From an uncultured Treponema sp. (GTDB lineage: Bacteria; Spirochaetota; Spirochaetia; Treponematales; Treponemataceae), in contig NZ_CAMHSK010000003.1 in NCBI RefSeq assembly GCF_946187725.1, positions 1 to 64,000 on the forward strand: a stretch of 64,000 bases of DNA. Reading direction: 5' to 3'. The notes beneath the pieces are model-generated. The model was not told the origin of the DNA. It was given only the letters and a program-made list of their open reading frames with translations, and searched no databases. Below are positions 1 through 64,000 of the stretch, piece by piece; the stretch's first letter is position 1; each line of letters begins with the position of its first letter. The position numbers and the translations under genes were made by a program.

Positions 1-2
1 GT

Positions 3-83
3 TTTCTTCAAATGGGGTTACCTGTAGAACAAATTGCCCAAGGGGTTGGGCTTTCAGCTGAGGAAATTACGCACTTGCAATAA
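3..83 (+). CDS. C-terminal end of an Rpn/PD-(D/E)XK transposase-family protein (partial, cut by window edge)
   Basis: Only the last 26 codons are visible in frame 3, ending in a TAA at 81-83. The visible end contains MGLPVEQIAQGVGLSAEEI. This helix-turn-like tail is typical of the C-terminus of Rpn family recombination-promoting nucleases / PD-(D/E)XK nuclease family putative transposases, which usually close with a 'GLPVEKIAEATGLSIEEI'-like stretch. The nuclease core would lie to the left of the window and is not seen, so intactness cannot be judged. The assignment rests on the tail motif alone. It suggests a mobile or formerly mobile gene directly upstream of aroA. Confidence 0.6.
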   Translation, partial: FLQMGLPVEQIAQGVGLSAEEITHLQ

Positions 84-167
84 CGGAAAGAGTACTAAAA
101 TTGGCGGATATGAATAATCAGTGCTTTCCTAGTGTCAATTCCGTGCGAAATATGCTACACTGACAAC

Positions 168-1568
168 ATGAACATTATCGCATCACGCTCAACTTTGTCG
201 GGGGCAATTACTGTTCCTGGCTCAAAATCTCATACGATTCGTGCTCTCCTGCTGGCAACTATTGCAGAAGGGGATTCTCATATAAAAAATCCACTGCCAA
301 GTGCAGACTGTCTTTCAACGGCGGCCGCTGTTCCGCTTATCGGTTCGGAAATTGACCTTAATCTTTCTACGGAAGGAGAGCCTGGCACTGAGTGGATTGT
401 AAAAGGTGCCGGTAAAAATCTTCATCTTCCGGATGATGTAGTAAATGTTGGTGATTCTGGTTCACTTTTGTATTTTCTTACGCCTATTGCGGCTTGTTTT
501 GAAGGAACTTCTGTCTTTACGGGCGATGCAAGTATCCGAAGGCGCCCTGTCCTTCATGTGGTTGATGCTTTGACTCAGCTTGGCGCGGATGCTTTCGTAA
601 CTCGACCAAATTCAAACGGCTGTCCTCTTGTGATTACTGGTTCTATCAAAAACGGTGGTAAAGTCAAAACGGCCGGGGAAATTTCAAGTCAGTATATTTC
701 CGGACTGATGATGGCCGGAATCCTCACGGAAAATCCTATTGAAATTGAACTCACAAATCCAAAAGAAACTCCATATCTCACAATGACTCAAAAATGGCTC
801 GAAAAAGTCGGCATTAAATGTCAAATTTCTGAAGATTTTAAGCATATAAAGGTAGCTCCCTGCAAATCTTTCAAGGGCTTTGATGTCACGATTCCAAGCG
901 ACTGGGAAGGGGTTGCATTCCCGCTGATTGCGGCTCTTATTACAGACAGTAAAATCACTATTGAAAATGTGGATTCAAGCGGCACTCAGGGAGATGATGC
1001 AATTGTTTCCATATTACAGTCTATTGGTGCGGATATTGTTTGGGATAAAAATGCTGAAACTCTCGTGGTTTCCGGTGGAAAATGCTCAAAAGACGGAATC
1101 GGCAGGCTTTCAACAGAAAATTGCCCGAACGGTGAGCTTCATGTTAATATTTCCGGTTTCCCTGATGCAGTGTGTGCTTTGAGTGCGATTGCCTGCTTTA
1201 CGGAAGGAACGGTCGTAATTGAAGATGCGGCAGTTTGCCGTCGAAAAGAAACAGACCGCCTCAAAGTACTCAACATCGAACTTTCACGGCTTGGTGCTGA
1301 AATTGAAGAAAAAGAAGATTCTCTGATTATTCACGGTCACTCGCCGCTTCTCAAAGACGGCTCTCCGAATCCTTCATTCAAATTGCATGGCGCTGTCTGT
1401 GAAAGCTATGATGACCATCGAATGGCAATGTCTCTTGCCTGCGCTGGCTTAGGTCTTGCTGAAGGTGAAAAAATAATCATTAATGATGCGGAATGCTGTT
1501 CAGTCAGTTTCCCGCATTTTTACGAGATAATGAATAAAATCAACGCAAATTACAAAACTGAGGAGTAA
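168..1568 (+). CDS. aroA: 3-phosphoshikimate 1-carboxyvinyltransferase (EPSP synthase)
   Basis: Catalyses transfer of enolpyruvate from PEP to shikimate-3-phosphate, the sixth step of the shikimate pathway to chorismate and aromatic amino acids; cytoplasmic. The N-terminus has the substrate-binding stretch VPGSKSHTIRALLLA. The C-terminal half has SGTQGDDA, RRKETDRL and SYDDHRMAMSLA, the conserved Arg/Lys and Asp-Asp-His-Arg motifs of the family. From the ATG at 168 the protein is 466 residues, somewhat longer than the usual 430-450. The ORF track starts at a GTG at 132, but family proteins begin close to the MNIIASRS stretch, so I prefer 168. There is no clear Shine-Dalgarno at 168; a -10-like TATGCT lies 11 bases upstream, so the mRNA may be nearly leaderless. 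fhs follows after 3 bases, probably co-transcribed. Confidence 0.93.
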   Translation: MNIIASRSTLSGAITVPGSKSHTIRALLLATIAEGDSHIKNPLPSADCLSTAAAVPLIGSEIDLNLSTEGEPGTEWIVKGAGKNLHLPDDVVNVGDSGSLLYFLTPIAACFEGTSVFTGDASIRRRPVLHVVDALTQLGADAFVTRPNSNGCPLVITGSIKNGGKVKTAGEISSQYISGLMMAGILTENPIEIELTNPKETPYLTMTQKWLEKVGIKCQISEDFKHIKVAPCKSFKGFDVTIPSDWEGVAFPLIAALITDSKITIENVDSSGTQGDDAIVSILQSIGADIVWDKNAETLVVSGGKCSKDGIGRLSTENCPNGELHVNISGFPDAVCALSAIACFTEGTVVIEDAAVCRRKETDRLKVLNIELSRLGAEIEEKEDSLIIHGHSPLLKDGSPNPSFKLHGAVCESYDDHRMAMSLACAGLGLAEGEKIIINDAECCSVSFPHFYEIMNKINANYKTEE

Positions 1569-1571
1569 AAA

Positions 1572-3254
1572 ATGACAGATATTGAAATTGCACAGAAGAA
1601 TAAAATGATTCCGATTGTTGATGTGGCAAAAAAAATCGGAATTGAAGAAGACAGCCTTGAACTTTACGGAAAATACAAGGCAAAAATCACAATGGAAGAA
1701 CTTCGTGCCTTGCAGAAAAAGGCAAGTGATCCAAAGAACCGCGGCAAGCTGATTCTTACGACTGCCCTCACTCCGACTCCTGCCGGCGAGGGAAAATCAA
1801 CTGTCTCAATCGCATTGGGTGACGGACTCAATAAAATCGGCAAAAAAGCTGTAATTGCACTCCGCGAACCTTCACTTGGGCCTTGCTTTGGCGTAAAGGG
1901 CGGTGCATGTGGCGGCGGTTACGCTCAGATTGTTCCGATGGAAGACATCAATCTTCATTTTACAGGTGATATCCACGCAATCTCTATTGCAAACAACTTG
2001 ATTGCTGCCCTCATCGATAACCACATCAAGCAGGGAAATCAGCTTCAAATTGACCCGCGCACAATCTCATGGAAACGCTGTGTTGATCTTAACGATCGTG
2101 AGCTTCGAAACATCGTTGTTGGAATGGGCGGAATCGCAGACGGAATGCCCCGCGAAGACCATTTCTGCATCACGGTTGCAAGCGAACTCATGGCAATCAT
2201 CTGTCTTTCAACATCAATTTCTGACCTCAAAAACCGGGTTGATTCAATCATAATCGGAAAGACCTTCGACAAACGACCTGTTAAATTCGGTGAACTCAAA
2301 TGTACGGGTTCGATTGCCGTTCTCCTTAAAGACGCAATCAAGCCGAATCTCGTTCAGACTCTTGAAAAAAATCCTGTTTTTGTTCACGGCGGACCATTCG
2401 CAAATATCGCTCAGGGAACAAACTCTGTAAATGCAACGCTTTCTGCCCTTGCGACCGGCGATTATGTTGTAACCGAGGCAGGCTTTGCGGCTGATTTGGG
2501 TGCCGAAAAATTCATGGACATCAAGTGTCGCGCTGCAGGAATTTCTCCTTCGGTAGTTGTAATCGTTGCGACTGTTCGTGCACTCAAAATGCACGGTGGC
2601 ATGGCAAAGGCTGACCTATCAACTCCGAGCGTAGGCGCATTGCAGGCCGGTTTTGAAAATCTGGCGGTTCATATCGAAAATATCGCAAAATTCGGTGTTC
2701 CGGCTGTAATCGCTGTCAATAAATTCATCACTGATACAGACGAAGAAATCGCATTGCTCGAAAAACTCTGTGAAGCTAAAGGCGCAAAAGCTGTTCTCTG
2801 TGAAGGCTGGGGCAAAGGCGGCGAGGGTGCAACTGAACTTGCAAAAGTCGTTGCAGAAGTTGCTGATTCTGGCAAAGCGGACTTCCACTATCTTTATCAG
2901 GCTAACCTTTCATTTGCTGATAAAATCAAAATCCTTGCAAAAGAGATTTATCGTGCAAAGGATGTTGAATTCGCTCCGAATGTACTTAAAAAGCTCCGTG
3001 AGTACGAGGAACTTGGCTACAAAGACCTTCCTGTCTGTGTTGCAAAAACTCAGAATTCAATCAGTCACGACCCGAAACTCATGGGTGCACCGCGCGATTA
3101 CATCTTCCCGATTCGTGATGTTCAGCTCTATTCGGGTGCGGGCTTCGTTGTCGCTCTTGCCGGTGAAATCATGACGATGCCGGGCCTTCCAAAACTGCCT
3201 GCCGCCCTTAACATCGACATCGATGACGACGGCAACATCAGCGGATTATTTTAG
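1572..3254 (+). CDS. fhs: Formate--tetrahydrofolate ligase
   Basis: ATP-dependent ligation of formate to tetrahydrofolate, giving 10-formyl-THF for one-carbon metabolism (purines, formyl-Met, or the methyl branch of acetogenesis). The 560-residue length matches the family. The P-loop TPTPAGEGKSTVSIALGDGL is at about residues 66-85. Other conserved blocks are EPSLGPCFGVKGGACGGGYA, HFTGDIHAI and the C-terminal GEIMTMPGLPKLPAA. The start ATG has a GAGGAG ribosome-binding site and sits 3 bases after the aroA stop, so the two are probably one operon. The TAG stop codon is also the first bases of a heptad repeat array (see repeat at 3251-3320). Confident call. Confidence 0.97.
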   Translation: MTDIEIAQKNKMIPIVDVAKKIGIEEDSLELYGKYKAKITMEELRALQKKASDPKNRGKLILTTALTPTPAGEGKSTVSIALGDGLNKIGKKAVIALREPSLGPCFGVKGGACGGGYAQIVPMEDINLHFTGDIHAISIANNLIAALIDNHIKQGNQLQIDPRTISWKRCVDLNDRELRNIVVGMGGIADGMPREDHFCITVASELMAIICLSTSISDLKNRVDSIIIGKTFDKRPVKFGELKCTGSIAVLLKDAIKPNLVQTLEKNPVFVHGGPFANIAQGTNSVNATLSALATGDYVVTEAGFAADLGAEKFMDIKCRAAGISPSVVVIVATVRALKMHGGMAKADLSTPSVGALQAGFENLAVHIENIAKFGVPAVIAVNKFITDTDEEIALLEKLCEAKGAKAVLCEGWGKGGEGATELAKVVAEVADSGKADFHYLYQANLSFADKIKILAKEIYRAKDVEFAPNVLKKLREYEELGYKDLPVCVAKTQNSISHDPKLMGAPRDYIFPIRDVQLYSGAGFVVALAGEIMTMPGLPKLPAALNIDIDDDGNISGLF

Positions 3255-3320
3255 TTAGCAGTTAGCAATGAGCGGTTAGCAATTATTTTTTTTTCTAACT
3301 GCTCTCGGCTACCTGCTCCC
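3251..3320. repeat. Facing pair of 7-bp (GTTAGCA-type) repeat arrays after fhs
   Basis: About four units on the plus strand (GTTAGCA, GTTAGCA, ATGAGCG, GTTAGCA) are followed by a T-rich spacer and then by about four units in reverse orientation (reading TAACTGC, TCTCGGC and so on). The two arms can pair imperfectly as a long hairpin. The first unit uses the G of the fhs TAG stop. The layout could end transcription between fhs and the next gene, which starts at 3338. The same unit recurs at 8577-8600, 29434-29510, 40519-40546 and 47398-47460. Confidence 0.75.
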
Positions 3321-3337
3321 TTCTAATTGGAGAAACT

Positions 3338-4153
3338 ATGTTCAAATTCTTTCTGAAAAAAAATTTTTGTGACGGCTGGGATAATTTTTTCTTCCTTGTG
3401 CTTTCTAATGCGGTTACAATTGTTCTGCTCGCGGGGAGCTTTTTTGCAATTCGCTTTGCTGTGACTCAAAATCCTTACCTTGCGGCAATTGCTTTCATCA
3501 TTTGTTCCGGGATTTTGATGGTTTCCCTTTTTGCATGGGGAGCAAATGCTGCAAAAATTGCTGATTTCCGTTCGGCCTCCTTTCCGCTGTTCTTTTCAGC
3601 ACTAAAGAGCGTGTGGAAAATCGGATTTATGTCCGGCTCTTTGCTTGCACTTGTTCTTCTTATTTTCAGATTTGCAATTGCCTATTATCTTTCGATTTTT
3701 TTCAAGGAAAACAGTCTCTTTAATCTTCTTCTGACGGCTGCGCTTGGCTGGGTTCTTCTGGTTTCTGTCATTGCCTTGCAGTGGTTCATTCCGCTTTACT
3801 TTTTGCAGGAAAATAACGGATTCAAGAAGTGCCTCAAAAAATCATTCATTATCTTCTACGATAATGTTTTCTTCTCGATTTCAGTTTTCTTCTATAATAT
3901 AATCCTTTTTGCTCTTTCGTGCGTGTTTTTCTTCATCGTTCCTGGACTCAACGGCCTTTTGCTTTCTTCAACCAATGCACTGAGACTCAGACTGTACAAA
4001 TATGATTGGATTGAGAAAATGGCCGAAACAGATCCGAATTTTGCGAATGACCGTGATAAGCGAAATGAAGTTCCCTGGGATGAATTGCTGGCAGATGACA
4101 TGGAATCGCTTGGCCCAAGAAAATTGCTTTCATTTGTATTCCCGTGGAAGTAG
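3338..4153 (+). CDS. Multi-pass membrane protein of a spirochaete family, function unknown
   Basis: 271 residues with about six hydrophobic segments spread over residues 18-215. A soluble C-terminal tail follows, containing VPWDELLADD and ending FVFPWK. That tail pattern (PWDELL...GPR...FPWK) resembles a set of spirochaete integral membrane proteins related in layout to the DUF624/YesL type, but I cannot assign a function. GGAG lies 8 bases before the ATG. It is separated from fhs by the paired heptad arrays and from the next gene by a well-formed promoter at 4203-4231, so it may be transcribed alone. Confidence 0.75.
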   Translation: MFKFFLKKNFCDGWDNFFFLVLSNAVTIVLLAGSFFAIRFAVTQNPYLAAIAFIICSGILMVSLFAWGANAAKIADFRSASFPLFFSALKSVWKIGFMSGSLLALVLLIFRFAIAYYLSIFFKENSLFNLLLTAALGWVLLVSVIALQWFIPLYFLQENNGFKKCLKKSFIIFYDNVFFSISVFFYNIILFALSCVFFFIVPGLNGLLLSSTNALRLRLYKYDWIEKMAETDPNFANDRDKRNEVPWDELLADDMESLGPRKLLSFVFPWK

Positions 4154-4202
4154 AGCAGAGCTTTTACAGGCTGTTTTTGTCAGTCAAAATATTTTGCTTC
4201 TA

Positions 4203-4231
4203 TTGATAGAAGTTTCAATAAGTTGTAGACT
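4203..4231 (+). promoter_or_regulatory. Sigma-70-type promoter for the first ABC substrate-binding lipoprotein
   Basis: TTGATA, a 17-base spacer, then TAGACT, located 33 bases before the start codon at 4265. A RBS (AGGAG) follows. Both hexamers are close to consensus and the spacing is optimal. Inferred from sequence only. Confidence 0.6.
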
Positions 4232-4264
4232 TAATTCATTCTTTAAAATTAGGAGAAAAAGAAA

Positions 4265-5206
4265 ATGAAAAAACTTCTTACTGCTGCTGCTCTTTTAACT
4301 GCAGCTTGTATTTTGACCGGATGTAACAAAAAAGACGGCAAAATCAGAATTGGTGTTATTCAGCTTGTTGAGCACCCGGCTCTCGACAAAAGCTATCAGG
4401 GCTTCGTTGATGGTCTTGCTGAAGCTGGCTACAAAGACGGTGAAAATATCGTTATCGACTATCAGAACGCACAGGCTGAACAGGCAAACTGTGTTACTAT
4501 CGCAAACAAATTCATCAATGATCGCGACGACTTGATTTTTGCAATTGCAACACCAGCTGCACAGGCTGTTGCTAATCTCACCAAAAAAATCCCGATTCTC
4601 GTTACAGCTGTTACTGATCCAGAGACAGCAAAACTCGTAAAATCAAACAAAAAACCAGAGACAAATGTTACAGGTACTTCTGACTTGACTCCAGTTGCTG
4701 CTCAGATCAGCCTTCTCAAAAAATTGGTTCCAACTGCAGAAACCGTTGGCCTTTTGTATTGCTCAAGCGAAGCAAACTCTATCTTCCAGATTAACATCGC
4801 TAAAGAAGCATGTCTTGCAAACGGCCTTGCATTCCTTGAAGGTTCTGTTTCAAATTCGAATGAAATCCAGCAGGTAACACAGAGTCTCGTTGGCAAAGTT
4901 GATGCATTCTATATCCCGACTGACAATATGCTCGCTGCAGGCCTTGCAAATGTTGCAATGGTTGCTAACAACGCAAAACTCCCGACAATCTGTGGTGAAG
5001 ACGGAATGGTTGTTTCTGGTGGCTTGGCTACTTACGGAATCAACTACTACGAGCTTGGAAAACTTACTGCAAAACAGGCTGTAAAAATCATCGAAAAAGA
5101 AGCTACTCCGGCAACAATGCCAATCGAGTATCTTGAAAAATTCGATTTCACTTACAACAAAGACACAGCTGCAGCAATCGGAATCGAAATTCCTGACAAT
5201 CTCTAA
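4265..5206 (+). CDS. ABC transporter substrate-binding lipoprotein (ABC_sub_bind / TrpX-like family)
   Basis: Periplasmic or surface-anchored solute-binding component of an ABC importer. The signal peptide MKKLLTAAALLTAACILTGC ends in the lipobox LTGC, giving a lipidated Cys at residue 20. The mature part follows the family pattern: a start like IGVIQLVEHPALD, an 'AIATPAAQAV' block, a 'VTDPETAKLV' block, and late 'NYYELGKLTA' and 'MPIEYLEKFDFTYN' blocks. Members in Gram-positives include the tryptophan binder TrpX, but the ligand here cannot be read from sequence. The cognate permease and ATPase lie 3.4 kb downstream (8622-10336), with unrelated genes between. A paralogue is at 25821-26834. 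The gene at 5223 follows after 16 bases. Confidence 0.9.
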   Translation: MKKLLTAAALLTAACILTGCNKKDGKIRIGVIQLVEHPALDKSYQGFVDGLAEAGYKDGENIVIDYQNAQAEQANCVTIANKFINDRDDLIFAIATPAAQAVANLTKKIPILVTAVTDPETAKLVKSNKKPETNVTGTSDLTPVAAQISLLKKLVPTAETVGLLYCSSEANSIFQINIAKEACLANGLAFLEGSVSNSNEIQQVTQSLVGKVDAFYIPTDNMLAAGLANVAMVANNAKLPTICGEDGMVVSGGLATYGINYYELGKLTAKQAVKIIEKEATPATMPIEYLEKFDFTYNKDTAAAIGIEIPDNL

Positions 5207-5222
5207 TAAAAAGGGGTAATTT

Positions 5223-5969
5223 ATGAACGCGAAGATTAGAAATCTTTTTACTGCTGCCATGTTTTTTTCAGCTATGGGGCTTTTTGCTCAGGAATCTGAA
5301 GCGGCTCCGGTTGAAGCTCCTGCTTCTGAGAGCGTAGAGCTTTCGGCATCGGCAGAAAACTCTTCTGAAAGCCTGCCTGCAAATGAATCAGAAGTTTCGG
5401 ATGAAAATGACAGTGTTTTTCTTAAGAATTTCACAAGTCTTCGCGGTCATCGATTTTTGGAAGCTCGTGCTGCCATTCCGTTGTTCCCGTTCTTTACATC
5501 GCATGGCGTTTTCCAGTCTTTTGGAGCCGGAATGAGCGATGTATTCGGAACGATTTTTTCGTTCGGCAATGATTATGACCACATGACTCCAAAACTTGCC
5601 ACTGATTTGAATGTCACTATTTACCCGCCGTTTGCAAACTTTCACTGTGGTTTTATGGCCGGTGCTGCTATTGATACATGGAATTCCGATTCAAACACTT
5701 ACTCAATGAACTTTTACTATGTGGGATTCCATGGCGAGTACTGCCATTTAGTGTTCAACGACATCGGTACAAGACTTTCGCTCTACGGCGAGATTAGTGT
5801 TGGTGCAATGGAGTTCGATGACGAGGATTCAAAGGATTACCATTTCGCATTTGACCTCTGTCCGTTCGGAATTCAGTTCTGCCCAGAAAAAAATATCGGA
5901 ATCTACTTTGAAATCCCGCATTTCGGTGCACGCCCCTTCTTCCAGACAGGAATTTCTATAGGACTATAG
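5223..5969 (+). CDS. Secreted, probably outer-membrane-associated protein, unknown
   Basis: 248 residues with a typical signal peptide (MNAKIRNLFTAAMFFSAMGLFA, cut after AMGLFA-Q). A low-complexity acidic/Ser/Glu linker covers residues 25-63. The second half is rich in alternating aromatic and polar stretches and Gly, such as FHCGFMAGAAID, FYYVGFHGEY and LSLYGEISVGA. It ends FFQTGISIGL, which looks like beta strands of a small outer-membrane or beta-barrel-like protein. GGGG ahead of the ATG serves as RBS. The gene is only 16 bases behind the substrate-binding lipoprotein and is probably co-transcribed with it. I cannot name a family. Confidence 0.7.
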   Translation: MNAKIRNLFTAAMFFSAMGLFAQESEAAPVEAPASESVELSASAENSSESLPANESEVSDENDSVFLKNFTSLRGHRFLEARAAIPLFPFFTSHGVFQSFGAGMSDVFGTIFSFGNDYDHMTPKLATDLNVTIYPPFANFHCGFMAGAAIDTWNSDSNTYSMNFYYVGFHGEYCHLVFNDIGTRLSLYGEISVGAMEFDDEDSKDYHFAFDLCPFGIQFCPEKNIGIYFEIPHFGARPFFQTGISIGL

Positions 5970-5984
5970 GGCGAAAATTCTATT

Positions 5985-6062
5985 GTCTGCCGCTGCTCCG
6001 TGGCTCGCTTTCGCTCGGTGCCACAGGGCACTGGCAAAGCCACCACTCCGTAGCTGGCGCCG
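5985..6062. repeat. GC-rich hairpin-forming intergenic element
   Basis: Lies between two convergent genes and contains GGCTCGC-TTTC-GCTCGG and a nearby GTGCCAC...GTGGC-type pairing on the same strand. It is much richer in GC than the flanking spacers and resembles, loosely, the structured intergenic elements at 20594, 23837, 25561, 28889, 40046 and 59398. It may also act as a terminator region for the two convergent genes. Confidence 0.4.
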
Positions 6063-6064
6063 CA

Positions 6065-6553
6065 TTAACCTTCCAAAATCAAATCAACTGGCTGTGCATC
6101 ACTTGCCTTAATAAGGTCTTCGGGCTTAATTGCTATCTGTTCCCCGCGCATTCCCGCACTCACATAAATCTTTTCGTGATTCAATGCTGATTCATCTATA
6201 AAAGTCGGAAATTTCTTTTTCATTCCAAGTGGAGAACATCCGCCACGGATATAACCTGTGAGCGCCAGAAGTTCTTCTGGTTTGACCGGTGAAATTTCTT
6301 TTGCACCGCAGGCATTTCTTGCTTTTTTGAGGTTTATTTCATGGAGTGCGCTCTGGCAGAAAACAAATACCTGTCGGCTTTCACTTCTCATCACAATCGT
6401 TTTGAAGCACGCTGCCGGATCAATGCCGAGTTTGGCTGCTGTCTGACTTGCTGCTCCGTGTGAAAGTTCATGCTCACCATCATCATCGTAAGAAAGAACT
6501 TCGTATTTTATCTTCAGGCCGTCAAGAATCCTCATTGCATTTGTTTTTTTCAT
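6065..6553 (-). CDS. ybaK: YbaK/EbsC-type Cys-tRNA(Pro)/aminoacyl-tRNA deacylase
   Basis: 162 residues, full length for the YbaK subgroup. It hydrolyses mischarged Cys-tRNA(Pro) in trans as a proofreading enzyme; cytoplasmic. The N-terminus MKKTNAMRILDGLKIKYEVL, the block IDPAACFKTIVMRS, the block 'RNACGAKEISPVKPEEL' and the late TGYIRGGCSPLG and 'IYVSAGMRGEQIAIKPEDL' are all characteristic of the family, including the conserved Lys in FKT and the G-G-C/S-P-x-G loop. AGAGGA stands upstream of the ATG. It is a single gene, convergent with the gene before it and divergent from the next. Confidence 0.92.
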   Translation of the reverse strand: MKKTNAMRILDGLKIKYEVLSYDDDGEHELSHGAASQTAAKLGIDPAACFKTIVMRSESRQVFVFCQSALHEINLKKARNACGAKEISPVKPEELLALTGYIRGGCSPLGMKKKFPTFIDESALNHEKIYVSAGMRGEQIAIKPEDLIKASDAQPVDLILEG

Positions 6554-6626
6554 TTTATTTTCCTCTGAAGTATGTTATAGTAAAAATTGAAAAAAAGAAA
6601 CCGCATGGTTATAAAGGACGGGGATT

Positions 6627-7190
6627 ATGAGCCAGAATTTTCAGGATGTATTAAGCACATTTTCAGAGAAACTTGCACGCTTCAACAAATCCTCAAAAGC
6701 AGAGCGTGTCGTTCCGCCGTCCAAAAATTCCTACTACGAAGAAAAGTTGAGGGAGCGCGGCGAAAAATTGCGTTCTTCTGTCGCTCAGACTTATAAAATC
6801 TTCCGCTCACCCTTTGAAGTCCTTGGTGAAAATTCCGAAAGAGCGGCATCTCTTGACCGTGACGAGCAGAATCTTATAAAGGCGTATAATCTTTACAAAT
6901 CCTGCATGGACATAAATAAGGAAAATCAGGACGAAATCGGGGCGACTTACATAAAAAATATTGAAATCTATTCTCCGCTGGCTGACAAGGCAAGCTACAC
7001 ACAGGGCGGGCAGTTCATCTATCTTCTTTGCTGGCTTTATTTTGAGCAGAATTGCCAGGAATTTATGCCGTTTTTTAAGGAAATTGAAAGCCATTGTGTG
7101 TTATGCTTTTCAAGTTCGGAAAATTTCCACTTTTCAGACCCTCACGAAAAGGAAATTTTTGACCTTGTAAAAGCGGAGTTTTATTCATGA
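6627..7190 (+). CDS. Conserved hypothetical cytoplasmic protein upstream of MATE gene
   Basis: 187 residues, no signal peptide or membrane segment, largely charged and helical. The N-terminal 60 residues are Lys/Arg/Ser-rich (SEKLARFNKSS, SYYEEKLRERGEKLR). The C-terminal half is aromatic and acidic. RBS AAAGGACGGGG precedes the ATG. The stop overlaps the next start (ATGA, 4 bases), so it is translationally coupled to the MATE exporter. I do not recognise the family; it may be spirochaete-specific. Confidence 0.7.
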   Translation: MSQNFQDVLSTFSEKLARFNKSSKAERVVPPSKNSYYEEKLRERGEKLRSSVAQTYKIFRSPFEVLGENSERAASLDRDEQNLIKAYNLYKSCMDINKENQDEIGATYIKNIEIYSPLADKASYTQGGQFIYLLCWLYFEQNCQEFMPFFKEIESHCVLCFSSSENFHFSDPHEKEIFDLVKAEFYS

Positions 7191-8557
7191 CAAAAGATTT
7201 AACAAGCGGTCATCCACTTAAAATCATTTTCAATTTTGCTGTTCCTGTTTTTTTTGGTTATCTTTTTCAGCAGTTTTATAATCTTGTCGATACAATCATC
7301 GTCGGTCAGTTTTTGGGCGTAGATGCTCTTGCGGCAGTCGGTTCCACTGGAAGCCTCAATTTCTTCATAATCGGATTCTGCATGGGCGTGTGCTCCGGCT
7401 TTGCAATTCCTGTTGCGCAGAAATTCGGCGGAAATGAATATACGACAATGCGTCAGTTCGTTTTCAATGCATGGATTCTTGTAGCTGCTTTTTCAGTTTT
7501 CATCACGATTCCGACTGTGCTTTGCTGTCGTGAAATGCTCCTCTTTCTAAAAACGCCTTCAAATATCCTCGATATGGCAAATTCTTATTTTTCGATTATT
7601 CTTGCGGGAATTCCTGTTGTTTTCTTCTATAATATTCTTTCCGGCGTGATTCGTTCTGTGGGTGATTCAAAGACACCTCTCTATTTTCTATTGATTTCGG
7701 CCTGCCTGAACATTTTTCTCGACCTGCTTTTTATCGCGGTCTTCAACTTTGGAATTCCCGGTGCGGCTTATGCGACTGTCATTTCGCAGGGAATTTCTGG
7801 AATCCTGTGTTTTTTTTACATGAGGTCAAAATTCGAAATTCTTCGTCTTTCAAAAGAAGATAAAATCTTATCAAGGCGGAAAATGCTCACTCTTTTGGGA
7901 ATTGGTGTGCCAATGGGGCTGCAATATTCAATCACGGCAATCGGAAGCGTTATCTTGCAAAGCTCTGTAAATGTGCTTGGCTCAATTTATGTCGCAGCGA
8001 TGACTACCGCTCAAAAAATCTCGATTTTCTTTTCGACTCCCTTTGACGCTTTGGGAACAACAATGGCAACTTATGGCGGCCAGAATGTCGGGGCTAAGAA
8101 AATTGAACGGCTCACACCGGGGCTTTTCTGGGGCTCTGCAATCGGTTTTGCATGGTCGCTAGTCGCACTTGTGATTCTGTACTTTTTCTATGATAATCTG
8201 GCCGCGCTTTTTATCAGCGGAACCGAATCCGCTCAAACTTCAGAACTTGTGATTAAGAATGTTTTCTATTTCCTCATGGCGAACGGCTGCACTTACTGGC
8301 TTCTGACGCTTGTCAATGTAGTCCGTTTTATGATTCAGGGAATGGGATTTTCACGGCTCGCGATTTTTGCAGGAGTTTTTGAACTTGTCGGTCGTGCTAC
8401 AATCGGTCTTTTTCTTGTTCCTGTATTCGGTTTTCAGGGGGCCTGTCTTGCAAGTCCGCTTGCATGGGTTCTGGCCGACGCATTTTTACTCCCGGCATAT
8501 TTTTCGAGCAGAAAAAAGCTGATTAAAATGTTTGCAGAAGGAAGACGGCCTGCTTAA
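7187..8557 (+). CDS. MATE family efflux transporter
   Basis: 456 residues with 12 predicted membrane spans, the normal MATE size. It is an inner-membrane cation-driven exporter of drugs or other small molecules. Motifs: TSGHPLKIIFNFAVPVFFGYLFQQFYNLVDTIIVG-type N-terminal repeat (quoted in parts: GYLFQQFYNLVDTIIVG), 'GVIRSVGDSKTPL' and 'GIPMGLQYS'-like start of the second half (seen as GVPMGLQYS), and 'NVVRFMIQGMG'. It overlaps the preceding hypothetical gene by 4 bases. The substrate is unknown. A second MATE gene starts at 63274. Confidence 0.92.
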   Translation: MTKDLTSGHPLKIIFNFAVPVFFGYLFQQFYNLVDTIIVGQFLGVDALAAVGSTGSLNFFIIGFCMGVCSGFAIPVAQKFGGNEYTTMRQFVFNAWILVAAFSVFITIPTVLCCREMLLFLKTPSNILDMANSYFSIILAGIPVVFFYNILSGVIRSVGDSKTPLYFLLISACLNIFLDLLFIAVFNFGIPGAAYATVISQGISGILCFFYMRSKFEILRLSKEDKILSRRKMLTLLGIGVPMGLQYSITAIGSVILQSSVNVLGSIYVAAMTTAQKISIFFSTPFDALGTTMATYGGQNVGAKKIERLTPGLFWGSAIGFAWSLVALVILYFFYDNLAALFISGTESAQTSELVIKNVFYFLMANGCTYWLLTLVNVVRFMIQGMGFSRLAIFAGVFELVGRATIGLFLVPVFGFQGACLASPLAWVLADAFLLPAYFSSRKKLIKMFAEGRRPA

Positions 8558-8576
8558 TTGTGGCGCTGCATTTTTC

Positions 8577-8600
8577 CCTCACTGATTGCTAACTGCCAAT
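8577..8600. repeat. Short remnant of the 7-bp repeat, upstream of ABC permease
   Basis: The complement reads GGCAGTTAGCAATCAGTGAG, that is two to three degenerate units of the GTTAGCA/GTGAGCA family. It lies between the MATE stop and the permease start. Short, so low confidence on its own; the other four loci make it plausible. Confidence 0.4.
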
Positions 8601-8621
8601 ATTTTCTATATTATATTCGGT

Positions 8622-9542
8622 ATGATTCAAGGCATTTTTATTGAAGGTATGATTTTCGGAATCATGGTACTGGGTGTATTCATGACTTTCCGTGTTTTAA
8701 ATTTCTGCGACATGACTGTGGACGGCTCTTTTCCGCTTGGAGCCTGTGTTCTTGCAGCTTGTCTGGTTCACGGTATTTCGCCCTCGCTGGCTCTTTGTAT
8801 TGCTTTTGTCGCCGGAATGCTTGCCGGTCTTTTCACTTCGGTGATTTATACAAAACTCCGCATTCCTGATTTGCTTGCCGGTATTTTGATGATGACCATG
8901 CTTTATTCAGTGAATCTGCGTGTCATGTCTAATCAGGCAAATGTTTCTCTCCTTCGAATTCCAACGACTTTTTCTAATATCAAGAATCTCATGAAGGCTT
9001 ATTTTCCTTTGATTTCTCCTGACTGGGGAATTGTATTCTTCCTTTTGATTTTTGTTGGAATCCTGCTCGTGATTCTAAATCTTTTCTTTTCAACTGATTT
9101 TGGCCTTACGATGGGCGCCCTTGGTTCTAATCCGCAGATGGTAATTTCACAGGGCGTTGACCCAAAAATCGTTCGTGGCGTGGGAATTTGCTTTGGTGAC
9201 GGACTTGCTGCTTTGAGTGGAGCGCTTTTTGCAATGTATTCAGGATTTTCTGATGTCGGAAGCGGAAGCGGTGTCGTGGTCTCTGGATTGGCTTCATTGA
9301 TGCTCGGTGAATTTGTCATTCATTCGAACAAAATCGGATGGCAGACTTTGCGCGTTATTTTAGGTTCAATCATCTACCGTGCGCTCATGTTCTTTGCCCG
9401 CCGTTACGGTTACAATATCGGAATGAACGCCAATGACTTAAAGCTCGTTACGGGCTTGCTGATTATAGTGTGCCTGATTGTCTCAAAACAAGACATCATC
9501 GCCTGGCTTAAGCAGCACTTGAAAAGGAACGAAACATGCTAA
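8622..9542 (+). CDS. ABC transporter permease (TrpY-like, BPD_transp_2 family)
   Basis: Integral membrane channel of an ABC importer of the ABC_sub_bind class. 306 residues and about 8-9 membrane segments. It carries the signature FRVLNFCDMTVDGSFPLGA near the N-terminus and GLAALSGALFAMYSGFSDVG and 'GLASLMLGEF' in the middle. The ORF track opens at a TTG at 8586, but homologues start with a few residues before 'IEGMIFGIMVLG', so ATG 8622 is preferred. No Shine-Dalgarno precedes it, but overlapping -10-like TATATT hexamers lie 4-9 bases upstream, consistent with a leaderless message. It overlaps the ATPase gene by 7 bases. The probable partners are the lipoproteins at 4265 and/or 25821. Confidence 0.9.
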   Translation: MIQGIFIEGMIFGIMVLGVFMTFRVLNFCDMTVDGSFPLGACVLAACLVHGISPSLALCIAFVAGMLAGLFTSVIYTKLRIPDLLAGILMMTMLYSVNLRVMSNQANVSLLRIPTTFSNIKNLMKAYFPLISPDWGIVFFLLIFVGILLVILNLFFSTDFGLTMGALGSNPQMVISQGVDPKIVRGVGICFGDGLAALSGALFAMYSGFSDVGSGSGVVVSGLASLMLGEFVIHSNKIGWQTLRVILGSIIYRALMFFARRYGYNIGMNANDLKLVTGLLIIVCLIVSKQDIIAWLKQHLKRNETC

Positions 9543-10336
9543 AACTTGAAAATATCGGAATCACTTTCCACCCGAATACACCAGATGAAAACACTGCCCT
9601 CAAGAATGTAAATCTTGAAATCAGAAAGGGTGACTTTATCACGGTGATTGGCTCGAACGGAGCCGGAAAATCCACTCTCTACAATATTATTGCAGGAACT
9701 CTAAAGCCCACGACGGGCACGCTTCTTCTTTCGGCAGATGAACAGTCTGCGCCAAAGAATATCACGAATGATCCTGAATACAAAAGGGCTCGTTATATCG
9801 GCCGAATTTTCCAGAATCCGCTTTTAGGAACTGCCGGAAGAATGAGCCTCGAAGACAACATGATGATTTGTTATAAGAAGGGCTTCAAGGGCTTGAAAAT
9901 CTCGCTGAACAACAAAATGCGTGACTTTTTCCGTGAGCAGCTTAAAGTCCTTAATATGGGGCTCGAAAATCGTCTCGGCGACAATGTTGACCAGTTTTCA
10001 GGAGGGCAGAGGCAGGCTCTCACGCTTTTAATGGCTGTTATGAGCAAGCCGAGCATTCTTCTTCTTGATGAACATACCGCCGCCCTTGACCCGACGAACG
10101 CTCAAATCGTTATGGATTTAACCCGCCGTTTTGCCCAGGAATACAATCTTACGGTGATGATGGTCACTCACAACATGCAGCATGCCCTCGATTTCGGAAA
10201 CCGTCTGATTATGATGAATAAAGGTGAAATTATAAGCGACATCAGCGGCGACGAAAAAAAACAGCTCACGATGGATTCAATCGTTGAGCTGTTCAAAAAA
10301 ATCAAAGTCAATAACGACAATGTTCTGCTGAATTAG
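9536..10336 (+). CDS. ABC transporter ATP-binding protein
   Basis: 266-residue ATPase energising the adjacent permease at the inner face of the membrane. Walker A GSNGAGKSTL lies at about residues 39-48, the signature FSGGQRQALTLLMAVM at about 154-169, Walker B ILLLDEHTAALDP just after it, and the switch His in MVTHNMQ. AALDPTNAQ and the late 'MMNKGEI' are typical of the TrpZ/ABC_sub_bind-associated ATPases. Its start lies inside the permease gene (7-base overlap), with GGAACG as a possible RBS. It is convergent with the next gene. Confidence 0.93.
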   Translation: MLKLENIGITFHPNTPDENTALKNVNLEIRKGDFITVIGSNGAGKSTLYNIIAGTLKPTTGTLLLSADEQSAPKNITNDPEYKRARYIGRIFQNPLLGTAGRMSLEDNMMICYKKGFKGLKISLNNKMRDFFREQLKVLNMGLENRLGDNVDQFSGGQRQALTLLMAVMSKPSILLLDEHTAALDPTNAQIVMDLTRRFAQEYNLTVMMVTHNMQHALDFGNRLIMMNKGEIISDISGDEKKQLTMDSIVELFKKIKVNNDNVLLN

Positions 10337-10365
10337 AGCGTCCGTTCGAATGTCGAGTTTTCGCT

Positions 10366-10908
10366 TTATTCTTTTACAACGATAATTCGTGCGGCTTCGA
10401 TTGTTTTTGTCTCTGTGTGCATCTTTTTGACTGCGACCCAGTCTCCGGCCTTTAAGTCAGAGATTTTGAGTTCGTTGATTTCTGGTCTTGGGAAATTGTT
10501 TTGCTCACGGCCCAGCTTTCTTTTTTTCTCGGATGGTGCATTGTCTTTTTCTGCAGGCTCATTCTCTTTAACAGAAGGCGATTTGCGTTCTTTCAGCTTT
10601 GTGAACGGATTTACATGAACCTGTGTTTCCTTTCCGTCTGCGTCTTTTACGGTCAGCGTTTTTGTTTCTGCGTTTACAGCGGTGATTGTTCCGAGCAGGT
10701 CAGCATTTTCGATTCCGCCGAATTCGGGTCCATTCATCCAAGGCATATTCGGAGTGCATGGATTGAAATTTCTTTCAGAAAAATTTCCCATTGGATGCCC
10801 GAATGGATTCATGGGAGAATTCTCTTTGCCTTTAGCGAAAGCCTGTGATGAGCCGATTCCAAAAACGAGTGCGGCAACTGCGACTGAAGTGAATAATGAT
10901 TTTTTCAT
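10366..10908 (-). CDS. Secreted DUF5666 domain protein
   Basis: 180 residues. The signal peptide MKKSLFTSVAVAALVFGIGSSQAFA has an A-F-A cleavage site. The region around residues 68-95 (LLGTITAVNAETKTLTVKDA) is the DUF5666 pattern, a short beta-rich OB-like domain found in secreted proteins of unknown role. A Lys/Glu-rich insert at 105-140 precedes a second beta stretch (LKAGDWVAVKKM). AAGGAG lies upstream of the ATG. It is divergent from the permease-kinase gene at 11081, with about 170 bases between, and convergent with the ABC ATPase. Confidence 0.8.
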   Translation of the reverse strand: MKKSLFTSVAVAALVFGIGSSQAFAKGKENSPMNPFGHPMGNFSERNFNPCTPNMPWMNGPEFGGIENADLLGTITAVNAETKTLTVKDADGKETQVHVNPFTKLKERKSPSVKENEPAEKDNAPSEKKRKLGREQNNFPRPEINELKISDLKAGDWVAVKKMHTETKTIEAARIIVVKE

Positions 10909-11063
10909 ATTAAACTCCTTAAAATTTGCGGCGGAAAGAAGGAAAAACGCCTGATAAGATTTATCAGCACAAGCTGACGATACTAACTTTAGCGTATCTG
11001 GTGCAACAGGACATTAAAAATAGATGAAACAAAGATTAAAAATTTCTCAGATTTAATTTTCTG

Positions 11064-11072
11064 TGTTATAAT
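11064..11072 (+). promoter_or_regulatory. Extended -10 promoter giving a near-leaderless mRNA for the permease-kinase
   Basis: TGTTATAAT ends 8 bases before the ATG at 11081. With a normal start site 6-9 bases after the -10, transcription would begin at or just before the A of ATG. No Shine-Dalgarno is present and the -35 is poor. The same arrangement is seen at 16063-16071. Confidence 0.55.
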
Positions 11073-11080
11073 TTTTAATC

Positions 11081-13933
11081 ATGCATCAAGAAAAAACTGG
11101 CTTATTATCAAATGTATGTTCTGGAATCCAAATATGGACTTTAGCTTTGGGCTGTATTATCGGATGGGGTGCCTTTGTCATGCCTGGTACCACTTTTCTT
11201 CCCGAATCAGGCCCGCTCGGCACGATAATCGGTGTTGTTATTTCCACCGTTATGATGCTTGTCATCGCCACAAATTATTCCTATCTTGTGCAGAATATTC
11301 CCGGAACCGGTGGCCCGTACATTTACACGCGCAATATTTTTGGCCGTGATCATGCCTTCCTTGCAATCTGGTCTTTGGAATTGGCTTATGTTTCGCTTTT
11401 GTGGGCGAATTCCGTCACTTTCACCATGATGACGCGCTACTTTTTTGGAGACATCTTGAGCTGGGGCATTCATTATAAGGTCGCAGGTTATGATATTTTT
11501 GCCGGTGAAATCATAATCAACATCATAATCGACATGATTTTTGCCTTTGTCGTATGCTTTTTACCGCGTTTTGCCTCTGCTCTTCGAGTGTTCTTTGGAA
11601 TCACGCTTTTTGCCTCTGTCGTCCTTCTTTTTGCCTTGATTGTCCATGCTCAGGGCGGTTTTATGATTCCGCGTCCGTTTTTTAACAACCGGGAGTCAAG
11701 CGTGAATCAGATTCTTCATGTGGTCGTTCTGGCACCGTGGATGTTCGTTGGTTTTGAAGTCGTCGGGCAAGTCATTGACAAAGTGAAGGTGAAGGCTGGT
11801 TCCGTATTTAAAATCGCAGGTTTTGCTATTTTTGCGGGAATGCTCATCTATATTTTCATGCTTTTTGTCGCTTGTGCCGGTGTTCCTCCTGAATATGCGA
11901 ACTGGCATGCCTATATCGGGCATTTAAAATATTTCCGTGGATTAAAGCAGATTCCGACTTTCTACAATTCGTATGCAATTTTGGGAACTAAAGGTCTTGT
12001 GCTTGTTGGAATCGCGGCACTTTCTGCCCTCACAACGAGCGTTCTGGGCTTTTTCAATTCATCCATGCGAAATCTTCAGATTATGGCGAATGATAATCTG
12101 ATTTCGAGCAAAATTGCAAAGGAAACGAACGGAAAGCCAAAGCTCGCTGCCCTCGTAATCTTTTTGCTCTGTCTTCCTATTCCTTTTTTGGGCAGAACGG
12201 CAATCGGCTGGAACGCTGACATCGCGACTTTAAGCGTTTCAATCGTCTATATGTACATTTCAATCTGCTGCTACCTCACCGCAAAAGAAAAGGTGAGCAG
12301 AAGGCACATGGTTGGCGGCGCAGTCGGGGCATTGATTTCCGCACTGAGTTTTATTCTGCTTTTGGTTCCGAATATTTTCACTGAAGATGTGCTTGCTCCT
12401 GAGTCATATTTTATGCTCACCGTCTGGAGTCTTTTGGGAATCGTCTTTTACTGGTTTATTTTCAAAAAAGATAAAGACAGGCAGTTTGGTTATTCTTCGG
12501 TCATGTGGATGATGATGTTTTTCATCTTGTTTTTTGCGCTCGGAATGTGGTTCAGACTAACTACAAAACATCAGATTGAAACGGCTGTCGGCCCACATTC
12601 AATCATCAATACTGTGCTTATCCGCAATAATTTGATTCAGATTTTCGTTCTGGGATTTGCGCTGATTATGCTTTTCAGTCTTTTTTCAACGGTCTTAAAG
12701 CGCGAAAAGGATTTGGACTATAAGATTATTCAGGCAGAAGAACGAGACAAGGCAAAATCGGACTTCTTTTCAAATATGTCGCATGATATACGCACCCCGA
12801 TGAACGCGATTATCGGCTACACGGATTTGGCTCTTCTGGACACAAAAAACACGGAACTGGTTGAAGAATACCTCAAGGATATTAAGATTTCCGGCGACTA
12901 CCTTCTTTCGCTTATCAACAATATTCTGGAAATGAGTCGAATTGAGCGTGGCAAAATGGAACTCGTTAATACCCCTGTGAATATCAAAAAGCTGCTTATG
13001 GACATCCGCACTATCGTTGATTCGCAGGTTCAGCAAAAGCATCAGACTCTTGTAATAAATGCGCCAATAAAGAATGAGCTTGTTATGTGCGACCGGCTTC
13101 GTCTTAATCAGGTTCTCTTGAATCTCGTATCGAATGCCATAAAATACACTGACGAGGGCGGAATTATTGAAGTTGATGCCGCACAGGAAGATACAGAAGA
13201 AATGGCCTGCTTCACATTTAAAGTCCGTGACAATGGAATCGGAATCGCACCGAAGTTCCTTGAAAAGATTTACGAGTCTTTTGAGCGGGAGCGTGAATCT
13301 CTCGTGAACGGCGTGCAAGGCTCTGGTCTTGGGCTTGCAATCACAAAGTCAATCGTTGATATTATGGGCGGTGAAATCTCTGTTGAAAGCAAACTTCATA
13401 AAGGCACGGTTTTCACTGTAAAAGTTAATTTTCCGGTTCTTCTTGAAGCCGAAAAAGCTGATGAACTTGAAGTGCTGGATGAAGAAGTTGAAAAGTCTCC
13501 TGCGCAGGTTGAAGAAGAAAACTCGCATCAGGCAGAAATCGCCAAAAAACTTGCAGGAAAGAAGGTGCTTGTTGTTGACGACATCGACATTAACCGCAAG
13601 CTGATTATACGCAATCTTGCTCGCTTGAACATGCTCTGGGATGAGGCTGACAGCGGAAGGGCGGCGGTTAACAAAGTAAAATCCGAACCGCAGAAAACTT
13701 ATGATATAATCTTGATGGACATTCACATGACAAACATGGACGGCTATCAGGCAACGAGTGCAATCAGAATGTTGCAGAACAAAACAAAGGCCAATGTTCC
13801 GATTCTTGCACTTACGGCTGATGCCTTTGAAGAAGACCGTAAAAAGGCCGAAGAAGCTGGAATGAACGGCTTCATCACAAAACCGATTGACCGAATCAAG
13901 CTCATAGAATGTCTTGGCAAACTGATAAATTAA
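11081..13933 (+). CDS. Amino-acid-permease-type sensor: APC transporter domain fused to hybrid histidine kinase and receiver
   Basis: 950 residues in three parts. Residues 1-540 form an APC-superfamily amino acid permease with about 12-14 membrane spans; the first helix has the unwound GCIIGWGAFVMPG pattern of substrate-binding APC transporters. Then a HisKA domain (FFSNMSHDIRTPMNAIIGY, phospho-His near 568) and a HATPase with an N-box (LLNLVSNAIKYTD), DNGIGIAP and GSGLGLAI. The C-terminal receiver (KVLVVDDIDINRKL) has its phospho-acceptor Asp in ILMDIHMTNMDGY near residue 881. It would sense or transport an amino-acid-like solute and pass phosphate via its own receiver to the Hpt protein encoded two genes down. 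Such transporter-kinase fusions are known in other families (for example SLC5-type CbrA); the ligand here is unknown. Probably leaderless; first gene of a three-gene unit. Confidence 0.88.
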   Translation: MHQEKTGLLSNVCSGIQIWTLALGCIIGWGAFVMPGTTFLPESGPLGTIIGVVISTVMMLVIATNYSYLVQNIPGTGGPYIYTRNIFGRDHAFLAIWSLELAYVSLLWANSVTFTMMTRYFFGDILSWGIHYKVAGYDIFAGEIIINIIIDMIFAFVVCFLPRFASALRVFFGITLFASVVLLFALIVHAQGGFMIPRPFFNNRESSVNQILHVVVLAPWMFVGFEVVGQVIDKVKVKAGSVFKIAGFAIFAGMLIYIFMLFVACAGVPPEYANWHAYIGHLKYFRGLKQIPTFYNSYAILGTKGLVLVGIAALSALTTSVLGFFNSSMRNLQIMANDNLISSKIAKETNGKPKLAALVIFLLCLPIPFLGRTAIGWNADIATLSVSIVYMYISICCYLTAKEKVSRRHMVGGAVGALISALSFILLLVPNIFTEDVLAPESYFMLTVWSLLGIVFYWFIFKKDKDRQFGYSSVMWMMMFFILFFALGMWFRLTTKHQIETAVGPHSIINTVLIRNNLIQIFVLGFALIMLFSLFSTVLKREKDLDYKIIQAEERDKAKSDFFSNMSHDIRTPMNAIIGYTDLALLDTKNTELVEEYLKDIKISGDYLLSLINNILEMSRIERGKMELVNTPVNIKKLLMDIRTIVDSQVQQKHQTLVINAPIKNELVMCDRLRLNQVLLNLVSNAIKYTDEGGIIEVDAAQEDTEEMACFTFKVRDNGIGIAPKFLEKIYESFERERESLVNGVQGSGLGLAITKSIVDIMGGEISVESKLHKGTVFTVKVNFPVLLEAEKADELEVLDEEVEKSPAQVEEENSHQAEIAKKLAGKKVLVVDDIDINRKLIIRNLARLNMLWDEADSGRAAVNKVKSEPQKTYDIILMDIHMTNMDGYQATSAIRMLQNKTKANVPILALTADAFEEDRKKAEEAGMNGFITKPIDRIKLIECLGKLIN

Positions 13934-13969
13934 AAGGGTGAACTGAGTGCAAAAAAAGGAGGAGATGCT

Positions 13970-15673
13970 TTGAAAGAATTCCTTGAGAACAGGCTTAAAC
14001 TCAAACGGCGAATTCTTGTCGTTGATGATGAAGAAATTGAAAGGAAAATGCTCAAAAGAATGTTGCAGAAAGATTACAGGGTCTTTCTTGCTGCTGACGG
14101 GCAGGAAGCGCTTTCCATCATGAAAGAAAATCAGGACACGCTTTCACTCGTGCTTCTCGATCTTCTTATGCCAAAAATGAACGGTTATGATTTGCTGGCC
14201 GAAGTCGCAAAAAACGAGAATTTACGGAAAATCCCGATTATTGTTCTTACGGCGGACAATTCAGCTGAAGTCAAAAGCCTTACGATGGGAGCGGCTGACT
14301 TTATTCCTAAACCTTATGATATTCCTGAAGTCGTTCTCACTCGAATCAACAAGACAATCCTTTTATATGAGAGCCTTAATCTTATTTCTGCCACAAAGCG
14401 TGATTCTCTCACTGGGGTTTTGCAATGGAAATATTTCATGAATTATGTTGGTATGGCAGACAATTACGCACCGGAGCAGGACAGGGATATTCTTGTTCTT
14501 GACATAAACCGATTCCATATTATAAACGAAATTCACGGTCGCCATTATGGAGACCGTGTGCTTGCCGCTGTCGGAAAAACAATCACTGAATATATCGATG
14601 ACAAATACGGTGTTTCATGCCGCAGTGGAACGAATTCCTTTTACATTTATCTTTTTCATCAGGATAATCCCGAAGAGCTTTTATGGAAAATACACCTTGC
14701 CCTTGAAGATGCGCTTGGTGAAGACAAAATCAGCATAAGAATGGGCGTTTATTCCCATGTTGATAAAAATCTTGAAATTGAAAAGAGATTTGACTGTGCT
14801 CTTCTGGCCTGCAAAAGCATAAAAGAAAACCGCAAAGGTGACATTGCTTATTATGACATTGACATGCACATCAAAGAGCATTATGAAGAACGGCTTATGC
14901 AGGATATGGAAAAGGGAATTGCTGCGGGGGAATTTGAAGTCTATTATCAGCCCAAATTTGCAATTCAGGCCGAACAGCCTTATCTCAGCTCTTCGGAAGC
15001 ACTGATTCGCTGGAAGCATCATGAACTTGGCGTAATCAATCCTGACACTTTTATTCCGATTTTCGAAAAGAACGGCATGATTCAGAAACTCGATCAGTTC
15101 ATCTGGAAAACGGCCGCAAATCAGGTCATGGAATGGAAGAGAAAATTTGGTGTAACAATCCCGATTTCAGTGAATGTTTCAAGAATTGACTTGCTTGAAC
15201 CTAATTTCGTCGAGACGATTTGTAAAATCGTGCGGGATGCTCAAATTTCCCCAGCGGAATACATGATTGAGATTACGGAATCGGCCTATACAGAAGACTC
15301 GCAGAATATCATCGACATCGTGCAGCAGTTGCGGAATTTCGGTTTCCATATAGAAATGGACGATTTTGGAACAGGCTATTCTTCGCTGAACATGATTTCA
15401 TCTCTCCCAATCGATGTTCTCAAACTCGACATGGCTTTTGTAAAGCATATTCATGAAGATCCCAAGGCACTCAGGCTGGTCGAAATCGTAATGGAAATTG
15501 CGCGGCTTCTGAATGTAAAGGTCGTTGCGGAAGGGGTTGAAGTTGAAGCACAGCACGAACTCCTAAAAAAAATCGGCGTAAACCTAATTCAGGGATTTTA
15601 TTATTCGCGTCCTGTTCCGGCAAAAGATTTCGAGGCTTTCATAAAAGAAAGGGTGTCGTATGACTATAATTAA
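13970..15673 (+). CDS. Response regulator with degenerate GGDEF and intact EAL domain (c-di-GMP phosphodiesterase)
   Basis: 567 residues. The receiver (RRILVVDDEEIERKML, Asp in LVLLDLLMPKMNGY) covers about residues 13-130. A GGDEF-like domain spans about 140-290, in which the active-site motif is replaced by SGTNSF, so cyclase activity is unlikely. The EAL domain spans about 305-560 with SEALIRW, the Asn in SVNVSR, EITESAY, MDDFGTGYSSL, VLKLD, VVAEGVE and IQGFYYSRP, so all the catalytic residues I can check are present. Predicted to break down c-di-GMP under control of phosphorylation. The start is a TTG with a strong AGGAGG site 7 bases upstream. The Hpt gene overlaps its end by 14 bases. 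Confidence 0.88.
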   Translation: MKEFLENRLKLKRRILVVDDEEIERKMLKRMLQKDYRVFLAADGQEALSIMKENQDTLSLVLLDLLMPKMNGYDLLAEVAKNENLRKIPIIVLTADNSAEVKSLTMGAADFIPKPYDIPEVVLTRINKTILLYESLNLISATKRDSLTGVLQWKYFMNYVGMADNYAPEQDRDILVLDINRFHIINEIHGRHYGDRVLAAVGKTITEYIDDKYGVSCRSGTNSFYIYLFHQDNPEELLWKIHLALEDALGEDKISIRMGVYSHVDKNLEIEKRFDCALLACKSIKENRKGDIAYYDIDMHIKEHYEERLMQDMEKGIAAGEFEVYYQPKFAIQAEQPYLSSSEALIRWKHHELGVINPDTFIPIFEKNGMIQKLDQFIWKTAANQVMEWKRKFGVTIPISVNVSRIDLLEPNFVETICKIVRDAQISPAEYMIEITESAYTEDSQNIIDIVQQLRNFGFHIEMDDFGTGYSSLNMISSLPIDVLKLDMAFVKHIHEDPKALRLVEIVMEIARLLNVKVVAEGVEVEAQHELLKKIGVNLIQGFYYSRPVPAKDFEAFIKERVSYDYN

Positions 15674-16004
15674 GTTCTTGAAGGATGCTGGTTGTGATGT
15701 CGAGACGGCAATAAAAAGGTGCGACAATGACGAAGAATTCTACCTTGAGCTGGTGGAATCTGCTCTTAAAGAAAGCCGCTATTCAAAGATTTCAGAACAG
15801 CTTGATTCTCAGGACTGGAAAGGTGCTTTTGAAAGCTCTCATGCCTTAAAAGGCGTTGTCTCAAATCTTTCGCTTGCACCGCTTGTCGATATTGCTTGTG
15901 AGCTTACGGAAAAGCTTCGTCCGATGAAAGAATGTGATTGCACTGAACTTATGACAAAACTGCTTGAAGCACGCAAGATGATTTGTCAGGGATTGAACGG
16001 CTAA
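15660..16004 (+). CDS. Stand-alone Hpt (histidine phosphotransfer) protein
   Basis: 114 residues, a small four-helix phosphotransfer protein. The phospho-His sits in SSHALKGVVSNLSLAPLVD at about residue 62, followed by the usual 'ACELTEKLR' helix. It is encoded overlapping the end of the REC-EAL gene by 14 bases, with GAAAGGG as RBS. It most likely shuttles phosphate from the receiver of the permease-kinase (11081) to the receiver of the EAL protein (13970), completing a His-Asp-His-Asp relay. No downstream partner in the same operon. Confidence 0.88.
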   Translation: MTIIKFLKDAGCDVETAIKRCDNDEEFYLELVESALKESRYSKISEQLDSQDWKGAFESSHALKGVVSNLSLAPLVDIACELTEKLRPMKECDCTELMTKLLEARKMICQGLNG

Positions 16005-16062
16005 GATTAAAGAATTTTCATGAAAAGTTCATCGATTATTCAGAGAAAAATCGCGGTGCCTG

Positions 16063-16071
16063 TGCTATAAT
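16063..16071 (+). promoter_or_regulatory. Extended -10 promoter, leaderless start
   Basis: TGCTATAAT is followed by 6 bases and then the ATG at 16078, so the transcript should begin at the start codon. No ribosome-binding site is present. Paired with the similar layout at 11064-11072. Confidence 0.55.
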
Positions 16072-16077
16072 TTTTTC

Positions 16078-16665
16078 ATGCGGAAAAGATTTTCTTTCCT
16101 GATTTTGCTTTTTCTCGTTTTTAACGGATTTTCTGCTTTTTCTGAGCAATCCGAGCCTCTTCCATCTGACTGGCATGAAAAGGAGCATTTTTTACCGCCA
16201 CGCCAGATGCCGCCTCGTGACATAATGAATTTCAATGGCCGTAAAATGCAGAAGCGTGAAGAAAAACTCAGCGTGATTGGCGTAAAAGTTTTCGATATGG
16301 GGAATTTTCTTTCGCTTTCCGTGATTTTTAACGCACCGCTCGATTCAAAATCAATTCAGAGCCGGGGATTTCTGATAAACGAAAGACCCCTGCCGCCTGA
16401 TACAGAGTTTCTTTTTAATAAGCCGCGAAACATGATTCGATTTGAAGTAGATAAAGCTTTTTGGGAATACGGTCAAGGCTTTGTAGGTTCTGGTTTTACG
16501 GAAAATCAGTCGGAATCTTTCTCTCTGAAAGTCCTGTTTGCCCGTTCTTTTGACGGAAAAATGATTCAGCCGGTCGAAATCCAAAATCTCGAACCAAATT
16601 CTTTTTATAAATACAGCAGAAAGGAGCAGAAATGGCAGAAATCACCAAAAAAAACAGAATTTTGA
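16078..16665 (+). CDS. Secreted protein of unknown function, first gene of a two-component operon
   Basis: 195 residues. The N-terminal signal sequence MRKRFSFLILLFLVFNGFSAFS is followed by a Pro-rich stretch (LPPRQMPPRD). A beta-rich domain then contains LSVIFNAPLDSKSIQSRGF and RFEVDKAFWEYG. The pattern resembles an Ig/SbsA-like beta-sandwich that describes 'constitutive' strands, but I cannot assign a family. The end overlaps the response-regulator gene by 34 bases, so the three genes (secreted protein, regulator, kinase) are tightly coupled. It might act as an envelope partner or input for the kinase, which is inference from position only. Confidence 0.7.
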   Translation: MRKRFSFLILLFLVFNGFSAFSEQSEPLPSDWHEKEHFLPPRQMPPRDIMNFNGRKMQKREEKLSVIGVKVFDMGNFLSLSVIFNAPLDSKSIQSRGFLINERPLPPDTEFLFNKPRNMIRFEVDKAFWEYGQGFVGSGFTENQSESFSLKVLFARSFDGKMIQPVEIQNLEPNSFYKYSRKEQKWQKSPKKTEF

Positions 16666-17327
16666 TTGTAGAGGATGATGCTGAACTTTCAAAAATCATG
16701 CAGCTTGAGTTGAGCCATGAAGGCTTTGAGGTAATAAGTGCTTTTGATGGCCGGGAAGCTCTTGAAAAAATTGAAAATGAAGAGCCTGATTTGATTCTGC
16801 TCGATGTAATGCTCCCAAAAATGAGCGGGCTTGAAGTCCTTCGAAAACTCCGGGGCGATATGAATTCTGATTTGCCGGTGATTTTGGTGACAGCACGCGG
16901 CGAAACAATCGACAAGGTTGACGGCTTGAACAGCGGTGCGGATGATTATATTGCAAAGCCTTTTAAAATCGAAGAACTTCTTGCTCGGATGAATGCAGTC
17001 TTGCGCCGTAGCCAGAAAAAATCCTCTGTCGTAAGGAATGTGCTGAAAAACGGCCTTATAGAAATGATTGCCGATGAAATGAAAGTCATTTTTGAAGAAA
17101 AGTCCGTAGAGCTTTCAAAAAACGAATTCCTTCTTTTAAAATACTTCCTTGAAAACACAGGAAAAGTCCTTTCGCGCGACGAAATCATTAAAAAAGTCTG
17201 GGGCGAAGACTATTTCATCGAAGAAAACAGCGTTGATGTATATGTGCGGCATCTGCGTTCAAAATTCGGTGATGAAGTGATTAAAACTGTGCGGGGAATG
17301 GGCTATATCATGCAGGAGGCTGAATGA
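16632..17327 (+). CDS. OmpR/PhoB-family response regulator
   Basis: 231 residues. The receiver has NRILIVEDDAELSK with the acceptor Asp in LILLDVMLPKMSGLE at about residue 55, a Thr/Ala switch LVTARGE and the conserved Lys in YIAKPF. The C-terminal winged-helix DNA-binding domain ends with SVDVYVRHLRSKFG and VRGMGYIMQ. The start ATG has AAAGGAG upstream, within the previous gene. The stop overlaps the kinase start (ATGA). Target genes unknown. Confidence 0.95.
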   Translation: MAEITKKNRILIVEDDAELSKIMQLELSHEGFEVISAFDGREALEKIENEEPDLILLDVMLPKMSGLEVLRKLRGDMNSDLPVILVTARGETIDKVDGLNSGADDYIAKPFKIEELLARMNAVLRRSQKKSSVVRNVLKNGLIEMIADEMKVIFEEKSVELSKNEFLLLKYFLENTGKVLSRDEIIKKVWGEDYFIEENSVDVYVRHLRSKFGDEVIKTVRGMGYIMQEAE

Positions 17328-18676
17328 GAAAGGAGGCGTTACGGAGGGCATTTCCGTTAAAAGGGGGAGCAAAAAACGCGTCAGTGCCTGAACCGCTTTC
17401 TCCTTCCATATCAATTCCGCTGGCATTCAGGTTCATGCTTCTTCTGGCCTTTGCAATGCTTTCTCTAGCGTTGATTTTTGTTCAGCTTTTGCGGCTTTCT
17501 GTCACGCACAAACAGGATTCTGATTTGGAGAAGGGCATTTCGCTTGTCGCACAGACTCTTCGGGGCGGGGGAGCGGACGAGCTGGCTTTTCTGGAGCTTC
17601 CTTATTACATCACTTACACGGTTTATGAGAGCAGTTCGAAGAATGTTTTGGCCACGAACGATTCACTTTTACCGCTTTTGGATTCGGAAAGGGCGAATAA
17701 CTATTTTGAGAAAAATTTTTACACAGACAGTGATTTGAACATCCGTTTTCAAACAAAAAAAATTGATTTTGAAGGGCAAAAACTGATAATCGAGTGCGCG
17801 ATTGATATTGCCAACGATTCTGCCGCCCAGATGCTTCATCTTCTGCCTTATCTTGCGCTGGTCGCTCTGTTGCCCGTTCTTTTTATTTCTTTCGTGCTTT
17901 CTTATTTGATTTCACGACAGACGATTGCCTCTTTTAAAAAGCTCCGTTCTGATTATGACAGGGAAAAGGAATTCACGAGCAATGTCAGTCATGAGCTTAA
18001 AACACCGATTTCGATTATTTATGGTCATGCCAATCTTTTGAAACGCTGGGGAAAAGATGATAAAAAACAGCTTGATGAGTCGATTGCTGCGATTCTTCAT
18101 GAGACAGAGAACATGAATTCGATTGTCACGACTTTGCTTGATATGAGCAGGATTGAAAACGGAAAGCTCAAAGTTGAAACAAGCAGGTTTTTCGTGACCA
18201 ATTTTTTTGCAAAATTGAAAGAAGAGTTTAAAATCACGCGCCCTGATGTAGCATTTGAAATTAAAGACGAAGAATTTCTTGAAATCGAAACGGATGAGCA
18301 AAAACTGCATCAGATTTTTACGGTGGTTCTGTCAAATTCCGTAAAATTTGCCGGAGAAAATTGCAGGATTACGCTTGAAGCAAAAATCGGCGGCAATGGA
18401 AGAATTGAGCTTTCTAGCCGGGACAATGGAAGGGGATTTTCAGAGAATGAACTGCCTCATGTTTTCGAGAGATTTTACAAAGGCGATTCATCTCATGACA
18501 GAAATGTGAGCGGTTCAGGACTTGGGCTTGCAATTGCTAAAGTGCTTGCAAAGGCACTTGAGGCAGAAATCTTTGCTGAAAATGCAGAAAATGGCGGTGC
18601 GGTAATAAAACTCGTGTTCACAGACAAAAAAAATCCGCCTCGTAATGAAGACGGATTTCCAGCAGGTTCGGAATGA
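17324..18676 (+). CDS. Membrane sensor histidine kinase
   Basis: 450 residues. A cytoplasmic Lys/Ser-rich start is followed by a first membrane span at about residues 30-52, an extracytoplasmic sensing loop of about 110 residues, and a second span near 170-192. Then HisKA (VSHELKTPISIIYGHANLL, phospho-His near 224), an N-box (VVLSNSVKFAG), DNGRGFSENELPHVFERFYKG (split: DNGRGFSE, HVFERFYKG) and GSGLGLAIAK. It forms a pair with the upstream regulator via a 4-base overlap. The last codons contain a hairpin that serves as the terminator of the gene on the opposite strand. Classical PhoR-like architecture; signal unknown. Confidence 0.94.
   Translation: MRKEALRRAFPLKGGAKNASVPEPLSPSISIPLAFRFMLLLAFAMLSLALIFVQLLRLSVTHKQDSDLEKGISLVAQTLRGGGADELAFLELPYYITYTVYESSSKNVLATNDSLLPLLDSERANNYFEKNFYTDSDLNIRFQTKKIDFEGQKLIIECAIDIANDSAAQMLHLLPYLALVALLPVLFISFVLSYLISRQTIASFKKLRSDYDREKEFTSNVSHELKTPISIIYGHANLLKRWGKDDKKQLDESIAAILHETENMNSIVTTLLDMSRIENGKLKVETSRFFVTNFFAKLKEEFKITRPDVAFEIKDEEFLEIETDEQKLHQIFTVVLSNSVKFAGENCRITLEAKIGGNGRIELSSRDNGRGFSENELPHVFERFYKGDSSHDRNVSGSGLGLAIAKVLAKALEAEIFAENAENGGAVIKLVFTDKKNPPRNEDGFPAGSE
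18628..18660 (-). terminator. Rho-independent terminator for the 45-residue protein gene
   Basis: On the minus strand AAATCCGTCT pairs with AGGCGGATTT (one G-U pair), followed by a run of T. It is embedded in the 3' end of the plus-strand histidine kinase gene. Confidence 0.7.
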
Positions 18677-18693
18677 ACCGTATTCAGCAAAAA

Positions 18694-18831
18694 TTATTTT
18701 GATTTAGAATCAGCAGCTGACAAAGAAGCAATGAGTGCGTAGTTTGCAGCAGTTCTTTTTGCCTGTTTCTTGCTGTTAGCGCGTGTTGTTTTGTTGCTAA
18801 CCAATGGTCGGAATCGTCGTGCAAGTCTCAT
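18694..18831 (-). CDS. Small, highly basic 45-residue protein (not in the ORF track)
   Basis: Translation from ATG at 18831: begins MRLARRFRPLVSNKTTRANS, continues KKQAKRTAANYALIASLSAA and ends DSKSK. About 11 Lys/Arg in 45 residues, no signal peptide or Cys. The size and charge resemble a small ribosome- or nucleic-acid-associated protein, but I recognise no family. Support for a real gene is strong: an AAGGAG ribosome-binding site 8 bases ahead, a consensus-like promoter (TTGATA-18-TATAAT, with extended TGC) and its own terminator. It lies downstream of gpmI on the same strand but behind gpmI's terminator. Confidence 0.75.
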   Translation of the reverse strand: MRLARRFRPLVSNKTTRANSKKQAKRTAANYALIASLSAADSKSK

Positions 18832-18860
18832 ACAGAATTCTCCTTAAAAAAGTGTATGCC

Positions 18861-18890
18861 ATTATAGCAGAAAAAAGAATGCCGTATCAA
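18861..18890 (-). promoter_or_regulatory. Promoter of the 45-residue protein gene, nested in the gpmI terminator
   Basis: Minus strand: TTGATA (18890-18885), 18 bases, TATAAT (18866-18861), preceded by TG one base before the -10. The -35 lies in the loop and 3' arm of the gpmI terminator hairpin. Confidence 0.65.
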
Positions 18891-18906
18891 GTACGGTACG
18901 GCATTC
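18871..18906 (-). terminator. Rho-independent terminator of gpmI
   Basis: GAATGCCGTA and TACGGCATTC form a perfect 10-bp stem with a 10-base loop. On the minus strand it is followed by TTTTTT. It sits 8 bases after the gpmI stop. Confidence 0.85.
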
Positions 18907-18913
18907 CGAAAAT

Positions 18914-20581
18914 TTATTTCATGTTAATGATTGATTTGTCGTAGTCGCTTGGTGGAACAAAGCCCATCAAGTTAATCAATGTTGCTGGCCATGAAGAAAT
19001 TCCAAGACCGCTGTTCAAAGATGTGTTGTCGTACTCGCCTTTGTATTCCGGGTCATAGATGATGCCTGGAACCGGGTTCAAGCTGTGGCTTGTTTTTGCC
19101 TTTGGCTCGCCAGAAGCTTTGTCCATTTTGACAGAACCGTCTTTTGCGTGTTCGTACATATCGTCTGAGTTTCCGTGGTCAGCTGTGAGACAGAGGATAC
19201 CACCGGCTTCATCGATTGCTGCCTTGATGCGGCCAAGCTGCAAGTCCATGCCTTCCATAGAGCATACAACTGCGTTGAATACGCCTGTGTGTCCAACCAT
19301 GTCGCCGTTCGGGAAGTTGAGGCGGATGTGGTCATATTTGCCAGATTTGATTGCTTCGATTACTTTGTCAGTGATTTCAGCACATTTCATCCATGGGCGC
19401 TGCTCGAACGGAACGACATCTGAAGGAACTTCGATGTAGTCCTCAAGTTTCTCATCGAATTTGCCCTGTTTGTTACCGTTGAAGAAGTATGTTACATGGC
19501 CGTATTTCTGAGTCTCAGAGATAGCGAGCAATTTAACGCCTGTTTTTGTGAGGTACTCGCCCATTGTGCGGTCGATGCTTGGCGGGTTAACGAGGTACTG
19601 AGCAGGAACATGTGCGTCGCCATCGTATTCCATCATGCCGGCATATTCAACAGCTGGAACGCGAACACGGTCAAATGGCAAGTCGCCGCCCTTTGGTGTT
19701 TCGAATGCACGAGTCATTTCGAGAGCACGGTCGCCACGGAAGTTGAAGTAGATTACACTGTCGCCATCTTCGATTGTGCCGACAGCCTTTCCGTCTTTTG
19801 CGATTACGAATTCGTGCATATCCTGGTCGAGAAGGCCTGGAACCTCAGCACGGTATGTTTCGATTGCTTTTGTAGCTGATTCGAATTTGCGTCCTTCGCC
19901 CAAAACATGAGCCTTCCAGCCGCGCTCTACCATTGACCAGTCTGCATTGTAGCGGTCCATTGTCATGTACATTCGTCCGCCGCCAGAAGCAATCTGATAG
20001 TCAACGTCTGCAAAGCCTGCAAGGAACTCTTCGAGCGGAGTGATGTAGTTGAGAGCAGATGTAGGATCAACATCGCGGCCGTCCAAAAGTGCGTGAACGC
20101 GGAGCTTTTTAACGCCGTCTTTTGAAGCCTGTGTGACCATTGCTTTGAGGTGGTCGATGTGAGAGTGAACATTGCCGTCTGAAACCAAACCAATAAAGTG
20201 CAATGTTGAATTTTTGTCGTTTACATTTTTGACGAGTTTTTTCCATGTGTCAGCGGCGAACATTGAGCCGTTTGCAATTGACTCGCCGACGAGTTTTGCG
20301 CCCTGAGCGAACACGCGGCCACAACCCATTGCATTGTGACCGACCTCGCTGTTTCCCATGTCGTCATCAGAAGGAAGACCAACTGCTGTACCGTGAGCCT
20401 TGAGCTGAGTGTGAGGGCAGTTTGCTGTGAACCAGTCGAGGTACTTCATTTTTGAAGCCTTAACAGCATCTCCTTCTTCATATTTACCATATCCAACGCC
20501 GTCCATAATTACGAGAACTACAGGACCACGGCGGCCTTTCCAGTTTGGATTTTTTTCCAAAGCATGCATTGTATCTGCCAT
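18914..20581 (-). CDS. gpmI: 2,3-bisphosphoglycerate-independent phosphoglycerate mutase
   Basis: Interconverts 3- and 2-phosphoglycerate in glycolysis; a di-manganese enzyme of the alkaline phosphatase fold. 555 residues, in the long-form range. Metal and catalytic motifs: VLVIMDGVGYG at the N-terminus, DDDMGNSEVGHNAMGCG with the phospho-Ser, DGRDVDPTSA, 'IASGGGRMYMTMDRYNADW', and late GDMVGHTG and LTADHGNSDDM. The ORF track starts 4 codons earlier at ATGGAGATTCTTATGG; the GGAG there is best read as the ribosome-binding site for ATG 20581 (MADTMHAL). Has its own terminator. Confidence 0.96.
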   Translation of the reverse strand: MADTMHALEKNPNWKGRRGPVVLVIMDGVGYGKYEEGDAVKASKMKYLDWFTANCPHTQLKAHGTAVGLPSDDDMGNSEVGHNAMGCGRVFAQGAKLVGESIANGSMFAADTWKKLVKNVNDKNSTLHFIGLVSDGNVHSHIDHLKAMVTQASKDGVKKLRVHALLDGRDVDPTSALNYITPLEEFLAGFADVDYQIASGGGRMYMTMDRYNADWSMVERGWKAHVLGEGRKFESATKAIETYRAEVPGLLDQDMHEFVIAKDGKAVGTIEDGDSVIYFNFRGDRALEMTRAFETPKGGDLPFDRVRVPAVEYAGMMEYDGDAHVPAQYLVNPPSIDRTMGEYLTKTGVKLLAISETQKYGHVTYFFNGNKQGKFDEKLEDYIEVPSDVVPFEQRPWMKCAEITDKVIEAIKSGKYDHIRLNFPNGDMVGHTGVFNAVVCSMEGMDLQLGRIKAAIDEAGGILCLTADHGNSDDMYEHAKDGSVKMDKASGEPKAKTSHSLNPVPGIIYDPEYKGEYDNTSLNSGLGISSWPATLINLMGFVPPSDYDKSIINMK

Positions 20582-20593
20582 AAGAATCTCCAT

Positions 20594-20702
20594 TTGGGCG
20601 TTTCTCGCCCGCCTTCAGCGGTCGAGCCAGGCTTTTCGCAGTTCCGCTATCGCTCCATACCGCAAGCGGTACAGCTAACGCTGCTGCTACAATCCTTAAC
20701 GC
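20594..20702 (-). repeat. Structured GC-rich intergenic element (family member, minus orientation)
   Basis: Read on the minus strand it has GGATTGTAGCAGC at one end, then a hairpin ACCGC-TT-GCGGT, then TATGGAGCGATAGCGGAAC and later GCTCGACCGC. This order matches the element at 25561-25681 (GGATAGTAG ... TGGAGTGCGGTTAGCACGGAAC ... GCCCGACCGC). It occupies the spacer between the FN3 lipoprotein gene and gpmI and would be in the gpmI upstream region. Confidence 0.6.
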
Positions 20703-20750
20703 TTTTTAATTTCCTCAATAATACACTTTTATTCCATTTTAGACAATGAA

Positions 20751-20788
20751 GAAAAAAAATGCCGCCAAACAGAATCTGCTGGGCGGCA
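20751..20788 (-). terminator. Rho-independent terminator of the FN3-like lipoprotein gene
   Basis: On the minus strand TGCCGCCC...GGCGGCA forms a 7-bp GC-rich stem with inner pairing, followed by TTTTTTTT. It is 35 bases past the stop codon at 20823. Confidence 0.8.
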
Positions 20789-20822
20789 AAACGTTTTAGA
20801 AAGTGTGATTTAACAGATTAAA

Positions 20823-23660
20823 TTATCGAACTCGAACAATATTCGTCATGTTAATTGGATTACCTTCAGAGTCAAATCCAACTACAGTAAAGAAGTTGTA
20901 AGAGTTTGTTGAACCTGTGTAACTGTAAGTTTCAGTTGATGCGTCTAGGGTTGCGTCAACTGTTGTAACCATTGACATTGAACCTGTTCCGCTAAGAATA
21001 TCTTCCGATAGACCGCTTGAAGTTGATGAAGCATAGAGAGTTTGAGAGTATGAACCGTAGTAATAGACTGCGTATGAAACTGCATTTTCCATAGCATCCC
21101 AACTCAAATCATAAGCACTGCCAGAAGAGCTTACATTGAGTGTAGAACCTGTTTTTAGTGTGTAATCAATTTCAAAAACATCTTCAAAAGAGTAAACATA
21201 TTTGCGTTCGATATTGTCGTAAACTTCTGTTGCAACAGCAGCAAACATCTTATTGTAAGAAGATGCATTGGAAATCTGATAGTATCTGCTGTAGGTTGAG
21301 CCATAGTTGTAAGAATCTGGATTTGCAGTAAACATAGCTTTTACACTTTCTTCTGTTTCATTTCCAGTAGAGTCTGTGTATCTCAAGATGTAATAGTTGT
21401 TTGAGTAACCGCTTACAGAATCCCATGTCAAATTCCATGTGCAAGTTGAGCCGTTGTAGCTGTACAAATCCATACTTACGCTTGGAGCCTCTAAAGTTGC
21501 CTTCTGAACTTTAACGCTTGTGCTGAGATTTGAGTAATCTGAGTAGTCATAAGCACGGACTGCATAGTAGTAATCAGAAGAATAGCTTTGTGTATCAGAA
21601 TATGAAGTTGAAGTTGTGCTTGTGAAGTATTCGGATGCATACAAAGCTTTTAATTCGTCTTCTGTTTTTGCACGATATAGACAGTATGTGCTTGCCCCTG
21701 TAACATCGTTCCAGCTAAGAGTTTTGCCGTCTGAATCACGACTGAGGATAGGAGTTGCAAGAGCGGATGCTTTTGTGACCGAGCTTTCAGAAGCATTGTA
21801 ATAGCCCACGGCCTCAACTTTGTAGAAGATATATTTTGAGCTGATTGACTTGCCGCTTACGCCTGAATCTGTGTAAGTTGAATCGGTGATGGTTGCAAGA
21901 AGCTCAAACTCATAAGAATATGGGGTGTTGCTATAGTTGCTGATGCAACGATAAATGTTGTAATACTTTGCGTTTGAAGCGTAGTAGTTGAGCGTGATGT
22001 TGTTGTAAGTGCTTGTGCCTACATCGCTTTTGAGGGTAAGTGAAGGTGTGCTTACAGTTTCATAAGCATAATTGCTCGGCTGAGTCGTCTTAATGTCCCA
22101 ATAGTATGTGCCGCCCTCTTTTACAGGAATGGCAATCGTTGTGGCAACATCGTCGGCAGTACTGCTTCTTGTAGAGAGCACTCGGAACGCGTAGTATTTG
22201 TTTGTGTTAACTTTAACGCCTGTGTAAGTCGTATATGTCGCATAAGAATAACTGTTTGTGAGTTTGTTTGGAAGTTCGCTTTCTACGGCAACTTTCGCTT
22301 CATTCAATGTGCTGAATGTGCCATAAGTGACAGAAAGTGTGCCACTGTATGAAGTGTTTGCTTTCAAATAGAAAATTCCGTCATTTTCAATGTAGATGTC
22401 ATAAATATCAGCATCGTTTGTTATGACTGTTGTAGAATCCGTCGTAAAATTCCAGTCTGAATCAGAATCATTTGGAACTTTAATCCTTGAAGAGTTTGAT
22501 TTGAGTGAGCCGTTATGGTTAAGAACGACAAAATAGCGTACGCCTGCGATATCAGAGATTTCAAAAGAATCATCAAGGTAGTATACGGTCAATCCGTTGA
22601 CATCGACGGCAGTGTCTTTCTTTGGTGAGCCCAACTCTGTGATTGAATCATAGCTTTTTAATGTCAAATCGCTTCCGCTTGCATCTGTTACGCTGAGCTC
22701 TTCAGAGTTGGAATAGACGGCACGGTAAATCGTGTACTCAGATGTCGCAAATTCTTCGCCTTGATAAATATAAGGATTGAAGTAAACGCGTGCGTCAGCG
22801 ACTTTTTTATAGTAATCGTAATTCGTCCATTTTGCAGAAACGCTACTTGCAGTTGCAGAAGCAACCGCATTGAAATCTTTGACCTCAACAATTGCTGAAG
22901 AAATGACTCTGCTTCTTCCGTAGAGCACATCGTTGAGCGGAGTTGCATAAATCATGATTTGTTTTTTGCCAGAATAGAGCGCATCAAGCGTAAGGCTTGC
23001 AGTTCCGTTATAGTCATAGCCTTTGATAGTTTTTGAAGTTTCACGGGCTGTGCTTGAAGCTAGCAGTCCGCCGTTTTCTTGAGTCAAATAAACAGTGTAT
23101 TTTGCATAAGGTTTTGTCGGAAATGAGATTCGGACGCTTGCCTTTGAGTCTGCAAGGACTTTTACATTTATTGTGTCCGCAGAAAGAACTTCGTCATTTG
23201 CGTTGTAATCTTTTTCGTATTGTGCAAGGTCTGAAAACAAAGTTCCTGTCGGAGCCCATGTTCCTTTAATGTTTTTGTCTGTTGCAGTTTTTGCAGTCGT
23301 GAGCGAGACTTCAGTTTGAGAAGCGTCATGCATAGCTGTATTTAAAGGATTTGCGACGACACGGTATTTGTATGTAACGCCCTCATCGATGTCTGTGTCA
23401 TAGTAAGAATTTGAAGCACTGACACCTGCTTCTTCAATTTTGCCGTTTCCGACGGTGCGGTAAACAGTATAAGAGCCTGCATCCTTAATCTCTTTCCATG
23501 TAAGGATGTTTACGCCGGGATAAGCCTTTGCGCTTACATCCGGCGTACCGATTGTAGTGGTGGCATAGAACGTATCACCTTCTGCTTCTCCACAGGAAGT
23601 GAACAAAATGCCAGCGAACAAGAGAGTTGAAATTCCTAATACAGCTAAAAGTCTTTTCAT
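20823..23660 (-). CDS. Large FN3-like repeat lipoprotein, probably surface exposed
   Basis: 945 residues. MKRLLAVLGISTLLFAGILFTSC is a lipoprotein signal with lipobox FTSC. The rest is a series of fibronectin type III-like beta-sandwich units. Recurring 'YPGVNILTWKEIKDAGSYTV', 'LSWNDVTGASTYCLYRA', 'LTWDSVSGYSNNYYILRY' and 'LSWDAMENAVSYAVYY' blocks (LxW...V/A..Y.hYR) occur roughly every 90-150 residues. It is extremely rich in Tyr, Ser and Thr, especially YSY-type runs. The ORF track begins 4 codons earlier; the GGAG in that ATGGAG is the likely RBS for ATG 23660. Role unknown; carbohydrate or host-surface contact is a guess from the FN3 domains. Confidence 0.85.
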   Translation of the reverse strand: MKRLLAVLGISTLLFAGILFTSCGEAEGDTFYATTTIGTPDVSAKAYPGVNILTWKEIKDAGSYTVYRTVGNGKIEEAGVSASNSYYDTDIDEGVTYKYRVVANPLNTAMHDASQTEVSLTTAKTATDKNIKGTWAPTGTLFSDLAQYEKDYNANDEVLSADTINVKVLADSKASVRISFPTKPYAKYTVYLTQENGGLLASSTARETSKTIKGYDYNGTASLTLDALYSGKKQIMIYATPLNDVLYGRSRVISSAIVEVKDFNAVASATASSVSAKWTNYDYYKKVADARVYFNPYIYQGEEFATSEYTIYRAVYSNSEELSVTDASGSDLTLKSYDSITELGSPKKDTAVDVNGLTVYYLDDSFEISDIAGVRYFVVLNHNGSLKSNSSRIKVPNDSDSDWNFTTDSTTVITNDADIYDIYIENDGIFYLKANTSYSGTLSVTYGTFSTLNEAKVAVESELPNKLTNSYSYATYTTYTGVKVNTNKYYAFRVLSTRSSTADDVATTIAIPVKEGGTYYWDIKTTQPSNYAYETVSTPSLTLKSDVGTSTYNNITLNYYASNAKYYNIYRCISNYSNTPYSYEFELLATITDSTYTDSGVSGKSISSKYIFYKVEAVGYYNASESSVTKASALATPILSRDSDGKTLSWNDVTGASTYCLYRAKTEDELKALYASEYFTSTTSTSYSDTQSYSSDYYYAVRAYDYSDYSNLSTSVKVQKATLEAPSVSMDLYSYNGSTCTWNLTWDSVSGYSNNYYILRYTDSTGNETEESVKAMFTANPDSYNYGSTYSRYYQISNASSYNKMFAAVATEVYDNIERKYVYSFEDVFEIDYTLKTGSTLNVSSSGSAYDLSWDAMENAVSYAVYYYGSYSQTLYASSTSSGLSEDILSGTGSMSMVTTVDATLDASTETYSYTGSTNSYNFFTVVGFDSEGNPINMTNIVRVR

Positions 23661-24017
23661 CTGTATCTCCATTAAATTAATATTTACCTCATTATAAGGC
23701 TATACAAATGTAAAAAGAAAAACGATTTTAAGTCAAGTTTTTGTAGTGGTGGAAAAAGATATGAGAAAAAAAGGCGGTTTGCCACTTTCAGGATAAAGAA
23801 TCTGTACATAACAACTGTGCTATACACAACATAACAGGGCTATGTAACCCCGCCGAAGGCGTTCGAACGGGCACGACAAAGAGAGTGCCCGCGTAGCGAA
23901 GCGGCGGAATGAAGCGAAAGCGGAAGCGGAAGGGTGGAAATTAGTCCTGTTTTCTAAGTGAAATTGAAAATCTTAAGAGAACTGGAACTTTTGATACTTT
24001 TGCTGAAAAAACTAAAT
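23661..24017. other. Gene-free stretch: promoter side of the FN3 lipoprotein gene plus a structured repeat
   Basis: 357 bases. The right-hand 80 bases before the AAA ATPase stop are AT-rich; one short open frame there (SEIENLKRTGTFDTFAEKTK, ending TGA) could be the tail of a lost gene but has no start or homology I recognise. The middle holds the GC-rich element at 23837-23935. A TTGACT on the minus strand about 50 bases upstream of the transcription region of the lipoprotein gene could be its -35. Nothing else is visible. Confidence 0.5.
23837..23935 (+). repeat. Structured GC-rich intergenic element (family member)
   Basis: Starts GGGCTATG and contains GCCGAAGGCGTTC, a GGGCAC...GTGCCC hairpin (GGGCAC-GACAAAGAGA-GTGCCC) and GGCGGAATGAAGCG. 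The GCC-GAA-GGC hairpin followed by GTTC is identical to the element at 59398-59498 and corresponds to CTGC-GAA-GCAG-TTC in 28889-29110. Confidence 0.6.
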
Positions 24018-25448
24018 TTAATCAAATAAATCATCCATCAAAATGACATTTGAAAACACGCTGCTATATTCGTTTTTCTTTAATCCAAAAGTTGTTACTA
24101 AGGTACTTCGGATTACTGTCTTCGGAGAAACTTCTTTTTGTAGAAGAGATTCCCTAGTCATTAGAGTTTTATAATATTTATTGTCTACATCATATTCTCC
24201 GCTGTAAAACTTCAGCTCACACATATTGATTACATTATCATCGCGAATAATGAGCAAATCGATTTGTGTTCCTTCTTCATCATCTGCTCTTTTAGACCAG
24301 GCAGATGATGATGTATTTACACCAGAAATTCCTAGAGATTTTTTTAACTGTTCAACATGATTAAAGCAGACAGTTTCAAAAGCATTCCCTCTCCAGGATG
24401 ATAGTAAATGTGAACTTGTATTCTGCTGCCAGAATTTTTCATTTGTTGTTTTCAGTTCTTTTACAAGTTTAAGATAGAATAAACAGAATGGATCTACGAG
24501 CTTGTAATGAGATTCGCGCTTTGTAAAGCCGAATGGAACATATTTAACAACAAAGTCTCCTGTAATAAGTGCTTTTAAATTTTTTGTGATGCCTTCACCA
24601 TCTGTTAAATGTAACTTTTCAATTATTTCTTGTCTCGTATAACCAGCATTCTTTTTTCCGAGCAGATTGACAATTGATTTAACGAAATCTGGATTTTCAA
24701 ATACTGAGGCAAAAAGACGATCATATTCATCTTTTAATTTTGCATTTTTTGCAAAAATTATGTTGTCGATGTTTTGAGCTAAGCTTAGTTCCCCATCTAC
24801 ATAGCCAAGGTAAAATGGAATACCACCAAAAATCATATAGCTTTGAACAATATCGTATCGAGAAAGTTTTACATTGTTTGATTTATAAAATTCTTCACAT
24901 TCAGAAAGTGTAAAAGGGGCCAGTTTTATTTCATGAGTAACTCTGTCATAAAGTCCTCCGTGTGCGTTAATGAGCTTGGCCAGAATCCATGAGTTCGCAC
25001 TTCCACAAACAATCAGCATAAGGTTTTTACGATGGCAAGCCCATGTGTTCCAAAATCCTTCAAAAGCCTGCAAAAATTTTGAGCGAGGTGTATCAAGCCA
25101 TGGCAATTCATCAATAAAGATAAGTTGGCGGGAACCGTTGTCGATTTTCTGTAAAAACTTTTCAAGCAGGAAAAATGCATCAAGCCATGATTTTGGTTTA
25201 TCGCATTCTTCCATTCCATGAAGGAGAAGAGATTTATAAAAGTGTTCAAGCTGATTTTTCATCTGACCTTTTGCATCATCTTTATTTGGTGCAAGGCCTG
25301 CGTGTCTGAATGTAATACGGCCTGCAAAAGTTTCATCAACAAGGAATGTTTTTCCTACACGACGACGACCATAAATTGCAACAAATTCCGCACTGTTTTT
25401 ATCATAAAGCTTGTTTAATTCAGCAATCTCTTTTTTTCGACCTATCAT
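24018..25448 (-). CDS. AAA ATPase with C-terminal DUF234 / PD-(D/E)XK nuclease-like domain
   Basis: 476 residues, the archaeal-type ATPase_2 family common in archaea and anaerobic bacteria, with unknown physiological role. Walker A is YGRRRVGKTFLVDE (about residues 25-38), Walker B QLIFIDELPWLD, and a sensor-like IVCGSANSWIL follows. A winged-helix segment (TRQEIIEKLHLTDGEGITKNL) sits in the middle. The C-terminus has a GTQIDLLIIRDDNV...CELKFY block that fits the D...ExK core of PD-(D/E)XK folds, as described for DUF234. The gene is AT-rich compared with neighbours. A striking 18-bp inverted repeat precedes the start codon, and AAGGAT in its proximal arm is the only ribosome-binding site. Confidence 0.85.
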   Translation of the reverse strand: MIGRKKEIAELNKLYDKNSAEFVAIYGRRRVGKTFLVDETFAGRITFRHAGLAPNKDDAKGQMKNQLEHFYKSLLLHGMEECDKPKSWLDAFFLLEKFLQKIDNGSRQLIFIDELPWLDTPRSKFLQAFEGFWNTWACHRKNLMLIVCGSANSWILAKLINAHGGLYDRVTHEIKLAPFTLSECEEFYKSNNVKLSRYDIVQSYMIFGGIPFYLGYVDGELSLAQNIDNIIFAKNAKLKDEYDRLFASVFENPDFVKSIVNLLGKKNAGYTRQEIIEKLHLTDGEGITKNLKALITGDFVVKYVPFGFTKRESHYKLVDPFCLFYLKLVKELKTTNEKFWQQNTSSHLLSSWRGNAFETVCFNHVEQLKKSLGISGVNTSSSAWSKRADDEEGTQIDLLIIRDDNVINMCELKFYSGEYDVDNKYYKTLMTRESLLQKEVSPKTVIRSTLVTTFGLKKNEYSSVFSNVILMDDLFD

Positions 25449-25455
25449 AACAATT

Positions 25456-25509
25456 ATCCTTAATCAGAGGTGAGTTTGTAAAAATTATATTTCACCTCTG
25501 ATTAAGGAT
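25456..25509 (-). promoter_or_regulatory. 18-bp perfect inverted repeat around the promoter of the AAA ATPase gene
   Basis: ATCCTTAATCAGAGGTGA and its exact complement TCACCTCTGATTAAGGAT are separated by 18 AT-rich bases. On the minus strand the spacer contains TATAAT (within AAATATAATTTT), so the arms would bracket the -10. The arm next to the gene carries AAGGAT, the RBS for the ATG at 25448. It could be an operator for autoregulation, an RNA hairpin hiding the RBS, or the end of a mobile unit. Confidence 0.7.
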
Positions 25510-25560
25510 GATAACACCGGAAAATACTGATGTCAATGATGTTTTTGTATGGTCTTGCAC

Positions 25561-25681
25561 CAGGCTAGGGATAGTAGGGGCAAGCCGTCAGGCTTGTTCC
25601 GAAGAGAGCCTTGCGACCGTAGGAATGGAGTGCGGTTAGCACGGAACCCCGGATAGCCCGACCGCGTAAGCGGTAGCCGCC
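25561..25681 (+). repeat. Structured GC-rich intergenic element (family member)
   Basis: Contains GGCTAGGGATAGTAG, the hairpin CAAGCC-GTCA-GGCTTG, then TTCCGAAGAGAGCC, GGAATGGAGTGCGGTTAGCA (core), CGGAACCCCGGATAGCCCG and ACCGCGTAAGCGGT (hairpin). The core is shared in order with 20594-20702 (minus), 28889-29110 (minus) and 59398-59498 (plus). Confidence 0.65.
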
Positions 25682-25759
25682 AAATCACGATTTGACTGAA
25701 TTGGATTTCAGAGTGACTTGTCCAAACATTTTTCTCTTTTTCTTCAAAGCTCTGCTCTC

Positions 25760-25789
25760 TTGACATTTTGTTTCTCTTTATAGTAACAT
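25760..25789 (+). promoter_or_regulatory. Probable promoter of the second substrate-binding lipoprotein gene
   Basis: TTGACA at 25760-25765 with a weak -10 (TAACAT, 18-base spacing) about 31 bases before the ATG at 25821. The -35 is perfect and the -10 is poor, so moderate confidence. Confidence 0.45.
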
Positions 25790-25820
25790 AGCTATGAAAT
25801 CAAAAAAATTGGAGAAATAA

Positions 25821-26834
25821 ATGAAAAAATCAAAAATTCTTGCCGCTGTAACGGCTCTTATTTCACTTGCCGCATTAACCAGCTGTAACAAAAAGGCTGC
25901 TTCTGGCGATTCTGCTTCAGCAAAGTCTGTTAAAATCGGAATTGCTAAAATCGTTCAGCATGTCGCTCTTGACTCGGTTGAGCAGGGCATTGTCGATGTT
26001 CTCAATGAGAACGGCGTTAATGCCACTTTCGACCTTCAGAATGCAAACGGCGACCCGAACACTGCCGCTCAGATTGCGATGAAATATCGTGATGAAAATG
26101 TTGATGTTGCTGTCGGAATTGCAACTCCTGTTGCGCTTGCACTTGCAAATGTTCTCGATGAAATTCCTGTCGTTTTTGGCACAGTAACTGATCCTCTTGG
26201 AGCAGGTCTTGTTTCAACTTTGGAGCACGGTGAACGCAATGTTACCGGCATGAGCGATGCAATTCCGACCGAACAGCATATCGCACTTTTCAAGCAGCTT
26301 ACTGGCATTAAGACTTTGGGCTATATCTATACAACGGGCGAGGCAAATTCTGTCTCTTCTCTTGAACTTGTCAAAAAAGGCTGTGAACAGGCAGGCCTCG
26401 CTCTTGTTACACAGGCAATCACAAATTCAAGTGAAGTCAAACAGGCTGCTGAAACAATCGTTGACCGTGTTGACGGTTTGTATTTGACTACGGACAACAC
26501 TGTATTCAGCGCACTTTCGGCTCTCAAACAGGTTTTTGAGGAGGGCAAAAAGCCGATTTTCTCTGGCGATGTTACAGGTGCTCAGTCTGGCGGCTGCGTG
26601 ATTGCAAGCGGATTCAACTATTATAAGGCTGGTCGTGCAACTGGCGAAATGGTTTTGCAGATTTTGAACGGCGAAAAACCGAGTGAAATCCCGGTCCGCT
26701 TTATGACGGAGCCGAGTGATTCAGATTTGCTCTTTGACCTTGATGCAGCAAAGAATTGTGGAATCACGATTCCGCAGGAATTCATCGAAAAAGCAAACAT
26801 GATTTTTGAGAACGGCGTTCTTACAAAAAAATAA
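25821..26834 (+). CDS. Second ABC substrate-binding lipoprotein (ABC_sub_bind / TrpX-like family)
   Basis: 337 residues, lipoprotein signal MKKSKILAAVTALISLAALTSC with lipobox LTSC. The mature part runs parallel to the protein at 4265: IGIAKIVQHVALDSVEQGIVD, DVAVGIATPVALALAN, GTVTDPLGAGLVS, NVTGMSDAIPTEQHI, YTTGEANSVSSLEL, LYLTTDNTVFSAL and NYYKAGRATGEM. This shows common ancestry with clear divergence. It stands alone, with its own promoter and terminator, 15 kb from the only permease/ATPase pair in the window. It may feed the same transporter with a different ligand. GGAG precedes the ATG. Confidence 0.92.
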   Translation: MKKSKILAAVTALISLAALTSCNKKAASGDSASAKSVKIGIAKIVQHVALDSVEQGIVDVLNENGVNATFDLQNANGDPNTAAQIAMKYRDENVDVAVGIATPVALALANVLDEIPVVFGTVTDPLGAGLVSTLEHGERNVTGMSDAIPTEQHIALFKQLTGIKTLGYIYTTGEANSVSSLELVKKGCEQAGLALVTQAITNSSEVKQAAETIVDRVDGLYLTTDNTVFSALSALKQVFEEGKKPIFSGDVTGAQSGGCVIASGFNYYKAGRATGEMVLQILNGEKPSEIPVRFMTEPSDSDLLFDLDAAKNCGITIPQEFIEKANMIFENGVLTKK

Positions 26835-26851
26835 ATCGAATAATACAAAAA

Positions 26852-26883
26852 AATAACCTGTGCGTCCCACAGGTTATTTTTTT
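26852..26883 (+). terminator. Rho-independent terminator of the second lipoprotein gene
   Basis: AATAACCTGTG-CGTCC-CACAGGTTATT, a perfect 11-bp stem followed by a T run, 17 bases after the stop codon. Confidence 0.9.
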
Positions 26884-26935
26884 CGCATTTTCTGTCTTTT
26901 TTAAGCAGTGTGGTTCTCAAGAAATCACTTGCAAC

Positions 26936-26968
26936 AAAAAAAACGGGACGAGCGGAGTGTCGTCCCGT
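26936..26968 (-). terminator. Rho-independent terminator of parAB
   Basis: ACGGGACGA and TCGTCCCGT form a 9-bp stem with an 8-base loop, followed on the minus strand by a T run. It lies 27 bases after the parB stop. Confidence 0.85.
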
Positions 26969-26994
26969 AAAATTTTCAATTTTCAGCTTTTTGT

Positions 26995-28053
26995 TTACTC
27001 GCTGCCGCAGATAAGGTAATAGATTCTGTTTAAGTCGTCTTTTGTAAAGAACTGAACTTCCAGGCTGCCTCGTTCCATAGTGCCTTTAATCTGAACTTTT
27101 GTGCCTAGTTTTTCGATGAATTTCTGTTCGAGTTCCTTGATGTTTGGATCTTTGTTGTCGGCTTTAGGCTCTTTCTTTTTTGAGACACCGTTTCCAGCAC
27201 CTTCGTTGAGCGTTCTTGCCATTTCTTCTGCATCGCGGACATTCATTCCGTTGCCGATGATTTTAGCAAAAAGAATCCTCATGTCGGCATTTTCTTTTAC
27301 AGAAAGCAGGGCTCTTGCGTGACCGGCCGTGATGTGGCCCTGAACCAGTGAAGTCCTCATGTCTTCCGGCAATTTCAGGAGACGGATGGCATTTGCTACG
27401 GTCGAACGGTTTTTACCGACGCGGGCAGCAACCTGTTCCTGACTCAAGCCAGAAATCTCCATGAGCTGATAATAAGCCTCTGCTTCTTCAATCGGATTTA
27501 AATCTTCTCGCTGAATGTTTTCGATTAAAGCAATCTCAAGTTTTTTCTGATCTGAGTATTTTCGAAGCTGTACTGGTACTTCTGACAGATTAGCGATTCT
27601 TGCCGCACGGGTACGCCTTTCACCTGCAATAATATAGAAGTAACCGTCTCCGGAATCTTCAACTGTGATTGCCTGCAAAATGCCGTGTTCGCGGATTGAA
27701 TCTGCAAGTTCCTGAAGTGCTTCTTCGTCAAATTCTTTTCGTGGCTGGTGAGGATTTGGTTTGAGCAAATCGACATTGAGCCAGAGCTGACCGTTTTCAT
27801 CAACGCTGATTCCTTCAGGCAATTTTCGCTCACCAGTAGCAACTTCTGCCGGAATATTGCCAGCTTCAACTGCCTTTTCGACAGCCTGAGCCGCCTGTTC
27901 TGAATCGGAAAGCTGAGAATTCTGAGATTCCTGTGATTGGGAATCCTGAGACTGATTGGTCTGCTCCTCGTGTGGCATAAAATCGTTTGCACTCAGTCCC
28001 ACTTTTCCCATGAGAGCGTCAACACCCGCTCCAAGACCGAATTTTTTAGCCAC
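26995..28053 (-). CDS. parB: Chromosome-partitioning protein ParB
   Basis: 352 residues. The DNA-binding CTPase loads at parS sites and organises the origin region for segregation by ParA. A Ser/Gln-rich low-complexity stretch (SQDSQSQESQNSQLSDSEQ) occupies about residues 34-52. The ParB core has LLKPNPHQPRKEFDEEAL, IIAGERRTRAARIANLSEVP (box II, GERRxRA) and ALIENIQREDLNPIEEAEAY. The helix-turn-helix is LSQEQVAARVGKNRSTVANA. The C-terminal dimerisation part follows. Its ATG overlaps the end of parA by 8 bases, so they form an operon. Its own candidate binding site is at 28855. Confidence 0.95.
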   Translation of the reverse strand: MAKKFGLGAGVDALMGKVGLSANDFMPHEEQTNQSQDSQSQESQNSQLSDSEQAAQAVEKAVEAGNIPAEVATGERKLPEGISVDENGQLWLNVDLLKPNPHQPRKEFDEEALQELADSIREHGILQAITVEDSGDGYFYIIAGERRTRAARIANLSEVPVQLRKYSDQKKLEIALIENIQREDLNPIEEAEAYYQLMEISGLSQEQVAARVGKNRSTVANAIRLLKLPEDMRTSLVQGHITAGHARALLSVKENADMRILFAKIIGNGMNVRDAEEMARTLNEGAGNGVSKKKEPKADNKDPNIKELEQKFIEKLGTKVQIKGTMERGSLEVQFFTKDDLNRIYYLICGSE

Positions 28054-28816
28054 GGCTGATTACCTCTTCTGCAAGCTTTTTGTAGCTCTTGGCTCCAACG
28101 CAGTTCGGGTCATAGAGACAGATTGGCTGACCGTGAGAAGGTGCTTCTGAAAGACGGATGTTTCGCGGAATGATTGTATTGAATACGAAATTTTTGAAGT
28201 AAGCCTGAACATTTCGTACGACATCCTGAGCGAGCCGTGTTCTTGAATCGTACATGGTGAAAAAAATGCCGCCAATTGTGAGGTTCGGGTTTGTGGAATT
28301 CTGAACTCGTTTTACTGTCTGCAAAAGGAGCGTAATTCCTTCCAGAGCGAAATATTCACACTGCATTGGAACAAGCACTGCATCTGCCGCAACAAGACCG
28401 TTCGTTGTGAGAACGCCGAGTGAAGGAGGGCAGTCAATCAAAATATAGTCATAAACGCTTTTAAGCGGTTCGAGTGTTTCTTTTAAGATGAAATCACGCT
28501 TATCGACAGGAACTTTTGTTGCGTCTGCAAATTCAATCGCAGCACCAGCCAGATCCTCGTCAGCACAAATCGCATCAAGATTTGCGACCGCGGTGTGTTT
28601 GATTGCGGTGTCCGCAAGGGCATCATCGTCCATGAATTCGTAAATTGAAGGCTTGTCTTTTGTGATGCCGACTCCGGTTGACATGTTGCCCTGAGAGTCG
28701 AAGTCCACGAGCAGGACCTTTTTGCCAAGTTCTGCCATGTAAGCGCCAATATTGATAGCGGAAGTTGTTTTGCCAACGCCACCCTTCTGATTAACAAAAA
28801 CAAAAATCTTTCCCAT
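28046..28816 (-). CDS. parA: Chromosome-partitioning ATPase ParA (Soj)
   Basis: 256 residues. A deviant Walker A ATPase that moves ParB-parS complexes. The N-terminus is MGKIFVFVNQKGGVGKTTSA (KGGVGKTT box). LLVDFDSQGNMSTG and LIDCPPSLGVLTTNGLVAAD are the switch and Walker B regions. No extra N-terminal DNA-binding domain, as in the chromosomal type. No clear RBS; AT-rich -10-like sequence lies directly before the ATG, so the message may be leaderless. parB is downstream with an 8-base overlap. Presence of parAB suggests this segment may be near the replication origin, though no dnaA or DnaA-box cluster is visible in the window. Confidence 0.96.
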   Translation of the reverse strand: MGKIFVFVNQKGGVGKTTSAINIGAYMAELGKKVLLVDFDSQGNMSTGVGITKDKPSIYEFMDDDALADTAIKHTAVANLDAICADEDLAGAAIEFADATKVPVDKRDFILKETLEPLKSVYDYILIDCPPSLGVLTTNGLVAADAVLVPMQCEYFALEGITLLLQTVKRVQNSTNPNLTIGGIFFTMYDSRTRLAQDVVRNVQAYFKNFVFNTIIPRNIRLSEAPSHGQPICLYDPNCVGAKSYKKLAEEVISRG

Positions 28817-28854
28817 ATATTTATATTATCGCATTTTTAAATTAAAATATATAG

Positions 28855-28868
28855 TGTTTCGTGAAACA
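28855..28868. promoter_or_regulatory. parS-like site upstream of parA, two central bases short
   Basis: TGTTTCGTGAAACA. The canonical parS is TGTTTCACGTGAAACA, so this is the same two half-sites without the central AC. A further half-site GTGAAACA lies at 28871-28878. Located 39 bases before the parA start. It might be a low-affinity ParB site or an autoregulatory operator. Confidence 0.5.
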
Positions 28869-28888
28869 TTTGTGAAACATTTTTCAGG

Positions 28889-29110
28889 GCGCACCCCTTC
28901 GGGTCGGGTGTTCCGCACTTCGCTAACGCTCATTCCTACGCATACGCTTCGGAACTGCTTCGCAGGTGCTCCATACCCTTGCGCTGAGAGCAATGCAAAG
29001 TAGAGGCCTTTCCCGCGGAAAAATCACAGATTTTTCCGAGACTCGCCTAAAAACTCGTCTCACGAGTTTTTTCGCCTGCGGCGACCGGCTCCCTACCTTG
29101 CGCACCCCTT
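28889..29110 (-). repeat. Long structured intergenic element with 11-bp flanking direct repeats
   Basis: GCGCACCCCTT occurs at 28889-28899 and again at 29100-29110. Read on the minus strand the interior contains GGGAGC, the hairpin CGCC-GCA-GGCG, a hairpin AAAAACTC-GTGAGAC-GAGTTTTT, then GTCTC (29042-29038) that could pair with the GAGAC of that loop. After that come GGAAAAATC-TGT-GATTTTTCC and the family core shared with 59398-59498 (37 of 38 bases identical). It fills the divergent spacer between parA and the methyltransferase. Confidence 0.7.
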
Positions 29111-29128
29111 AAAGCGGACAGGAATTTT

Positions 29129-30424
29129 ATGATTTTATCAGTTACATTTTCGAAACCAGTTAAAAATATCGCTGAAATTTTGGGTGAGGAATATACCCGC
29201 GTTAAAATCAGGTTGCTCACGGCTTCACTTGCGGCTTCTAAAAATGAAAACTACTTCGCCGAATTCTACACTCAAAAGCAGGTCTTCCATAAAAAGATGA
29301 GCGAGGCTGAACTTAACGAGTTTATCGCCGCGCATGCCGGCACGACTTTCAAAAATTGCGTTCAGCGAACTGAATCCGAGGAAATCACGATTCTTGCGAA
29401 TAAAAAAGGAAAAGTGCGTTTGCTTCGCAAACAATTAGCAATGAGCAGTGAGCAGTTAGCAGTTAGCGGTGAGCAATTAGCAGTTAGCAGGGAGCAGTTA
29501 GCAGGGAGCAGTTATTTGAATGGGGCTGGTTTTAATCCTTGTCAAAAGAGAAAGCAATATCTTCTTCAGGAAGGCGTTGCGGTGCCTTTTCTTGTGCATT
29601 TGGGCGTGATGACGGCGGAGGGGAAGGTCGTTAAGGCAAAATATGACAAATTCAGGCAGATTAACCGTTTCCTTGAAATGCTTGACGATATTCTTGAGGA
29701 TGTAATCGCTCTTCGTGAGGGCGGAAAAAATCCTGTATCTGAAAATTCACCTCTTAATATAGTAGATTTTGGTTCAGGAAAGAGCTATCTCACTTTTGCC
29801 GTGCAGCATTACCTCACCGAAATCAAAAAAATCCCTTGCGAAATCTTTGGACTTGACCTTAAAAAAGATGTAATCGCTTATTGCAATGGTCTTTCTCAAA
29901 AACTCGGTCTCAAAAATCTTTCGTTTGCGGTAGGGGATATAGCTTCATTTGGCGAAGAAAAGCACCCTGACATCATCGTGACGCTTCATGCTTGTGACAC
30001 CGCTACTGATTATGCTCTCGATTATGCGATTTCGCACAAAGCGAATGCAATTCTTTCTGTTCCATGTTGCCAGCACGAAATCAACAGTCAGCTTTCAGCA
30101 AAATCTGTTCCACAAGATTCTCCGTTCGCACCTCTCTTGAAGCACGGTCTCATAAAAGAGCGATTTTCTGCCCTTGTAACCGATGCAATCCGCGCAGAGC
30201 TTTTGGAAAGAGAAGGCTACAAAGTCCAGATACTCGAATTTATAGAAGAAAGTGCAACTCCAAAGAATCTTTTGATTCGCGCAGTGAAAAAAATGGACGC
30301 AGATACACGCAGATTAACACAGATGAATCAAAATCCAGAAAAATCTCCACTGCTCAACACGCTGCAAGTGAATCAGACTTTAGATACTTTGATTTGCTCA
30401 AACACCTTGCCAAGCGAATCGTGA
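29129..30424 (+). CDS. SAM-dependent methyltransferase (Methyltransf_32-like) with repeat-derived insertions
   Basis: 431 residues. The class I SAM-binding motif NIVDFGSGKSYLTFAVQHYL lies at about residues 209-228, with later blocks FGLDLKKDVIAYCN, DIIVTLHACDTATDYALDYA and ILSVPCCQHEIN. These are typical of the Methyltransf_32 family, thought to act on RNA; substrate not determinable. Residues about 102-128 (SSEQLAVSGEQLAVSREQLA) are encoded by an 11-unit heptad array at 29434-29510, placed between the N-terminal region and the 'NGAGFNPCQKRKQYLLQEG' block. The C-terminal 30 residues (from DADTRRLTQMN) derive from a second repeat type and push the stop codon 52 bases into the convergent sirtuin gene. 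Activity may be unaffected if the array is in a surface loop. Confidence 0.82.
   Translation: MILSVTFSKPVKNIAEILGEEYTRVKIRLLTASLAASKNENYFAEFYTQKQVFHKKMSEAELNEFIAAHAGTTFKNCVQRTESEEITILANKKGKVRLLRKQLAMSSEQLAVSGEQLAVSREQLAGSSYLNGAGFNPCQKRKQYLLQEGVAVPFLVHLGVMTAEGKVVKAKYDKFRQINRFLEMLDDILEDVIALREGGKNPVSENSPLNIVDFGSGKSYLTFAVQHYLTEIKKIPCEIFGLDLKKDVIAYCNGLSQKLGLKNLSFAVGDIASFGEEKHPDIIVTLHACDTATDYALDYAISHKANAILSVPCCQHEINSQLSAKSVPQDSPFAPLLKHGLIKERFSALVTDAIRAELLEREGYKVQILEFIEESATPKNLLIRAVKKMDADTRRLTQMNQNPEKSPLLNTLQVNQTLDTLICSNTLPSES
29434..29510 (+). repeat. 11-unit heptad array inside the methyltransferase gene
   Basis: Eleven consecutive 7-bp units: ATTAGCA, ATGAGCA, GTGAGCA, GTTAGCA, GTTAGCG, GTGAGCA, ATTAGCA, GTTAGCA, GGGAGCA, GTTAGCA, GGGAGCA. 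Three units encode one SEQLAVS heptapeptide. The array keeps the reading frame open. Confidence 0.9.
30296..30328 (+). repeat. Short GCAGATA-type repeat at the methyltransferase 3' end
   Basis: GCAGATACAC, GCAGATTAAC, ACAGATGAAT: about three units of a 10-bp motif. It encodes the ADTRRLTQMN tail. A low-copy degenerate repeat, distinct from the GTTAGCA family. Confidence 0.5.
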
Positions 30425-31116
30425 ATTACCAGGTCGCAGTTTGCGTCGGCTGAGGTTTCGCTTTTGTTTATCAGTACCAGATGTTTGCCCCTAAAGTAGC
30501 GGATTAAGCCTGCCGCCGGATACACTACCAGCGATGTGCCTCCGATAATCAGCATGTCGGCATTTGCGATTGCTTCAACTGCACCGTTAATCACTTTGTC
30601 GTCAAGACCTTCTTCGTAAAGGACTACATCTGGCTTTACGAGACCGCCGCATTCACAAATCGGGAGTTTGTCTTCACGGTCTTCGCTTGCGGCGATAAAA
30701 TCTATGTCGTGGAATTTGCCGCACTTCATGCAGTAATTTCGGAGCGTGCTTCCGTGGAGTTCCCAGACGGTTTTGCTTCCTGCAAGCTGGTGAAGTCCGT
30801 CGATGTTCTGAGTCACAACTGAATTAAGCTTTCCTGCGGCTTCAAGTTCGGCAAGCCTGATATGCGTGATGTTCGGTTTGACATCTTTTATAATCAATTT
30901 CTTTCTATAAAAACGGTAGAATTCTTTTGGATTCGCATCAAAGAATGAACGCGATATAATTGTTTCGGGCGGATATTTCCATTCCTGCTGATAAAGACCG
31001 TCCTGGCTTCGAAAATCAGGGATTCCGCTTTCGGTTGAAACACCTGCGCCGCCGAAAAAAACGATTTGGTTTGACTCGTCAATCATCTTTTGCAATTCAG
31101 AAATTTTTTCATCCAT
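30373..31116 (-). CDS. cobB: NAD-dependent protein deacylase, sirtuin (Sir2/CobB type)
   Basis: 247 residues. Removes acyl groups from protein lysines with NAD, releasing nicotinamide. NAD-binding motifs are FFGGAGVSTESGIPDFRS, TQNIDGLHQLAG and ELHGSTLRNYC with the catalytic His. The structural zinc is bound by CMKC and CECG pairs, and VLYEEGLD and IIGGTSLVVYPAAGL complete the fold. AGAGGA lies 8 bases ahead of the ATG. Its 3' end overlaps the convergent methyltransferase by 52 bases, apparently because the latter was extended by repeat sequence. Confidence 0.95.
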   Translation of the reverse strand: MDEKISELQKMIDESNQIVFFGGAGVSTESGIPDFRSQDGLYQQEWKYPPETIISRSFFDANPKEFYRFYRKKLIIKDVKPNITHIRLAELEAAGKLNSVVTQNIDGLHQLAGSKTVWELHGSTLRNYCMKCGKFHDIDFIAASEDREDKLPICECGGLVKPDVVLYEEGLDDKVINGAVEAIANADMLIIGGTSLVVYPAAGLIRYFRGKHLVLINKSETSADANCDLVIHDSLGKVFEQIKVSKV

Positions 31117-31243
31117 GTGTTTTTTCCTCTAGAATTTATGTAAATTTACCGAAATTTTAGAATGAATTTCAAAAAAATGCAAAATTTTTTTTGATAGATT
31201 TGATTTTGTTTCTTTCTTCGTCTAGAATATGAGGAGTAAAAAA

Positions 31244-34200
31244 ATGTTTAAGGTCAGGGCTATGAAGAAAAACCTCAAAAAAATTATTTCGGCTTCTGTT
31301 TTTGTCGCAAGCTGTTTTGGTGCATTTGCTTTTGGAAAACGAGATGCAGATTATCGTGATGTTGAACACATGGACAGCTGGCAGGAAACTTTTGACATCA
31401 ACGAAAAGAAAGAAGGTAAGTATAACATCTATGTTGAAGCAAAAGATAAGGGTGGCAATACCGAAGTAGCTGGTCCTTTCAATCTTTTCATTGACCCGGA
31501 TTCTGACTATGCAATTTCCGGCATAACAAACCCAATCAATAATATGCGTGTTCCGGGCAACCTCAATATCGTCGGTACTTGTGTTGATGATGATGCCGTT
31601 GCTGAAGTCTGGCTCATTTTGGACGGCGGAGAACCTGTTCGTGCAGAAGGCAAGGAATTCTGGTCTTACTATCTTGATACAAATAATCTCGAAGAAGGTC
31701 CTCATACAATCGAAGTTTGGGGTGTTGATATCAATGGCCTTTCTTCTCAGGAAAAGCCAAAGAAAAAGGCTTTCGTAACCTGGAACCTTGACCGCCGTAA
31801 GCCGGTTACAACCGTAACAAATCATGCGCTCGGTGAGCTTGTTTCTGGAAAAATCAGTCTCAAAGGTACTGTTTCAGACGGCAATGGAATCAAATCCCTC
31901 TATTATTCTCTCGATAACGGCGAAACCTATATTCAGACAAAAATTTCTGAAGATAAAAAAGACGGAAACTGCTATTTCGATTTGCCTATCGATACACGAC
32001 TTTCAAAAGATGGTCCGGCAATCCTTTGGTTCAAGGCAATCGATAAAATGGGGTCTGTCGGTGTTTCTTCATATCTTTACTTCATTGATAATACAAAGCC
32101 TGATGTAAAGGTTGTTTCTCCAAAAGAAGATGAAGTTTGCAATGGTATTTTCACTATCGCAGGTTTTGCAAAAGATAAAGTTGGTCTTCATAAGCTTTCA
32201 TGGTCTTTCAATGGTCAGAGCGAAGAATTTGAGCTTATTCCTGGAAACCCGTACTGGTCAAAAGAAATTGATACTCGCGGAATTGCTGGCAAAAGTACAG
32301 AATTTACCATTACTGCAGTCGATACAGCTGGAAATATCGTTACAGTCAAAAAGTCCATCGCACTCAATCAGGAAGATGACAAGCCTGTAGTTACAATTCA
32401 GAGTCCTGTTGCCGATTCAGTTCTTTCTGGCGAGGCTGGAACTGTCTTTGTTCGCGGAATCGTAAAGGATGATGATGGGGTTGCTTCTGTTGAATACAGC
32501 CTTGATGGCTCATCACCAGTTACACTTGAATCTCAGGGCGTTTTTGCTGCACAGATTCCTGCGGATGACCTTTTTGCTGGTACTCATAGAATCACGGTTG
32601 TTGCAAAAGATATTTACGGTGTAAAAGGCAATCCTGCAACAGTTTCATTCACTTCAATGGGACCAAAAGCTTCTTTCTCAAATGCAAAAATCGGTTCTAC
32701 AGAAGTCACAAATGGTCTTCTTGTTCACCCGGAATCAAACCCTGTATATGAAGTTTCTGCTTCTTCACCGACAGGCATCGTTTCATACAGCTATACAATC
32801 GAATCTGGATTCAATGAAGTCTTTGCAACAGAAGAATTTACCACAAAAGCTCCAGAAAAGAATGTCTCTGTTCGAATTCCGCTTTCAAATGCTCCGTGGG
32901 GACTTGTTCAGATAACTGTTTCAGTAAAGGATATTTACGAGCGCGTGGTTGAAAAGAAGTCTCTTATTAACATTAAGGATTTGACTTATATCCACGAGGA
33001 TTTGCTCAATTCTCCGCTTGCTGACAAAATCATCGAAGGTTCAGATAATTCAGGTGTTTCAGTCGAAATCGTAAGCATTAATGGTGCTGAGTATAAGGGC
33101 GGCATGAATGTCATCATTCCGTACGGGGCATCAGAACCTGCTACTGCTGTATTTAATGTTGGAACAGAAGAAAAAACGGTTTCCGTTTCATATTTAATCG
33201 AAGGCGAAGACGAAGTCGGTGGTGATCTTAAACAGTCTGGAAAGGCCGTTCTTGTTGATGATCACTATGAAGTCAAATTAGCAAATCTTCCGTCAAGAGT
33301 TACAACCCTCACTGTTCGTGCTGAAGCTGGAAAAATTGCTTCAGGAAGCTGCAAAGTCACATTCTGTGTTGTTCGACCGGTTCCTTCAAAGAAGAGCAGC
33401 TGGAAAGAGGGCGACATTCACTGGATTCCTGCCGAAAATGCTCGATATAACAGTTCGCTCAATGCTTATGTTCTTAAAGCTGGCGAGCCATTCTATGGAT
33501 ACGCTCATGTAGCTTCTCCGGTCACGGCTAGTCTTTCAAATTCAGAACTTCAGCTTGAGAATAACGGAAAATCAATTGCAGTAATTCCTTCAAAAGACGG
33601 AACATATAAAAATATTGCAGTTAGCGTTAAGGATGGCAAAGGCAAGAGTTACAGTTCTTCTCTCGTAAATCTTGTTGTTGACAGCGAGGCTCCTTCTGTT
33701 GAGATTGTTGCGCCTAAGAATCATCTTTGGGTTCAGAATAGCACAACTCTTAATGTAAGTGCTTCTGATGCAAACGGAATCTCTAAGGTCGAATATTCTC
33801 TTGACGGCGGTGCATCATGGGCAGACTTGAAACTGGCTGGTGGTCAGTACACTGCAAATGTCGGACTGAGCAGTTTTGAAGACGGTCTTGTTGGAATTGA
33901 TGTCCGTGCAACTGATGCTGTAGGTCGTCAGACTGTTAAATCTATTGCAATTCATAAAGACACAACTCCTCCGGAAGTTGAAGTAATTCTTCCTGGCAGT
34001 GAGGATATTGTAAATGGTGAAAACCTGATTGCATTTATTGCAAAGGATAACGGTCTTCTTTCAAAGGTTGAGTATTTTGCTCCTGCAAAGCGTGGCGAAA
34101 CTTCAAAGCCGGTTGATATTCCTCTTGCTTCAATGATTGTAACTCAGGTCGGAACGGCTGAAAAACCGATTGATGATTTGATGACATTCAAATTCTCTGA

Positions 34201-36463
34201 TGCAATCGGAAATTCTACTGATATCAAGCAGTGGGCTTTTATCATTGATAATGCAAGTGACCTTCCTGTTGCGGAAGTTCATGTTCCTGAAGAAAATGCC
34301 GTAATTACGCGTGATTTTGAATTCTCTGGCGTAATCTATGATGATGACGGTGTTAAGAAAGATGAGCTTGGAAATGTAGTTGCAGGTCCAAAAATCTTCT
34401 ATAAATTTGACAGCGGACGATATGAAGAACTTGATCAGATTGGTACAAGTTTTATCATCCCTAAAAAACTGACTGATTTCACGGATAACGAACATGCAAT
34501 TACTGTTTATGCAGTTGATATTAATGGCGTTAAGGGACCTGAATTCACCCGCAATTTCAGAATTTCTCTTGAGGAACCAAAAGGCTCTGTCCTTACACCA
34601 CCAATCAGTGAAACTGTAAAGCAGACTGTAAAAATGACTGGTATCGCAACTGATAAGAACGGCATTAAGGCTGTCTATATTTCAGTTGATAACGGAAATT
34701 CTTACAATGAGGCAAAAGGAAACTTTGGCCACGAAATGACTCAGTGTAACTGGACTTACGAATTTGATACACGCGTCGTAGAAGACGGAACTCATGTTGT
34801 ATTCATGAAGGTTGTTGACTGGTACGGCATAGAAGGTTTGTATTCATCATTAATCAACATCGATAATACAGCTCCAAAAATTGACCTTGCTCTCCCTGTA
34901 GACGATTCAAAATCTACTGGTATGGTATTCTTCTCTGGTCAGACTATGGATAACATTGACCTTACGAAACTTTATATTACAATCCGTTCTCTTGATGGAA
35001 AATCGGTCAATTCAAAACTTGCACGCACAGATTTGACTCCTGATGAAATCATTACTCAGGCATTGGATATTTCAAATCTTGATGATGGATTCTACAATAT
35101 TGAACTTACTGGAGTTGATGCCGCTGCAAACATCACCCGTGTGAGCCGAAACATTCAGCTCGATAAAAAAGCTCCTAAGGCTAAAGTTGACCTGCTTTAT
35201 CCTCTAAACGGCGAGTTTGTTCAGGGTATCTTTAATATCTATGGTACGGCTGTCAGTGAAGTTGATATTCAGAGCCTTACGCTTTTCGTAGACGGAAAAA
35301 CTGTTGCCCAGACAGAACTTAGTGAAAGCGGTTTCTTCAAATATACACTCGATCAAACAATGATTGAGGAGGGTGCTCACACTATCCGAGTTGAAGCTTC
35401 TCTTGCTGATACTTCAAAAATTGTTTCGAATACTCAGTATCTCAATTATGGTGCTGTAGGTCCTTGGGTTACAATTGATAACTTCACTTATGGTGATTTT
35501 GCTGTTGAACGACCGTATATCATTGGAAATGCCGGTTATTCTTACGATGAAGAAGAGGTTGTCCGTGCAAATGCAAAGGGCGCTTCTAAAGAAATCAAAG
35601 ACAGTCTTGCTGGCAAATCAGTAGAATGTGTTGAACTTTCACTCGACAATGGAAAAACTTTCAAGCGTCTTTCTACTTCTGGAAAATGGCGCTACAGAGT
35701 CGAAAATGAGGATATTGAAGAGGGATACCACTTCCTTCTCGTTCGAGCTACAATGAAAAATGGTGAAGTTGCTGTTACCCGTTGTATTGTTCAGGTTGAC
35801 AGCACTAAGCCGACTATTAAGCTTATTTCACCTGGTTCAGGCGGACATTATAATCAGCAGCTTGAATTCTCTGGTCTTGCAAAGGATGATGTTGCTCTCA
35901 AGAGCCTTACCCTTGCATTGCGACAGGGCGATAAGTCTATGTATGAGATTCCTGGATTCATTCAGGGCCTCTACTTTGACTGGCAGTTCTGGGGTGCTAC
36001 GCTCTTCAATGTCGGTGCAGGCCTTACATTCTTCGATGACAATGTTAAGCTCCAGCTTCAGTGGGGACAGTTTACACAGCAGCAGCGCGCTCTGTTTGAC
36101 CAGAATGACATGCGCTACGGCGGAAACAATGTTCTTGGTGTCAAGCTTCTTGCAAATGTGTTCTATATGCCGTTCAGGTATTATCTTGGACCTGACTGGG
36201 AATGGCTCAGCTTGAATGTTGCGGTTGGTGCAAACTTTACACGATTCAATGAATCTGGTTCTGGTAAGCCGCAGATTCTTTCTGCCGGACTCTTGCAACT
36301 TGAATTCCCGCGTGTTACATTCTCACGCCAGAAGATGTTCCGAACGATTGCCTTCTATACTGAGGGGCAGCTGTGGTTCATTCCAACTGATGTTTCTTCA
36401 GAAGAGGAAATCAGAAGTATTGTTCCGCAGATTTCATTCGGTTTGCGTGTAAATGTATTCTAA
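31244..36463 (+). CDS. Giant Ig-like repeat surface protein with outer-membrane-like C-terminus
   Basis: About 1739 residues. Signal sequence: KKNLKKIISASVFVASCFGAFAFG. The body is a chain of about 12-14 bacterial Ig-like (Big/Ig_7-type) units, each with a recurring 'IDNTKPDVKVVSPKEDEVCNG ... G...D..gl..v..s.D.g' pattern (for example VDSEAPSVEIVAPKNHLW, IDNTAPKIDLALPVDDS, VDSTKPTIKLISPGSGG). The last 165 residues change to aromatic/alternating strands (FGVGAGLTFF-like, LQLQWGQFTQQQ, WLSLNVAVGANFTRF, VPQISFGLRVNVF) and end in Phe, as in outer-membrane beta-barrel domains. Start: ATG 31244 has GAGGAG 7 bases before; the track's ATG at 31229 overlaps that RBS. The next gene begins 11 bases before the stop. 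Confidence 0.85.
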   Translation: MFKVRAMKKNLKKIISASVFVASCFGAFAFGKRDADYRDVEHMDSWQETFDINEKKEGKYNIYVEAKDKGGNTEVAGPFNLFIDPDSDYAISGITNPINNMRVPGNLNIVGTCVDDDAVAEVWLILDGGEPVRAEGKEFWSYYLDTNNLEEGPHTIEVWGVDINGLSSQEKPKKKAFVTWNLDRRKPVTTVTNHALGELVSGKISLKGTVSDGNGIKSLYYSLDNGETYIQTKISEDKKDGNCYFDLPIDTRLSKDGPAILWFKAIDKMGSVGVSSYLYFIDNTKPDVKVVSPKEDEVCNGIFTIAGFAKDKVGLHKLSWSFNGQSEEFELIPGNPYWSKEIDTRGIAGKSTEFTITAVDTAGNIVTVKKSIALNQEDDKPVVTIQSPVADSVLSGEAGTVFVRGIVKDDDGVASVEYSLDGSSPVTLESQGVFAAQIPADDLFAGTHRITVVAKDIYGVKGNPATVSFTSMGPKASFSNAKIGSTEVTNGLLVHPESNPVYEVSASSPTGIVSYSYTIESGFNEVFATEEFTTKAPEKNVSVRIPLSNAPWGLVQITVSVKDIYERVVEKKSLINIKDLTYIHEDLLNSPLADKIIEGSDNSGVSVEIVSINGAEYKGGMNVIIPYGASEPATAVFNVGTEEKTVSVSYLIEGEDEVGGDLKQSGKAVLVDDHYEVKLANLPSRVTTLTVRAEAGKIASGSCKVTFCVVRPVPSKKSSWKEGDIHWIPAENARYNSSLNAYVLKAGEPFYGYAHVASPVTASLSNSELQLENNGKSIAVIPSKDGTYKNIAVSVKDGKGKSYSSSLVNLVVDSEAPSVEIVAPKNHLWVQNSTTLNVSASDANGISKVEYSLDGGASWADLKLAGGQYTANVGLSSFEDGLVGIDVRATDAVGRQTVKSIAIHKDTTPPEVEVILPGSEDIVNGENLIAFIAKDNGLLSKVEYFAPAKRGETSKPVDIPLASMIVTQVGTAEKPIDDLMTFKFSDAIGNSTDIKQWAFIIDNASDLPVAEVHVPEENAVITRDFEFSGVIYDDDGVKKDELGNVVAGPKIFYKFDSGRYEELDQIGTSFIIPKKLTDFTDNEHAITVYAVDINGVKGPEFTRNFRISLEEPKGSVLTPPISETVKQTVKMTGIATDKNGIKAVYISVDNGNSYNEAKGNFGHEMTQCNWTYEFDTRVVEDGTHVVFMKVVDWYGIEGLYSSLINIDNTAPKIDLALPVDDSKSTGMVFFSGQTMDNIDLTKLYITIRSLDGKSVNSKLARTDLTPDEIITQALDISNLDDGFYNIELTGVDAAANITRVSRNIQLDKKAPKAKVDLLYPLNGEFVQGIFNIYGTAVSEVDIQSLTLFVDGKTVAQTELSESGFFKYTLDQTMIEEGAHTIRVEASLADTSKIVSNTQYLNYGAVGPWVTIDNFTYGDFAVERPYIIGNAGYSYDEEEVVRANAKGASKEIKDSLAGKSVECVELSLDNGKTFKRLSTSGKWRYRVENEDIEEGYHFLLVRATMKNGEVAVTRCIVQVDSTKPTIKLISPGSGGHYNQQLEFSGLAKDDVALKSLTLALRQGDKSMYEIPGFIQGLYFDWQFWGATLFNVGAGLTFFDDNVKLQLQWGQFTQQQRALFDQNDMRYGGNNVLGVKLLANVFYMPFRYYLGPDWEWLSLNVAVGANFTRFNESGSGKPQILSAGLLQLEFPRVTFSRQKMFRTIAFYTEGQLWFIPTDVSSEEEIRSIVPQISFGLRVNVF

Positions 36464-37208
36464 AATCATTTATCTTCCGCTGCTGACTGCATTTTGTTTC
36501 GGTCTGTATGCGGAAGATTTTTTTTATCCAAAAAATATGGCTGTCCGTTGGGAAAAGCCTCAGGTCACAGAAAATTGCGCCCAAAAAGAAGAGATATTTC
36601 TTGTTGAAGATAAGGATTTGAGTTTGGAAAAGGATTTTTATATTACTGAGATTTCTGATGCCCTTTTCAAGAAAATGCAGGGAAAATCTTTTAAGGATAA
36701 CTGTACTATTCCTCGTTCAGATTTGCGTTATCTCCATGTTCTTCATAAAACTCTTGAAGGCACTGTAAAAGATGGCGAACTTGTCTGCAATGTAAAAATC
36801 GCTGACATACTTCTTGATATTTTCAAGGAATTATATTCTGCTGATTATCCTATTGAAAAAATCCACCTGATTGATGAATATGATGCCGACGATGAGCGAA
36901 GTATGAGCGATAATAACTCTTCGTGCTTCAATTTCAGATTTATTTCCCATACGAAGGTGGTTTCAAAACATGGGGCAGGGCTGGCCGTAGACATAAATCC
37001 GCTTTACAACCCGTATTACAAGTTCGTGAACGGTAAACCGAACCTGGAGCCTGCAAACAGCGGCGAATATCTTGACCGAAGCAAAAACTTTCCGTACAAA
37101 ATCGACCACAATGACCTTGCATACAAGCTCTTTACCAGTCGCGGCTTTGAATGGGGCGGCGACTGGCAGGACTGTAAAGACTGGCAGCATTTTGAATTCA
37201 AGAACTGA
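36453..37208 (+). CDS. Secreted M15-family peptidase (D-Ala-D-Ala carboxypeptidase/endopeptidase-like)
   Basis: 251 residues. The signal sequence is YSKIIYLPLLTAFCFGLYA. Zinc-peptidase signature: HGAGLAVDINPLYNP (HxxxxxxD) at about residues 173-187 and the second His in KDWQHFEF near the C-terminus. The FNFRFIS and RGFEWGGDW blocks fit the VanY/M15 fold acting on peptidoglycan cross-bridges or stem peptides. Its ATG is inside the end of the Ig-repeat gene (11-base overlap), so translation is coupled. It may help insert the giant surface protein through the wall, which is inference from the coupling. Confidence 0.88.
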   Translation: MYSKIIYLPLLTAFCFGLYAEDFFYPKNMAVRWEKPQVTENCAQKEEIFLVEDKDLSLEKDFYITEISDALFKKMQGKSFKDNCTIPRSDLRYLHVLHKTLEGTVKDGELVCNVKIADILLDIFKELYSADYPIEKIHLIDEYDADDERSMSDNNSSCFNFRFISHTKVVSKHGAGLAVDINPLYNPYYKFVNGKPNLEPANSGEYLDRSKNFPYKIDHNDLAYKLFTSRGFEWGGDWQDCKDWQHFEFKN

Positions 37209-37220
37209 AATCTGTGCTGT

Positions 37221-38168
37221 CTATTCTTCGTTTTTTGTGAACTTTGTGATAAAAATCGGAATAATCACCATTGCAAGGATTCCACCAATAAAATAGGCGA
37301 TGAAATTTCCAAGGTGGCCACCGAGAGGTGTGACTAAAAGTGTCTTTGAAAGATAAATCTTCCATGAAGCATAGATACCCAGCCCAACAGCTGTTAGAAC
37401 TGGAAGATTTTTGTGTCCGACTGGAATTTCATAATGAATATAATGCCGGTCAATGTACAGGCCCAAAAGAAGTGCACTGAAACTTCCACAGATTTTGAAG
37501 GCATCGTTCATAAGTTTTTCTGGATCAGCAAGCAATTTACCGTCAACATAATCCATTGGATACGGTTTGAATTTAATGTATACGATGGCTGCCGCAACAA
37601 ACACGAGACCTGCAAATGTCAAAATATCGGCGAGCTTATCTTTGCCTTTGACACAATTCAGAATTTTTCCTACTACGAAAATTGCGATTATTGAAAGAAG
37701 GAATCCAACGAGGACATCTTGTGGTGTGTGTACGCCAAGAAAATTGCGTGAAAAACCTGTGAGAAGAATGCCGATTGCACTCAAAATCGCAAGCCAGCGT
37801 CTTTTTTTGTATTGCCAGACGGCTGTTGTTCCAAGAACCGCTGCTGCACGGTTCGTATGACCGCTTGGAAATGAATAGCCTGTGGCAGCAACTTTTGAAT
37901 CACCGGCAGGCTCTATTAAATCAGAACGAATCCACGGACGGTATGCGCAGACTGTGAGTTTTACCAAAGAGTTTACTAGCTCTGAGCCTTGCATTACCCC
38001 GATAAAACGCTTGCCCCATTCCTTATCGATAGCCCAATAAATCACGAAAGGCAGATAGAAAAGAACATCGAGTGCAATTTTTGAAATATCGTTGAAGACT
38101 TCATCGAAAACTCCCCCTGATAATTCCCTCAGTCGTTGAAGAAATAATAAGTATTGAATATCCAACAT
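37221..38168 (-). CDS. PAP2-superfamily membrane phosphatase
   Basis: 315 residues with about 7-8 membrane spans. It dephosphorylates lipid phosphates or pyrophosphates such as undecaprenyl-PP or phosphatidate at the membrane. Phosphatase motifs: KLTVCAYRPW (KxxxxxxRP), YSFPSGHTNRAAA (PSGH) and GFSRNFLGVHTPQDVLVG (SRxxxxxHxxxD), all intact. AAGGAGG lies 6 bases before the ATG. Convergent with the M15 gene, 12 bases apart. The exact lipid substrate cannot be told. Confidence 0.9.
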   Translation of the reverse strand: MLDIQYLLFLQRLRELSGGVFDEVFNDISKIALDVLFYLPFVIYWAIDKEWGKRFIGVMQGSELVNSLVKLTVCAYRPWIRSDLIEPAGDSKVAATGYSFPSGHTNRAAAVLGTTAVWQYKKRRWLAILSAIGILLTGFSRNFLGVHTPQDVLVGFLLSIIAIFVVGKILNCVKGKDKLADILTFAGLVFVAAAIVYIKFKPYPMDYVDGKLLADPEKLMNDAFKICGSFSALLLGLYIDRHYIHYEIPVGHKNLPVLTAVGLGIYASWKIYLSKTLLVTPLGGHLGNFIAYFIGGILAMVIIPIFITKFTKNEE

Positions 38169-38250
38169 TGTGGCCTCCTTAAAAAAATCTTATAGTCAGA
38201 ATAGCACGCTTTTCTGATATTCTGCAAGTTTTAAAATTGCCTCATTTCTC

Positions 38251-38282
38251 TTGCATAAATCCATATATTCCTATAATATAAT
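38251..38282 (+). promoter_or_regulatory. Probable promoter of fabD-fabG
   Basis: TTGCAT at 38251-38256 with overlapping TATAAT hexamers at 38272-38277 and 38277-38282 (spacers 15 and 20). Further down, ATGACA...TGTCAT (38288-38312) forms a 6-bp interrupted palindrome in the leader that could be an operator. Confidence 0.45.
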
Positions 38283-38329
38283 CGAGTATGACATTTTAAC
38301 GATTTTTGTCATAATAAAAGGAGAAGCAA

Positions 38330-39286
38330 ATGGCTAAGAAGTATGCATTTTTGTTCCCAGGACAGGGCGCACAGGCTCAGGGAATGATTAAAGATGTTTG
38401 TGAGGCTTTCCCGGAAGCACGCAAGGTCATTGACGATATTTCCAAGGTTACTGGAAAAGATATTCCTAAATTGCTCTGGGAAACTGAGCAGACTGAATTG
38501 AACAGAAGTGATAACAGTCAGCTTGCAATTACTGCAGCTAGTCTTGCCGTAATGGCAGCATTGAAATCAAAAGGAATCGAGCCAAGTGCCGCAATGGGTT
38601 TCAGCTTGGGTGAATTCCCTGCTTTGTATGCTGCAGGAATCCTTTCTTTTGAAGATGTAATCAAAGTTGTTTGCGAGCGTGGTTCAATCATGCAGAAAGT
38701 TTGTGAACAGATTGCTGAAGAGAACGCAGGAAATGCTCCTGGAATGAGCGCAATACTTGGTCTTCCACCAGAGAAAGTTGAAGAAATTGCAAACGGAATC
38801 GAAGGTGCTTATGCCGCAAACCTCAACAGCGTCAAACAGACCGTAATCTCTGGTACTGCTGACGGTCTTACAAAGGCTGAAGAAGCTGCAAAAGCCGCTG
38901 GTGCTCGCAGAACCGTCCGCCTCGCCGTTGCAGGCCCATTCCACAGCCCGCTCATGCAGCGTGCCGCTGATAATTTCAAGATCGCTTTGGAGCCGTACAC
39001 ATTCTGTGACCCAAAAATCACTCTTTTCTCAAATGTTACAGGCAAAAAAGTAACAGAAGGTGCTCCTGCAAAAGCAAGCGCAGTTGATCACCTCACACAC
39101 CCGGTTCGCTGGACAGACGAAGAGAAAGTTCTCGCAGACATGATTAAAGAAGATTCTGCAAACGAATGGGTAATCCTCGAAGTGGGACCAGGAAAAGTCC
39201 TGAGCGGCTTGTGGGGGCAGACAGAACTCGGTGCAACTCTCGCATGTACACCAGTAAACACAGCTGAGGCTATTCAGTCACTGTAA
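38330..39286 (+). CDS. fabD: Malonyl-CoA--ACP transacylase
   Basis: 318 residues. It loads malonyl groups onto acyl carrier protein for fatty-acid synthesis. FLFPGQGAQAQGM starts the fold. The nucleophile elbow is MGFSLGEFPALYAAG, with the Ser present but Phe replacing the usual His of GHSLG. The catalytic His is in AGPFHSPLM. GANIEGAYAANLNS-type acceptor loop (EGAYAANLNS) and 'NVTGKKVTEG' follow. AAGGAG lies upstream of the ATG. fabG follows after 13 bases, probably an operon. fabF/acpP are not in the window. Confidence 0.93.
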   Translation: MAKKYAFLFPGQGAQAQGMIKDVCEAFPEARKVIDDISKVTGKDIPKLLWETEQTELNRSDNSQLAITAASLAVMAALKSKGIEPSAAMGFSLGEFPALYAAGILSFEDVIKVVCERGSIMQKVCEQIAEENAGNAPGMSAILGLPPEKVEEIANGIEGAYAANLNSVKQTVISGTADGLTKAEEAAKAAGARRTVRLAVAGPFHSPLMQRAADNFKIALEPYTFCDPKITLFSNVTGKKVTEGAPAKASAVDHLTHPVRWTDEEKVLADMIKEDSANEWVILEVGPGKVLSGLWGQTELGATLACTPVNTAEAIQSL

Positions 39287-39299
39287 AAAGGAGAAATTT

Positions 39300-40049
39300 A
39301 TGTTGTTGAAGAATAAAAAAGCACTTGTAACTGGTTCTAGCCGCGGTATTGGTCGCGCTATCGTTGAGGCTTTCATTAAAAATGGCGCTGAAGTCTGGGG
39401 CTTGTGCTCTAAGCCTAGTGCCGCAAAAGAAGATTTGGAGAAGCTTGCTTCAGAGAACGGAGTTGCTTTCCATGAGATTTACGCTGATGTCGGAAATGCA
39501 GAGCAGGTTACTGAAGTCGTAAAGGTAGCCCTTGCAGAAGCTGGTACATTCGATGTTCTCGTAAACAATGCCGGAATCACACGCGACGGTCTTTCTTTCC
39601 GCATGAAGAAAGAGGACTGGGACGATGTTCTTCGCATCAACCTCACAAGCGTATTCCTTATCAGCCAGATTGTTTCAAGCAACATGATTCGTGCAAAAGA
39701 CAAATCATGCTCAATCATCAATATGGCTTCAATCGTCGGTCTTCACGGACAGGGCGGTCAGGTCAACTATGCAGCATCTAAGGGCGGAATCATCGCTTAC
39801 TCAAAGGCTCTTGCAAAAGAAGTCGGAAGCCGTGGAGTTCGCGTAAATGCAATCGCACCAGGATTCATCGAGACTGATATGACTGCCGTTCTCAAAGACG
39901 ACATGAAAGCTCAGTGGATTGAAGGTCTTCCACTCAAACGGGCCGGAAAACCAGAGGACATCGCAAATGCAGCGCTCTTCCTCGCAAGTGATTTGAGCAC
40001 ATACATCACAGGCCAGGTTCTTGGCGTTGACGGCGGTATGGGGGCGTAA
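39300..40049 (+). CDS. fabG: 3-oxoacyl-[acyl-carrier-protein] reductase
   Basis: 249 residues, a short-chain dehydrogenase. It reduces 3-ketoacyl-ACP with NADPH in each elongation cycle. The cofactor motif is TGSSRGIGRAIVEAF, followed by VNNAGITRDG, the Ser in NMASIVG and the catalytic YAASKGG. The C-terminal ITGQVLGVDGGMGA is typical of FabG. AAGGAG site before the ATG, 13 bases after fabD. The TAA stop is part of a 14-bp inverted repeat at 40046-40139. Confidence 0.93.
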   Translation: MLLKNKKALVTGSSRGIGRAIVEAFIKNGAEVWGLCSKPSAAKEDLEKLASENGVAFHEIYADVGNAEQVTEVVKVALAEAGTFDVLVNNAGITRDGLSFRMKKEDWDDVLRINLTSVFLISQIVSSNMIRAKDKSCSIINMASIVGLHGQGGQVNYAASKGGIIAYSKALAKEVGSRGVRVNAIAPGFIETDMTAVLKDDMKAQWIEGLPLKRAGKPEDIANAALFLASDLSTYITGQVLGVDGGMGA

Positions 40050-40139
40050 GAAACTACATACGCCACTTCGTGTCGTTGACATGAGTGGAAATAATTAACT
40101 CGCCGCTTACGCGGCTAGCGTATCCATGTAGTTTCTTAC
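40046..40139. repeat. 94-bp element bounded by a 14-bp perfect inverted repeat at the fabG stop
   Basis: GTAAGAAACTACAT and ATGTAGTTTCTTAC are exact complements at 40046-40059 and 40126-40139. The left arm contains the fabG stop codon. Inside are a CCGC-TTAC-GCGG hairpin and an ACTT...GAGT-type pairing. It could be a large terminator-like structure or a small inserted element. Confidence 0.6.
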
Positions 40140-40194
40140 TTCGACGAGTTTTTGTTCCAAAAACTCGCGGAATTCCCTGTCTTTTAAATGACGC

Positions 40195-40280
40195 GGCCCT
40201 TCGCAGCATAGCTGCTTGGAGACTAGCTCAAAACCTGTCTCACAGGTTTTGCCCCGCTAGAGCGGGTCGCTCCCTATCCG
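40195..40280 (-). repeat. Structured element sharing the GTGAGAC hairpin with 28889-29110
   Basis: Minus strand order: ATAGGGAGC, hairpin CCCGCT-CT-AGCGGG, hairpin CAAAACCT-GTGAGAC-AGGTTTTG (40251-40229), then GTCTC (40223-40219), then a hairpin AGCAGC-TAT-GCTGC. The loop GTGAGAC, the following GTCTC and the leading GGGAGC are the same as in 28889-29110 while the stem bases differ and still pair. It lies just behind the rsuA-type gene. Confidence 0.65.
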
Positions 40281-40291
40281 TGCCGCTGTCT

Positions 40292-41095
40292 TTAGTCGCT
40301 CAGTAGTTTGATTTCTTCTTTGCTGAGTTCACGGTAACCACCGAGAGGAATTGTGGGATCAAGTTCTAGATTTCCCATCTTCACGCGTTTCAAATAAACA
40401 ACTTCGTTTCCCAGCTGAGCAAACATCCGCTTTACCTGATGAAATTTCCCTTCATAAATCTTGAGAAGACAATCGATATGCCGTGTGTTTTCCCCGCTCC
40501 CCTGCGAGCTTTCACAACTGCTCACTGCTAACTGCTCACTGCTAACTTCAAACTTAATCTCTGCCGGTTTTGCATCAAATCCGTTTTCGTTTCCTTCGCG
40601 GTCAATCCAGAAGCCTTTTGAGAATTTTTCTGTGTAGTTCTGTTTTTCTTCTTCGGTGAGAGAATCCCGCAAACCCACGGCGTAAGTTTTGGGTGCGTGA
40701 GTTTTTGGCGAGAGAAGCCTGTGCGTGAGCTTCCCATCTGTAGTGAGAATCAGCAGACCCTCGGTATCGATGTCGAGCCTGCCCATACAGTGAAGGTCGC
40801 CGCCTAAGAATTTGTGTTTTAGAGATTCGTCGAGCAAATCGAAGACTGTCTGATGCTCTCCATCCTTGTTCGCGCAAACGACATCCTGGCATTTGTTCAT
40901 CATAATGTAGAGGTCGTGCTGAAGTCGGATTTCTTCCTTGTCCACGCAAACAACATCATTCTCAATGTCGAGCTGAAATCCTGAGTCATAAACAAATTTG
41001 CCGTTGACGGTGACTCGTTCATCACGGAGCAGCTTTTTGACATCTTTTCGAGAGCCGAATCCATGATGAGACAAAATTTTATCGATTCTTTCCAT
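40292..41095 (-). CDS. rsuA: 16S rRNA pseudouridine synthase, RsuA/RluB family, with a repeat insertion
   Basis: 267 residues. An N-terminal S4 RNA-binding domain (ERIDKILSHHGFGSRKDVKK) precedes the catalytic domain with GRLDIDTEGLLILTTDG, whose Asp is the nucleophile, and LSPKTHAPKTYAVGL. Late EGKFHQVKRMFAQLGNEV and LKRVKMGNLEL complete the family pattern. RsuA versus RluB cannot be settled with certainty; RsuA is favoured by the GLRDSL and short N-terminus. The stretch VSSEQLAVSSCESSQGSGEN at about residues 182-201 is encoded by a heptad repeat array and lies between strands before HIDCLLKIYEG, likely a surface loop. AAGGA precedes the ATG. Confidence 0.85.
   Translation of the reverse strand: MERIDKILSHHGFGSRKDVKKLLRDERVTVNGKFVYDSGFQLDIENDVVCVDKEEIRLQHDLYIMMNKCQDVVCANKDGEHQTVFDLLDESLKHKFLGGDLHCMGRLDIDTEGLLILTTDGKLTHRLLSPKTHAPKTYAVGLRDSLTEEEKQNYTEKFSKGFWIDREGNENGFDAKPAEIKFEVSSEQLAVSSCESSQGSGENTRHIDCLLKIYEGKFHQVKRMFAQLGNEVVYLKRVKMGNLELDPTIPLGGYRELSKEEIKLLSD
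40519..40546 (-). repeat. 4-unit heptad array inside the rsuA-type gene
   Basis: On the coding strand GTTAGCA, GTGAGCA, GTTAGCA, GTGAGCA, followed by more degenerate copies. It encodes SSEQLAVSS, as in the methyltransferase gene. Confidence 0.85.
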
Positions 41096-41195
41096 TAGCG
41101 GTAATCCTTTAATTCAAACATTTGAAGCATAACAAGATTCCATTATATAATATATGCCTGCCAAGAGAAAGAATCCAGAATCCTATTTTTACCTG

Positions 41196-42533
41196 TTAAT
41201 TCTGAAATCCTATTTTCCTGTTATTGCCAAAACTCTCGGATTCAAATAATTTCCTTAATTCTCTTGTGTTATTTTCATCCAGAGAAAAACTTGCGATGAC
41301 GCATTCGTTTTTTTGACATATTGATTTCGCTGCGATTTGTGATAGCACGGAAGGAACTTCTCTTGGTCGACCATGACTTAGCTCGAAAATCAATTCTTTA
41401 GTTTTTTCAGGTATATGCTCTGGAACAAGCTTCGTATTGATTGAATTATCAGTAATCCAATCCTTGTATTGATTTTCAATGACAACGGATTTGATTTCTT
41501 CTTTCGTGTAATTTCTGATGTTCAGCTTTATTGGAAATCGACTTAGAATATGAGCCGGAATCTTTGAAATATCATTTGCGATTGCAATATAATTTATATG
41601 CGATGCGTCAACTTCAACCTTAAAGAAGTTGTCTGCAAAATGTTTTGCATTGTTTTTCTCAAGAAGTACCGAAAATGCTCCTGATAAATCTCTGTCGCCG
41701 CCATAGCCGTAGTCAGCTTTGTCTATTTCATCCAGAATTACAAGCGGGTTTGCGATAGGATGACCGTCTTTCTTAAAAAGTGAGCGTAAAATATCACCGC
41801 AGTTACTTTTGTCGTAGCCTTTGTCACCTCCCGTCAAGGTGAAGTTTACGCTTCCGCTTCCCAAAGTGGTGCGATGGTAATATCCATAAATTTCGCATAA
41901 TTTGTTTACAAAAGATGATTTACCGCAGGATGGTTCACCGATTATAAGGATGTTGCTCATTAAGATTTTTTTATCCGTTTTTAAGCTCAAAACTTCTTTG
42001 GAAGGGATGAAAATTTCTTCATATTCCTTAAAATTCGGATATTTCTCAAATAAGTCCTTCATTTTCTGAATATGTTCTTCCGTGTATTCTTTAAAATATG
42101 GAACGCCGGACAGAGATTCTTTGATAGAGCTGATGTTTTTGTCATTTTCCTTAGTTGTATCAAGCGATGAATAGATTCTGTTGAATTCATCAATAGAGAA
42201 CAAGGAATCATGTTCAGCAGAATCCTGGTTTTCTGTACGCTCTTCCTCTTGCATTACTTCATTTGCTTCTCGAATGGCTTCTTGGAGGTAATCATTAGGC
42301 TCATCAGATTCATCAAAATCTTGGTCTTCTGTATAGTCCTCTTCTGTTGGAGCTTCATCAGACTCCTCGATGGTGTATGTTTCTTCTGAATTAGAAATGT
42401 TTGTGCATGTAAAGGCGAACTGTACCAAAAGAGTGGCCAGCTGTTCGTATTTTGTCTCGTCTGATAAGTCGTTGTTATCCAAGAGTGCTACGGCTTTTTT
42501 TGCGATAGAGAGCATATTTTTATTTTGGTCCAT
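41196..42533 (-). CDS. Lon-like AAA+ ATPase without a protease domain
   Basis: 445 residues. The N-terminal 40 residues are helical and followed by a very acidic linker (about residues 50-110: TIEESDEAPTEEDYTEDQDF). An AAA+ module follows, with Walker A IIGEPSCGKSSFV (about 198-210), Walker B LVILDEIDKADYG (about 264-276), sensor 1 IAIAND (about 317), an Arg finger in LSRFPIKL (332) and sensor 2 GRPREVPSV. The order NPLVILDEIDK...GAFSVLLE...FKVEVDASHINYIAIANDISKIP closely follows the ATPase module of Lon, but no Ser-Lys protease domain follows; the protein ends at 445. AAGGAG precedes the ATG. It is divergent from the recombinase-like gene, with paired palindromes between. Low GC relative to the flanking core genes suggests acquisition. 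Confidence 0.78.
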   Translation of the reverse strand: MDQNKNMLSIAKKAVALLDNNDLSDETKYEQLATLLVQFAFTCTNISNSEETYTIEESDEAPTEEDYTEDQDFDESDEPNDYLQEAIREANEVMQEEERTENQDSAEHDSLFSIDEFNRIYSSLDTTKENDKNISSIKESLSGVPYFKEYTEEHIQKMKDLFEKYPNFKEYEEIFIPSKEVLSLKTDKKILMSNILIIGEPSCGKSSFVNKLCEIYGYYHRTTLGSGSVNFTLTGGDKGYDKSNCGDILRSLFKKDGHPIANPLVILDEIDKADYGYGGDRDLSGAFSVLLEKNNAKHFADNFFKVEVDASHINYIAIANDISKIPAHILSRFPIKLNIRNYTKEEIKSVVIENQYKDWITDNSINTKLVPEHIPEKTKELIFELSHGRPREVPSVLSQIAAKSICQKNECVIASFSLDENNTRELRKLFESESFGNNRKIGFQN

Positions 42534-42564
42534 TTTTGTGTCTCCTTTCTTTTTAAAGTGTAAA

Positions 42565-42624
42565 ATAACGCGTTATAATTTGTATTTTATACGAAAATAA
42601 GATTTTGTCAATATTAACGCGTTA
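42565..42624. promoter_or_regulatory. Twin ACGCGT palindromes in the divergent promoter region
   Basis: ATAACGCGTTAT (42565-42576) and TAACGCGTTA (42615-42624), centres 49 bases apart, about five helical turns less a few bases. Both touch -10-like sequences (GTTATAATT and GTTATATTG). They lie between two divergent genes, so one regulator could bind both and control both directions. Confidence 0.6.
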
Positions 42625-42662
42625 TATTGAATCTTTTTTGTATTTATTCTATTGTTATTCAT

Positions 42663-43754
42663 ATGGATGAAGAACGACTATTTAAAGAAATCATTTCAAC
42701 TTTCCCTGTATTGCTGACTTATGAGCCAGAAAAAATAATTGAAATTACGAATAAATTTCAGAATTTCCTTTTGGATTATAAGGCGACTGACAATTTTCCA
42801 AGACAATCTGATTTGGTTAATGAATATTTGGAGAGTGTGAGTCCGGAGTACAAAAAAGAAGCCGAAAAAGCAATATCGAAGTTCGATGAATTTTGTCTTC
42901 AACAAAACATTCCTTTTTTTAAAGTGAACGGGAATGATATTGTTGCCTTTGTGAAAGAAGCGTACAGTAACGGAATGTCTCAGGGGATTGTTCGTGTATT
43001 GGTTTCTCGTGTCCGTAAATTCTATTCATTCATATATGAAAAGAAACTTCTGATTTCAAATCCGTTTGATGATGTAAAACTGTCTGAAATTGATTATAAA
43101 TGTGGCGAGCAGTATTTAATTCCTTCAGAAGAGGAAGTCCAGGAAATAATAAATTCCTTGCCAATAGAAAAAGCTGTGATTCTTGCAGTTATTAGTGTGA
43201 AAGCGTATTCTGATGCTGATTTTTTGCAGGCATCTTTTTCTTATGCGGAATTTGAAAATCTAAATCAAAAAATTCTTGTCGATGGAGTTTTACAAGGTAC
43301 AGAAATTTCAGTTGCTTATTGTTATCGACCTGATGAAAATTGGAATGCAGTGGAGCCTGAAGGGTGGATTATTTCAGAATCTGATGGTGCAGGTTTTAGA
43401 GGATATTATGAATATATAAATTCTCCTCAATGGTATAATGATTTACTGGCGAGATTTTGGGAAAAAATCAGTCGTGACCATGTGGAAAATGAATATTATG
43501 GAATTGGAGAGGCGTATTTCTCAAATAAAAATATTTCTTTTCAATCATGTAAAAATATAATTCTGAAACAAATAAAGAAACTGTATTCGGAAGGCAAAAT
43601 AAAACATCCATACGGACTAAAAAATTTCCGATACTTTGCTGTGTTAATGGAATATTCTAAAAGTCATAACCTGGAAAGTGTAAAAAAGATGCTAAATCAC
43701 TCTACACTGAATACTACAAAACGATTCTTGCAAAATATCGGAATCAATGTGTGA
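42663..43754 (+). CDS. Tyrosine-recombinase-like protein lacking catalytic residues
   Basis: 363 residues. The middle has a SAM-like core-binding domain of phage integrases (AISKFDEFCLQQN ... VLVSRVRKFYSFIYEKKLLISNPFDDVKL, quoted in parts: SRVRKFYSFIYEKKL and NPFDDVKL). The C-terminal part keeps the outline of the catalytic fold but not the residues. The position of Arg I reads SVKAYSDADFLQ, the usual H-x-L-R-H-x is HPYGLKNFRYFAV, and the nucleophile Tyr after LNHSTLNTTKRF is Phe. It is therefore probably a DNA-binding protein without strand-transfer activity. The track's TTG start at 42627 is less likely than ATG 42663, which has TATTGT 7 bases upstream and no RBS. AT-rich, as is the divergent AAA+ gene. 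Confidence 0.72.
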   Translation: MDEERLFKEIISTFPVLLTYEPEKIIEITNKFQNFLLDYKATDNFPRQSDLVNEYLESVSPEYKKEAEKAISKFDEFCLQQNIPFFKVNGNDIVAFVKEAYSNGMSQGIVRVLVSRVRKFYSFIYEKKLLISNPFDDVKLSEIDYKCGEQYLIPSEEEVQEIINSLPIEKAVILAVISVKAYSDADFLQASFSYAEFENLNQKILVDGVLQGTEISVAYCYRPDENWNAVEPEGWIISESDGAGFRGYYEYINSPQWYNDLLARFWEKISRDHVENEYYGIGEAYFSNKNISFQSCKNIILKQIKKLYSEGKIKHPYGLKNFRYFAVLMEYSKSHNLESVKKMLNHSTLNTTKRFLQNIGINV

Positions 43755-43758
43755 GCTA

Positions 43759-43800
43759 ATTCCACGGATACAAAAGCTGTTTTTTGTTAATCCGTGGAAT
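43759..43800. terminator. Bidirectional hairpin between the recombinase-like gene and citrate synthase
   Basis: ATTCCACGGAT and ATCCGTGGAAT are perfect 11-bp complements. Inner ACAAAA/TTTTGT pairing extends the stem past a 2-base bulge. Located between two convergent stop codons. There is no strong T run outside the stem, so termination is plausible rather than certain. Confidence 0.6.
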
Positions 43801-43810
43801 CAGGTGTTTC

Positions 43811-45163
43811 TTATCGTTTTTCGATTGGAACATATTCCCTTTCTGCGGAAATGTTCTTGTATGCCGGACGGTAAATCTTTCCGCCTGCAACAATTTCCTC
43901 GATTCGGTGTGCGCTCCAGCCTGCGATTCGTGAGATTGCGAAAATCGGTGTGAAAAGCTCGCGCGGGATATTGAGCATCGAATAAACGAATCCAGAGTAC
44001 AAGTCAACATTCGCACAGATTTTCTTGCCGTCGCCGTGCTTTTCGTAAAGAATATCCGGGCTGAATTTTTCTACCATCTTGTAAAGATTGTATTCTTCGT
44101 CGAGGCCCTTTTCGTGTGCGAGTTTTGCAGCTCTGTCACGCAGGATTGTTGCTCGCGGATCGTTGATTGTGTAAACTGCGTGACCCATACCGTAAATCAA
44201 GCCTGTGCGGTTGAAAGCCTCTTTGTTGGCAATTTTTTCGAGGTAGCGTTTGACTTCGATTTCGCTTGACCAGTCTTTTACATTCTCTTTGATGTCGTCC
44301 ATCATTGCGGCAACCTGAATGTTCGCACCACCGTGACGGCGGCCTTTGAGTGAGCCGACTGCCGCACCAATTGCAGAATAAGTGTCCGTATCAGCAGAAG
44401 AAACGACATGAACTGTAAGAGAAGAGTTGTTACCGCCACCGTGCTCAGCGTGCAAAATCAAAGCGAGGTCGAGCAATTTTGCCTCTTCGTCAGTGAAAGC
44501 CTTGTTGTTTCGGATAAGGCGCAAGAAATTCTCGGCTGTAGAAAGCTCTGGCAGCGGATTGTGAATGTACATTGATTTTCCGTCGTAGTAGCGACGTTTT
44601 GCCTGATAAGCGTATGCCGTGAGAGTGGAGAATCGTGAAGTAAGCTCGATACACTGGCGCAAAACATTTGAAAGCGAGCGGTCTTCCGGGTTTGAGTCGT
44701 AAGAATAAGAAGCCAGAACACCGCGCGCAAGTTTGTTCATGATGTCGGCAGAAGGAGCCTTCATAATCATGTCTTCGGTGAAGTTGTCCGGGAGCTGGCG
44801 GAGAGAACCGAGGTATTCTTTGAAATGATCAAGCTCAGCCTGAGTCGGAAGCTCACCAAATAATAGAAGATAAACGCACTGCTCGTAGCCAAACTGATTG
44901 TGAGCCTCTGCGTCGTTAATCAAATCCTCAACATTGTAGCCACGGTAAATAAGGCGGCCAGGAATTGCGATTTTTTTGTCATCCTGAACTTCGTAACCGA
45001 CTACATCACCAATGCTCGTAAGTCCGACAAGAACGCCGGTGCCGTTTGCGTTTCGGAGACCGCGTTTGACATCGTATTTGTCATAAAGGCTTTTGTCGAT
45101 TGGGTCATTTCGTTCCGCAAGAACGGACAATCTGCCGATAAACAAACTTTCTGATTCTGTCAT
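43811..45163 (-). CDS. gltA: Citrate synthase
   Basis: 450 residues. Condenses acetyl-CoA with oxaloacetate to citrate; cytoplasmic. The catalytic residues are all in place: LHAEHGGGNNSSL (His), YGMGHAVYTINDPRA (His), and ANVDLYSGFVYSML (Asp). The N-terminal 'GRLIYRGYNVEDLINDAE' and SADIMNKLARGVLASYSYD belong to the same family. AAGGAG precedes the ATG. An ATTGCAT...ATGCAAT hairpin lies in the leader. A subset of homologues are 2-methylcitrate synthases, and the sequence does not decide this, but citrate synthase is most likely. Confidence 0.93.
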   Translation of the reverse strand: MTESESLFIGRLSVLAERNDPIDKSLYDKYDVKRGLRNANGTGVLVGLTSIGDVVGYEVQDDKKIAIPGRLIYRGYNVEDLINDAEAHNQFGYEQCVYLLLFGELPTQAELDHFKEYLGSLRQLPDNFTEDMIMKAPSADIMNKLARGVLASYSYDSNPEDRSLSNVLRQCIELTSRFSTLTAYAYQAKRRYYDGKSMYIHNPLPELSTAENFLRLIRNNKAFTDEEAKLLDLALILHAEHGGGNNSSLTVHVVSSADTDTYSAIGAAVGSLKGRRHGGANIQVAAMMDDIKENVKDWSSEIEVKRYLEKIANKEAFNRTGLIYGMGHAVYTINDPRATILRDRAAKLAHEKGLDEEYNLYKMVEKFSPDILYEKHGDGKKICANVDLYSGFVYSMLNIPRELFTPIFAISRIAGWSAHRIEEIVAGGKIYRPAYKNISAEREYVPIEKR

Positions 45164-45192
45164 AGCTACTCCTTAAACCCCGCGTTAGCGGT

Positions 45193-45260
45193 ATTGCATA
45201 TTTATGCAATTTTTGTGAAAATATGTTTATAATTATACAAATTTGTGCATATCGTTGCAA
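45193..45260 (-). promoter_or_regulatory. Promoter and leader hairpin of the citrate synthase gene
   Basis: Minus strand: TTGCAA (45260-45255), 17-base spacer, TATAAT (45237-45232). Then ATTGCAT-AAAT-ATGCAAT (45210-45193) forms a 7-bp hairpin in the leader, about 30 bases before the start codon. It could be a regulator site, but none is identified. Confidence 0.6.
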
Positions 45261-45268
45261 GATAAAAA

Positions 45269-46279
45269 TTAGCGCTTAATTTGTCTTTCAATCTCATTTT
45301 CAACTTTGTCTTCCAAAAGCGAGAAGAAATCCAGTTTGGTGCGTTTTTCAACTTCATCAACAGTGACGGCGTAATCGTCGAGAGTACCCTCGCATTTTTC
45401 GTTCGGAAAAATGAAGCCAAGAGCGACTGCGCTTTCTGCGTCTTCGGGAGTCGCTTTGTCTTTTTCGTCTGCATAGAGCGGGGCTAAAATCACCTTGTAG
45501 TAGAATTCTGGAACTGCAACATGGTTTTCACCGATTGATTTGTATTCAGAGGCTGGCTTTTCAAGAATCGGGCCTGAAACAACATAAACGCGTCCGAAAT
45601 TCTTTGCCCAGAGACGCACTTCGGCTTCAAGGTCTTTCCAGATTCCGCGGTTTAATCCGCCTGTCTGCGGACTCATATTGCTCATGTAAAAAGTCTGGCT
45701 CATCGCCATCTCATCGAAAGCAAAATCTGCCGCCGGTGAAAGATGCCCTCTGTCGTAGCCGGATTTTTTGTAGTCGGCCGGTGTTGCCGAACCTGTGACG
45801 ATTTCGGGGTCCGAGCGGAAGTCATCGGAGCGGTTTGTGTTTTTTACAAGCTCATCTTCGGTGAGGCAGTACGCGCTCCATTCAGCCTGCTCGTAGCTTT
45901 CTCTGTAACATACGGAATAATGCGCAAAATTCCTGATTTGATGGTCTGCCGCATTGTGTTTTCCGGCGCACAGCGGAAATTCTAGATTTTCGGGCAGAGC
46001 GACGAATCCTTTTTGTTTTGAAGGCTTTTTCTGTTTTTCGGAAGTGGATTGCCCGCTTTTTGATGATTGTGCAGGTTCTGCTTCAGAATCTTCTATAATA
46101 GTTGGAGAGGAATCTTCGGGCTTCAGAATTGGACTGAAAATTTCGTCAACCTGAGCGCGGAATTCTTCGTTAGTTTTGTATGAATAAATTGCCAGTGCGA
46201 CGAGAACTGCAAGAATTATATAGAAGAATATTAGCGAGTGAGACTGCTTTCGTCTGCGTGATTTTCGTTTTTTTGCCAT
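45269..46279 (-). CDS. Membrane-anchored DNA/RNA non-specific endonuclease
   Basis: 336 residues. The cytoplasmic basic start (MAKKRKSRRRKQ) is followed by one membrane span (about residues 16-34: LIFFYIILAVLVALAIYSY) and a Ser/Glu/Lys linker. A DNA/RNA non-specific (NUC) nuclease domain follows with the active site YDRGHLSPAADFAFDEMAMSQ (DRGH, His) and the metal-ligand Asn in SNMSPQTGGLNRGIWKDLE. It would act on extracytoplasmic nucleic acid, for example scavenging. ATG 46279 is preferred to the track start at 46318; TATACT ends 6 bases before it with no RBS, so it looks leaderless. It is divergent from asnA. Confidence 0.87.
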   Translation of the reverse strand: MAKKRKSRRRKQSHSLIFFYIILAVLVALAIYSYKTNEEFRAQVDEIFSPILKPEDSSPTIIEDSEAEPAQSSKSGQSTSEKQKKPSKQKGFVALPENLEFPLCAGKHNAADHQIRNFAHYSVCYRESYEQAEWSAYCLTEDELVKNTNRSDDFRSDPEIVTGSATPADYKKSGYDRGHLSPAADFAFDEMAMSQTFYMSNMSPQTGGLNRGIWKDLEAEVRLWAKNFGRVYVVSGPILEKPASEYKSIGENHVAVPEFYYKVILAPLYADEKDKATPEDAESAVALGFIFPNEKCEGTLDDYAVTVDEVEKRTKLDFFSLLEDKVENEIERQIKR

Positions 46280-46359
46280 GGATATAGTATAGAAAAAAAA
46301 ATGTGTTTTAGCTATCATAATTTTAAGATAAAAATTAATTCAAAAAATAGAGGCACATA

Positions 46360-47397
46360 ATGGCAACAGTACAGATTCCAGGAAACTACAAATCGCTGCT
46401 TGGTGAAAAAGAGACTGAGCACGCAATCGTAATGATTAAAGATTTCTTCCAGACTCAGCTTTCAACAGCTCTCAATCTCACACGAGTTACCGCACCGCTT
46501 TTTGTTCAGAGCGGAAAGGGCTTGAACGATGATTTGAATGGCGTTGAACGAGCCGTAAAATTCCCTGTTAAGGACATGGGCGACGCTCAGATGGAAATCG
46601 TTCACTCGCTCGCAAAATGGAAGCGTGTTAAGGTCAGCGAAATGAAGCTTCCTGCAGGTTTTGGAATTTACACTGATATGAACGCAATTCGTGCCGACGA
46701 GGATTTGGACAACATTCACTCTCTTTATGTTGACCAGTGGGACTGGTGTGAGTGCATCAATAAAGAAGACCGCACTATTGAATATTTAAAAGCTGCTGTC
46801 CAGAAGATTTATGCCTGCCTTAAACGCACTGAATTCTACATTTACGACCGCTACGAAGATATTAAACCGATTTTGCCAGAAAACATTCAGTTTGTTTACG
46901 CTGATGATTTGCAGAAGCGATATCCAGATTTGACTCCGAAAGAGCGCGAGTCAAAAATCTGTGAAGAATATGGAGCTGTTTTCATTATCGGTATCGGCGG
47001 CAAATTGCCGGACGGCACAATTCACGATGGTCGTGCTCCTGACTATGACGACTGGATTTCTGACAGCGGTAACGGTCACAAAGGCTTGAATGGCGATCTT
47101 CTTGTCTGGAATCCTGTTTTGGAATCTTCATTTGAGCTTTCTTCAATGGGTATCCGCGTAAGTCCAGAAAGTCTCAAACTTCAGCTTGAAGAGCGGGGCT
47201 GCCCGGAACGAGCAAATCTTGAATTCCACAAACGACTTTTGAACGGTGAGCTCAGCTTCACGATGGGTGGCGGTATCGGTCAGAGCCGCTTGTGCATGTT
47301 CTTCCTTCGAAAAGCTCACATCGGCGAAATCCAGGTTTCAATGTGGCCGGATTCAATGAAAGCCGACTGCGAAAAGCATGGAATCCACCTTTTGTAA
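46360..47397 (+). CDS. asnA: Aspartate--ammonia ligase (asparagine synthetase A)
   Basis: 345 residues. Makes asparagine from aspartate, ammonia and ATP; class II aaRS-like fold. The N-terminus has LGEKETEHAIVMIKDFFQTQ, then LTRVTAPLFVQSGKGLNDDL and VERAVKFPVKD. The C-terminal GGGIGQSRLCMFFLRKAHIGE and EIQVSMWPDSM are diagnostic. RBS AGAGG before the ATG. The stop is immediately followed by facing heptad repeat arrays that probably end transcription. Confidence 0.96.
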   Translation: MATVQIPGNYKSLLGEKETEHAIVMIKDFFQTQLSTALNLTRVTAPLFVQSGKGLNDDLNGVERAVKFPVKDMGDAQMEIVHSLAKWKRVKVSEMKLPAGFGIYTDMNAIRADEDLDNIHSLYVDQWDWCECINKEDRTIEYLKAAVQKIYACLKRTEFYIYDRYEDIKPILPENIQFVYADDLQKRYPDLTPKERESKICEEYGAVFIIGIGGKLPDGTIHDGRAPDYDDWISDSGNGHKGLNGDLLVWNPVLESSFELSSMGIRVSPESLKLQLEERGCPERANLEFHKRLLNGELSFTMGGGIGQSRLCMFFLRKAHIGEIQVSMWPDSMKADCEKHGIHLL

Positions 47398-47460
47398 TTA
47401 GAAATTAGCAATTAGCAATGAGAAATAAAAAAAATTGCTAATTGCACATTGCTAATTTTA
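47398..47460. repeat. Facing pair of heptad repeat arrays after asnA
   Basis: Left arm AAATTAGCAATTAGCAATGAG, then an A-rich spacer, then the right arm in opposite orientation (TTGCTAATTGCACATTGCTA). The arms pair for most of their length. Same unit (ATTAGCA/ATGAGCA) and same position, right behind a stop codon, as the array after fhs. Confidence 0.75.
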
Positions 47461-47647
47461 TGGGAAACTTTCTGTGCCCCTGAAAGTTTCCCTATCTTTG
47501 CCAACTGCTTTTCTTTTTTTTTCGATTATTGCTCATACGCTGAACCTTCCTTTCTTAATTGTGTTTTTTTCTAAAAAAAAATTGTTTCCTTTTCTGCTTT
47601 CTGTGTTACAATTGTATAAGGCAATTTTCAGAGAATTGGGAGTCTGT

Positions 47648-48673
47648 ATGGGTGAAAAGATACTCGAATTCCTTTCCAAACAGAAAACGCTGCTTTTTTT
47701 AATAATGTGCCTCATGGTACATGCATTTAACGCTGTTCTTTTCTATTGCATCGGCTTGTTTCCTTTTTCAGTTTTGAATGTTTTCAGCACGATTTTCTAT
47801 GCAACAGTTTTACTTTGTTTCAAAAAAAATACTGATTTTTACATTGTCTTCACATATTTTGAAATTATCACTTTTTCATTTATAAGCGAACTTTTTTCAG
47901 GCGGAGCTTTCTGCTATATTTTCTATGTTGTCGGAATGATTTCCGTGGTTTTCTATCTTCTTCCGCCCAAAAAACGAATGAAGCATCTTTTTCAGTGGAT
48001 TGGAATCATTTATGCGATTGCAATTTATCTTGTTTACATGAAGCAAATCTGTCTTTTCCCGGAATACGCTCAAATCGTTGATTCTTACAAGGGAAAAATC
48101 GGTTTTCTGAATCTTGGCATAACACTTTTCACTTTGTTCTATATTTCAAATCTTTACTTCTTTGAAATGAATGCGGCTAGTGATACGCTTACTTACTGCT
48201 CGAACCATGATTTGATGACTGGTCTTTTTAACCGTCGTTTTTTTGAGCATATCATGCAGCGCAACAAGACAGAAAATGAAAATGATTACACGATTGCAAT
48301 TTTCGATATAGATGATTTCAAAAAGGTCAATGACACTTACGGTCATCAGGCGGGCGACTGCGTTTTAAAAACGGTGAGTGAAATCCTTGAAGACAATTCC
48401 CAGCAAGATTATGTTACGGTCAGATGGGGCGGAGAGGAATTCATACTTTACATGCCTCAGACTTCTGAAAATGAAGCCTATAATCATCTTGAAAAATTAT
48501 GCAATAAAATCCGCAGTACTACAGTTGAATATGATGAGCACAAAATTAGAGTCACTGTTACGGTCGGAATGTGCACCGGAAGTGACCTTACAGACTATGA
48601 AAATGTAATCCGTCAGGCCGACGACAAACTTTACTACGGCAAGCGCAACGGAAAAAATTGTGTCGTAAGGTAA
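47648..48673 (+). CDS. Membrane-bound diguanylate cyclase (GGDEF)
   Basis: 341 residues. About six membrane segments in residues 15-175, then a GGDEF domain (DLMTGLFNRRFFEHI, IAIFDIDDFKKVNDTYGHQAGD, VRWGGEEFILYMPQ) with an intact GGEEF active site. The RxxD inhibitory site is not seen before GGEEF. It should make c-di-GMP from GTP in response to a membrane signal. The track begins at a GTG 58 codons upstream; ATG 47648 (MGEKILEFLSKQ) has a GGGAG site and fits the family better. The sensor part is not a family I recognise. Confidence 0.88.
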   Translation: MGEKILEFLSKQKTLLFLIMCLMVHAFNAVLFYCIGLFPFSVLNVFSTIFYATVLLCFKKNTDFYIVFTYFEIITFSFISELFSGGAFCYIFYVVGMISVVFYLLPPKKRMKHLFQWIGIIYAIAIYLVYMKQICLFPEYAQIVDSYKGKIGFLNLGITLFTLFYISNLYFFEMNAASDTLTYCSNHDLMTGLFNRRFFEHIMQRNKTENENDYTIAIFDIDDFKKVNDTYGHQAGDCVLKTVSEILEDNSQQDYVTVRWGGEEFILYMPQTSENEAYNHLEKLCNKIRSTTVEYDEHKIRVTVTVGMCTGSDLTDYENVIRQADDKLYYGKRNGKNCVVR

Positions 48674-48749
48674 TTGTTTATTCCGAATAAACTCTCATTA
48701 TCAGATAGATTTTTATGACCGTTTCAAATATACTTGATTGGAATTGTAT

Positions 48750-49751
48750 ATGGCAGATACGGTAAAATTTTCTTCTTCACAGCTAGAATCTTCTCTTTCG
48801 TCTTTTTCGTCAAAAGGAATCACTGAATTCACATTGCAGGACAAGCAGATTCTTTCTCATAAGGGCAAATTGCTTCATTTTTTGCAGGTTTTCCAGAAAG
48901 AGGCGGGAGATGTTTTCCTGACTTTGCCTGTTTCGGCGAACGTTCTTGATATGGACGTGTGCAAGGCCTGTGCCGAGCTTTATTGTACGCTTGAAATTCC
49001 TTTTTCGGGGCTCAGCAAGGGCGGCTCTTATCTTTTTGACAAAAAATTCTTTTCCCGCCGCTCGGATATGCTCAATACTTTGGGGCTTGTCTTTGGCTTT
49101 GACATGGATTTTGCTTGTGTGCCCGGCGATTCGGTAAAATCTTTCCGCGACAGACTTGATTTTGCGCTTTCACTTTACCCGAACCACATTGATTTTCCGC
49201 AGATTGATTCCCAGAACGAAGCAAATTCTTCTATTAAAATGCCTAAACCGACGGCGACTTTCTCTACTCAGGACATAAAGATGACGAAGGAGACGGCCTT
49301 TGCGGCTTCTACTTTTTACAGCTATGGAAGGGCGGTCACATGGTTTCTGGCAGTTCTTGCCCCGCTCAAAATGACTCCTTCAAAATTCTTCCAGGATTTT
49401 GCTGAGTGGCAGAACCACAATAACTTTTCGCTTTCTTCTGGCTGGAAACCTGAACAGGCAAAGCACACCGAAATCGAAAAAATGCAGCTCGCCTTCTTAA
49501 AGTTCAAATATGAAGAAAAAAACAAACCGCAGCTTTTTGAGGTAGTGAGCAATGTCGTTCGCCTGAACGGTGCTTTTTCCCGCTGTTTCGGTGAGGGCGA
49601 GGAAAGCCGGCTTGATTTATCCTACAATCCGGATGAGCTTCTTTCGGGTGCCGCAATGGACATTCAGGGCTTTTTCGACAATTCCTTCATGGAAAACAGC
49701 ACGGTCAAAGTCTTCATGGGGAAAGAAGATGTCGACTGGCGGTATTGCTAG
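48750..49751 (+). CDS. Radical-SAM-like protein without the cluster-binding cysteines
   Basis: 333 residues. The segment at about residues 105-145 (GLVFGFDMDFACVPGDSVKS, RDRLDFALSLYPNHIDFPQ) closely resembles the HemN/radical-SAM pattern 'GFDVIYGLPGDT...FRRTLDFALSLKPDHI...'. No CxxxCxxC motif is present, so SAM cleavage is not expected as for the classic family. The rest is charged and helical, with a late NVVRLNGAFSRCFGEG block. It may be the detached accessory half of a B12/radical-SAM protein or a degenerate paralogue. ATG 48750 is chosen over TTG 48738; GGA lies at 48740-48742 just upstream of it. Confidence 0.6.
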   Translation: MADTVKFSSSQLESSLSSFSSKGITEFTLQDKQILSHKGKLLHFLQVFQKEAGDVFLTLPVSANVLDMDVCKACAELYCTLEIPFSGLSKGGSYLFDKKFFSRRSDMLNTLGLVFGFDMDFACVPGDSVKSFRDRLDFALSLYPNHIDFPQIDSQNEANSSIKMPKPTATFSTQDIKMTKETAFAASTFYSYGRAVTWFLAVLAPLKMTPSKFFQDFAEWQNHNNFSLSSGWKPEQAKHTEIEKMQLAFLKFKYEEKNKPQLFEVVSNVVRLNGAFSRCFGEGEESRLDLSYNPDELLSGAAMDIQGFFDNSFMENSTVKVFMGKEDVDWRYC

Positions 49752-49788
49752 AAATTCAAAAAAAAATCTATTTATCATCTTTTTTTTC

Positions 49789-49818
49789 TTGACGATTTTT
49801 GATAGATTTTACTATCTT
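49789..49818 (+). promoter_or_regulatory. Promoter of the grpE-dnaK operon
   Basis: TTGACG, an 18-base spacer, TATCTT, about 33 bases before the grpE start. No CIRCE inverted repeat was recognised between promoter and ATG, so HrcA control is not supported here. Confidence 0.6.
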
Positions 49819-49851
49819 TATTCATAAGAAAAGAATATTCAGGAAGTAATC

Positions 49852-50499
49852 ATGAAACACGAAAAACATGAACAAACCGAAGAAAATGTAAACGAGTCTG
49901 AGCAGAAAGCAACTGAGCAGACTTCAGAAAAAGCAGAAGAGGGCGCTTCTCAGGCTTCTGAATCTGCTGAAAAATCGGAAAGTTCTGAAGAGTCAAAAGA
50001 TTCCAAAGAATCTGCCGAAGCACCAAAAGAAAAGACCCCGGAAGAGCGGATTGCAGAACTTGAAAAAGAAAATGCTGACCTTAAAGATCAGCTCTTGCGT
50101 CGCGCTGCAGACTTCGACAACTACCGTAAGCGCATGATGCAGGAAAAACAGGATGCATTTGATTACGGCAATGCAAATCTCCTCAAAGACTTGCTTGATT
50201 CACTCGACAACTTTGACCGTACCCTTGATGCCGCAAAAGATGCAAAGGATGCAAAATCAATTGCTGACGGAATCCGTATGATTAACAAATCGCTCGTTAG
50301 CATGCTTGAAAATAAATACAATCTCGTCGCATTCGGAAAAGAGGGCGATGCTTTTGATCCTGATTTGCACGAGGCAATCGGTATGCAGGAAGGCAAAGTC
50401 AAAAAAGAAGAACTTGCCGCAGTCTATCTTAAAGGCTACAAACTCAAAGACAGGGTTATCCGCCACGCAAAAGTCATGGTGGTTAAGCCGGCTGAGTAA
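49852..50499 (+). CDS. grpE: Nucleotide exchange factor GrpE
   Basis: 215 residues. Releases ADP from DnaK during the Hsp70 cycle. A long Glu/Ser/Lys-rich N-terminal extension (residues 1-65) precedes the coiled coil (RIAELEKENADLKDQLLRRA) and the GrpE head with DFDNYRKRMMQEKQDAFDYG, LLDSLDNFDRTL, GDAFDPDLHEAIG and VIRHAKVMVVKP. AGGA upstream of the ATG. dnaK follows after 33 bases with its own RBS. Clear family member. Confidence 0.95.
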   Translation: MKHEKHEQTEENVNESEQKATEQTSEKAEEGASQASESAEKSESSEESKDSKESAEAPKEKTPEERIAELEKENADLKDQLLRRAADFDNYRKRMMQEKQDAFDYGNANLLKDLLDSLDNFDRTLDAAKDAKDAKSIADGIRMINKSLVSMLENKYNLVAFGKEGDAFDPDLHEAIGMQEGKVKKEELAAVYLKGYKLKDRVIRHAKVMVVKPAE

Positions 50500-50532
50500 A
50501 AATCGTAAATAATACTATAGGAGAACATAAAA

Positions 50533-52479
50533 ATGGGAAAGATTATTGGTATTGACTTGGGTACTACAAACTCTTGTGTTTCTGTAATGGAAAACGGTGA
50601 ACCAGTTGTTATTCAGAACTCTGAAGGTTTCCGCACAACTCCATCTATCGTTGGTTTTACTGCAAAAGGCGACCGTGTTGTAGGTCTTCCTGCTAAAAAC
50701 CAGATGGTCACAAACCCAAAAAACACAGTTTATTCTGTAAAACGACTTATCGGCCACAGATATTCAGAACTTTCTGGCGAAGCTACAAAACTTCCTTATG
50801 CAATCAAAGATAACGGTCAGGATGTCCGCGTTGAGGTTACGGAGAACGGCTCTAAAAAAGAGTTCAGCCCTCAGGAAATCTCAGCTTTCATCCTGCAGAA
50901 GATGAAGAAAACCGCTGAAGATTATCTTGGTCAGGAAGTCACAGAAGCCGTAATCACAGTTCCTGCTTACTTCAACGACTCTCAGCGTCAGGCTACAAAA
51001 GATGCCGGTAAAATCGCAGGTCTCGATGTAAAACGAATCATCAACGAACCGACTGCCGCAGCTCTTGCTTTCGGTTTTAACAAAGACCAGTCAAAAGAAA
51101 AGACAATCGCTGTTTATGACTTGGGTGGTGGTACATTCGATATTTCTATCCTTGAGCTTGCTGACGGCGTATTCGAAGTTAAATCAACAAACGGTGATAC
51201 TCACCTTGGTGGTGACGACTGGGACCGTGCTATCGTAAACTGGCTCATCGCAGGCTTCAAAGCTGACACAGGTATCGATTTGAGCGGAGACGCAATGGCT
51301 CTCCAGCGACTTCGTGATGAAGCAGAAAAAGCAAAAATCGCTCTTTCAAATCAGACAACTGTAGACATCAATCTTCCATTCATCACAGCTGATGCAACAG
51401 GACCAAAACACTTGCAGAGAAGCCTTTCTCGTGCAGAATTTGAAAAAATGACAGATGACCTCTTCGAGCGCACAAAGGAACCTTGTCGAAAGGCTCTCGC
51501 TGATGCAGGCATCTCAACAAGCGACATCGATGAAGTTCTCCTCGTTGGTGGTTCTTCACGAATGCCAAAAGTTCAGGAAATCGTAAAATCAATCTTCGGG
51601 AAAGAAGGTTCACGCGCTGTTAACCCGGATGAAGCTGTTGCAATCGGTGCAGCCGTTCAGGGCGGCGTTCTCCAGGGCGATGTAAAAGACATCCTCTTGC
51701 TCGATGTAACTCCACTTTCACTTGGTATCGAGACAATGGGCGGCGTTATGACAAAACTCATCGCTCGCAACACCACTATTCCTACAAAGAAGAGCCAGGT
51801 CTTCTCAACAGCAGCCGACGGACAGACAGCAGTTTCTATCCATGTCCTGCAGGGTGAGCGTGAGATGGCAAGCCAGAACCGCACTTTGGGCAATTTTGAC
51901 CTGGTCGGAATCCCTGCCGCTCCTCGTGGTGTTCCACAGATTGAAGTTACATTCGATATCGACGCAAACGGTATCGTCCATGTTTCTGCAAAAGACTTGG
52001 GAACAGGCAAAGAGCAGCACATCCAGATTACTTCTTCAAGCGGCTTGAGCGAAGAAGAAATCAACCGCATGGTAAAAGATGCTGAGGCAAACGCTGAGGC
52101 AGATAAAAAACAGCGTGAAGCAATCGATGTTAAGAATGAGGCAGACAGCCTTGTTTACCAGACAGAAAAGAGCATGAAAGAGCTTGGGGACAAAGTTAAG
52201 GGTGCTGACAAACAGGCAATTGATGATGCTGTTGCAGCCCTCAAAAAGGCTCTGGAAGGCGGAAATACAGAAGACATCAAGGCAAAAACAGAGGCTTTGA
52301 AGAACGCTTCATACAAAATTGCCGAAGAAGTCTACAAACAGCAGGGTGCAGCTGGTGCACAGCCGGGCGCTGACCCGAATGCACAGGCTGGTGCTGATGC
52401 CGGAAATGCTGGTGATGCCAATGGCGGCAGCAAATTCGACAAAGGCAGTGCCGACGATGTAGAGTACGAAGTACACTAA
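50533..52479 (+). CDS. dnaK: Molecular chaperone DnaK (Hsp70)
   Basis: 648 residues, typical Hsp70 length. The ATPase domain begins [20 protein letters not shown], with [37 protein letters not shown] and [15 protein letters not shown]. The linker/substrate-binding domain has [20 protein letters not shown] and the lid follows. The acidic C-terminal tail ends [24 protein letters not shown] 8 bases before the ATG. Two strong hairpins follow, then dnaJ. Confidence 0.98.
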
Positions 52480-52481
52480 TA

Positions 52482-52555
52482 CCAAAAAATACATCCTTGT
52501 ATTTTTTGGCATAACGAGAAAATTCTGTTCAACTAACGGCAAACAGAATTTTCTC
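52482..52555 (+). terminator. Two tandem hairpins after dnaK
   Basis: CCAAAAAATACA-TCCT-TGTATTTTTTGG (52482-52509), a 12-bp stem, then GAGAAAATTCTGTT and AACAGAATTTTCTC (52516-52529, 52542-52555), a 14-bp stem followed by TCTTT. They should reduce transcription into dnaJ. Confidence 0.8.
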
Positions 52556-52624
52556 TCTTTGCTTCTACCCTGCCTCGTGCAGGGCATTCTTGTGTTGTAA
52601 CGAAATTATTTACGGAACAAAATC

Positions 52625-53776
52625 ATGGCTGGAAAAAGAGATTATTACGAAGTTTTAGGAATTCAGAAAAACGCTACTGAGGATGAAATTAAAAAGGCTT
52701 ACCGAAAGCTTGCTGTCAAGTATCATCCTGACCGAAATCCAGGGAATAAAGAGGCAGAAGAAAAGTTTAAGGAAGCCACTGAAGCGTATGAGATTCTTTC
52801 TGATGACCAGAAGCGTCCTATTTATGACCAGTATGGTTTTGCCGGCCTTGACGGAATGGGTGGCATGGGCGGCGGCGGTGGCGCTCAGTATTCACGCGCG
52901 TTCCATGACTTTTCAGACTTGTTTGGTGGAATGGGGGGCGGTGGCTTCTCAGACATTTTTGAGAATATCTTTGGTGGCGGTGGACGCTCTTCGCGCAGAA
53001 GACCGGATGAGCCGAGCCAGGGACAGAGCCTTCGCTACGATCTTAATATTTCTTTCAAAGATGCTGTTTACGGAACAAAAGCCGAAATCACATTCCAGCA
53101 TAATGAATCTTGTACTGAATGCCATGGAACAGGCGGTGCAAAAGGTGCAAAACGAAAGCCTTGTCCGACTTGTGGCGGTGCAGGTCAGGTTCGTCGTCAG
53201 GCAGGTTTTTTTGCAGTTCAGCAGACTTGTCCTGCCTGTGGTGGTGCCGGAACAAAAATCGACAATCCTTGTAAAAAATGCCGTGGTACAGGTTTTGAGA
53301 CTGTCACCAAAAAAATGTCTCTTACAATTCCCGCTGGCGTTGATGACGGAAAGCGAATCGCAATTCCGCGCATGGGCGATGCCGGTTCGAACGGCGGTCC
53401 GGCAGGTGATTTGATTGTCGTTCTTCATGTCGAGCAACACGAATATTTTGAGCGTGATGGCCGTGACTTGTATTGTGCGGTTCCTGTCACATTTGCTCAA
53501 GCTGCTTTGGGTGTTTCGCTTGACATTACATCTTTGGATGGCAAAAAAATCAAATTCGCGCTTCCAGCTGGAACTACAAACGGTAAGCTCTACAAAATCA
53601 AGGGGGAAGGCGTTCCTTATGCAGATTCCCGCAAAGGCGATTTGTATGTCAAAATTATCGTGCAGATTCCGACCCGCCTTACAAGCGAGCAGAAAAAACT
53701 CATGGAAGAATTCGCCCGCATTGAGAACGCAACAACATCTCCAAGCTGTGTGCCGCTGGCAAGCCTGAGCAGATAA
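52625..53776 (+). CDS. dnaJ: Molecular chaperone DnaJ (Hsp40)
   Basis: 383 residues. The J domain ([20 protein letters not shown], with the HPD in YHPDRNPGN) is followed by a Gly/Phe-rich region ([12 protein letters not shown]). The zinc finger has four CxxCxGxG-type repeats ([36 protein letters not shown]), and the substrate-binding C-terminal domain follows ([19 protein letters not shown]). It stimulates DnaK ATPase. A separate transcription unit is likely because of the hairpins behind dnaK. A shadow ORF of 243 residues in another frame is not a gene. Confidence 0.98.
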
Positions 53777-53793
53777 GATAAGTTTATTATCAC

Positions 53794-53830
53794 AAACTGA
53801 CGAATATGTTTTTCGTCAGTTTTTTTTTAC
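53794..53830 (+). terminator. Rho-independent terminator of dnaJ
   Basis: AAACTGACGAA-TATGTTT-TTCGTCAGTTT, an 11-bp perfect stem followed by TTTTTTT. Confidence 0.9.
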
Positions 53831-53859
53831 TTGACTTTGAATAATATATTACATAAATT
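53831..53859 (+). promoter_or_regulatory. Promoter of the two-gene unknown module
   Basis: TTGACT, 17-base spacer, TAAATT; directly behind the dnaJ terminator. A strong AAGGAGGAG site precedes the ATG at 53881. Confidence 0.6.
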
Positions 53860-53880
53860 TATTTTAAGGAGGAGATTCTG

Positions 53881-54345
53881 ATGTTATATTTTTCAATTCC
53901 GTATGAAATACAAACAGTCGTCAAAAAAGAGTCTTCTCTTACAGGAAAATCAGTCAGAAAAATTCTGATTGAAAAACTATGGGGAGAGACAATTGAAAAA
54001 AACTTTTCCCCAGCTTTGCGTGCGAATCTTTCAAAACTCGAGGAAATCAAAGCTCTAAGAAAAAACTGGAATGGTAACAATTCGAAACCCATTTCAAAAA
54101 AAATTATAAAGAAAGCAAAGACTTTAATCATAGATTTGGAAAAACAACCTCAGATTTTTCCGACAGCGAACGACTCGATTCAGATTGAATATGACGGAGA
54201 AAATAATTCTTATCTTGAGCTTCAGATTACGAAAAAGAATAAACTTTCATATTATAAGGTAGACAAAAACGGCGTTGAGTCTACGGGATTTATTCGTTTC
54301 TCTCCTGTAGAATTGAACAATCTTGTAGGGGTGTTTTATGAATAA
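53881..54345 (+). CDS. Unknown protein, first gene of a two-gene accessory module
   Basis: 154 residues, AT-rich gene. N-terminus MLYFSIPYEIQTVVKKESSL; the central motif LRKNWNGNNSKPISKKIIKK (a W-N-G-x-x-S-x-P-I pattern followed by a helix) and then PTANDSIQIEYDGENNSYLE match the layout of a widespread small uncharacterised family ('W-[DN]-G-x(2)-A/S-x-P...I..A..hl...P.v.p..dg.i.lEw....leI'). No catalytic residues identified. It overlaps the next gene by 8 bases and has its own promoter. Could be part of a toxin-antitoxin-like or defence pair, which is only a guess from the pairing. Confidence 0.65.
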   Translation: MLYFSIPYEIQTVVKKESSLTGKSVRKILIEKLWGETIEKNFSPALRANLSKLEEIKALRKNWNGNNSKPISKKIIKKAKTLIIDLEKQPQIFPTANDSIQIEYDGENNSYLELQITKKNKLSYYKVDKNGVESTGFIRFSPVELNNLVGVFYE

Positions 54346-54670
54346 TACTTTCAACGATGCAGAGCTTTTATACAGAGCCGTTTATCCGCCGGAAATGAGT
54401 AAAATGTTTTGGAAAGATGGAAATCATGTTTCATCCGCAGCATTTCTTGATAAAAACGGACTTTCGGTTGAAAGGGGAAATTTCAGAACAGATAATGATG
54501 TTATAAATGAAATGAAAAAATTTTTTATCGGTAAAATAGTTTCTGTTTCTGTAAAACTCTGTAGAAATATTAATGCGTCTGTTTTATACAAGCCCACAAA
54601 AAGAAGCCTTTTTCATTCAGTGATAAAATTATTGTTCTTTCCCCCTCTCAGAGAAGATATTTGGCAATGA
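54338..54670 (+). CDS. Unknown protein, second gene of the two-gene module
   Basis: 110 residues. The N-terminal part (ELLYRAVYPPEM, then GNHVSSAAFLDKNGLSVER) fits the partner family that usually follows the W-N-G family: L-Y-R-x-V-x-P ... S-S-A-A-F ... G-L-S-V. The C-terminus (ASVLYKPTKRSLFHSVIKLL) keeps a basic segment with a single His. The start overlaps the upstream stop by 8 bases with GTAGGGG as RBS. Function unknown. Confidence 0.62.
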   Translation: MNNTFNDAELLYRAVYPPEMSKMFWKDGNHVSSAAFLDKNGLSVERGNFRTDNDVINEMKKFFIGKIVSVSVKLCRNINASVLYKPTKRSLFHSVIKLLFFPPLREDIWQ

Positions 54671-54783
54671 ATTGTAAAGTCGTTTATTGATTATTTTAGA
54701 CTAAATGGGCTTCTGTTGAAAACTTACAGATGATACTTTATAATTATTTTAATATAAGCGAAGGTTTATATTTTAGGGTAAAA

Positions 54784-56175
54784 ATGTTCTGTAAGTATTG
54801 TGGAAAAGAATTAGCTAATAATGTGAAATTTTGCTCAAAATGTGGCGGGAAACTTGTTTCTGAATTAAATGCCGTTGAAACAAAAATTAATGAAGCTACA
54901 GACAAATCTGACGAAGTCAAAGAAATAAAGTTTTGTAAATACTGCGGAAAACAATTGTCTGCAACAGCACAATTTTGCTCAAAATGTGGAAAACAACCTT
55001 CACCAATTTTAAATACGCAAATTGAAGATAAAAGTGAGAGTCCGAAAACACTCTCTGCAAAAACAGAGATAAATCAGATTCAAAAGAATTTGAATACAAC
55101 TGAGCATCCACAACAAAAACAGGAAGAGTCAGAAAATACTTCTATAAAGCTAAATGACAACGAAAAGCCTGAAACAGAAAAAGATTTCGATGTAACTCAA
55201 AAAATTGAAAAATTTTCCATTAGAAATCTGTTCGTTCAAGTTTTTAAATCTCATACACCAAAAGAAAGAGATGAGATTTTGAAAGCTGGTATTGTTTCAA
55301 ATGAAAATCTAGAAATCAAAAATGAAAGTTTCCAGCCCTGGCTTTATTCTCGTGTGTTCTTGATTTTGCTTGCAGTGTTTGGCGTTTTTGAAATCGGGCT
55401 TCTCAGTTTCCATAACTCAAATTTAATGCCGGCTGTAATGCTGATAGGTTCTTTGATGATTCCTTTTTCGCTTCTTACGATGTATTTTGAATTGAATGTT
55501 TATAAAGACATCAGCTTCTATAAAGTAATAGGTATCTTTCTTTTAGGCGGAGCCACTTCACTTTTGTTTACATTATTCTTGTATGCGATATTTCCAAGTG
55601 GGGAGAATTATGATTTTGCACATGCTTCTTTAATAAGTGTTGTTGAAGAAATAGGAAAAGCCTGCATTGTGATGATGTTGATAACTCGTAACAAAAATTA
55701 CACGGTTCTTCATGGACTTTTGATTGGCGGAGCAATTGGTTGTGGATTCGCAGTTTTTGAGAGTGCAGGTTATGCTTTCAATGTTTTCTTGGACGCTCAC
55801 GATTGGAATACTCGTGCAAATATGGTCAATGAATATCTTCCATGGTACTACCAATATCAATATGCGGATTCAATTGCTGAAATGAATTTCAACATTTTCT
55901 TGCGTTCTATTCTTTCGTTCGGCGGACACACAGCTTGGGCAGCGATAACAGGAGCGTCATTCGCCAAAGAAAAAACACTGAATTTTAATTTTATAAAGAT
56001 GTTCGCCGTCTGTTTTATTCTTCATGCGATTTGGGACACAAACACTCCAGCGGCTTATTTCAAGTTAATTATGCTTTGTATTGTAGCATGGGTTGTAATA
56101 GTATGGCAGATTTCGAAATTTGTGGATGAGAACTTTGTGGGGGAAGAAGGAAGTAAAAATGGGGAGGGTGAATAA
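54784..56175 (+). CDS. Zinc-ribbon PrsW-family intramembrane metalloprotease
   Basis: 463 residues. Two zinc ribbons at the N-terminus (CKYCGKELANNVKFCSKCG and CKYCGKQLSATAQFCSKCG) precede a long polar Glu/Lys/Thr linker and about eight membrane segments. PrsW motifs are intact: VVEEIGKACIVMM (EExxK), CGFAVFESAGY (FxxxE), FGGHTAWAAITGAS (HxxW) and LHAIWDTN (HxxxD). PrsW proteases cut membrane-bound regulators such as anti-sigma factors; the substrate here is unknown. ATG 54784 is chosen over 54730 because the zinc ribbon starts there and AGGG stands before it. Confidence 0.85.
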   Translation: MFCKYCGKELANNVKFCSKCGGKLVSELNAVETKINEATDKSDEVKEIKFCKYCGKQLSATAQFCSKCGKQPSPILNTQIEDKSESPKTLSAKTEINQIQKNLNTTEHPQQKQEESENTSIKLNDNEKPETEKDFDVTQKIEKFSIRNLFVQVFKSHTPKERDEILKAGIVSNENLEIKNESFQPWLYSRVFLILLAVFGVFEIGLLSFHNSNLMPAVMLIGSLMIPFSLLTMYFELNVYKDISFYKVIGIFLLGGATSLLFTLFLYAIFPSGENYDFAHASLISVVEEIGKACIVMMLITRNKNYTVLHGLLIGGAIGCGFAVFESAGYAFNVFLDAHDWNTRANMVNEYLPWYYQYQYADSIAEMNFNIFLRSILSFGGHTAWAAITGASFAKEKTLNFNFIKMFAVCFILHAIWDTNTPAAYFKLIMLCIVAWVVIVWQISKFVDENFVGEEGSKNGEGE

Positions 56176-56177
56176 AA

Positions 56178-56918
56178 ATGAGTAATTGTTTTAATGATGA
56201 TGAATACTTTGAAAAAGTTTTTGACTCGGCTAAAAACAGAATTGATTCATCCGATTATAAAAAAATAGAAAAAGCGTTTGAATTAGCTCATGATGTCCGT
56301 AAATTTGAAATTGAATTGTTTTGGAAACGCGGAACTTATTTTTGGGCTTTTATTTTGGCTTCGTTTACAGCGTATTTCATGCTCTTTGAAAAAATACTTG
56401 GAGATAAATGTCTTACACTTTGTACACTAATACGATTTCCATCTTTATCAAAAATTCTCCTTTTACTTCTTTCTTGCATGTGTTTTATATTCTGTATTTC
56501 ATGGGTTCTCATAAATAAAGGTTCTAAGTTTTGGCAGAAAAACTGGGAAGCCCATATTGATGTAATGGAAGATTTGTTTTCAGGAAAATTGTATAAAACG
56601 ATTCTGAATACTGAAACGGATGAATTTGATAAGTCTGCATTAAGAAAGTCTGCTTATGACTATTCTGTTACGAAGATTACAACTGTGACTTCAATAATTT
56701 TGATGGTTGTTTCTGCTGTTTTAAGTATATTTCATTTTATACTTTTATTTTTAAATAAAAGATTTTGTCAATTTGTCCAAAATAACGAACAAATATTTGC
56801 TAAAATCTTAGGAATTTTAATCAGTGCCTTAATTTTATTCTGTATTTATAAGTTGAAAGCTTGTAAAGGAAATCTTGAAGAAAAACAAAAACAAGGAAAA
56901 TGGCGACAAAGAAAATAA
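56178..56918 (+). CDS. RipA-like octameric membrane protein family (tentative)
   Basis: 246 residues with four membrane segments in two pairs (about residues 55-72, 95-114, 172-190 and 213-231). A charged N-terminal part contains ELAHDVRKFEIELFWKRGTY and then FWAFILASFTAYFML. The K-F-E-I-x-L-F-W-K-R-x-x-Y-F-W pattern before the first span is what I associate with the RipA family of membrane proteins first noted in Francisella, but I cannot check this. Two bases after the PrsW gene, probably co-transcribed. Confidence 0.55.
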   Translation: MSNCFNDDEYFEKVFDSAKNRIDSSDYKKIEKAFELAHDVRKFEIELFWKRGTYFWAFILASFTAYFMLFEKILGDKCLTLCTLIRFPSLSKILLLLLSCMCFIFCISWVLINKGSKFWQKNWEAHIDVMEDLFSGKLYKTILNTETDEFDKSALRKSAYDYSVTKITTVTSIILMVVSAVLSIFHFILLFLNKRFCQFVQNNEQIFAKILGILISALILFCIYKLKACKGNLEEKQKQGKWRQRK

Positions 56919-56936
56919 ATAGAAAGGGAGATAAGT

Positions 56937-58259
56937 ATGTTTTGTGTAAATTGTGGAAACAAATTAGATGACGATGCAGTTTTCTGTACGAATTGCGGGA
57001 AAAAACTAACAGCTGATGTCTCAAAAGAAGAAATCAGGTTCTGTATAAATTGCGGAAGCAAACTGGACGAAGATTCTGCATTTTGTTCGAACTGTGGGAA
57101 AAAGATTGAATTCAATGGTGTTTTTTCTACAGAAACAATACCAGACTCCTCAAAAATAGAGGCAACTCAAGAAAAGACAGAAAATGATATTCCAATAATT
57201 GCAGCATCTGAGAATTCATGCGAAGACAACCCTAAAACGATAGAAGAAATGAAAACTGGGGAAAATATACAATTAGGTGCTCTAGAAACTAAAACTTCTC
57301 CATTAGTAAATTTTGCAAACGACAAAACAATCGAAGAAAAAGCTGTAGCAACAAAAATCGACAAAATGGAAGACACTTCCGAAGTTACCTATCAAAAATC
57401 AGAAGTTCCTAACGATAAAAATGAACAATTAATTTCTGATGCACAGGTTTCCAAAAAAGGAAGTACAAAACAGGATATTCCAAATAAGGCTGAATCTATA
57501 AAGGAAAACATTCCAAAGACTTCTACTGAGGAAAAAGGAAGTTCTACATTTGCAATAGTTTTGATTATTGGTTTTATATTATCTTTAATTTTGGCATTTT
57601 TTATAGAAACAAGTAAAAATACTAAAAACAATAATTCAGCAGCTGAATATAATACAGGACTTAAAGTGGGCGATGTTATTCAAGAAAACGGAACTCCAAT
57701 TGCTGTGATTTTTAAGAAAGCATCAGGTGGACAACCAGCATTGGGTGTAGCATTAAGACAAAGTGATTCATTACAGTGGGCTAGCTGTCATTATGATTTT
57801 GAACCAGGTTATAGCAAAACAACTGTCTCTCAAGGATATGACAAAAGCATAAGAGGATTGCAAAATTTAACTGATGGACATGATGGTTATAAAATATTAT
57901 GTAATTCTGTGAATGATTGGCAAAAAAAAGGAAGCTATCCAGCTTTTGAGTATGCAGAGAATTATTCTGCGGGGAGTTTTACAGATTGGTATTTGCCGAC
58001 AGCTAATGAATTGTATTTTCTATATATAAATTTGGAAAAAGTGAACCAATCTCTTATGCAATGTGGCGGAAAAAAAATAAAAATCGTCCCCGGAAATATT
58101 TTTTATTGGACTTGCAACCAAGTAGAAAATACATCTTGGGCAGCTGTTTGTACGGATTTTTGTTATAGCATTGATTCCTCAAGGCAGAATGTCGGCGGAT
58201 GTAATCAGAAAGGTGGTGGATTTACAGTTCTTCCAATTCACAGAGTGTATGAAAAATAA
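56937..58259 (+). CDS. Zinc-ribbon membrane protein with DUF1566-like C-terminal domain
   Basis: 440 residues. Two zinc ribbons (CVNCGNKLDDDAVFCTNCG, CINCGSKLDEDSAFCSNCG) are followed by a Lys/Glu/Thr-rich linker to about residue 200. A single membrane span comes next (FAIVLIIGFILSLILAFFIE). The extracytoplasmic domain has DWYLPTANELYFLYINL and the ending VLPIHRVYEK, resembling DUF1566/Lcl C-terminal-like folds. It is the third gene of a run with the PrsW and RipA-like genes, and the ribbons are of the same type as in the PrsW protein, so they may work at the same membrane site. GGGAG precedes the ATG. Confidence 0.75.
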   Translation: MFCVNCGNKLDDDAVFCTNCGKKLTADVSKEEIRFCINCGSKLDEDSAFCSNCGKKIEFNGVFSTETIPDSSKIEATQEKTENDIPIIAASENSCEDNPKTIEEMKTGENIQLGALETKTSPLVNFANDKTIEEKAVATKIDKMEDTSEVTYQKSEVPNDKNEQLISDAQVSKKGSTKQDIPNKAESIKENIPKTSTEEKGSSTFAIVLIIGFILSLILAFFIETSKNTKNNNSAAEYNTGLKVGDVIQENGTPIAVIFKKASGGQPALGVALRQSDSLQWASCHYDFEPGYSKTTVSQGYDKSIRGLQNLTDGHDGYKILCNSVNDWQKKGSYPAFEYAENYSAGSFTDWYLPTANELYFLYINLEKVNQSLMQCGGKKIKIVPGNIFYWTCNQVENTSWAAVCTDFCYSIDSSRQNVGGCNQKGGGFTVLPIHRVYEK

Positions 58260-58315
58260 AGATGATAATCAAAATGGATTGCAAAAAATATGGTAAAAAA
58301 TAAATGGAGACCAAT

Positions 58316-58813
58316 ATGAAAAATAAGAAAATAATTTTTGCGATATTAGTTACATTACTATCATTTCTTCCACTTGCAGCAGAGGAATCACCTATGAAAG
58401 GATGGTATTATGAGCCTTCAATCCAACTAAACGGAAAGTACTTTACATTTTATTCAAAATCCTATAACGAGCAGGATGGCTATGCACTTGTGCTTGGCGA
58501 GAAGTTGCATTATTGGCTGTATGATACGCTTTCGTATCATAACGGCAATGCTTCTGAAATCTACAACAAGATTATTCCGAAGTGGGTTGAGAATATGGGG
58601 TATGTCATCGACTATGACAATATTCATGTATCAAATCCTAATACTGCACTTGCTTCATCTGTCCGTGCATTGATGAAACAGCGAGGAGCGAATATCAGTG
58701 TTACGCTTTGCACAAAAGAGAATTACAAGACAAATGTTGATTATGTCGTAATCAATGAATATTTGCCTGGTAAGGATTTATATAAAACAACCATATACTA
58801 TCTTTACCGATAG
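58316..58813 (+). CDS. Secreted protein, unknown
   Basis: 165 residues. The signal sequence MKNKKIIFAILVTLLSFLPLAA is followed by a small aromatic-rich domain (GWYYEPSIQLNGKYFTFYSK, ALVLGEKLHYWLYD). No family recognised. ATG 58316 (after GGAG in ATGGAG) is preferred to the track's 58304. The next gene, also secreted, follows after 21 bases. Confidence 0.65.
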   Translation: MKNKKIIFAILVTLLSFLPLAAEESPMKGWYYEPSIQLNGKYFTFYSKSYNEQDGYALVLGEKLHYWLYDTLSYHNGNASEIYNKIIPKWVENMGYVIDYDNIHVSNPNTALASSVRALMKQRGANISVTLCTKENYKTNVDYVVINEYLPGKDLYKTTIYYLYR

Positions 58814-58834
58814 TCCAATTTTGAAGGTAATTTT

Positions 58835-59353
58835 ATGAGAAAAATATTCACATGCTTTATGCTTTTGTTTGTCATGGGATTTTCTTTTGCAGAAGAAATA
58901 ACAAGCAAAAGTTTACACCGAAGTGGTGTATACGGTCAGAGTTTTGAGCTTGTAGAATATAGCGATGGAAACAAATGCCGACTTTTGCTGTATATGGCAG
59001 ACAACAAAAATACAAATAAATATGGCGTAACTTTCTATGATTCAACGCTGCCTACTGCATATTTTATTTGGTCTAAATGGTTCACAAGTCCAAGCGAATA
59101 CTCTAAAGCAATTGTGGCGAGCAAAACTTTTTTTGATGTTAGCATGGATTTGATATATCTTGCTGATATGAAAGATATTTGTGACATTGCACCTTGTTGT
59201 ACATCAATTCATTACGGAGTATCGGAGTCACGCAGCAAAGAAAAATATATTCATATTGAATATGATTGTTCTGATTTGGAGCTTTTGTTTGAAATAGCAG
59301 GTGCATACAACGCAAAAGGTCGTGATTATGTCATGCAGAAATATTTGAAATAA
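58835..59353 (+). CDS. Secreted protein, unknown
   Basis: 172 residues. Signal sequence MRKIFTCFMLLFVMGFSFAE. The mature part has mixed polar/aromatic strands (YGQSFELVEYSDGNKCRLLLY) and two Cys in CDIAPCC. No family recognised. Same AT-rich character and spacing as its neighbour, likely one operon. RBS GAAGG. Confidence 0.65.
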   Translation: MRKIFTCFMLLFVMGFSFAEEITSKSLHRSGVYGQSFELVEYSDGNKCRLLLYMADNKNTNKYGVTFYDSTLPTAYFIWSKWFTSPSEYSKAIVASKTFFDVSMDLIYLADMKDICDIAPCCTSIHYGVSESRSKEKYIHIEYDCSDLELLFEIAGAYNAKGRDYVMQKYLK

Positions 59354-59397
59354 TATAGAGAATCGTAATTTTTTTCCACTCCATGCTCAGAACTTAT

Positions 59398-59498
59398 GGG
59401 CTAGGGTATGGAGTACCGCCGAAGGCGTTCTGGAGAGAAACGGAAGAATGAGCGTTAGCGAAGTACGGAACACCCGACCCGAACGCAAGTGAGGGAAG
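59398..59498 (+). repeat. Structured GC-rich intergenic element (family member)
   Basis: GGGCTAGGGTATGGAGTACC, hairpin CGCC-GAA-GGCG, then GTTCTGGAGAG and a 38-base core starting at GAATGAGCG (59446-59483). The core is 37/38 identical to the complement of 28898-28935. It lies between two plus-strand genes. Confidence 0.7.
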
Positions 59499-59562
59499 CC
59501 TCCATTTTCTCCAGAATCCCATTTCAAAATTCCCCGATTCCTTCCGATAATAAATCGTGAAC

Positions 59563-60486
59563 ATGTCTTCTGATTTAGAGCATTCTTTCGATACCGAATC
59601 TTTTCAAAAATACATTTCCCCGGATTGCGACAGGCTTAGCTTTCTTCGGGAATACCTTTCAAGAAGGGGAGTGAGCACTTCCGTAATTCCTCTGGGTGAA
59701 AAAAAGCACATCTATGTCAATTTTCCTTCCACATCTTACAATCCGATGTTCAAAATCAAGACGATAATTTCCCATTATGACCGTGTGGAAGGCAGTCCCG
59801 GTGCGAACGACAATTCATTTGCGAATTTTGCGATTGCTGACTTTGCGGCCGAGCTTTTCAATTCAAGGAAAGTCCACAATATCCGCATTTTTTTCACGGA
59901 CGGCGAGGAACTTGGGGCAGAGGGCGTTTCTTCACAGGGGGCTTTTGCGCTCGCCGACTTGTTCAGAAAACTTGGAATCGTGAATGATGATGTCTATGTC
60001 TTTGACGCATGCGGCCGTGGGGAAGTGGCGGTTCTTGCTCGTGCTGGGCTTGATTCAAAAATAAGCGGTGCTTTCAAAAAGAAGTTCATGGATTTGTACG
60101 AGCGGACTCAAAATCTTCTCAAAAAGGCCTTTCCTAACTCGTGGATGACTCTCCCGGTTCCATACAGCGACAATGCGGGCTTTCTTGCCTGCGGAATTCC
60201 TGCCGTGGCGATTACATTTTTGCCAAAAGATGAAGTTTCTTTCTATTATAATAATCTCATGGCGGACAAAAATCTTGAGAAGGCTGTGATGAACTGTAAA
60301 ATCGAAGGCGGAAGCACTAGCGCGACTGACCTTTCAATCCAAAAGTTCAAATATCTTGAAAAAATGCCCAAAACCTGGCGGCTTTTTCACACAGAATACG
60401 ATAATTACCTTAGTTTAACGCTGAATAGTATAAAATTATGCAAGAAAATTCTAAATTCCATAGCAGAAGAAAAGATTTTGTGCTAA
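59563..60486 (+). CDS. M28-family zinc peptidase (aminopeptidase-like)
   Basis: 307 residues. Zinc-dependent peptidase with GSPGANDNSFANFAIADFAAE (metal Asp), FFTDGEELGAEG (catalytic Glu-Glu), 'VFDACGRGEVAV' and SDNAGFLACGIPAVAIT. No signal peptide; the N-terminal part, including the INF-type strand PLGEKKHIYVNFP, is consistent with a cytoplasmic enzyme. ATG 59563 is used; a GTG two codons earlier is also possible. GATAAT ends 12 bases upstream and no RBS is seen, so it may be leaderless. Substrate not predictable. Confidence 0.82.
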   Translation: MSSDLEHSFDTESFQKYISPDCDRLSFLREYLSRRGVSTSVIPLGEKKHIYVNFPSTSYNPMFKIKTIISHYDRVEGSPGANDNSFANFAIADFAAELFNSRKVHNIRIFFTDGEELGAEGVSSQGAFALADLFRKLGIVNDDVYVFDACGRGEVAVLARAGLDSKISGAFKKKFMDLYERTQNLLKKAFPNSWMTLPVPYSDNAGFLACGIPAVAITFLPKDEVSFYYNNLMADKNLEKAVMNCKIEGGSTSATDLSIQKFKYLEKMPKTWRLFHTEYDNYLSLTLNSIKLCKKILNSIAEEKILC

Positions 60487-60528
60487 GATATGGTAAATTT
60501 TTTGTAAAAATGCAAAGGAGTATTTCAG

Positions 60529-63156
60529 ATGGCTGAAGAAACAACTGAACTTTCAGAACCACAGAAAGAAATCAATGAGCTTGTTGCAAAAGCTCAGAAG
60601 GCGTTGGAGGCTTATGCTTCTTACGATCAGGAAAAGATTGACTACATCGTAGCAAAAGCCAGTGTTGCTGCTCTCGATCAGCATGGTGTTCTTGCTAAAC
60701 TTGCAGTAGAAGAGACAAAACGTGGTGTCTTTGAAGACAAGGCTACAAAGAACCTCTTTGCTTGTGAGTATGTCGTAAACCACATGCGCCACCTCAAGAC
60801 TGTTGGTGTTATTGAGGATAACGATGTAACTGGTGTCGTTAAAATCGCTGAGCCTGTAGGTGTTGTTGCTGGTCTTACTCCTGTTACAAACCCGACTTCA
60901 ACAGCAATTTTCAAATCTCTCATCTGTTTGAAAACTCGTAACCCAATCATCTTCTCTTTCCACCCAAGCGCAATTCAGTGTTCTATCGCTGCTGCAAAAG
61001 TTGTCTATGACGCTGCTGTTGCTGCTGGTGCTCCAAAAGATTGTATTCAGTGGATTGTTGAGCCATCTCTCGAAAAAACAAACCTTCTCATTGGTCATCC
61101 TGGTGTTGCAACAATTCTTGCAACTGGCGGTAACGCAATGGTTCGTGCTGCTTACTCTCAGGGTAAACCAGCTCTCGGTGTTGGTGCCGGCAATGTTCCT
61201 GCTTATGTTGAAAAAACTTGTAACCTCAAGCAGGCTATCAATGATATCGTAATGTCAAAAGCATTCGATAATGGTATGATTTGTGCTTCTGAACAGGGCG
61301 CAATCATCGATAAAGAAATCTACAATGATGCAATCAAAACATTCAAAGAATATCGTGCATATCTTTGTAACGACAAAGAAAAGAAAATGCTCGAGAAATA
61401 CATGTTTGGCGTAGACGGCGACCCAACAGTTGCTAAACTCAATGCTATCGTTCCAGGTATGAATCCGGTTGTTCTTGCTAAGAACGCAGGTTTCGACATT
61501 CCTGAGCGCACAAGCATCATCCTCGCTGAGTGTAAAGAAGTTGGCGTTAACGAGCCACTCACTCGCGAAAAACTTTCTCCAGTTCTCGCTGTCCTCAAAG
61601 CTTCTAGCACAGAAGACGGTATGAACAAAGCAAAACAGTTCCTCGAATTCGGTGGTCTCGGTCACTCAGCTGCTATCCACACTTCTAACAAAGAATTGGC
61701 AGAGAAATTCGGCGATCTCGTTCCTGCTATCCGCGTAATCTGGAACTCTCCTTCAACATTCGGTGGTATCGGTAATGTTTACAATGCATTCATTCCGTCA
61801 CTTACACTTGGTTGTGGTTCTTATGGACACAACTCTACAGACGACAATGTAAGTGCAATTAACCTCTTGAACGTTAAGAAATTGGGTAGGAGACGAAATA
61901 ATATGCAGTGGTTCAAAGTACCGTCAAAAATCTTCTTTGAGCGTGACTCAATCGAATACATCCACCAGATGAAGGATGTTCACAAAGTTATCATCGTAAC
62001 AGATCGCTCTATGGTTGAGCTTGGCTTCGTTGACAAAATCACTGACCAGCTCAAACTTCGCCGCGATCCTGTACAGTATCAGCTCTTCTGCGATGTTGAG
62101 CCGGATCCATCAATCCAGACTGTACGCGAAGGTGTTGAGCTTATGCGCACATTCGCTCCAGATACAATCATCGCTCTTGGTGGTGGTTCTTCTATGGACT
62201 GTGCTAAAGGTATGTGGCTCTTCTACGAGTACCCAGAAGTTGACTTCAACGACCTCAAACAGAAATTCATGGATATCCGTAAGCGTGCATTCCGCTATCC
62301 AGACTTGGGCAAAAAAGCTCAGCTCGTTTGTATCCCGACAACATCTGGTACAGGTTCTGAGGTTACTCCATTCGCAGTTATCACAGACAAAACAGAGCAC
62401 AAGAAATATCCTCTCGCTGACTACTCTCTCACACCGACAATCGCTATCGTTGACCCAACATTCACTTATGGCTTGCCAAAGAAGATCGTTGCCGATACAG
62501 GTATGGACGTTCTTACACACGCAACAGAGGCTTATGTCTCAACAATGGCTAACGACTATACAGACGGTCTCTGTATTCAGGCTATCAAGATGGTGTTCAA
62601 GTACCTCGAGCGTTCTTACAACAACGGCGGCGCCGACACAGAAGCTCGCGAGAAGATGCACAACGCTTCTTGTCTCGCAGGTATGGCATTCGCAAATGCC
62701 TTCCTCGGTATGAACCACTCTATGGCTCACAAGATTGGTGGTGAATTCCATGTTCCACACGGACGCGCTAACGCTATCCTCTTGCCATTCACAATCCGTT
62801 ACAATGGTACACAGCCAGACAAGATCTCAACATGGCCAAAATACAACTACTTCAAGGCTGCTGAGCGATACTGCGAGCTTGCTCGTATGCTCGGTCTCCC
62901 AGCAAAAACAATAGAAGAGGGCGTAGAGTCTTATGCTAAGGCTTGTGGTGAGCTCGGTATGCGCTTGGGCATCGTCATGAACTTCAAGGGACAGGGCTTG
63001 GATGAAAAAGAGTATCTCGCAAATGTCGAGAAGCTCGCTTACCTCGCTTACGAGGATCAGTGTTCTCCAGTTAACCCACGCGTTCCACTCGTTGAGGACA
63101 TGAAGAAGATTCTCACAGACGCTTACTACACTGAAGAGTTTGTCGCAAAGAACTAA
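60529..63156 (+). CDS. adhE: Bifunctional acetaldehyde-CoA/alcohol dehydrogenase
   Basis: 875 residues. Converts acetyl-CoA to acetaldehyde and then to ethanol, regenerating NAD+ in fermentation. N-terminal aldehyde dehydrogenase half: GVVAGLTPVTNPTSTAIFK and the catalytic Cys in NGMICASEQGAI. C-terminal iron alcohol dehydrogenase half: IALGGGSSMDCAKGMWLFYE, PTTSGTGSEVTPFAVITD and the metal ligands in FLGMNHSMAHKIGGEFHVPH. AdhE usually forms long spirosome filaments. A strong AAAGGAG RBS. Codon usage is strikingly regular and biased, as in a highly expressed gene. Followed by a good terminator. Confidence 0.97.
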   Translation: MAEETTELSEPQKEINELVAKAQKALEAYASYDQEKIDYIVAKASVAALDQHGVLAKLAVEETKRGVFEDKATKNLFACEYVVNHMRHLKTVGVIEDNDVTGVVKIAEPVGVVAGLTPVTNPTSTAIFKSLICLKTRNPIIFSFHPSAIQCSIAAAKVVYDAAVAAGAPKDCIQWIVEPSLEKTNLLIGHPGVATILATGGNAMVRAAYSQGKPALGVGAGNVPAYVEKTCNLKQAINDIVMSKAFDNGMICASEQGAIIDKEIYNDAIKTFKEYRAYLCNDKEKKMLEKYMFGVDGDPTVAKLNAIVPGMNPVVLAKNAGFDIPERTSIILAECKEVGVNEPLTREKLSPVLAVLKASSTEDGMNKAKQFLEFGGLGHSAAIHTSNKELAEKFGDLVPAIRVIWNSPSTFGGIGNVYNAFIPSLTLGCGSYGHNSTDDNVSAINLLNVKKLGRRRNNMQWFKVPSKIFFERDSIEYIHQMKDVHKVIIVTDRSMVELGFVDKITDQLKLRRDPVQYQLFCDVEPDPSIQTVREGVELMRTFAPDTIIALGGGSSMDCAKGMWLFYEYPEVDFNDLKQKFMDIRKRAFRYPDLGKKAQLVCIPTTSGTGSEVTPFAVITDKTEHKKYPLADYSLTPTIAIVDPTFTYGLPKKIVADTGMDVLTHATEAYVSTMANDYTDGLCIQAIKMVFKYLERSYNNGGADTEAREKMHNASCLAGMAFANAFLGMNHSMAHKIGGEFHVPHGRANAILLPFTIRYNGTQPDKISTWPKYNYFKAAERYCELARMLGLPAKTIEEGVESYAKACGELGMRLGIVMNFKGQGLDEKEYLANVEKLAYLAYEDQCSPVNPRVPLVEDMKKILTDAYYTEEFVAKN

Positions 63157-63187
63157 AGAGTAATGTAAAGCAAACTCTGATTAGGGA

Positions 63188-63223
63188 AACTCCGTCGCTC
63201 GTGAGGGTGGCGGAGTTTTTTTG
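63188..63223 (+). terminator. Rho-independent terminator of adhE
   Basis: AAACTCCGTC and GGCGGAGTTT pair over 10 bp (one G-U), followed by T run. Confidence 0.85.
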
Positions 63224-63273
63224 TCCTTTATCATTTTCTGTAAAAAGACTATACTTCCTGCCAAGAGAATTCC

Positions 63274-64000
63274 ATGACAACCAGTGAACTTTTTGGGCGG
63301 GAAAAGGTCAGTCGCCTGCTTTTCAGGCTCGCTCCTCCTGTGATGTTTGCCCAGCTGATTCAGGCTCTTTACAATATCGTTGACAGTTTTTTTATCGGCC
63401 GGAACGGACTTGCGGGGCTTACGGCTCTTTCGATTATTTACCCCTTTCAGCTTCTGATGATTGCGCTTGCGGTTGGGAGTGGAGTTGGAATCAATACGGC
63501 CATGGCTATGAAAATGGGGCGGGGACGAAGGGAAGAAAGTGAGAAATTTGCCCAAATCGCCCTTCCTCTTGCCTTTATTCTTTGGCTTTTGTGCGCGATT
63601 CTGGGATTTTTATTCATGCCCTCTTATGCCAGACTCTTTACCGACTCTGAAGAAGTGATTGGCGAGGTCATCATTTACGGACGAATCTGCTGTATTTTCA
63701 GTTTCGGTCTTTTTTTTGAAAGCGTCTGGACTAAAGTCATTCAGGCTTACGGAAACATGCGGCTTCCCATGCTTGCCCAGATTGTCGGAGCCATTGTAAA
63801 CATAGTCCTGGACCCTTTTTTGATTTTCGGGCTCTGTGGCCTTCCCCGTCTTGGAATCGAGGGGGCGGCAATTGCGACGGTGGCAGGTCAGATTGCGGCG
63901 GCTCTCCTTGTCATGCCAAAGGGCTTTCGTCCACCTCTCCTGCTCAAATTTTTTGCTCCTTATGCTTTTCTTGTCTTTAAGTTGGGGCTTCCCAATATGC
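63274..64000 (+). CDS. MATE family efflux transporter, N-terminal part (cut by window end)
   Basis: 242 codons are visible from ATG 63274 to the window edge, with no stop, so it is missing from the ORF track. Reads MTTSELFGREKVSRLLFRLA, then PPVMFAQLIQALYNIVDSFF, GLAGLTALSIIYPFQLLMIA and later IVDPFLIFGLCG-like LDPFLIFGLCGL. About seven membrane spans so far. It is only distantly like the MATE protein at 7187. No strong RBS (AAGAGA). Confidence 0.88.
   Translation, partial: MTTSELFGREKVSRLLFRLAPPVMFAQLIQALYNIVDSFFIGRNGLAGLTALSIIYPFQLLMIALAVGSGVGINTAMAMKMGRGRREESEKFAQIALPLAFILWLLCAILGFLFMPSYARLFTDSEEVIGEVIIYGRICCIFSFGLFFESVWTKVIQAYGNMRLPMLAQIVGAIVNIVLDPFLIFGLCGLPRLGIEGAAIATVAGQIAAALLVMPKGFRPPLLLKFFAPYAFLVFKLGLPNM

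Follow-up and report, generated by a model that had tools for sequence, protein, structure and literature searches.

What is the function of a gene pair in which a Lon-type AAA+ ATPase without a protease domain is encoded opposite a recombinase-like protein that has lost its catalytic residues? Such a pair is found on contig NZ_CAMHSK010000003.1 of an uncultured Treponema sp., within a stretch of 64,000 nucleotides that was analysed as a whole and is referred to here as the window. A preliminary description of the locus had proposed a dedicated two-part machine, with a DNA-binding pseudo-recombinase working together with an AAA+ motor. The comparative analysis presented here favours a different reading, to which we assign a probability of roughly 70%: a dead recombinase was repurposed as a local DNA-binding regulator of its divergent partner gene, within a mobile two-gene cassette.

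The gene pair, its insertion site and the AAA+ protein

Both open reading frames of the divergent pair were recovered, separated by a 129-bp gap, and the pair is AT-rich as first described (~35% GC versus ~43% around it). The genes and their surroundings are as follows.

40292-41095, rsuA, flank of the cassette
41096-43810, no strand, two-gene insertion (the cassette) separating gltA from rsuA (junction comparison with relatives)
41196-42533, minus strand, AAA+ ATPase gene, 445 aa (Lon-type ATPase module, no protease domain)
41205-41213, minus strand, C-terminal IGF tripeptide, aa 441-443 of ...NRKIGFQN
41913-41939, minus strand, Walker A, aa 199-207, GEPSCGKSS
42663-43754, plus strand, pseudo-tyrosine-recombinase gene, 363 aa from the ATG (ORF, fold and alignment)
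43759-43800, no strand, inverted repeat ATTCCACGGAT...ATCCGTGGAAT, probable shared terminator of the convergent pseudo-recombinase and gltA genes (from the sequence)
43811-45163, gltA, flank of the cassette

The gap between gltA and rsuA in the window is 2.7 kb and is filled by the AAA+/pseudo-recombinase pair; in G113 and G493 (gltA 94-95% identical) the gltA stop codon overlaps or abuts the rsuA start and there is no cassette, and the gap is 15-118 nt in most other relatives having both genes. In G501, a sister genome, the same junction holds a pair of 108-aa and 144-aa ORFs (L169, G501:C113, 826-1583) that is VapBC-like by sequence appearance. Other pseudo-recombinase copies with flanking sequence lie at unrelated chromosomal places. 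The pair is thus a small mobile cassette of ~2.7 kb, and its insertion site is one that can also be occupied by a toxin-antitoxin-like pair. It resembles toxin-antitoxin systems (e.g. VapBC) in being a small two-gene mobile cassette, and is unlike them in that its genes are divergent and encode neither a toxin fold nor an antitoxin-like small protein. An AT-rich island is also found at 53881-59353 of the window (32-35% GC), encoding small secreted proteins and two membrane proteins with zinc ribbons, one of which looks to contain a PrsW-like domain.

The AAA+ protein gave matches to Pfam AAA (9.1e-8), to NCBIfam Lon (6.6e-17 over aa 121-365, corresponding to profile positions 282-521 of 795) and to Lon chains in the PDB. 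As only 80 residues of the 445-aa protein remain after the Lon match, with no other domain match, a protease domain is absent, in agreement with the preliminary description. The full set of Walker, sensor and Arg-finger motifs was likewise confirmed, being invariant in four close relatives: Walker A (G199..CGKS), Walker B (D268 E269), sensor 1 (N320), Arg finger (R332) and sensor 2 (R391). These motifs are shared with the Lon ATPase module, whereas the N-terminal substrate domain and the Ser-Lys protease domain of Lon are missing and a C-terminal IGF tail is present; the N-terminal ~120 aa are acidic and variable, and structure prediction was poor (pLDDT 55). An identity as an ordinary Lon was rejected.

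IGF is the tripeptide by which ClpX docks on ClpP, and in ClpX it is located within an internal loop. The IGF of the window protein is at the C-terminus and not in a ClpX-like internal loop, and an identity as an ordinary ClpX was also rejected. A wider set of protease-less AAA+ proteins ends in (I/V/M)GF plus 0-7 residues, including the window protein and three relatives, large IetA-like AAA+ proteins, stand-alone forms of 660-740 aa, and phage and plasmid relatives (tails RKVGF, ARIGF, SMGFRA and GVGFVSEGWN); of the distant phage and plasmid relatives that were inspected, three others lack the tail. Loci with a conserved (K/R)x(I/V/M)GF tail span several AAA+ subfamilies (window, L041-L051, L109, L110, L174 and L175), and an (I/V/M)GF tail occurred by chance in 3 of 493 other ORFs. 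The window genome has two ClpP genes, and the sequence of the tail hints at a role in docking, possibly to ClpP. Papers on a C-terminal IGF tail of AAA+ proteins were not found in the literature searched, and this tail of protease-less AAA+ proteins, shared with phage and plasmid relatives, represents a separate lead. On the viral contigs L109 and L110, AAA+ proteins ending in VGF/IGF are encoded a few genes from ThiF/E1-like proteins, as read from the sequence.

The genus also contains a two-gene system (L041-L048, e.g. L046:5947-9587) in which a ~720-aa IetA-like AAA+ gene, with a C-terminal IGF, lies directly upstream of a gene for a ~480-aa Lon-like AAA+ protein with a zinc-ribbon-like N-terminus, neither product having a protease domain. 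The Lon-like member is ~30% identical to the window AAA+ protein and the larger member ends in (K/R)xIGF; unlike the window pair, the two AAA+ genes are co-directional and there is no pseudo-recombinase.

Fold and catalytic residues of the pseudo-recombinase

The 363-aa protein has an NCBIfam XerC/XerD match (1.2e-8) limited to its N-terminal domain (aa 59-140). An AlphaFold model built on a 7-sequence alignment (mean pLDDT 80.8, pTM 0.56) matched XerH/Cre in Foldseek (E 5e-5, probability 1.0), indicating a tyrosine-recombinase fold; further matches were the Tn1549 integrase, MrpR (8a0a), YopR (8bj6) and phi3T SroF bound to DNA, with whole-chain TM-scores for the fold matches of only ~0.3. Catalytic sites were placed by a gap-free C-terminal alignment in which L007, an ordinary Xer protein, and intact Treponema recombinases served as references; this alignment pairs the HTFRH/HDFRH of the intact proteins with K320-N-F-R323-Y of the window protein. 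The domains and catalytic positions, with their state in the seven members of the family, are as follows.

aa ~48-126, core-binding-like domain; aa ~156-358, catalytic-fold domain
43209-43211, plus strand, Arg I position, Ser183 (S, Q or N in 7/7 members)
43620-43631, plus strand, HxxR motif, K320-N-F-R323 (His to Lys in 7/7, Arg II kept in 6/7)
43698-43700, plus strand, His III position, H346 (retained in 7/7)
43725-43727, plus strand, nucleophile Tyr position, F355 (Phe in 4/7, Tyr in 3/7)

The second His of HxxRH is replaced by Y324, and the window protein has S183, K320, R323 and F355 in place of the R-H-R-Y catalytic set. The replacements of Arg I, His and Tyr claimed in the preliminary description therefore hold, whereas its reading of 'LKN' at the HxxR motif was off register and Arg II is retained. 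Realignment restored Arg II and not an intact R-H-R-Y set, and Arg I and His are lost in all seven members, consistent with the degenerate recombinase originally described. With XerC/XerD/XerH and intact Treponema recombinases (L003-L005, L008) the pseudo-recombinases share the fold, an N-terminal SAM-like domain and an LLNHxxxxxT C-terminal signature; they differ in these losses, including that of Tyr in 4/7, and in a conserved insertion of ~50 residues (YEYINxPxWY..LLxxFW) that is absent from the intact proteins. The ORF is intact and 34 residues are invariant over the seven divergent members, indicating that the gene is under selection. Taken at the level of its residues, the protein is predicted to be a catalytically dead member of the tyrosine-recombinase fold. 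An identity as an integron or mobile-element integrase was dropped due to the loss of catalytic residues. A separate recombinase lineage (L006:871-1725) keeps Arg I, has DDFRN in place of HxxRH and Phe in place of Tyr, and is perhaps another, independent dead recombinase.

Partner genes and palindromic sites

When 200 genomes of the genus were searched, seven full-length pseudo-recombinases turned up, including that of the window, all from rumen Treponema, and six were recovered among 85,462 species representatives, all Treponema or Spirochaetaceae, adding no species to the genus search. The cultured strain Treponema ruminis RU1 carries the pair in a complete genome. Outside the genus, a phylum sample of 393 genomes contained ordinary Xer-level matches and no pseudo-recombinase; IMG/VR viral contigs, searched with single proteins and alignments, contained no pseudo-recombinase and at most distant AAA+ proteins, and phage records contained no pseudo-recombinase and nine weak AAA+ matches.

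In four of the seven loci the divergent partner belongs to one and the same AAA+ subfamily, with 42-56% identity: the window, T. bryantii-like G458 (L096), T. ruminis G462 (L099) and G558 (L100). Divergent co-occurrence, a check proposed with the preliminary description, was thus seen in four species, and all four closest members of the AAA+ subfamily in the 200 genomes are divergent to a pseudo-recombinase; the next-best AAA+ proteins of the genus score at most 232 bits, versus at least 691 for these four, and belong to other systems. The partner in the remaining three loci (G138, G545 and G575) is a small lipoprotein of 125-145 aa that is unrelated to the AAA+ protein, the three lipoproteins being mutually homologous (34-41% identity). 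On the pseudo-recombinase tree, the lipoprotein-linked G138 member groups with the AAA-linked G458 member (support 98/99) and the AAA-linked window member groups with the two other lipoprotein-linked members (support 86/92). As the partner classes interleave, it is the partner that is swapped, with the pseudo-recombinase as the fixed component.

This distribution bears on the proposal that the two proteins form one machine, in which the pseudo-recombinase would mark DNA and recruit an AAA+ ring to remodel or unload DNA-bound proteins, possibly in defence. The divergent placement of all four closest AAA+ relatives is in its favour, as are its patchy occurrence and its insertion as a cassette, both characteristic of defence or selfish modules, and the neighbourhoods of L040, where a nearby gene matches PADLOC Orf5/HEC-06, and L097, which adjoins a type I restriction gene. 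However, PADLOC gave no defence model for either protein above weak P-loop similarity, three of the seven pseudo-recombinases have a lipoprotein and no AAA+ partner (two of these three carrying the same palindromes), partners are exchanged on the tree, and the corresponding motor role cannot be filled by a secreted lipoprotein. Homologues do therefore occur without the AAA+ protein, the dedicated machine was not upheld, and it is considered unlikely, a dead recombinase repurposed for local regulation being the more probable reading.

The divergent gap contains the following predicted elements.

42566-42575, no strand, palindrome 1, TAACGCGTTA, putative operator immediately past the point where AAA+ transcription is predicted to start
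42584-42611, minus strand, predicted AAA+ promoter, TTGACA (42611-42606), 16-nt spacer, TAAAAT (42589-42584)
42615-42624, no strand, palindrome 2, TAACGCGTTA, located between both promoters and adjacent to the AAA+ -35 box, putative operator
42627-42655, plus strand, possible weak, near-leaderless pseudo-recombinase promoter, TTGAAT-17-TATTGT, ending 7 nt upstream of the ATG (identified by eye; it falls under the threshold of the scan)

The palindrome-bearing promoter region reported earlier was substantiated, with TAACGCGTTA occurring twice in the gap at a distance of 49 bp (expectation 0.08 in 64 kb), and these two copies being the only exact ones in the 3.27-Mb window genome. In L096 (AAA type) the two copies of TAACGCGTTA are spaced by 59 bp. 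Of the lipoprotein-type loci, L097 combines an exact copy with one carrying 1 mismatch, at a spacing of 65 bp, and L040 combines a 1-mismatch with a 2-mismatch copy, at a spacing of 64 bp (sites with up to 2 mismatches are expected ~0.13-0.37 times per region); twin sites are thus present in 4/7 loci, two of each partner type. L099 has a single degenerate site (2 mismatches), and the gaps of L098 and L100 contain no recognisable pair, a search of these two for alternative twin repeats giving weak, AT-rich candidates at most. Exact sites were inside divergent gaps in 2/2 cases in the window genome, 2/2 in G458 and 1/1 in G545, and in 5/6 cases in the seven genomes together. A TTGTCAA stretch, the -35 box toward the partner, is present in 6/7 gaps, near the right palindrome where one exists, and stronger counterparts of the pseudo-recombinase promoter are present in L096, L040 and L100. 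Since the putative sites go with the pseudo-recombinase and not with the partner, the pseudo-recombinase is the likely binder of the twin palindromes. The left palindrome at the predicted AAA+ start site and the TTGTCAA near the right one form a layout that a repressor would use.

The palindromes could alternatively bind another host regulator, the pseudo-recombinase being an unrelated or decaying gene, and the two loci without sites are consistent with this. The reading is improbable given that exact TAACGCGTTA is confined to this locus in three genomes, that the sites are common to loci whose sole shared gene is the pseudo-recombinase, and that decay is at odds with the intact ORF and its invariant residues.

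A putative local regulator with exchangeable partners

As a local regulator, the product of the right gene would have lost recombination and would bind both TAACGCGTTA copies, one at the partner transcription start and one beside the partner -35 box, where it would probably repress its own gene as well as the partner, the latter perhaps through bridging of the two sites. The regulated effector would be encoded by the left gene, in the window a protease-less Lon-type AAA+ unfoldase or remodeller, and in other species the same regulator-plus-operator unit would face the small lipoprotein gene. We infer the pseudo-recombinase as binder, repression as its effect and the role of the AAA+ protein from what was observed, namely residue loss, recurrence, partner exchange, the conservation and exclusivity of the putative operators, and the insertion site. 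Partner exchange, together with putative operators that track the pseudo-recombinase, points to a regulator and not to a motor-plus-recombinase machine; the site-poor loci L098, L100 and L099 count against a regulator, as do the limits of the fold model (7-sequence alignment, pTM 0.56, whole-chain TM-scores of ~0.3) and the length of the palindrome, which at 10-12 bp does not reach that of a complete recombinase dimer site, although the MrpR motif has 15 bp. Among the roles suggested in the preliminary description, regulation and a mobile cassette fit, whereas DNA remodelling by a complex does not, given the lipoprotein loci with the same palindromes and the interleaved partners.

MrpR (YopR; PDB 8a0a/8bj6), the master repressor of the Bacillus subtilis prophage SPbeta, is a proven repressor with a 15-bp DNA motif in which Arg is replaced by V/S and His by N and recombination is absent, and its authors suggested that recruitment of recombinases as transcription factors may be more widespread (PMC10516654). 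Like MrpR/YopR and phi3T SroF (PDB 9rd5), the window protein has a tyrosine-recombinase fold with core-binding and catalytic domains and has lost Arg I and the HxxR His; the repeated short promoter elements bound by MrpR would have their counterpart in the putative twin palindromes. Unlike the prophage master switch, the window protein is part of a chromosomal two-gene spirochaete cassette, its putative sites are confined to its own divergent promoter, with an AAA+ or lipoprotein partner, and the pseudo-recombinases keep His III while Tyr is often Phe. Neither MrpR nor YopR was found by phmmer of all PDB chains (E <= 5), and the best reading is that the pseudo-recombinase works like MrpR, by analogy and not as demonstrated kin. 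The MrpR paper (PMC10516654) was the single match for dead-recombinase regulators in the literature searched; within the scope of the searches, the earlier statement that no system of this kind is described is thus true of the composition, yet not of a dead tyrosine recombinase acting as a repressor.

It is conceivable, at low probability, that the pair is a portable defence or conflict cassette, in which the dead recombinase would sense DNA state (e.g. incoming or recombining DNA) via the operators and free an AAA+ unfoldase, which would use the IGF at its C-terminus to dock on host ClpP and supply it with new substrates. Least probable is an active or conditionally active recombinase inverting the promoter between the palindromes as a phase switch, for although the palindromes are paired inverted 19-nt arms flanking a promoter and Tyr and Arg II are retained in 3/7 and 6/7 members, Arg I and the HxxR His, both needed for phosphate activation in tyrosine recombinases, are lost in every member, no inverted isomer was seen, and the TTGTCAA promoter has the same orientation toward the partner in 6/7 loci.

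Tyrosine recombinases acting as transcription factors are known mainly from phage MrpR. The local regulator proposed here would be an apparently independent case, residing in chromosomal cassettes of rumen Treponema, with comparative evidence for putative sites and for the exchange of partners.
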